DNA of 22,862 bases, from positions 1-22,862 of the IMG/VR virus record IMGVR_UViG_3300013094_003941. The stretch is one strand, 5' to 3'. Within the stretch, counting starts at the first letter, position 1. Each line of letters starts with the position of its first letter. This DNA comes from a virus. The notes beneath the pieces are model-generated. The model was not told the DNA's origin. It did no database searches and saw only the letters and a program-made list of their open reading frames with translations. Shown here in pieces: positions 1 to 22,862 of the stretch. The translations under genes were made by a program, and so were the position numbers.

Positions 1-769
1 CGATACCGTTCATGTTCTTGAGATCTTGCTCAAGTTCAACGGACCAACGAGCTGCTAAACGACGTGTACCAGCTTCAACAGCGGTCTTTTCGAAAGCAAC
101 AACCATCTGAGGGATGTTTGAGCTTAATTCAAAGTTAGCTAAAAGATTAGCAACACCTTGATCGTAACCTACCATTGAGAAAGCTTCTGAACCACCAGCT
201 GTAGCACCACCGGATAACCAGGAAGCTGATGTACCAGTGAAAGCGGTGTTTAAGTAGTTCCAACCAGCTTCAGTACCATCTGAAGTGTTTGTCCAGCCTT
301 GCTGGCTGTTTGAAGCTGAACCGTAGCCGTTATCAACAGCTGTAGATCCGAGTGGATCTGACTCATAACGATAACGTAAAGCGAATGCGAGACCGACTGG
401 ACCGCTCATAGGTTGAACACCAACGATTTCGTTTGTGATCAATTCTGGGAAAGTACGACGGATCATCGGAATGAGGATCTTTGGTAAACGAGCATCACCA
501 GTAGCATAGAAGTCACTGGATGGCTTACCACCGAAGCCCATTGAACCTGCATTACCGAAGGAACCCCCAGCACCAGCAGTGTTAGTTGCTTCATTTAAGC
601 ACCACTGTTCTTGATTTTCAAGAAGAATAGCAGTGTTTAACTTTGTGTGGTCGTCCTTAATAGCAGGAGTTGCTTCATCAGCATGCTCGAGCAACGGAGC
701 CCACTTCTTGAGAAGGCTTGCTGCACGATCTTGGTTGATGTAAGATTGTGAAGGTTTAATTGATTTCAT
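1..769 (-). CDS. 23: Major capsid protein gp23, N-terminal part (runs off the left edge)
   Basis: This gene encodes the T4-type major capsid protein that forms the hexamers of the prohead shell. Reading down from the ATG at 769 gives 256 codons without a stop, starting MKSIKPSQSYINQD; the C-terminal part lies outside the window. Two segments are typical of the gp23 family: a region around residues 97-125 (ARLPKILIPMIRRTFPEL, then NEIVGVQPMSGPVGL) and a start resembling the cleaved N-terminal delta piece. In T4 the gp21 protease removes that piece, and gp21 is encoded just upstream. The gene is last in the run gp21, gp67-like, gp22, gp23, as in T4. No Shine-Dalgarno sequence is visible in the A/T-rich leader. 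I am very sure of the family, but the cleavage site cannot be placed from sequence alone. Confidence 0.95.
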   Translation of the reverse strand, partial: MKSIKPSQSYINQDRAASLLKKWAPLLEHADEATPAIKDDHTKLNTAILLENQEQWCLNEATNTAGAGGSFGNAGSMGFGGKPSSDFYATGDARLPKILIPMIRRTFPELITNEIVGVQPMSGPVGLAFALRYRYESDPLGSTAVDNGYGSASNSQQGWTNTSDGTEAGWNYLNTAFTGTSASWLSGGATAGGSEAFSMVGYDQGVANLLANFELSSNIPQMVVAFEKTAVEAGTRRLAARWSVELEQDLKNMNGI

Positions 770-835
770 AACTTATAATTTTTTTGTAAACTGACAATAC
801 CTCAAGTTCATTAACAGAACTTCAACGTGTAGATA

Positions 836-843
836 TACTTATA
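836..843 (-). promoter_or_regulatory. Candidate T4-type late promoter for gp23
   Basis: On the minus strand the box reads TATAAGTA, one mismatch from the T4 late consensus TATAAATA. It lies about 67 nt upstream of the gp23 start and directly after the terminator that follows gp22. This would let gp23 be transcribed separately and strongly. The match is imperfect and the region is AT-rich, so confidence is moderate. Confidence 0.4.
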
Positions 844-868
844 AAAAAAGCCCCCATTTCTGGGGGCT
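843..868 (-). terminator. Intrinsic terminator between gp22 and gp23
   Basis: The minus strand reads AGCCCCC-AGAAAT-GGGGGCT followed by TTTTT. This is a 7-bp stem that is nearly all G:C, a 6-nt loop and a U-tract, in an otherwise AT-rich region. It sits about 27 bases after the gp22 stop codon. The T-tract overlaps the candidate late promoter of gp23, so termination of the upstream transcript and restart for the capsid gene are packed into about 30 bases. Confidence 0.85.
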
Positions 869-894
869 CTTAATAAAAAAATCTGATTTATTTA

Positions 895-1845
895 TTAATA
901 AGGTTTCTTAGTGAATTCGGAAACATATGCTTTTGCAACATAACTAGAACCTTCATCTGCATCAGCTGAAGAATAAGACTTTGATTCTTGAATTACTTCT
1001 TTTGGTGCTATATGATCTACACCTTCAGATAATACTGTTGCGGATTCTTTAAGAGTTTCTACTTCATCAGCTTCCTTCTTGTCAAACATTTCGGAAACAT
1101 AAGTGAAGTTTTCTTTAATGGATTGTAGATTCTTTTCAGAAAGTACTCTTAGCATATATGTCTTCTTAGCTACTGGAAAGTTTTCAAGTTTCTTTTCTAA
1201 GAATAATTGCTTTTCAGTGTTTTGAGCTTTTTCATTAACAAGTTGTAATTGTTTTTGAAGTTGAGCTACTTGTTCTTTTGCTTCATCGATTTGTTTCTTA
1301 CCATCTACTAAAGCTTCTTTAATGTTTTCGTTTACGAATTCATCACTAAGGCTTACTAAACGTTTAATTTCGTTTACAATCTTACGAGAACGTGCATTCT
1401 CTGTAGCTTCTTGAATTTGCTGTGCAGGAATTGCTTTGTCAATATAAAGCTCAATGTAATTAGAAATTTGTTCTACAAGGGTAGTCTTAAATTGTTCAGC
1501 TTCAGTACTGATAGCTTTTTCATATAGACCAACAATTTCTTTTAGCTTCTTAGTGTTGCTTTCATCAAGAACATTAAGGGCGTGCTTGAACTTAGCAGCA
1601 TGTACTTCGTCAATACGTAGAACAATCTTATCAAGCTTTTGTGAATGATCAGCATCAATAGCTTCTAGAACCTTCTGAAGCTTATCAGCATACTCTTCAT
1701 CTTGTTTTACAAGAGCTGCTTCAACGGCCAGCTGAGCTTTTTCTTCAGCTTTCTTTTCAACAGCTTCGGCAATTGCTTTGAGGGTATCTTCTGTTAAGAT
1801 GTCCTTTGTAGCTTCTTTTAAAAGGTTAGTAATGTCTTGACTCAT
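895..1845 (-). CDS. 22: Prohead core scaffolding protein gp22
   Basis: This is the likely T4 gp22-type scaffold, which forms the inner core on which the gp23 shell assembles and is then degraded by gp21. The 316-aa product is highly charged and almost wholly helical, with long heptad-like runs of Glu, Lys, Ala, Leu and Gln across residues 25-220, as expected of a coiled-coil scaffold. T4 gp22 is about 270 aa, so this one is somewhat longer. The C-terminal 100 residues include a segment around 220-250 (NFPVAKKTYMLRVLSEK) typical of gp22 proteins. Position supports the call: it lies between the protease/core-protein pair and the capsid gene, and a terminator follows it. A perfect late promoter box ends only 8 nt before its ATG. 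Confidence 0.88.
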   Translation of the reverse strand: MSQDITNLLKEATKDILTEDTLKAIAEAVEKKAEEKAQLAVEAALVKQDEEYADKLQKVLEAIDADHSQKLDKIVLRIDEVHAAKFKHALNVLDESNTKKLKEIVGLYEKAISTEAEQFKTTLVEQISNYIELYIDKAIPAQQIQEATENARSRKIVNEIKRLVSLSDEFVNENIKEALVDGKKQIDEAKEQVAQLQKQLQLVNEKAQNTEKQLFLEKKLENFPVAKKTYMLRVLSEKNLQSIKENFTYVSEMFDKKEADEVETLKESATVLSEGVDHIAPKEVIQESKSYSSADADEGSSYVAKAYVSEFTKKPY

Positions 1846-1852
1846 ATTATTA

Positions 1853-1860
1853 TATTTATA
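1853..1860 (-). promoter_or_regulatory. T4-type late promoter (TATAAATA) of gp22
   Basis: The minus strand carries an exact TATAAATA, the T4 late promoter -10 element used by gp55-programmed RNA polymerase. It ends 8 nt before the gp22 ATG at 1845. With the usual spacing the transcript would begin within a few bases of the start codon, giving an almost leaderless mRNA. The same layout occurs before gp21, gp20 and the collagen-like fibre gene, which argues against chance. Confidence 0.7.
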
Positions 1861-1901
1861 CTATTTGAGGTTAAAATTAAGGGATTAAAATCCAAAAGTT
1901 G

Positions 1902-2051
1902 TTATTTTTTTCTAGCAAGCTTTTGGTCTACTTGCTTGATACGTTGTAATAGTTTCTCATTAACTACTGCAGCCAAAGCTTTATCAGCGGCTTTATAGTT
2001 ATTATTAGCAACACTGCTAATGAAGTCAGCTACATTTTTCTTGTTATTCAT
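1902..2051 (-). CDS. Small prohead core protein, gp67-like (49 aa)
   Basis: A 49-codon reading frame starts at the ATG at 2051, one base after the gp21 stop codon, and ends in TAA at 1902-1904. The product begins MNNKKNVADFISSVANNN and ends LARKK. It is small, helical and basic at the end. The pattern of a short helix, an Ala-rich stretch (YKAADKALAAVVNEKL) and a repeated hydrophobic spacing resembles the N-terminal half of T4 gp67-type prohead core proteins, but the acidic tail of T4 gp67 is missing. In T4 gene 67 lies between 20 and 21; here the gene lies between 21 and 22. Tight spacing implies translational coupling to gp21. I am fairly sure it is a real gene; the gp67 relationship is inferred from size, context and pattern. 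Confidence 0.65.
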   Translation of the reverse strand: MNNKKNVADFISSVANNNYKAADKALAAVVNEKLLQRIKQVDQKLARKK

Positions 2052-2052
2052 G

Positions 2053-2712
2053 TTATTTAATTCCGTTAATAAATTTTATAATTTGCTCTCTTAGATAAAG
2101 ATCCTTATCTTTGCGTGGCAAACTAGCTACTTTACTGCCAAATTCATCATATAGTTCTTCAAATGTGCCATTTTTGTTTAAAACGAATGATTTGGACTCT
2201 AAAATACCATCAACAAATGCGCCTGGAGCAGAAGGATCAGCTACTGCGTCAATTGTAATAAGTTTCATGTTCTCTACGTAATTGACACCATCTTTATTGT
2301 TTAATGTGCCAAGAGCTCTGGAAGACATACCAAAGTGGAACCCGTCTAATATTAGACTTTTCATTACTTGTCCCATTGGGGTGTTAAGAACTTTACTTTT
2401 ACCAATTACTTTATTACCATCCATTCTTAATTCTGTAATAAGATGGCAAGCACGCTCACTGTTAACAGTAGCACTTTGTGGGTGCTCTAATTCCCCAAGC
2501 GCTCTGTTCTTTGTAACAAATTCTTCATTGTAGCGCTTTACTTCCTTTTCCATTTCTTCCCGGCTATAGATACGGTTGTTGCGATTTTTTTCTTCAGCAA
2601 CCATGTATACACCAGTAACATAAAGACTGGAAGGTTTGTCTTTACTGCCCTCTTCAATAAGGTAATCAAGACCTTCTGTAATTGGGGCTTGGGTTATAAG
2701 TTTAAGAAGCAT
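2053..2712 (-). CDS. 21: Prohead core protease gp21
   Basis: This is the serine-type maturation protease of T4-like heads (family S77), which processes scaffold and capsid proteins inside the prohead. The 219-aa product matches T4 gp21 in length (212 aa) and pattern. A conserved start of the fold lies at residues 34-50 (GVYMVAEEKNRNNRIYS). Next comes ALGELEHP with the probable catalytic His77, then GMSSRALG with the probable nucleophile Ser130 or Ser131. DAVADPSAPGAFV lies at about 155-167. Its stop is followed after one base by the small core gene. A late promoter box CATAAATA lies 12 nt before its ATG. Upstream, the divergent glycosyltransferase cassette starts only 63 bases away, where T4 would have genes 67/68 and 20. 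Confidence 0.93.
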   Translation of the reverse strand: MLLKLITQAPITEGLDYLIEEGSKDKPSSLYVTGVYMVAEEKNRNNRIYSREEMEKEVKRYNEEFVTKNRALGELEHPQSATVNSERACHLITELRMDGNKVIGKSKVLNTPMGQVMKSLILDGFHFGMSSRALGTLNNKDGVNYVENMKLITIDAVADPSAPGAFVDGILESKSFVLNKNGTFEELYDEFGSKVASLPRKDKDLYLREQIIKFINGIK

Positions 2713-2724
2713 ACTTTATTATAT

Positions 2725-2732
2725 TATTTATG
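2725..2732 (-). promoter_or_regulatory. T4-type late promoter (CATAAATA) of gp21
   Basis: The minus strand reads CATAAATA, one mismatch from the T4 late consensus, with 12 nt between the box and the gp21 ATG. It lies in the 63-base divergent gap shared with the plus-strand glycosyltransferase cassette. Confidence 0.6.
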
Positions 2733-2775
2733 CCAGCTCTTGCATTTTCCCAGGTTTTTTATAATATAAAACATT

Positions 2776-3837
2776 GTGAATATAAAGTATAGCATAATAA
2801 TACCGACTTATAACCATCTTGAGGATTTTCTTAAGCCGTGTTTACAAAGTATTATTAAGTATACGGATTTAAATATAACGGAAGTAATAGTAGTAGCTAA
2901 TGGCTGTATTGATAATACAAAAGAGTACGTTGAATCACTTACAGCTACGTACCCTAATATTAAACTTATTGAAGAAAAAGATGGTATTGGATATACGAAA
3001 GCTACTAATTTAGGGTTAAAAGTAGCAGTAGGGGAATATATTATACCTCTTAATAATGATACTGTTATTCTAGACTCTCCTGTAAATGCATGGTTAGATA
3101 TATTAGAGGAACCTTTCAAAAGAGATCCTCAAATGGGGGTAACCGGCCCGTTAAGACTAGATGATAAAATTACTCAATCTCAGTTTATAGTATTCTTTTG
3201 TGCAATGATTGCACGAAAAACTTTTTTACAAGTCGGTCTTTTAGATGAAATATTTTCACCTGGAAGCGGGGAGGATATTGACTTCTGTATTAAAGCACAA
3301 AGATTAGGCTATAAAATCGAAATTGTACCAAATAACACATTAACTAAAAAAGATGCTAAAATTTATGCTGGTAGTTTCCCAATTTACCATTATGCTGAAG
3401 GTACTTTCGAAAATGTAGAAAATTATAGTAATATAACTTTTAAGCGAAACAGTTTAATTAACCTAAAACGACATAACAAAAATATTAAATTACATTTAAC
3501 TCCAGATAATAGTAGTGCATTACCGTTTCATATAAGAGTTCACGATACAAGCAAATATAGTGATGTATTATCTGCATGGAATAAATTAGATTTTGAAAAT
3601 GGAACTGTTGAAGAAATAGCGCTTGTAGATACTATAGCTCAAATACCTGCTAATAATTTAACTGATTATATTAAGGAATGGTATAGAGTTTTAAAGAAAA
3701 ACGGTAAGTTAATAATGTTAATGCCTGAACCAATACATCAAGTTATAATAGACTTAGTTACTAAAAATGGTTTTAGTAGTACTAGTATACAATGGGCTGA
3801 TAATAATAGAATCTTTTTTTTAGCAAATAAAGTATGA
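2776..3837 (+). CDS. Family-2 glycosyltransferase with a C-terminal methyltransferase-like domain
   Basis: Residues 4-230 form a GT-A (GT2) domain that would move a sugar from a nucleotide-sugar. The start YSIIIPTYNH, the metal-binding NND at 93-95 (in place of DxD), and GEDIDF at 165-170 with a later HY are all in place. Residues 237-353 look like a small class I methyltransferase: KLHL, then a VDEI-type strand (VEEIALVDTIAQI) and EWYRVLKKNGKLIMLMP at 301-317. However, the glycine-rich SAM motif normally seen as KLHLGCG reads KLHLTPD, so SAM binding is doubtful. The start codon is GTG with no Shine-Dalgarno sequence. The stop overlaps the next gene's start by 4 nt (ATGATAA), so the genes are coupled. 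The first domain is secure, the second is a pattern match. Substrate unknown. Confidence 0.85.
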   Translation: MNIKYSIIIPTYNHLEDFLKPCLQSIIKYTDLNITEVIVVANGCIDNTKEYVESLTATYPNIKLIEEKDGIGYTKATNLGLKVAVGEYIIPLNNDTVILDSPVNAWLDILEEPFKRDPQMGVTGPLRLDDKITQSQFIVFFCAMIARKTFLQVGLLDEIFSPGSGEDIDFCIKAQRLGYKIEIVPNNTLTKKDAKIYAGSFPIYHYAEGTFENVENYSNITFKRNSLINLKRHNKNIKLHLTPDNSSALPFHIRVHDTSKYSDVLSAWNKLDFENGTVEEIALVDTIAQIPANNLTDYIKEWYRVLKKNGKLIMLMPEPIHQVIIDLVTKNGFSSTSIQWADNNRIFFLANKV

Positions 3838-4880
3838 TAACAGAAAATGTAACAGCTACTCTATCCACTAAGAATAGGTTTCATACTACTTTACCGTTAG
3901 TATTGACTTCTCTAGCCAATCAAACTCTCAAGCCAAGTAGGGTTATAATATATGACGATAATGACACGTTAGAAGATTTAAGAGAGAATGAGATTTATAA
4001 AAATTTATTTCTTCTACTTAATAAAGCCGGTATTAACTGGGAAATTACTGTAGGGGAAAGAAGGGGTCAAATATTTAACCACCAGCGCGCATTACAAGAC
4101 GCTAAGACAGAGTGGATTTGGCGTTTAGATGATGATAATATAATGGAACCTAATACTCTACAGGACTTGTATAATAGAGCTACAAGCGATGATAAAATAG
4201 GTGCTGTAGGTCCTTTAATATTAGATCCTAAAAACGACATTAAGCACCCTCTTGCTTCTAATAAAATAGAAGATATTTTTTTAGGGCTTAATATACAGTG
4301 GCGGGACACTAATATAGCAAGTGTAATAGAAGTAGATCACTTACAGGGTAGTACGTTTTTATTTCGTAAAGCTGCTGCTGAGCACGGCTACGATTTAAAG
4401 CTTTCTAAAGTAGGTCACAGAGAAGAAACTATTTTTACGTATGAAATGAAACGTAAAGGTTGGAAATTACTTGTTGATACTAGTATTAAGACTTGGCATA
4501 TGCGTTACGGGGCTGGTGGTATTAGAAGTCATACTAACGCTGAGTTGTTTAAACAGGATGAAGATATTTTTCTAGAATATTTTAAAAAATGGAAAGTAAC
4601 ACCTACAAAGGTTAAAGTAATACCTCTAGATTCAGGTATTGGAGATCATTACGCTTTTAGAGGAGCTTTACCTGATATAAAAAAGAAATATAAAGGCTAT
4701 AAGCTTGTTCTAGGGGCTTGTTACCCTGAAGTGTTTATAGATGAAACAGATGTACAAGTAATAAGCTTAGCTGAATGTAGCGGGTTAGTTAATGTAGGAG
4801 AGTACAATATATATGCCTGGATGGATGCACAGAACTGGAAAAAAACTTTAACTGAAGCTTATAGAGAGGCTTACGCTTAA
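3834..4880 (+). CDS. Family-2 glycosyltransferase fused to the N-terminal half of a GT9/heptosyltransferase-like fold
   Basis: Residues 5-250 form a GT2 domain. ATLSTKNR starts the nucleotide-binding strand, RLDDDNIM at 97-104 carries the metal-binding acidic cluster, GHREET at 194-199 is the acceptor-side motif, and WHMRYG at 221-226 supplies the usual late His. From about residue 258 a new unit begins (KVKVIPLDSGIGDHYAFRGALP). It resembles the first strand and glycine loop of GT9 ADP-heptose-type transferases, where GIGD precedes the first helix. The unit stops at 348 without the second Rossmann half, which appears to be encoded by the next gene in another frame four bases later. Target glycan unknown. 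Possible roles are decorating virion proteins or modifying host surface sugars. Confidence 0.85.
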   Translation: MITENVTATLSTKNRFHTTLPLVLTSLANQTLKPSRVIIYDDNDTLEDLRENEIYKNLFLLLNKAGINWEITVGERRGQIFNHQRALQDAKTEWIWRLDDDNIMEPNTLQDLYNRATSDDKIGAVGPLILDPKNDIKHPLASNKIEDIFLGLNIQWRDTNIASVIEVDHLQGSTFLFRKAAAEHGYDLKLSKVGHREETIFTYEMKRKGWKLLVDTSIKTWHMRYGAGGIRSHTNAELFKQDEDIFLEYFKKWKVTPTKVKVIPLDSGIGDHYAFRGALPDIKKKYKGYKLVLGACYPEVFIDETDVQVISLAECSGLVNVGEYNIYAWMDAQNWKKTLTEAYREAYA

Positions 4881-4884
4881 TAAT

Positions 4885-5349
4885 ATGTCAAGAGTAATAA
4901 TAAGTCCATTTGCACAAGCACTACGCAACGGTAATGAAAACCCTAAAAACTTTCCATACTGGAAAGAGTTAGTTGCATTAATGGTTGCAAACAACATTGA
5001 AGTTGTTCAAATAGGCTCTACTAAAGATAAACCTATAGAGGGTGTAACTGATTTTAAACAAAACTTAAAATTACTTGAAATTAGAGATTTAATTAAAGAA
5101 AGTGGTACTTGGATTTCTGTAGATAGCTTTTTGCAACATATGTGTGCCTATTATAAACTACAGAGAGGTATTGTTATATTTGCACAATCGGACCCTAAGA
5201 TTTTTGGATATACTCGTAACATTAATATGTTAAAGAGTAGGTCATATTTGAGAGAAAAGCAATACTGGTTGTGGGAGCAATGTGATTATAAAAAAGAAGC
5301 GTTTGTTACTGCTCAAGAAGTATTGGATACATTACTAAAATTATTGTAG
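4885..5349 (+). CDS. GT9/heptosyltransferase-like C-terminal half
   Basis: The 154-aa product begins MSRVIISPFAQALRNG and looks like the nucleotide-sugar-binding half of a GT9-type (GT-B) glycosyltransferase. It has a first strand with a conserved SPF, then NFPYWKELVALM, VVQIGSTKD at about 41-49, LLEIRDLIKESGTWISVDS at about 64-82, the following HMCAYY, and the QSDPKIFG turn. GT9 enzymes normally carry both halves in one chain of 300 or more residues. Here the first half seems to be the C-terminal part of the preceding protein, ending four bases before this ATG and in a different frame. The two proteins may assemble into one active site, or a frameshift may have split an ancestral gene. No Shine-Dalgarno sequence is visible. 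Confidence 0.65.
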   Translation: MSRVIISPFAQALRNGNENPKNFPYWKELVALMVANNIEVVQIGSTKDKPIEGVTDFKQNLKLLEIRDLIKESGTWISVDSFLQHMCAYYKLQRGIVIFAQSDPKIFGYTRNINMLKSRSYLREKQYWLWEQCDYKKEAFVTAQEVLDTLLKLL

Positions 5350-5370
5350 TTAATGTAAGTATTAGGGTAT

Positions 5371-6255
5371 ATGGCGAACCCTAATAGTACAGTTGGTCCA
5401 GCAGCTTTCCTTTCTACAAATCTTAATAGTAGGATTCAAAGTTATGATATGCTTGCTGAGCGTATCTTTTTTCAATTAGGTGCACCTGTAATTAATCTTG
5501 AAATAGCTTGTGTAGCTTCTTATGATGCTATTGCTTATGCTATTGAAATGTATACAAAGTTTACTCCTGGTACTGAAGAGTTGATTGTATTTGATAGTAA
5601 CCTTTATACGTTTGGACAAGGTATTAAGATGGATACTCTTATTAATAATACCTTGAATCCTGAGGTATCTGCTTTAAGTTCTACATTTCAATCAGGTTTT
5701 GATGTAGATATGAATGATTATAGAAAAGTAATTGATGTTACTTCATTTTCAGTTGGTACTAATAACGGTGTTAATACTCTGTTTACTATTGAACAATCAA
5801 TGGCCCAACAAATGCACTTTGCGTATTCTTTAGGTAGTAAAGCCTTTGACGTTATTTCATGGCACATTTTAAAAGATTGGTTAAAGACCAGAGAAAAGGT
5901 ATTTGCACAGCAACCTTATTTTAGATTTGACCCTCGTACACAGGTTTTACGTATATTACCTGATCCTGCACAAACAGGTAAAGATAGGTATTGGGCTACT
6001 GTAGCTTGTAGAATGGAACGTCCGATAAAAGATTTAGTTAAAGAGCGTTGGGTAATGGAGTATGCAAAAGCTTTAATAAAAATTAATATAGCTAATACTC
6101 GTGGTAAATTTGGAGGTACTCAGTTGTTTGGTAGTGGTACCTTACAATACGAGACTTTAATGTCTCAAGGTGTTTCGGAAAAAGAAAAGTTAGAAGACCA
6201 ATTACTGAACAATAAGCAGGAAGATCAAGAACCTGCAATGTTCTTCATGGGTTAA
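5371..6255 (+). CDS. Probable neck / head-tail connector structural protein (gp13-like)
   Basis: A 294-aa protein without signal peptide or membrane segment. The N-terminal part (LAERIFFQLGAPVINLEIA, then AIAYAIEMYTKFTPGTEEL at residues 51-70) has the layout of phage connector/neck proteins: a 'rLGaPvinlEi' strand and a helix with an aromatic-acid pattern. Later come DWLKTREKVFAQQPYF and FDPRTQVLRILPDP, then a helix KERWVMEYAKALIKINIA and a conserved GKFGGTQLFGSGTLQ, shared with neck proteins of T4-like marine phages as far as I recall. The C-terminus (KEKLEDQLLNNKQ) is charged. It is last in the plus-strand cassette and ends 13 bases before the convergent portal gene, consistent with a role at the portal-neck junction. 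The exact T4 counterpart (gp13 or gp14) is uncertain. Confidence 0.55.
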   Translation: MANPNSTVGPAAFLSTNLNSRIQSYDMLAERIFFQLGAPVINLEIACVASYDAIAYAIEMYTKFTPGTEELIVFDSNLYTFGQGIKMDTLINNTLNPEVSALSSTFQSGFDVDMNDYRKVIDVTSFSVGTNNGVNTLFTIEQSMAQQMHFAYSLGSKAFDVISWHILKDWLKTREKVFAQQPYFRFDPRTQVLRILPDPAQTGKDRYWATVACRMERPIKDLVKERWVMEYAKALIKINIANTRGKFGGTQLFGSGTLQYETLMSQGVSEKEKLEDQLLNNKQEDQEPAMFFMG

Positions 6256-6268
6256 TTTATGAACTTAT

Positions 6269-8095
6269 TCAAGCGTTTGGTAAAGCACTTGGTGTTCCGC
6301 CAACAGGTTCAGGACCTGTCGCTGCAGGGGCAGCACCAGCCTCAGGAGCCGCGCCAGCCTCAGGAGCTGCGCCAGCCTCACCCCCTGGAGCAGGAGCTTC
6401 AGCGCCACCTCCCACCGGCGGGCCAAAGGATGGTGGGACACCGCCACCTCCACCGCCCCCAGCAGGAGCTCCAGCGCCTGCACCGCCTCCTGTAGTTTGT
6501 TGTATAGATTGACGCCAGTTAGGGCCAGAGTTGGTGATCTGCTGTAATTCGAATGCAAATGCAGCATCTTTTTTCATCCACTCTCTATTGATCTTAATTT
6601 CCTCATCAGACCATTCCATATACTTCTTTAAAGCATATGACTTAGATACTGCTTCTGTTTGAATAGCTTCACCTAAGGACTTCATCTTTAACTCATGTAT
6701 TTGAGCTTCTCTTGCTACGTGGAAATAACTTGGAGGGTTAAAGTTAATATGAACATCAGATTCTTTGAGTTTATATTGTTCCCAAAGTCCCTTTAACTTT
6801 AAATGCGTTATAAATGTCTCCTTTAATGAGGAAGCAAATTGACGTTGAAATCTTATAATAAGACGTGCAAATTTGAGTTCTTCTCTTAAGATTTCAGCAC
6901 CATCAGCGAACTTAGCTTCAGGATCTAAACGACTTGTTGGTACACGTAATGCTTTATATAATTTCTTAACAAAGTAATTTAAATCATCTAACTGGCCTAA
7001 ACTTGCATTAGTTGTTAAAGCAGATACGTCTGTACCACTACCATCTGGTCTCTTTGCAAACCAGTAACTATCTAACATACTTTGTGGGTCGTACACATTA
7101 ACGTTAGTACCTTGATCGTTATCGTATGTTCTACGAGACCAATACGATTGCATTAAACGTTTAATATATGCTTCTGCTTTAGGAGCTGGTAAATTACCAA
7201 CATCCACTTTAAATACTAAACGTTCTGGTGCTCTTACTAAACGGTAAACAACAATACTGTCTTCAATTAAGCTTAATTGTTTATATGCCCTACGAGCTAC
7301 TTCAAGATAAGGTAAACGAATTGTTTTATGTTCATTCCATACATGAGAATGAAAATACGATACTTGATGTCTTTCTAATGGAATTAATTCTTGTTTAGCT
7401 GAATAACGATTATTTGCAGATTTATCGATAACAGGTTTACGTAACATAAACCCTTTAATAAGCATATTTTGTACGTTATCGTAAATAGGGTTAACATGCT
7501 CTGTAGGTATCTGTACAATACCTATAATACCAGCATCTTTTTTCTTTTCGTTTATTACATTTTCAAAATATATTTCAGCGTCAATTAATATTGCTCTAAA
7601 ATATTCAAAACCTTTATTCTCAAAATTAAATAATTCACAAATATGCTGAAAGTTCTTTTGTAACTCTCCTGCAATAACTTGATCTTTACTTTCAGAAACT
7701 GTTAACGTAGCATATTTACCTTTATCGTTTTTAACCAACATTTCATCACATATTTCATCTAGTGCGTGACTTATTTCTGAATAAGAAGCCATTACTCGAT
7801 AATCAGCTAAACGTTTTGGTTTATCTGTGTCTACTAAAGCATAAAGATAATCATGATATGCTTTATTAATAACAATACCATCTAATGATGGCACTGCAAT
7901 TGACTCTTGAGCTGTAGAAACAGCTTGTTTGTAGATTCTTTCTTTAGCAGAGCTACCAACCTTATAAAATGTTTCGAACTTTGGATTTAATGATTGGATA
8001 TCATTAATGGTCTGTACATTACTGTTGTATGGCAACTTGTTAACAAAGTTGTTAAAAGTTTTAGTAAAGAAATTAGGTTGTACGTTGTCTGCCAT
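6269..8095 (-). CDS. 20: Portal vertex protein gp20 with a Gly/Ala/Pro-rich tail
   Basis: This protein forms the dodecameric portal at the head vertex through which DNA is packaged. The first roughly 530 residues match gp20 in length (T4: 524 aa) and pattern. Examples are YRVMASYSEISHALDEICDE, the segment ERLVFKVDVGNLPAPKAE, and the tunnel-region stretch NVNVYDPQSMLDSYWFAKR followed by GTDVSALT, then LDDLNYFVKKLYKALRVP and RFQRQFASSLKE. Residues 535-608 are a low-complexity tail of Gly, Ala, Pro and Glu, absent from T4 gp20 and GC-rich. The start ATG is preceded by a late promoter box GATAAATA. In T4 gp21 follows close behind; here a plus-strand cassette intervenes. Very sure of the family. 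Confidence 0.95.
   Translation of the reverse strand: MADNVQPNFFTKTFNNFVNKLPYNSNVQTINDIQSLNPKFETFYKVGSSAKERIYKQAVSTAQESIAVPSLDGIVINKAYHDYLYALVDTDKPKRLADYRVMASYSEISHALDEICDEMLVKNDKGKYATLTVSESKDQVIAGELQKNFQHICELFNFENKGFEYFRAILIDAEIYFENVINEKKKDAGIIGIVQIPTEHVNPIYDNVQNMLIKGFMLRKPVIDKSANNRYSAKQELIPLERHQVSYFHSHVWNEHKTIRLPYLEVARRAYKQLSLIEDSIVVYRLVRAPERLVFKVDVGNLPAPKAEAYIKRLMQSYWSRRTYDNDQGTNVNVYDPQSMLDSYWFAKRPDGSGTDVSALTTNASLGQLDDLNYFVKKLYKALRVPTSRLDPEAKFADGAEILREELKFARLIIRFQRQFASSLKETFITHLKLKGLWEQYKLKESDVHINFNPPSYFHVAREAQIHELKMKSLGEAIQTEAVSKSYALKKYMEWSDEEIKINREWMKKDAAFAFELQQITNSGPNWRQSIQQTTGGGAGAGAPAGGGGGGGVPPSFGPPVGGGAEAPAPGGEAGAAPEAGAAPEAGAAPAATGPEPVGGTPSALPNA
6333..6380 (-). repeat. 18-bp tandem repeat in the portal tail
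   Basis: Two full units and one partial unit of an 18-base repeat (plus-strand form GCGCCAGCCTCAGGAGCT, units starting at 6333, 6351 and 6369) encode repeated Glu-Ala-Gly-Ala-Ala-Pro. They lie in the GC-rich tail of gp20. Such units can change copy number by slippage. Confidence 0.75.
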
Positions 8096-8102
8096 TTAGA
8101 TA

Positions 8103-8110
8103 TATTTATC
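8103..8110 (-). promoter_or_regulatory. T4-type late promoter (GATAAATA) of gp20
   Basis: The minus strand reads GATAAATA, one mismatch from the late consensus, with 7 nt between the box and the gp20 ATG at 8095. Spacing matches the box at gp22. Confidence 0.6.
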
Positions 8111-8158
8111 GTTGAGAGTTGTATTATAAACTAGCTTTTTGTAATAGCTACTATATAG

Positions 8159-9484
8159 TTAACTTATACTTGGACCGGATGCTACAAATGAATTTGACCC
8201 AACACACATTAAAGTACAAAAACCGTGTTGAGCTATTGTTCGATTACCAGTAGTAGCCGTACCATCCAGTGTTAAAGTAACACCAGATGCAGCTGATAAA
8301 GTTTGAGAGCTAGAAGTATTATTATAAATGTGTATTAAATTACCCGCGTTAAATGTAGATATCGGTATTGCTATTACTGTACCAGTAGATGTTAGGTTAA
8401 TAAGACTACCAGTATCAGTAACTTGCAGGGTGTAAGCAGCGTTTTTTGCGGAGTTAACAAATATACCAGCATTACCACTATAACCGGATATACCAGAATA
8501 ACCTGAAATACCTGCACCGGAATAACCACTATAACCTGAAATACCTACTGCTCCTTGATATATACCTGTCTGTACATTACTATAATATTGATTACCTAGA
8601 TAATAAAACCCAACTGTAGCAGGTAAGCTACTACCAGTACTTGCAAACACTCTGTATACTAATCTATCTGTATTAGAATTAAGAGCTATAGGGCTAGAAA
8701 TATTATACATTACTGATTGTAACAGAGGAGTACCAAACGGTGTAGGTGTTAATGCACTACCAGTAGCAGAAAATAATAATGTTTCTGTTCCGCCAGGATA
8801 CGTTCTGTCATAAACTGAATGAGTTAATGTTACAGCTGACGTAGCATTAACATTAGTACCAGAAAGGGCATAATAACAATTAAATGTCCATGTACCTTGA
8901 CTGATTAATGTTATATCAGGACTGTTTATTTGAGTAACTACCTGACCTAACGTTCCAAGTTGTTCGTTAGCACTTAAATTATACGGATAAGATGTAGAAG
9001 TACCTGTAGCTGGTGTTGTACTAAACAACCCGTAATATACACTAAACTCTGAAGCAGAAGACGTTGGGTATAGTGTTAAACCAACTGCTGGAGATCCAGA
9101 ATAACCAGAATAACCGCTAGAACCACTAATACCACTATAACCAGATATGCCAGAATAACCTGATGCTCCATTAGGACCTATTGAGCCTTGACCGGAGTAA
9201 CCACTATAACCAGAACCACTATAACCGCTTATACCACTGTAACCGGACCAACCAGAATATCCACTAAAACCTGATATACCAGAATAACCGCTTATACCAG
9301 AGTAACCAGACACGCCTGTGTTGCCTTGTGCGCCATTTCCACCAGTTGCTCCAGAATAACCAGAATAACCAGAAACACTTCCTGTATTAAATGCTGTAGT
9401 AACAGTAGCAAAATTATTATTAATAGTTACATAACTATTTGATATTAAATCTGTTGAAAGTATCGGGGTGTATGTAATAGCCAT
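8159..9484 (-). CDS. Collagen-like tail fibre / appendage protein
   Basis: Probably a trimeric surface fibre. After a 38-residue N-terminal segment, residues 39-131 are collagen-like triplets dominated by Gly-Tyr-Ser-Gly and Gly-Ile-Ser-Gly. A globular beta-rich region without clear family follows (about 132-312), then a second repeat block at 314-340. The C-terminal domain (341-441) has the beta-strand and asparagine pattern common at fibre tips (PISTFNAGNLIHIYNN, then SGVTLTLDG and TIAQHGFCTLMCVGSNSF). Collagen-like blocks in phage fibres form triple-helical stalks. The gene has a late promoter box CATAAATA inside the end of the next gene, and lies with the LamG-like and gp15-like genes. 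No Shine-Dalgarno sequence. The receptor is unknown. Confidence 0.8.
   Translation of the reverse strand: MAITYTPILSTDLISNSYVTINNNFATVTTAFNTGSVSGYSGYSGATGGNGAQGNTGVSGYSGISGYSGISGFSGYSGWSGYSGISGYSGSGYSGYSGQGSIGPNGASGYSGISGYSGISGSSGYSGYSGSPAVGLTLYPTSSASEFSVYYGLFSTTPATGTSTSYPYNLSANEQLGTLGQVVTQINSPDITLISQGTWTFNCYYALSGTNVNATSAVTLTHSVYDRTYPGGTETLLFSATGSALTPTPFGTPLLQSVMYNISSPIALNSNTDRLVYRVFASTGSSLPATVGFYYLGNQYYSNVQTGIYQGAVGISGYSGYSGAGISGYSGISGYSGNAGIFVNSAKNAAYTLQVTDTGSLINLTSTGTVIAIPISTFNAGNLIHIYNNTSSSQTLSAASGVTLTLDGTATTGNRTIAQHGFCTLMCVGSNSFVASGPSIS
8465..8545 (-). repeat. Second block of Gly-Tyr/Ile-Ser-Gly codon repeats
   Basis: This short block encodes residues 314-340 of the fibre (GISGYSGYSGAGISGYSGIS and onward), separating the middle globular region from the C-terminal tip domain. 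Confidence 0.8.
9092..9370 (-). repeat. Main block of collagen-like Gly-Tyr-Ser-Gly codon repeats
   Basis: The block encodes about 93 residues of Gly-X-Ser triplets (residues 39-131), interrupted by a Gly-Ala/Gly-Asn segment near 46-58 and by QGSIGPNGAS near 99-108. Plus-strand units such as CCAGAATAACC and CCACTATAACC recur irregularly. These are coding repeats and not a CRISPR array. Confidence 0.85.
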
Positions 9485-9492
9485 GTTTATAA

Positions 9493-9500
9493 TATTTATG
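9493..9500 (-). promoter_or_regulatory. Late promoter box (CATAAATA) of the collagen-like fibre gene
   Basis: The minus strand reads CATAAATA with 8 nt between the box and the fibre ATG at 9484, overlapping the stop codon of the upstream LamG-like gene. One mismatch from TATAAATA, and spacing like that at gp22 and gp20. Confidence 0.5.
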
Positions 9501-10266
9501 CGTTAGCCCAGGTATAAGTTGCAGTATACCAAGGATCTGTATCAGTTGCCCAAGTGCGACCGGAAGTGGTTGGTGTAAACCATTTGTTGCTTAAATATTG
9601 TGCGTTAGAAGTTACCTCTGAAGCACTTAACGCTCTATTATAAACTAACACCTCGTACACATTTCCTACAAAAAACTCTTTTTGAGATGTTAATCCGCCT
9701 AATCCATAATAGTTGTTCACTTTACTGGATGGAAATATACCTGTTTGTGTAGAATTTGTATAAAACGTTCCAGATGAATTATTACTGCAAACTGCACCTA
9801 CAATAATTGGAGTATTTAAACTCATTGCACTTGTAGATTGTACAGTATTGGTATCGTTATATGTACCCCAACCACTAAAGCTTCCTTGATAGTAATTATC
9901 TGTAATAGCTAATATAGTTATACCAGCTTTAGCATGATTGTACTGCATACTATATAATCCCATCCAAGTACCTGTCCAGCTAGGCCCGGTACGGGTAGCA
10001 GCAATCATTACTGACATATTAGTGTAATTTAAGAAATCAAATAAATTGTTCTGTCTTAAAGTACCTTGTGAAAAAACTATACAAGGTCCACCGTACGGGC
10101 TACCTGATACAGAAAAGTTTATACTATAACCATCTCCAGACCATCCTTTGGAGCTTATATTATCAGGTAATTGAGCAGAAATGAGGCTCTGCCCATTTAC
10201 ATACCCAGCTGTTAATAAGGTATGAGCATCTAACTGATTAACTAGACCAGAAGTAATAAGTGACAT
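9496..10266 (-). CDS. LamG/concanavalin-like domain protein, probable virion adhesin
   Basis: The 256-aa product looks like a single laminin-G-like jelly-roll domain, a fold often used to bind glycans. N-terminal DGYSINFSVSG and GGPCIVFSQGTLRQNN, central strands (MSVMIAATRTG, then IIVGAVCSNNSSGTFYTN) and the late FVGNVYEVLVYNRALSASEV at residues 199-218 are the typical LamG order. The ending NAQYLSNKW is also typical. The last 27 residues (SGRTWATDTDPWYTATYTWANA) are a short Trp/Tyr-rich tail. It sits between the gp15-like tail protein and the collagen-like fibre, and its start follows the gp15-like stop after one base, so all three are likely co-transcribed. It probably contributes to host attachment. 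The glycan is unknown. Confidence 0.65.
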   Translation of the reverse strand: MSLITSGLVNQLDAHTLLTAGYVNGQSLISAQLPDNISSKGWSGDGYSINFSVSGSPYGGPCIVFSQGTLRQNNLFDFLNYTNMSVMIAATRTGPSWTGTWMGLYSMQYNHAKAGITILAITDNYYQGSFSGWGTYNDTNTVQSTSAMSLNTPIIVGAVCSNNSSGTFYTNSTQTGIFPSSKVNNYYGLGGLTSQKEFFVGNVYEVLVYNRALSASEVTSNAQYLSNKWFTPTTSGRTWATDTDPWYTATYTWANA

Positions 10267-10267
10267 G

Positions 10268-11383
10268 TTATGTAATTACTTGTATACCCGAAACGTACGG
10301 GAATTGGGTTGTATATGTAGCATTGTACGCACTCTTAGTTAAGAACGTATAACCTGCTTCGTTAGCTACTATAATATCAAAATTACCTAAAGCAGAAGGT
10401 GCAGGGTAAATTACCTGTAACATATTACTACTGTTAATATAATAGGTTAAAGCAGGTACAACACCCGTTAATGCAGGGTAACTTGCTGATAAACTATGAG
10501 AAGCAGAAAATGGGTTAAATGTGGTGGTAGTACCGAACATTCTGTTGTTAGCACTGAGATACACATTATTAGTATAATTTAATTCAGTACCGTACATATT
10601 AATAGCACCAGATAAAGATATAGGCGCCAACCATCTGTCTACAAATGGTATTGTTGGTATAGCTGATAATGTAAAGTTTTCTGTGTATTCTGGGTTTGTT
10701 AAATAGTCTACATTTTCTAGGGTAGGTGTGCCTGATACAGCATAAAAGTTACTATCAACTTTAAATATTCTACCTACTGGATTGGCATCTGCTTTAAACA
10801 ACCAACCTTTAATTGTAAAGCCTGTATCACAAGACACTCTAAATGTTTTATCAGGCGACTGTTCTGTCGGGTAAGTCATAGCTAAACTACCTGACCATAA
10901 AACTTCAGAACGAATCTCTATACCTGCCATTCCGTCTCTTTGCCAAGAAATAATAAAATAAGGATCATTATACGGAACGAAATTACTTAAAATTTGATCC
11001 ATATCTTCTTGAAACTTAGTTAATATAGATACTGTTACTTCTATATTAACAGGTACTGGTTGTAAGTTACTTGCAGCTGTAGCACTATCATACGCACCAG
11101 CTAGCTTGTTAACTAAAAATTGACCTTCAAGCTTATTAAAAACTCTAGTAGGATCTCTGCTTATACTACTAATCCAAAACGCAACTGCAGGTAATGTAAA
11201 GTGTTGCGCTTTATTAACTAAATCGTGTAATACCCTTTCTTTTGGTGCATAAACATACCGAACTGCTACATTATTACCAGCATTACGACTATTATCATAC
11301 CTCTTTACAATAGCACCGTCAAATGCCTGTAAGAATTGTGTTAATAAATCCTTTACTTCCCAATGGTATGTGTAGTTCTGCAC
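10268..11383 (-). CDS. 15: Tail sheath stabiliser / completion protein, gp15-like, with C-terminal extension
   Basis: The first roughly 240 residues match the T4 gp15 pattern, the hexamer that closes the contracted-tail tube and binds the neck. Segments include TQFLQAFDGAIVKRYDNS, then NVAVRYVYAPKERVL, SILTKFQEDMDQILSNFVPY at 118-137 and the late GFTIKGWLFKAD. T4 gp15 is about 272 aa; this protein is 371 aa. Residues about 250-371 form an added beta-rich unit (SLSGAINMYGTELNYTNNVY, later YYINSSNMLQVIYPAPSALGNFDIIVANEAG) that resembles an IPT/TIG-type immunoglobulin domain. The start codon is GTG, preceded by no Shine-Dalgarno sequence. The helicase gene ends nine bases upstream. The family call is good; the extension call is inference. 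Confidence 0.8.
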   Translation of the reverse strand: MQNYTYHWEVKDLLTQFLQAFDGAIVKRYDNSRNAGNNVAVRYVYAPKERVLHDLVNKAQHFTLPAVAFWISSISRDPTRVFNKLEGQFLVNKLAGAYDSATAASNLQPVPVNIEVTVSILTKFQEDMDQILSNFVPYNDPYFIISWQRDGMAGIEIRSEVLWSGSLAMTYPTEQSPDKTFRVSCDTGFTIKGWLFKADANPVGRIFKVDSNFYAVSGTPTLENVDYLTNPEYTENFTLSAIPTIPFVDRWLAPISLSGAINMYGTELNYTNNVYLSANNRMFGTTTTFNPFSASHSLSASYPALTGVVPALTYYINSSNMLQVIYPAPSALGNFDIIVANEAGYTFLTKSAYNATYTTQFPYVSGIQVIT

Positions 11384-11391
11384 CTATATAC

Positions 11392-13032
11392 TTACTGTAT
11401 ACGATCTTGAAAGTATTTAGGTAACCGGTTCATATGCTGCATTAATACATCTTTTATAGATCCATCAACAATATATGTTACACTAGTGTCTTTTTCATTT
11501 CTAGTACATCTACCACAAGCTTGTATTAAAGTTGTAAGCATTTTCATGACATACCAATTAGGATACTCTTTTTTCATTATTTCTACTCTAGGATCTTTAA
11601 GTGGTAGGTAAGGTAATTTTAATATTATTTGCCATTCGCCTAACTCGCCAGGTAAATCCAATCCAGTAGTAACTGATGGGCTAATTATAACTGTATCTTC
11701 TTTTAACCTTGTTTTATGATCGTTAATAATCTCTGCGTTTTCAGTACCTTCTTCTCTAAACAAAAACCGATCTCCTTTTAACACTTTTTGTAATTCTAAA
11801 GCTAAAGCTTTAGTGTGAGTATGTATTACACCTTTTTGTCCTTTATGTTGGTCTACGATCCACTTTACAACTTCCAACACATGTGGAAGGTTTTCTTTCA
11901 TCGTTTTATAATTTAAAGGATATTTTGTAACAAATTTAATCGGGCTTTTTTTAGGGTCAAAAGTAGATTCTAATTCTATAATATCATATTCATCTGATTT
12001 AATGCCTAAAGTTTGAGCAATAACTTTTATATCTATAAATGTAGCGCTCATTAAAATAATCTTTTCTGCATAACCAAACAAACAACCTGTTAGTTTATCT
12101 ATTTTTACAGGTGTAAACTTTTTACCTGTAATACCTTTTGTACGGTCATCTATTGTGTCTTCAACAATATACTGTACAACATCCCAATGCGCTAATGTGT
12201 AATCTACTGAATCTTTTAATTCAGCTCGATAATGCTGCATTTCAAGTTCTTTTTTATTGTCTATAAACTTAGATTTATTTGCTTTAGATGAAATAACTTC
12301 CTTTAACTCTTCAGACAAATCAGTCAACCAAGCTCTAGCATCATTAGGCTTATCTGATGTAAGTTTATTAATGTCTATTCCGTTATAGCTTAAACTTTTA
12401 TAATTTACAATAGTTGTGAAATTACCTACTATTTCATCTTCTAAACCGTGAGCTTCATCACAAATAAGAATTTCTCTCTTCTTAAGATGATCAGGTAAGT
12501 TAAAGAAAGAGGCATAATTTAAAACAGTATTAGGCTCAATAAGTGCATTGTTACGAGCTGTATAATACGGACAACTGTTGTTATCTAAACATTTCTTTTT
12601 TTGAATATATGAAATAGTACATGGTGCTATCTGTGTATTAAAACTTTCGTCCACTGTACACCGATAATTACCTTTACCTTTAAATATAGATATATTTTTA
12701 AAAAGATTTTTATGCTGATCTTGTAATTGTTTATTGATAGTTAATGTAAAAGAACCGTGTGGTTTATACATTAACTGCAAATCTTCGTATTGCTCTTTAT
12801 CATAAGCTAAATACGTATTTACTAATTCAGCATACTTCGGGTTTGCTTTAGAGGTTACACTAGCAATTGTTTCAGCTATATGAGATTTACCAGAACCTGT
12901 AGGTGCATGTAAAAAACAAAACTTCTTGTTAGATAACAAAAACTTTTCAATCTTGTTTATAACTTCAACCTGGCCAGGTCTAGGCTTATAACCGGGAGGG
13001 AAGTATTCTAACAATGGTTTAGAGAGTATCAT
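11392..13032 (-). CDS. Superfamily-2 Fe-S DNA helicase of the XPD/DinG type
   Basis: An ATP-dependent DNA helicase of 546 aa. Walker A is at residues 43-51 (APTGSGKSH), and the DEAH box at 192-195 (ICDEAHGLED). Four cysteines between them (125, 138, 148, 154) are spaced as in the 4Fe-4S domain of XPD, Rad3 and DinG. Motif III is MSAT at 328-331. The second RecA-like domain carries GVIHTHTKAL, SPSVTTGLDLPG and motif VI QACGRCTR at 504-511. T4 itself has Dda, UvsW and gp41 but no Fe-S helicase, so this is an unusual part of a T4-like genome. It may help replication, recombination-dependent repair or removal of R-loops. It is shorter than most DinG proteins. No Shine-Dalgarno sequence. Confidence 0.9.
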   Translation of the reverse strand: MILSKPLLEYFPPGYKPRPGQVEVINKIEKFLLSNKKFCFLHAPTGSGKSHIAETIASVTSKANPKYAELVNTYLAYDKEQYEDLQLMYKPHGSFTLTINKQLQDQHKNLFKNISIFKGKGNYRCTVDESFNTQIAPCTISYIQKKKCLDNNSCPYYTARNNALIEPNTVLNYASFFNLPDHLKKREILICDEAHGLEDEIVGNFTTIVNYKSLSYNGIDINKLTSDKPNDARAWLTDLSEELKEVISSKANKSKFIDNKKELEMQHYRAELKDSVDYTLAHWDVVQYIVEDTIDDRTKGITGKKFTPVKIDKLTGCLFGYAEKIILMSATFIDIKVIAQTLGIKSDEYDIIELESTFDPKKSPIKFVTKYPLNYKTMKENLPHVLEVVKWIVDQHKGQKGVIHTHTKALALELQKVLKGDRFLFREEGTENAEIINDHKTRLKEDTVIISPSVTTGLDLPGELGEWQIILKLPYLPLKDPRVEIMKKEYPNWYVMKMLTTLIQACGRCTRNEKDTSVTYIVDGSIKDVLMQHMNRLPKYFQDRIQ

Positions 13033-13059
13033 TTGTTTAAATGATAACTCTATTTACAA

Positions 13060-13395
13060 TTAGTTCAATGAAATAATTGAAAGAGTTGTATTATAGAACT
13101 TACAATTTTTGACTTGTGTAACTGTTTTTAAACTAATTAACATGTCAAAATCCTGTTCGGATAAAGATTCTAATGTGTAATCAAACAATGTTTTATTGTT
13201 CACCATCTTTATGTTATACGGAAAAGGTATTTCAAATGTCTCTCTTTTCTTTTCAGTTAACAATATAAATGAAATATAGCAACCAGATACTTTAAAATTA
13301 ATTAATTTACCTTTTTTATAAGGTTTATTCTTTAATGTAATTTGTACGTCTTTTTGAAAGTATTGCTTAAGATGATTGTCGAGTACTGTAATCAT
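13060..13395 (-). CDS. Small conserved-looking protein of unknown function (111 aa)
   Basis: I do not recognise a family. The 111-aa product is rich in Lys, Leu, Ile and Phe, with alternating charged and hydrophobic residues suggesting a small beta-barrel (for example NKPYKKGKLINFKVSGCYIS followed by ILLTEKKRETFEIPF). There is no signal peptide or membrane segment. It follows the 127-aa gene with two bases between stop and start, and lies ahead of the helicase, so it is probably in the same transcript as the co-chaperonin and helicase. Function unknown. Confidence 0.7.
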   Translation of the reverse strand: MITVLDNHLKQYFQKDVQITLKNKPYKKGKLINFKVSGCYISFILLTEKKRETFEIPFPYNIKMVNNKTLFDYTLESLSEQDFDMLISLKTVTQVKNCKFYNTTLSIISLN

Positions 13396-13397
13396 TT

Positions 13398-13781
13398 TTA
13401 TTTATCCATAAACCGCATCTTGTCAGTTGCAGTCATCTTACTTAATACAGTATTGAAATATTTCCAGAACTCATCTGGTGGTGTTGTAGGTATAACGCTT
13501 ACTATATCAACCGACTCACAAGGTACTAGTCTATAATCTTGCATAAAGATATCCCAAGTAAGTACTAGCCCTTTAGCTTGCGGGTTAAATTTGAGTTGAC
13601 CAGTTGCTGGTCTAAAGTTTAATGCTGTTCTACCTTCTATACTGTTTAAAAGTATTGTATCATTAGTAGCTAACATTCTACGGGTGGGTTGATCTCCAGC
13701 CATAGGACGACGCCGTAGAAACTTAAGTTCTACGGCGTTCTTATTTAAAAGTGCTGTTAATGATGACTGGGATAACTTCAT
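13398..13781 (-). CDS. Conserved T4-like phage protein with a small beta-barrel (possibly WYL_2/DUF2693), containing a strong internal hairpin
   Basis: The 127-aa product has a central part VELKFLRRRPMAGDQPTRRM, then LATNDTILLNSIEGRTALNF, and later LVLTWDIFMQDYRLVP. This pattern recurs in T4-like phages of open water, and its order of short strands could be the Sm/SH3-like WYL_2 (DUF2693) fold. I recall the family only approximately. The C-terminus (EFWKYFNTVLSKMTATDKMR) is a helix pair. The ATG overlaps the stop of the co-chaperonin gene by 4 nt. Nucleotides 44-72 of the gene form a perfect 11-bp hairpin (see 13710-13738), which may control its translation. Function unknown. Confidence 0.7.
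   Translation of the reverse strand: MKLSQSSLTALLNKNAVELKFLRRRPMAGDQPTRRMLATNDTILLNSIEGRTALNFRPATGQLKFNPQAKGLVLTWDIFMQDYRLVPCESVDIVSVIPTTPPDEFWKYFNTVLSKMTATDKMRFMDK
13710..13738 (-). other. Perfect 11-bp inverted repeat (RNA hairpin) inside a coding region
   Basis: Arms at 13710-13720 and 13728-13738 (plus-strand ACGCCGTAGAA and TTCTACGGCGT) pair perfectly around the 7-base loop ACTTAAG. Six of the 11 pairs are G:C in an AT-rich genome. In the minus-strand mRNA the hairpin lies at nucleotides 44-72 of the 127-aa gene, so it codes for residues around Ala16-Arg24. No U-tract follows on the minus strand, so it does not look like a terminator for the gene it lies in. Confidence 0.75.
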
Positions 13782-14233
13782 TCGGGATTTGCTATGCCAA
13801 ATATTCTATCTTCATTTAAAAATACAATATGTCTTAAATTATTTATATTACTCGCTTTCAATCCGAACGTACTTGGAAATATAATATGTTGACCTGGTTT
13901 AACCTTAGCGCGTGGACCAGCAAGCAACACTTTAGCTACACGCCATGCTTGGTTAACAGCATTAATAGGTACCCACAAATCGCCTCTTTTTATCATTGTA
14001 CCATCTTCATTAATGTCTACATACTGACACATAAGAATATCATCTAATACAGCTGTTAACTTCCAGCCCTGTAAATTAAGTTCACTACTAGTATATTCTT
14101 CAAGACGTACTAATCCTTTAGTTAAATTAGTATCTATTGCTTCATTTGTTTCTAGTATTTTATCCTTTTCTTTATCAGTTACCTTTAAATTGTTTACTGC
14201 TCTTTCGAATTTTGCTTGTTTATTGTTTGCCAT
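13778..14233 (-). CDS. 31: GroES/gp31-like co-chaperonin
   Basis: Residues about 57-151 follow the GroES (Cpn10) fold: first strand WKLTAVLDDILMCQYVDI, a loop with GDLWVPINAVNQ, then AWRVAKVLLAGPRAKVKPGQ, HIIFPSTFG, and a final HIVFLNEDRIFGIANPE equal to the GroES ending in which the last strands close the barrel. The first 55 residues are a helical, charged extension not seen in GroES. T4 gp31 caps GroEL so that it can fold the large gp23 capsid protein. The same task would suit this phage, whose gp23 lies in the window. It precedes the 127-aa gene with a 4-nt overlap. The sequence differs enough from E. coli GroES that the mobile loop cannot be aligned with certainty. Confidence 0.88.
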   Translation of the reverse strand: MANNKQAKFERAVNNLKVTDKEKDKILETNEAIDTNLTKGLVRLEEYTSSELNLQGWKLTAVLDDILMCQYVDINEDGTMIKRGDLWVPINAVNQAWRVAKVLLAGPRAKVKPGQHIIFPSTFGLKASNINNLRHIVFLNEDRIFGIANPE

Positions 14234-14277
14234 AATGTTATATAGTAATAATTTACTTAAAATTTGTTTATTTCAAC

Positions 14278-14877
14278 TTATGTAGTAAAATCAAAATTTA
14301 CAATACAACGTATATTTTTAGTTGGATCAGAGCTTGCATGGTACCTTTCGCCATTAAAAATTACAACCCGTCCTTTTTTAGGGGTAACACGGTTTAGTAC
14401 TTCAAACTTTGTATCTTTATATTTTTCCATATCTACATCTTTTAATGTTTTATCGAAAAAAAACGTATCTCCATCTGTATCGTTTACATAATATAAACAT
14501 ACCATATGAGGAGTGTGTAAATCAACATGTGGGTTATTATATTTTTGTGGGGTAGATTTAATTAAAGGAAAACTTATAAAACTACGCACATTCAATACTT
14601 CTTTTGGTGTAATGTTAATTTTTTTACAGCTTTTAAACAGTATTTTAATAACATTATCTAAAACTTCCTGGTACAATACATTTTTACTTGGGTTAAAAAT
14701 CTGCAACATAATAGCTGGTGTATACTTTGTTATAAGCCTTTTTTTATTATGTGTAGTAGGGTACGTAATGTCGTCTAGAAATTTCCAGCATATTTTAGTA
14801 TTAACTGTTAAGTAATTTTCAATATAATCTTGCTCTTCTATAGTTAGGAAATCATCAAATATATAAAAATCATTCAT
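14278..14877 (-). CDS. 2-oxoglutarate/Fe(II)-dependent oxygenase (prolyl-4-hydroxylase type)
   Basis: The 199-aa product carries the full iron and co-substrate set of the 2OG-Fe(II) family: His117 and Asp119 in NNPHVDLHTPHM, distal His180 in RYHASSD, and Arg190 (NIRCIVNFDF) for 2-oxoglutarate. GRVVIFNGERYHAS at 169-182 is typical of the P4H-like subfamily. It could hydroxylate protein residues, a nucleobase or another small substrate; the sequence does not tell which. Similar oxygenases are common in T4-like phages of open water. The ATG lies inside the end of the gp62 gene, and it has the best Shine-Dalgarno match in the window (AAGGGAG). Confidence 0.88.
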   Translation of the reverse strand: MNDFYIFDDFLTIEEQDYIENYLTVNTKICWKFLDDITYPTTHNKKRLITKYTPAIMLQIFNPSKNVLYQEVLDNVIKILFKSCKKINITPKEVLNVRSFISFPLIKSTPQKYNNPHVDLHTPHMVCLYYVNDTDGDTFFFDKTLKDVDMEKYKDTKFEVLNRVTPKKGRVVIFNGERYHASSDPTKNIRCIVNFDFTT

Positions 14878-15265
14878 TATTTTTATCTCCCTTAGGTAAT
14901 TTTAAATTAAATTGTTCCATATACTGATTTAGCTCTCTGCTTGATATTTCAAGAGATGTTGCGATTTTTAATACTGTTTCTTTGTCTTTACTGTTTTTAT
15001 TATCTTCTTTTTTCTTTTTTATATAGTTTACTCTCGAAAATTTATATTGTGGCAAGATACCATAAAGATATTTAAACCAGTGTTCTTTATCATTTAAAGA
15101 AGACCAAACCCGGTTACTTGTATTATTTACAAACGTTGCTGCTTCTGATGAATGCATAGAACACCAACGCTGAACCATATAAGGTTGAAACTCCGGATCT
15201 TCTTGTACGTTAGAAGAGTCCGGAGTCTTAGTTTTAAATAATATCTTATTTAAATAAGCAAACAT
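14870..15265 (-). CDS. 62: Clamp-loader small subunit gp62
   Basis: This subunit, with gp44, loads the sliding clamp onto DNA at the replication fork. The 131-aa product matches the N-terminal half of the T4 gp62 pattern: PYMVQRWCSMHSSEAATFVN, the spacer, LNDKEHWFKYLYGILPQ, and the following RFSR-like basic tail (KFSRVNYIKKKKED). T4 gp62 is 187 aa, so the second half is shorter or missing. The C-terminal residues form another helix with EISSRELNQYMEQFNL. The ATG overlaps the stop of the DUF366 gene by one base (TAATG), so translation is probably coupled. gp44 is not in the window. Confidence 0.82.
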   Translation of the reverse strand: MFAYLNKILFKTKTPDSSNVQEDPEFQPYMVQRWCSMHSSEAATFVNNTSNRVWSSLNDKEHWFKYLYGILPQYKFSRVNYIKKKKEDNKNSKDKETVLKIATSLEISSRELNQYMEQFNLKLPKGDKNNE

Positions 15266-15846
15266 TAAACAATTACTTTAGTAGTAGCTACAAAAATATT
15301 GTCTACCATAGAATAAAACGTATCAATAACATCATTCTGGAACTTTGTAGCTTGTTCAGGTGTTAAGTTAGTACTAAATGCAAATGCAGGTGCGTTCTTA
15401 CCAGCCGTAATGTTTACTCCTGTATGTCCAATGGCTATGTTTTCTTTAGAATATGTAATACTAACTGAAGCCTTACCTTTAGTTTGATGCACCCCACCTT
15501 GATTGTGTTCAGCGTGTATCATAATATCATCGCCCTTCATTTCGATGGGTTTGTTAATAGTTTTATGTAATATATTAGCAATTGCTGTATTAAATAGGCG
15601 CTGAAAACATACTGCACCAAATGGGTCTAGATTAGGAATTTCCCAACAAAAATTTACCATAGAATCACTATAGATATAGTCTTTCTCTAGAGAGTCTTCT
15701 AAATCAATAAGATTAATAGTTACTTCTACTGGGGCCACGAAAGAAACGATATTACCAATCGGTAGTACTTTATCTCTAAAGTACTTATAAGCAAAACGCT
15801 TGTGAATAAAATCGCCGTTATATATTTTCTGGTCTGTAATGATCAT
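15265..15846 (-). CDS. DUF366 family protein, possible partner of the queC-gat pair
   Basis: The 193-aa product follows the DUF366 (PF04017) pattern known from archaea and bacteria: MIITDQKIYNGDFIHKRFAY, the DLEDSLEKDYIYSDSM segment at about 48-63, the RLFNTAIANIL helix, GDDIMIH at about 104-110, and ASVSITYSKENIAIGHTGVN followed by AGKNAP. The biochemical function of the family is not known to me. Its location three genes downstream of queC and gat, on the same strand, makes a role in 7-deazaguanine metabolism a reasonable hypothesis, not an established fact. The start lies in an A/T-rich leader with no Shine-Dalgarno sequence. The stop overlaps the gp62 ATG. Confidence 0.72.
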   Translation of the reverse strand: MIITDQKIYNGDFIHKRFAYKYFRDKVLPIGNIVSFVAPVEVTINLIDLEDSLEKDYIYSDSMVNFCWEIPNLDPFGAVCFQRLFNTAIANILHKTINKPIEMKGDDIMIHAEHNQGGVHQTKGKASVSITYSKENIAIGHTGVNITAGKNAPAFAFSTNLTPEQATKFQNDVIDTFYSMVDNIFVATTKVIV

Positions 15847-15867
15847 AGTATTATGTTATTATAAATT

Positions 15868-16551
15868 TTAATATTCTCCACGGTTAAATTTATTTCTAAA
15901 CCAATCTTGTCCAGCTAACCATTCTTTTGTGTAAGTTCTTAATCCTGGAGATGCATGTATAGCATCAATATTATATGTGCCGAGTTTTAATTTAGCTTTA
16001 TTACATGTTAAACTAAAATCAATGTCATAAAAATGATATTTTGCGTCGCATGTTTCGTCAAACTTAACACCAGCGTTAAATATTTTTTTAGGGTTAAATG
16101 CAAGAAATAAACCATCTAATAGCAAAACTCTACCAGTTTTACCGAAGTGAGTTTTAAATGTTCTTTTATCCATATGATGACCTACCGTACCACTGTGAGT
16201 TTCTTTAGGGCACATAATATGCCATAAACATGGCTCTCTCACAACTGCATTACTTCCACCAGCTAAACCTACTACATTATATTTTTCAAGCGCTTGGTGA
16301 AGTTTATCTATCCAATTTTTATCAGTAATAACTACATCATCATGCATTAAAACAAGTATACAATCTTCATCTTTTTTATTGTTTAATAATCTATTGTATA
16401 CTTTTGCTATACTTTCTTTATTAGAGAAGTGAGGAAAAATATCTGTTACTTTATCTAGTTGAGCACTATTATAAACATTATACTCCCCTAAGCGTTTTTG
16501 TATATCTTGTGTAGATGCATCAGGAGAACAGAAACCAATATAAACGTTCAT
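15868..16551 (-). CDS. Glycosyltransferase of the GT2/StrF-like type
   Basis: The 227-aa product looks like a short GT-A glycosyltransferase (StrF-like, Glyco_tranf_2_5 type). MNVYIGFCSPD starts the fold, LVLMHDDVVI at 66-75 supplies the acidic metal-binding cluster, GLAGGSNAV follows, then LLLDGLFLAFN at 143-153 and YDIDFSL at 175-181 with the late IHASPG. It has no signal peptide or membrane segment. It is separate from the plus-strand glycosyltransferase cassette and lies between an 87-aa unknown and DUF366. Its ATG overlaps the previous stop (TAATG), so it is co-translated with the 87-aa gene. Acceptor unknown. Confidence 0.75.
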   Translation of the reverse strand: MNVYIGFCSPDASTQDIQKRLGEYNVYNSAQLDKVTDIFPHFSNKESIAKVYNRLLNNKKDEDCILVLMHDDVVITDKNWIDKLHQALEKYNVVGLAGGSNAVVREPCLWHIMCPKETHSGTVGHHMDKRTFKTHFGKTGRVLLLDGLFLAFNPKKIFNAGVKFDETCDAKYHFYDIDFSLTCNKAKLKLGTYNIDAIHASPGLRTYTKEWLAGQDWFRNKFNRGEY

Positions 16552-16814
16552 TAGTCAATAGTAAAATGTTCACGTGGTATGTTAGGGAAGTTTTCAGCTA
16601 ACATCTTAATCGTCTTATCATCATCGTAAGGGCCTTCATCAAAGAAGTATATATTATCGAGTTTAATGTCTTTATCGTTTAATTTATTAGCTAATTCCAA
16701 TATTACATGTTTATGTTTATTGGTCCATTCAGCACATACATCAACAGATGCACTAAATAATAATGCCTCAATTAATAATTGCTTTTCTTCTATAGTTAAC
16801 TGTATGCCCTTCAT
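16551..16814 (-). CDS. Small acidic protein of unknown function (87 aa)
   Basis: I do not recognise a family. The 87-aa product has an N-terminal helix (QLTIEEKQLLIEALLFSA), a second helix near HVILELANKLNDKDI and an acidic middle (FFDEGPYDDDKTIKM). It has no membrane segment. The stop codon shares bases with the next ATG (TAATG), tying it to the glycosyltransferase. It might be a small regulator or adaptor; nothing proves it. Confidence 0.65.
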   Translation of the reverse strand: MKGIQLTIEEKQLLIEALLFSASVDVCAEWTNKHKHVILELANKLNDKDIKLDNIYFFDEGPYDDDKTIKMLAENFPNIPREHFTID

Positions 16815-16851
16815 GTGTATACAGTATAAGATATATTAATAATAAATCTAC

Positions 16852-17220
16852 TTATTTTCCGAAAAAATGTACTGCAAGGTCTGTTAAGCTGCCGATTAAT
16901 GCAACCCATATAGCCGTCTGTAGATGCCAGTGTAGTTTCTGTTTTTCATTATGTTTAATTGCACAATTATTAAGCGTATTGTGTAGTTCTTCATAATGAG
17001 CTAACAGTAAATCCCTATTTTCATTAAATCTACCATCTATTTCTGCTCTTAAATGAGACATATCGTTCTGTAGAGTTGCAACTTGTTGCATTATACTCGG
17101 ATGTCCATTACCATCTCTAACAATCTTACTAATATTATGTAAATCTTCTTTTACGTTTACAATATCTCTGTTAATATAATCAATAGCGGTGTTTCTTTCA
17201 GGTGTTGTTCTTCTAGGCAT
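16852..17220 (-). CDS. Coiled-coil protein with a C-terminal membrane segment (122 aa)
   Basis: The product has a long coiled-coil-like helix from about residue 10 to 90 with heptad spacing (DIVNVKEDLHNISKIV, later QVATLQNDMSHLRAEIDGRF). A single hydrophobic segment follows near the C-terminus (TAIWVALIGSLTDLAVHFF, residues 102-120), with only two residues after it. This layout resembles XhlA- or spanin-like membrane-anchored helpers and some holins with a single membrane pass. No lysis genes are visible beside it, so a lysis role is only a suggestion. It follows gat with eight bases between stop and start; the box CTAAATA in that gap may be a late promoter, though it overlaps the gat stop codon. 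Confidence 0.65.
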   Translation of the reverse strand: MPRRTTPERNTAIDYINRDIVNVKEDLHNISKIVRDGNGHPSIMQQVATLQNDMSHLRAEIDGRFNENRDLLLAHYEELHNTLNNCAIKHNEKQKLHWHLQTAIWVALIGSLTDLAVHFFGK

Positions 17221-17228
17221 GCATATAT

Positions 17229-17867
17229 TTAGAATACAAAATACGGGGAATTGTATTTAAATTCTGCCACTGGTACTATACAATTATAATTGTTTATATC
17301 ATATATAGTGCCTTGCTTTAATGAAGTACTTCCCTCAAATTCAGTAGATGAAAAATCTCCATTGTCTACATTAGCAAACAACGTACTCGCATTACGTGCT
17401 ATATAAGTTTTTCTTTGTTTAATACTATACATCCATACAGCAAACGTGCCTTTAAGTTCTTCTAAAGCACTAGTAATTGTAGGTTTAATTTCAAGTAAAC
17501 GTGGTATAATACAACTATCCGTTTTACCTGTAAAGTTCTCTCCTGAAAAATATACTTCACAAAGTTCTTTAAAATTACTAATAATACCGTTATGAGACAC
17601 TATCCAATCTCCATAAAAGAAAGGATGATTGTTATTAATATCATAACTCGTGGTCTCAACAGTTGGTCCGCGAGAATGATAGAGGTAATATAGAGCTGGT
17701 TTATCGCAAACTGGTTCACTAAATTGACCTGATCGTTTATATGTAAGCCAGAATTGACTCTTTTCTTCAATAGCTATAGCGCCGGAACTATAGAACCCTC
17801 TATTTAAGTTACTTTGATATAACTTAAACGCTTTTTCTTTATTATTAGATCCTGCTATACCGCACAT
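17229..17867 (-). CDS. Class II glutamine amidotransferase domain protein (Gat), partner of QueC
   Basis: The 212-aa protein is a stand-alone Ntn-type glutaminase domain. The catalytic Cys2 follows the start Met (MCGIAGSN). Further family features are HSRGPT at about 64-69, the NHPFFYGDWIVSHNGIISNF segment at 79-98 and KTDSCIIPRLLE with the conserved Asp-Ser. Such domains hydrolyse glutamine and pass ammonia to a synthetase partner. The ATG lies three bases after the queC stop (TAA TAT ATG), so the two are co-translated. In some archaea and phages Gat is fused to a QueC-like domain and makes archaeosine or its DNA form from preQ0. Here the same pair appears as two genes. The family is secure; the pathway is inference. 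Confidence 0.85.
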   Translation of the reverse strand: MCGIAGSNNKEKAFKLYQSNLNRGFYSSGAIAIEEKSQFWLTYKRSGQFSEPVCDKPALYYLYHSRGPTVETTSYDINNNHPFFYGDWIVSHNGIISNFKELCEVYFSGENFTGKTDSCIIPRLLEIKPTITSALEELKGTFAVWMYSIKQRKTYIARNASTLFANVDNGDFSSTEFEGSTSLKQGTIYDINNYNCIVPVAEFKYNSPYFVF

Positions 17868-17870
17868 ATA

Positions 17871-18590
17871 TTAAAGGTAAGTTAATTCTTTACAGTTGTA
17901 TTGCGACCAAGGGATGTTCTTGGAGTATTTAATAGGATCAATAGCTTTATTATCAATAAAGCCTTTAATACGAGCTGCACAAGATACACACTCTCCGCAA
18001 GCCGGGTCAGTACCTTCATAACAAGTATGTGTTTGTCTAAAGTCTACTTGTAAGTTAATACCTTTCTCAATAACTTCTTTCTTTGAGTTAAACATAAACG
18101 GTGCATTTACCTTAACTGCAAACTTGCGGTTAAGACCGTATATGTTGTTTACTTTCTCTAAAAACATTGAAGTACAATCCCAATAACCACTAAAGTCATC
18201 TGTTTCTACAGCCCCGTAAAACAGATCTTCAGTACCTATACTTTCAGCCCAACCAGCAGCAGTAGTCAAAAGTAATAAATTCCTAAAAGGTACATAACTT
18301 AAAGGTTGAGCATTTCCAATATCTTCTCTAGCTTTAGGTATCTTTAGATTAGTATTAGTCAAAGCAGACATAGTAGATATATCCCTAAAGAAATCCATAT
18401 TAATAATCTTATGCTCTTTTACATTACAAGCATTAGCTTGAAACTTAGCACATTCAACTTCTCGAATAATCCGCTGGCCATAATTAAATGTAATTGCATA
18501 AATCTCATTGTAATTAAGGGTTTTAGCTACATGGTGTAGTAATACAGTACTATCCATTCCGCCTGATAATATAACAAGTGCTTTAGACAT
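17871..18590 (-). CDS. queC: 7-cyano-7-deazaguanine (preQ0) synthase QueC
   Basis: QueC converts 7-carboxy-7-deazaguanine and ammonia to preQ0 with ATP. The 239-aa product carries the PP-loop motif LSGGMDSTVLL at residues 8-18, the internal ITFNYGQR segment, and the zinc site of four cysteines at 190, 198, 201 and 204 (CYEG, then ACGECVSCAARIKGF). The central VPFRNLLLLTTAAGWAES is also typical. Length equals that of bacterial QueC (about 230 aa). Gat follows immediately. FolE, QueD, QueE and the base-exchange enzyme DpdA are not in the window; they may be elsewhere in the genome or supplied by the host. The gene is divergent from the plus-strand gene at 18650 across 59 bases. Confidence 0.94.
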   Translation of the reverse strand: MSKALVILSGGMDSTVLLHHVAKTLNYNEIYAITFNYGQRIIREVECAKFQANACNVKEHKIINMDFFRDISTMSALTNTNLKIPKAREDIGNAQPLSYVPFRNLLLLTTAAGWAESIGTEDLFYGAVETDDFSGYWDCTSMFLEKVNNIYGLNRKFAVKVNAPFMFNSKKEVIEKGINLQVDFRQTHTCYEGTDPACGECVSCAARIKGFIDNKAIDPIKYSKNIPWSQYNCKELTYL

Positions 18591-18649
18591 AAGAGTATTT
18601 TAATGTGTTTTTATAGAAATTCAAATAGATTTGCTAAGTATTATTAACT

Positions 18650-19378
18650 ATGTCAAAGTTTGCAAATACATTTTTAAAAACGTTAAACGAAGAAAACGAA
18701 ACCAAGTTCATAAAAGCAGTAGCAGACGCTGCTGAAAAAGGAAAGAAAACAGCTACTATTGACGGTAAGACTGTACCTGTTAAGATGTCAAAAAAGACAG
18801 CTGATAAAATTGAAGGTAAAAAAGCTGTTACAGAAAAAAAATTGACCCCAGGTGAGAAGAAAGAACGTAATAAGATTTTTAAAGGTCTACCTAAAAAGGA
18901 TATTGAAAAAAGATACGGTAAAGATATACGTGGTGCAATTGCAACAAAAGTAGCTATGAAAGAAGCTGTTGGTGATGAACCAACGCCAGCACCAGCTCCA
19001 GAAGCACCAGCAGATGATACAGCTGGAGATGAAGCAGCTTGGAAAGCTTCCTTAGATAAGAATACTAACCCAGATGATTTTAATGTAGATGATAATCCAC
19101 AATTAAAAGTAGATGCTTCAGGGGTTGAAGCAGCTATGAACTGGATTAAGAAACTAGAAGACATGGCTTATTTCGTTAATGATACAGGACCAGAAAGTCT
19201 TAACTCTCAGATCAATCAGCTTGAATTAAAAAATTCAATTCCATTCCGTGGTGTTGTACGTCGTGAAGAAAAACGCATTACTAAGTTAGCTGAAAATCTT
19301 CGCGGTTTAGCTGAAGTATTTAAATCAGTTGTTATTGGTTCTCAAAAGAAAGTCAAAGACGCAACTACAGTACGTTAA
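18650..19378 (+). CDS. Lysine-rich phage protein of unknown function (242 aa)
   Basis: I recognise no characterised family. The N-terminal 90 residues are basic (Lys-rich) and include a segment EKKLTPGEKKERNKIFKGLP and KKDIEKRYGKDIRGAIATKV at about 63-103, a pattern that recurs in T4-like phage proteins of unknown role. Residues 107-128 are a Pro/Ala/Asp-rich linker (PTPAPAPEAPADD), and the C-terminal third is helical with a basic end (SVVIGSQKKVKDATTVR). It may be a DNA-binding or internal head protein, but that is a guess. The gene is alone on the plus strand between queC and thyX and has its own terminator. No Shine-Dalgarno sequence. Confidence 0.8.
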   Translation: MSKFANTFLKTLNEENETKFIKAVADAAEKGKKTATIDGKTVPVKMSKKTADKIEGKKAVTEKKLTPGEKKERNKIFKGLPKKDIEKRYGKDIRGAIATKVAMKEAVGDEPTPAPAPEAPADDTAGDEAAWKASLDKNTNPDDFNVDDNPQLKVDASGVEAAMNWIKKLEDMAYFVNDTGPESLNSQINQLELKNSIPFRGVVRREEKRITKLAENLRGLAEVFKSVVIGSQKKVKDATTVR

Positions 19379-20042
19379 TTTCATTTAAACCCTTAAACGT
19401 CTCTGGAAATTCTTCTTCGAGACGTTTTTTTATGTCTAAAGCTATAAGTCTGTGCTCTTTTTGAGTGCTCTCTTCACACCGTAATTCAAGATAATGAATC
19501 CAACTACGTAATGTACCTGTCATGTAAATAGTAGTTTGTGTATTAAGTGGTAATATCATACGAGCAACCTCTTTAGCTACACCTTCTTTTACTAACTGTT
19601 CATATGTATTTTTAATATGTATCTGTAATTGTTCTATAGTAAATTGTAAATGTTCAGATAATGTAACAGGTTCATCTCCTACCTGTCTATTAGTTTTACC
19701 TTGTTTACGCCATTCAATAGGTTCAAGACTTGTTACTTGAGCATAACGTTGACTAAATTCTTGGAACGTGAACGAACGATGTCTTAGTATTTGAGCTGCA
19801 ATAGCACGAGATGTAGTTATTTGAAAAGTACATGATACATGTTCAAAAGGACTCCAATGTTTATGATTAATAAGATATTTTAACAACTTAGGACCAGTTT
19901 CAGTGTTCATTTGATTAGCAGGGTTACTAACCCGTGCAATATAAACAATAAACTCTTCTGGTGTAAAGTCTTTTACCCACCCACCTGGTGCTGTATCTGT
20001 TAAACGTCTTGGTTGTGTGACTGCTATTAATTTTGTTTGCAT
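19365..20042 (-). CDS. thyX: Flavin-dependent thymidylate synthase ThyX
   Basis: ThyX makes dTMP from dUMP with folate and FAD, supplying thymidine for an AT-rich genome. The 225-aa product carries HWSPFEHVS at 62-70, and the signature RHRSFTFQEFSQRY at 87-100, close to the canonical RHRxxSxxxxSxRY but with Thr92 in the Ser position and Gln in the Asn position. The C-terminal LRSWIHYLELRCEES near 178-192 and the following QKEHR correspond to the dUMP-binding end. The ATG overlaps the primase stop by 16 bases. The 3' end of the gene also carries, on the opposite strand, the terminator of the convergent gene. T4 itself uses thymidylate synthase td rather than ThyX. Confidence 0.94.
   Translation of the reverse strand: MQTKLIAVTQPRRLTDTAPGGWVKDFTPEEFIVYIARVSNPANQMNTETGPKLLKYLINHKHWSPFEHVSCTFQITTSRAIAAQILRHRSFTFQEFSQRYAQVTSLEPIEWRKQGKTNRQVGDEPVTLSEHLQFTIEQLQIHIKNTYEQLVKEGVAKEVARMILPLNTQTTIYMTGTLRSWIHYLELRCEESTQKEHRLIALDIKKRLEEEFPETFKGLNEINVL
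19395..19431 (+). terminator. Intrinsic terminator of the 242-aa gene, inside the thyX coding region
   Basis: The plus strand reads AAACGTCTC, a 15-base loop, GAGACGTTT and then a T-tract. This gives a 9-bp perfect stem with a run of T starting at 19425, 17 bases after the stop of the 242-aa gene. The whole structure lies inside the 3' end of thyX (minus strand), so one sequence both codes for the ThyX C-terminus and stops the convergent transcript. Confidence 0.8.
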
Positions 20043-21052
20043 TTAATCTGTGAAAATTGTAATAAACCTTTCATACCAGTATAGGTATGCTTAATTATAA
20101 ATCCCCATTTAATTTCATCTCTTTTTAAAGATACACATACATCATTTAAATCTTTATAGTCTTTAAGTTCTTTAGGCCATAAAAATACTGATTTACCTTT
20201 ATCAAGTAATTGTTTAGTTACTTTATAAGAAGTACTATCAATCCATTGATTATCTATTACATAAACAATATTATGAAAAGGGAACAATGTAGTAATACGA
20301 TCTAATTGTTCTTCTGTAGGATGTATACCAGCTAATGCTACACTGTTGCGTAAAAACATAGCATCAATAGGGCCTTCTTGTAAGAATATATAGTCTATAT
20401 CAGCACTAACTTTATCTATATTAAAAATACCTTTATCTGAATTAGCTTTGGACAGGTACTTAGCTCTGTCTTCATCTTCTTTATAAAGAGCTCTAGTTTG
20501 ATAAAATTCTACTTTAGCTAATTCGTTTGGACTATAAAAAGGAAACACTACCCTGTTTTTGTGGGTATAATCAGTTAAACTTACCCACAATGCCTTAGGT
20601 TTGTTAACAGCTGTATCTAGACGTCTGTTTTTAATAAAAACTAATGCATCCTTTACTACAGTATTTTCTTTATAAAACTCTACTTGATTAGAATCAAACA
20701 AATTAATACTATCTTCTGGTAAGCTTTTAATGTTTGGTTTTTTTACAAAAGTCGACTGTTTAATGATTTCTTCTGCAGAAGATGTATATTCTCCAGCTTC
20801 TTTTAAGACTTCAGATACAGTCATTCCTGTCTGGTCTTTAATAAAATCTAAAGCATTTTTGCTTACATTACAGTTATGACAGTAAAGATGGTTTTCTTCT
20901 GGGATATAAAAGAAGCGTTTCTTTCTGCCAGCACTTTTACCTTCATGACAATACGGACATTCAGAATTGTAAGTTCCTGTAGTTTTTCTAAAGGATGGTT
21001 TCTTACAATACTGATAAAATATCTGTATAACAAAGTTTGGAGATATTGTCAT
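20027..21052 (-). CDS. 61: DNA primase gp61 (DnaG type)
   Basis: The primase makes RNA primers for the lagging strand and works with the gp41 helicase. I chose the ATG at 21052, giving 341 aa from MTISPNFVIQ; an upstream ATG at 21094 is in frame but would overlap the divergent gp4 gene. The N-terminal zinc ribbon has cysteines at about 32, 35, 58 and 61 (ECPYC, then YCHNC), as in T4 gp61. The Toprim core follows with IFLQEGPIDAMF at 231-242 and VYVIDNQW, aligning well with T4 gp61 (VLEGPIDSLF). The following SVFLWPKELKDYKDLNDV matches the T4 DVND segment. The 3' end overlaps thyX by 16 bases. No Shine-Dalgarno sequence. Confidence 0.92.
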   Translation of the reverse strand: MTISPNFVIQIFYQYCKKPSFRKTTGTYNSECPYCHEGKSAGRKKRFFYIPEENHLYCHNCNVSKNALDFIKDQTGMTVSEVLKEAGEYTSSAEEIIKQSTFVKKPNIKSLPEDSINLFDSNQVEFYKENTVVKDALVFIKNRRLDTAVNKPKALWVSLTDYTHKNRVVFPFYSPNELAKVEFYQTRALYKEDEDRAKYLSKANSDKGIFNIDKVSADIDYIFLQEGPIDAMFLRNSVALAGIHPTEEQLDRITTLFPFHNIVYVIDNQWIDSTSYKVTKQLLDKGKSVFLWPKELKDYKDLNDVCVSLKRDEIKWGFIIKHTYTGMKGLLQFSQIKCKQN

Positions 21053-21071
21053 TGGTAAGTAACTATATAAT

Positions 21072-21527
21072 ATGGGTACATCTAAAAATAGCAAATATAT
21101 ACAAGGTGTTTATAACCCTATAAACAAAGAAAAGTATAAAGGTAGTGTAAATCCAATTTACCGGTCTTCTTTAGAACGTCAATTCTTTTATTTTTTTGAT
21201 ACCAATTCAAATGTAGTAGCATGGGCTAGTGAATCAATAGTTGTACCTTACTATAATGATGCAGATCATAAAGTACACAAGTATTATGTGGATTTAATAG
21301 CTGCTATAAAAGATGGTACTGGTAATGCTCAAAAGTATTTAATTGAATTAAAGCCTCATTCTCAAACACAAGCTCCAGTTTCTACCCCAAATAAAAAACA
21401 AAGTACTATTTTGTATGAGAATTTAATGTACCATCAAAATCAGTGTAAATGGAAAGCAGCATCTGAGTATGCTGCTAAAAAAGGTATGAAATTTATAGTA
21501 CTCACAGAAAAGTACCTTAAAGGTTAA
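21072..21527 (+). CDS. 4: Head completion protein gp4 (TnsA-like nuclease fold)
   Basis: T4 gp4 (also named gp50/gp65 in older work) acts late in head maturation, after packaging, before tail joining. The 151-aa product matches it closely in length and pattern: NPINKEKYKGSVNPIYRSSLE, FFYFFDTNSNVVAWASESIVVPY and YYVDLIAAIKDG. It retains the probable metal-binding set of a TnsA/restriction nuclease core: Glu35, Asp74 and Glu92-x-Lys94 in LIELKP. The gene is on the plus strand, divergent from primase across 19 bases, and its end overlaps the end of the minus-strand 166-aa gene by 4 bases. The ATG is preceded by CTATATAAT, possibly a promoter. Confidence 0.92.
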   Translation: MGTSKNSKYIQGVYNPINKEKYKGSVNPIYRSSLERQFFYFFDTNSNVVAWASESIVVPYYNDADHKVHKYYVDLIAAIKDGTGNAQKYLIELKPHSQTQAPVSTPNKKQSTILYENLMYHQNQCKWKAASEYAAKKGMKFIVLTEKYLKG

Positions 21528-22024
21528 TCTTCTCTTGACTTGTAGTTTTCTTCTTCTTCGTCTTCAATAATTGTTACAGAAAAATATCTCTGTTCACTAA
21601 CAATTTTTTTCACAACAGGGTCAAGCTCTTGCACTTCTTGTACTTCTTCTTCAACTACTTCTTCTGCCTCTAAAGCGCGTTTTTCTGCAGCAGCTTTTTT
21701 ACGAGCAAGAAACACAGCTCGTTCAGCTGGCTTCATTCTTAACATTGTACCTATTTCAGCCAGTTTTTTACCGTATTTTTGTTTTCTCTCTTCTTCAATA
21801 TCTTCTAGAGAAGGTTCATTTGGTAGTTCAGGTTCTTCTCCTTTAGCTGTACTAATCATTTTTAGTATTACCGACTCTTCAGTAATATATTCAGTTGCAC
21901 CAGGTAAAGATTTCGTGCGTTCTAAATAATTGATAATATCCCCTACTGTTATTTCAGGGTCCCTATTAACAAGATTGTCTACTACTAACTGAGTTTTATT
22001 TAAAAGTATTGTATAATTGTCCAT
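21524..22024 (-). CDS. Acidic phage protein of unknown function (166 aa)
   Basis: I do not recognise a family. The 166-aa product begins MDNYTILLNKTQLVVDNLVN. The second half is highly charged: a basic and Ala-rich helix near residues 95-118 (MKPAERAVFLARKKAAAEKR) followed by a Glu/Val-rich acidic run (EAEEVVEEEVQEVQEL) and an acidic end (EDEEEENY). No membrane segment. The gene ends convergently with gp4, overlapping by 4 bases. It could be a scaffold-like or regulatory protein; nothing in the sequence settles it. Confidence 0.7.
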   Translation of the reverse strand: MDNYTILLNKTQLVVDNLVNRDPEITVGDIINYLERTKSLPGATEYITEESVILKMISTAKGEEPELPNEPSLEDIEEERKQKYGKKLAEIGTMLRMKPAERAVFLARKKAAAEKRALEAEEVVEEEVQEVQELDPVVKKIVSEQRYFSVTIIEDEEEENYKSRED

Positions 22025-22055
22025 AACAGAAATATGAACAATTATTTTACTTAGG

Positions 22056-22748
22056 TCAACTCTTTTCGAATTGTTTTTTCAAAAATTCTTGCTGAATAAA
22101 ATCTCCTACTAGAGTATCGTTTTCCCCGTAGAACTCACCTTTATCGTTAATGTAAAGACTCATCATAGCTATACGTTCTTGACGACTACCAAAAATAGGT
22201 ATAAATGCAGGACAATCATCAGTTTCAAAGAATCTTGAACCGCCTTTTTCCCAAGCTTTGTAAATACCTTCAAATAAATGACCGATTTCAGAGCGGTAAA
22301 TAGGGTCAACGTCTCTATTAGGAGCTTCAGTTAGTGCAACATCATTTTCTTTACAAAATGGTAAATAAAAAATAATTGAGTAAAATTTTATTGACTCTCT
22401 AACAAGCTTTACTGTTTTGTCAATAAAAGCTTCATCAATATCTGATAAACCTTTTTCGTAAAGCCATAGAGAGTAAACTAAGTTATCAATAGGTGTACGA
22501 TCATAGATAATCTTCTTTTTACCTACATTAGACATAGCTTCATCAACTAGATGATTTAAAATAAGCTCTTGAGACTCTTTTGTACCGTTCTTATTTACAG
22601 GTAATTTTTTCTCTTTAATTAAATCCCTATAAGTCGATTTTGGGGTTGTAAAATCAGGCCACCGCTCTTTCATGTCTTGGATAAGAGTAGTTTTACCAAT
22701 ACACTGCGTGCCAATAACGCCGATTTTATTAAGTTTAGGAGAGCTCAT
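22056..22748 (-). CDS. P-loop nucleoside/nucleotide kinase-like ATPase (AAA_28/NadR-like)
   Basis: The 230-aa product begins with a P-loop GTQCIGKTT (residues 13-21, Walker A), preceded by KIGVIG, as in NadR-type and AAA_28 (PF13521) kinases. IIYDRTPIDNLVYSLWLYEK at about 79-98 is the kinase-type second strand with an Asp-Arg pair. Later FYLPFCKEND and DPIYRSEIGHLFEGIYKAW resemble the lid and substrate region. It might phosphorylate a nucleoside or nucleotide for phage DNA synthesis, fitting the neighbouring primase and thyX. The substrate is not readable. It precedes the 166-aa gene with 31 bases between. Confidence 0.72.
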   Translation of the reverse strand: MSSPKLNKIGVIGTQCIGKTTLIQDMKERWPDFTTPKSTYRDLIKEKKLPVNKNGTKESQELILNHLVDEAMSNVGKKKIIYDRTPIDNLVYSLWLYEKGLSDIDEAFIDKTVKLVRESIKFYSIIFYLPFCKENDVALTEAPNRDVDPIYRSEIGHLFEGIYKAWEKGGSRFFETDDCPAFIPIFGSRQERIAMMSLYINDKGEFYGENDTLVGDFIQQEFLKKQFEKS

Positions 22749-22787
22749 TTGTTAAAATTTACGCTTTATAGCAATATTAGCAACCTC

Positions 22788-22862
22788 TTAACTATCTTCA
22801 GGTGGTTGACCGGTTTCCACATCTACCCAATCAAGTACACAATTGTGAGGTGGGTTGTAACC
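22788..22862 (-). CDS. C-terminal end of an unidentified gene (runs off the right edge)
   Basis: The minus strand is open from the window edge for 24 codons and ends in TAA at 22788-22790, 39 bases before the kinase-like gene. The visible end is YNPPHNCVLDWVDVETGQPP followed by EDS. It is consistent with the end of an upstream co-directional gene, but too short to identify or fully trust. Confidence 0.45.
   Translation of the reverse strand, partial: GYNPPHNCVLDWVDVETGQPPEDS

Follow-up and report, generated by a model that had tools for sequence, protein, structure and literature searches.

A stand-alone glutaminase gene behind queC in a T4-like lake virus: a candidate two-subunit preQ0 synthase for phage DNA modification

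The queC–gat pair and its conserved module

The sequence analysed here is a 22,862-base IMG/VR virus fragment from an uncultivated T4-like lake virus, and we refer to this whole stretch as the window. On its minus strand it carries queC (17871..18590), which encodes a predicted 7-cyano-7-deazaguanine (preQ0) synthase of 239 aa, and behind it gat (17229..17867), which encodes a stand-alone class II glutaminase of 212 aa. Exactly three bases lie between the stop codon of queC (TAA) and the ATG of gat. By family score the first protein classes as a canonical QueC: it reached 201 bits against Pfam QueC (PF06508; E 1.7e-59, cut-off 22) and 172 bits against NCBIfam TIGR00364 (cut-off 150). Aligned to E. 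coli QueC it retains the PP-loop and the residues Y35, R99, N100, Y131, K165 and Y189, and all four zinc cysteines are present. Y35, R99, Y131 and Y189 are essential in the E. coli enzyme (PMC13329287). The cysteines are spaced C(x)7C, like those of phage 9g, instead of C(x)8C; H39 is not conserved, and W stands in place of P132.

Gat scored 43 bits for GATase_6 and 39 bits for GATase_7, where the curated cut-offs are 27 and 25, and its other curated match is a weak one to the N-terminal part of GlmS. It carries Cys2, the Arg of HSRGPT, the HNG motif and the Asp of TDS, and the residues C2, R66, N93-G94 and D117 are invariant across the window and 56 related Gats. The initial annotation had described a complete QueC with PP-loop and four zinc cysteines and, three bases further on, a complete class II glutaminase with Cys2. 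With all family scores over their cut-offs, the residues kept and the spacing confirmed, both descriptions hold. Comparing the window to three related loci we detected strong purifying selection on both genes: for queC dN was 0.07-0.12 and dS 0.9-2.1, for gat dN was 0.26-0.29 and dS was about 2 or saturated. By dN against the same three loci, Gat evolves faster than QueC and than the DUF366 protein encoded further downstream.

The pair opens a module of minus-strand genes. Directly after gat follows a gene for a 122 aa protein (p122; 16852..17220) that matches no family over the cut-off, then one for an 87 aa protein for which no family was found (p87; 16551..16814), a glycosyltransferase-like gene (15868..16551; PF13712, E 2.5e-14) and, as the last gene, DUF366 (15265..15846; PF04017), whose 193 aa product scored 72 bits against a cut-off of 29.9. 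Both p122 and p87 are present in related loci. Just downstream of the module lies a 2OG-Fe(II) oxygenase-like gene (phrog_61; 14278-14877, minus strand), the position of which varies among the related loci. The right edge of the window is formed by an AAA_28 or thymidylate-kinase-like gene (22056..22748, minus strand; PF13521, phrog_2107). Elsewhere in the window, 8159-9484 on the minus strand encodes a protein with many collagen-like SGYSG repeats, which is probably part of the virion or of a fibre; similar repeats occur in large proteins of the related contig G002.

We scanned viral contigs for this arrangement with two anchors. The DUF366-anchored scan retained the best 80 matches, which gave 80 related loci; the second scan was anchored on QueC and has many contigs in common with the first. 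Wherever the DUF366-anchored loci extend far enough, the gene order queC-gat-p122-p87-glycosyltransferase-DUF366 is kept. The distance between queC and gat was measured in 53 of these loci and lies between -26 and +20 nt in 51 of them and at 832 nt in the other two, so the pairing is not a matter of chance. In the QueC-anchored scan gat lies directly behind queC in all 40 loci with room for it, which supports the earlier proposal that Gat is coupled to QueC, and DUF366 is present in all 30 loci with enough flanking sequence. Identities between the window and the related contigs are about 76-89% for QueC, about 48-66% for Gat and 81-90% for DUF366, the last being a range that was selected for by keeping the best 80 matches. 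The dN values against the three loci rank the proteins in the same way, with DUF366 and QueC conserved above Gat.

Stand-alone and fused glutaminases

The queC–gat arrangement is recurrent: about 50 records of cultured phages, most of them T4-like, have it. A search with the nt-1 Gat is matched in 51 such records, which comprise the Vibrio phages of the KVP40/nt-1 group together with pf16 and 2.275.O. In the neighbourhoods that were read, a stand-alone gat lies directly behind queC as in the window, with pathway genes nearby. KVP40, pf16 and 2.275.O also carry QueF, as do the relatives of the window. There are several differences: the Gats of these phages are only 26-31% identical to that of the window, the transglycosylases of KVP40, nt-1 and pf16 are of the DpdA2 type, unlike in the window clade, and a DUF366 match occurs in none of the cultured phages with the split pair.

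Most of the stand-alone Gats in cultured phages are annotated as 'hypothetical', among them those of nt-1 (ORF392; 8099-8707 of locus L086) and KVP40 (KVP40.0125; 5898-6506 of L197). In the parts of PMC6884629 on which we draw, the amidotransferase named for nt-1 is ArcS and not the stand-alone Gat gene. About 50 records of cultured phages, KVP40 and nt-1 among them, thus carry a split pair that is for the most part not annotated as such, which makes it testable in laboratory phages. Other labels in this group of records also need care. Three genes labelled 'GTP cyclohydrolase' are QueF: pf16 gp79 (L003 4283-5227) by Pfam, KVP40.0123 (L197 4218-5126) by its position and a cited similarity to Q46920, and gp202 of Flavobacterium phage immuto (L144 14007-14927) according to the record's own note. 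The Bacillus phage gene BSTP8_080 (L189 1501-2172) is annotated as a glutaminase/QueC fusion; its product of 223 aa lacks a glutaminase domain and begins with the PP-loop of QueC.

True fusions of Gat and QueC are found in phages 9g, Vid5, R7M and PSTCR7 and in some Archaea. They combine the same class II glutaminase and QueC PP-loop ATPase domains, and those of 9g and its relatives lie, as the window's pair probably does, in a phage 7-deazaguanine cluster. The initial annotation had called the pair a split version of this fusion. We rejected the idea that gat is a split-off piece of a fused protein for two reasons. The fused proteins consist of Gat followed by QueC, whereas the window has queC followed by gat, i.e. 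two genes in the reversed order, and in the Gat tree the split and fused Gats form separate groups (support 96/99, on long branches). A split version in the sense of a shared product is not supported either, given the QueF and the formyltransferase-fold protein in the relatives. QueF accompanies the stand-alone Gat in the window clade, KVP40, 1.081.O, 2.275.O and pf16, whereas no true QueF was found in the fused Gat-QueC phages checked, where weak matches to the QueF model fall in FolE. An exception is nt-1, which has the split pair with ArcS instead of QueF. The split pair would be a second way for phages to pair a glutaminase with QueC, mostly tied to a preQ1-type pathway and not to archaeosine.

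Pathway genes in larger relatives and the proposed function

Within the 22.9 kb window the pathway genes are queC and gat, with the linked DUF366, only. We therefore read seven larger related contigs, several of which are fragments, for the other genes of the 7-deazaguanine pathway. QueE is encoded in all seven and QueF in six. A direct match for QueD was obtained in contigs G001 and G002 and weakly in G007, and homologues of the G002 protein are present in all others (7/7). FolE was found in three of the seven, the rest being fragments. The set of FolE, QueD, QueE and QueC is complete in G001, G002 and G005. In G002, queE and queD lie directly beyond the thymidylate-kinase-like gene that is the rightmost gene of the window, and in the window's phage they are thus expected just outside the fragment. 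From these relatives we infer that the phage itself carries queE, queD, folE, queF and a transglycosylase gene.

In a second cluster of the relatives, the gene for a protein of 268-269 aa is followed by a small ORF and by genes for a formyltransferase-fold protein, a kinase-like protein and QueF. Homologues of the 269 aa protein occur in all seven related contigs. It shares 48% identity with the annotated DNA guanine transglycosylase (DpdA) of immuto and, over 97% of its length, about 40% with proteins of the Campylobacter phages CP220, CP21 and F379. Through these annotated or reported phage proteins we class it as a putative homologue of DpdA-type DNA-guanine transglycosylases. Between it and QueF lies the formyltransferase-fold protein (PF00551; G002 60824-61402, G001 65985-66578), which could place a formyl group on the aminomethyl of preQ1 in DNA. 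In a 2023 paper on further 7-deazaguanines in phages this transglycosylase subfamily is reportedly named DpdA3 and a formyltransferase DpdN; the name fdPreQ1 reportedly belongs to the same work. The 7-deazaguanine cluster of immuto has the same order of transglycosylase, small ORF, formyltransferase, kinase-like protein and QueF. It differs from the window in its QueC, which is very divergent (294 aa) with no gat annotated beside it, and in having no DUF366 match. According to a report cited in PMC6884629, the DNA of Campylobacter phages is highly modified with dADG.

Other comparisons of the transglycosylase were less informative. DpdA1 and DpdA2 queries gave no match in the related contigs. 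As for a classical TGT, PF01702 produced a single match below the cut-off (13 bits) in 12 contigs, and this candidate was rejected; the match pointed to the transglycosylase homologue. Aligning this homologue to three phage DpdA sequences with hhalign yielded a probability of 3%, sequence searches of the PDB with it returned no match, and an AlphaFold model built from 5 sequences was unusable (pLDDT 37). The initial annotation had placed the pair in a phage 7-deazaguanine pathway. The relatives agree with this in encoding FolE, QueD, QueE, QueC, Gat and QueF. Of the genes it had named for a check, folE, queD and queE were found in the relatives, as was a homologue of annotated DpdA in 7/7; none of them lies within the 22.9 kb window.

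In asparagine synthetase B a PP-loop ATPase adenylates a carboxylate and a class II glutaminase supplies the ammonia. As QueC adenylates 7-carboxy-7-deazaguanine and needs ammonia, QueC and Gat can be read as a machine of the same type spread over two genes. The likeness extends to the Cys2 of the glutaminase; asparagine synthetase B is a single polypeptide with another substrate, and we claim kinship for the domains alone. QueC works on free ammonia and Gat is not strictly required for preQ0.

From the genes and their order, conservation, catalytic residues and homologies we infer the following model, which as a whole we consider moderately probable. QueC and Gat would together form a glutamine-dependent preQ0 synthase of two subunits, in which Cys2 of Gat hydrolyses glutamine and the ammonia is passed to QueC. 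QueC would adenylate 7-carboxy-7-deazaguanine, made from GTP via the phage's FolE, QueD and QueE, and convert it to preQ0, which QueF probably reduces to preQ1. The DpdA-type transglycosylase would then swap guanine in the phage's own DNA for preQ1, and the inserted base would perhaps be formylated by the neighbouring formyltransferase-fold protein. DNA modified in this way would resist host restriction, and armour against bacterial restriction enzymes is most likely the use of such bases. Phage pf16 combines the split pair with QueF and a DpdA2 homologue, and enzymes whose sites contain G or C leave its DNA almost uncut (PMC5587285); this agrees with modified DNA and does not identify the base. 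According to PMC6884629, the QueF-carrying virus HVTV-1 has dPreQ1 in its DNA, and the DNA of nt-1 contains mainly dPreQ0 and a little dG+. With its split pair and ArcS in place of QueF, nt-1 counts against a preQ1-type model.

The initial annotation had left two roles for the ammonia from Gat, namely a supply to QueC or a later amidation leading to an archaeosine-like base. In the latter case Gat would convert preQ0, free or in DNA, to the formamidine of G+, as the fused Gat-QueC of 9g does. PMC6884629 reports that fused Gat-QueC together with DpdA yields dG+ in E. coli plasmid DNA, and the trace of dG+ in nt-1, a carrier of the split pair, points in the same direction, although it is attributed there to the ArcS of that phage. 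As QueF usually travels with the stand-alone Gat, the Gat groups are separate and the domain order is reversed, we regard archaeosine as an improbable product. Moreover, QueF and the formyltransferase-fold protein beside the relatives' transglycosylase make a preQ1-type base, perhaps formylated, more likely. The donor role of Gat for QueC is thus the part of the earlier proposal that we favour.

It also seems unlikely that the pathway acts on the host instead, by raising preQ0 and preQ1 for queuosine in host tRNA and not for phage DNA. PreQ1 is a queuosine precursor, the window itself contains no transglycosylase, and the authors of the pf16 study suggested such a boost for their phage (PMC5587285), even though the same study found its DNA to be restriction-resistant. 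The DNA-guanine-transglycosylase homologue in 7/7 larger relatives, in one block with QueF and the formyltransferase-fold protein, argues for a DNA target. Very unlikely, finally, is a partnership of Gat with another product of the operon, be it DUF366, the glycosyltransferase or the kinase-like protein, with the place of gat behind queC reflecting co-transcription only: Gat evolves faster than QueC and DUF366 and several genes of unknown role separate gat from DUF366, but distant phages retain the queC-gat adjacency without DUF366 and these neighbours, and asparagine synthetase B likewise pairs a class II glutaminase with a PP-loop ATPase.

DUF366 and its linkage to queC

The initial annotation of the pair made no mention of DUF366, the neighbour in the window that tells most. 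The linkage of the DUF366 and queC genes is strong and extends beyond phages. In two bacterial phyla searched, 41 cellular loci carry a true DUF366, and in 39 of them the gene sits immediately behind queC on the same strand; the two exceptions are from Vampirovibrio. In the 21 genomes checked, the DUF366-linked QueC is the only strong QueC match. The bacterial pair resembles the phage module in that DUF366 is linked to QueC, and differs in that DUF366 follows queC directly, whereas in the phages the two are separated by gat and three further genes. A further difference concerns QueC itself: the DUF366-linked cellular QueCs have F131 and N134 (F-x-D-N) in 39/39 cases, in contrast to the canonical Y131/C134 (Y-P-D-C) that the phage QueC keeps.

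The predicted model of DUF366 (pLDDT 81) was compared to known structures with Foldseek. The best match was 2ddz (TM 0.76), a Pyrococcus protein of unknown function, followed by many lipoate and biotin protein ligases, and the predicted fold is thus lipoate/biotin-ligase-like. The idea that DUF366 stands in for an absent enzyme of the pathway is not supported: among the 21 bacteria with DUF366, QueD is present in 21 and QueF in 18, and the phages have all known steps plus DUF366. QueE was seen with a phage query in 11 of the 21. We found no paper on DUF366 in the literature, and it is a probable and apparently undescribed partner of QueC. Whether it is an unnamed component of the 7-deazaguanine pathway, working with QueC in phages and in bacteria with a queuosine-type gene set, we judge to be evenly balanced. 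In such a role it might aid the acyl-adenylate/amide half-reaction or acylate the deazaguanine product. If so, the phage operon queC-gat-...-DUF366 would encode a preQ0 synthase of three components or a path towards a new DNA base. An orphan family is in any case tied to QueC by its place in the gene order of phages and of two bacterial groups, which suggests a pathway for it and offers a testable hypothesis.

One record among the DUF366 matches deserves a separate remark. MW495066.1 is deposited as 'Microcystis phage MaAM05' (locus L004). Its genes include those for SecF, GlyS, FabI and FliM, and a Vampirovibrio MAG carries an identical DUF366. On these grounds it looks like bacterial sequence and not a phage genome.
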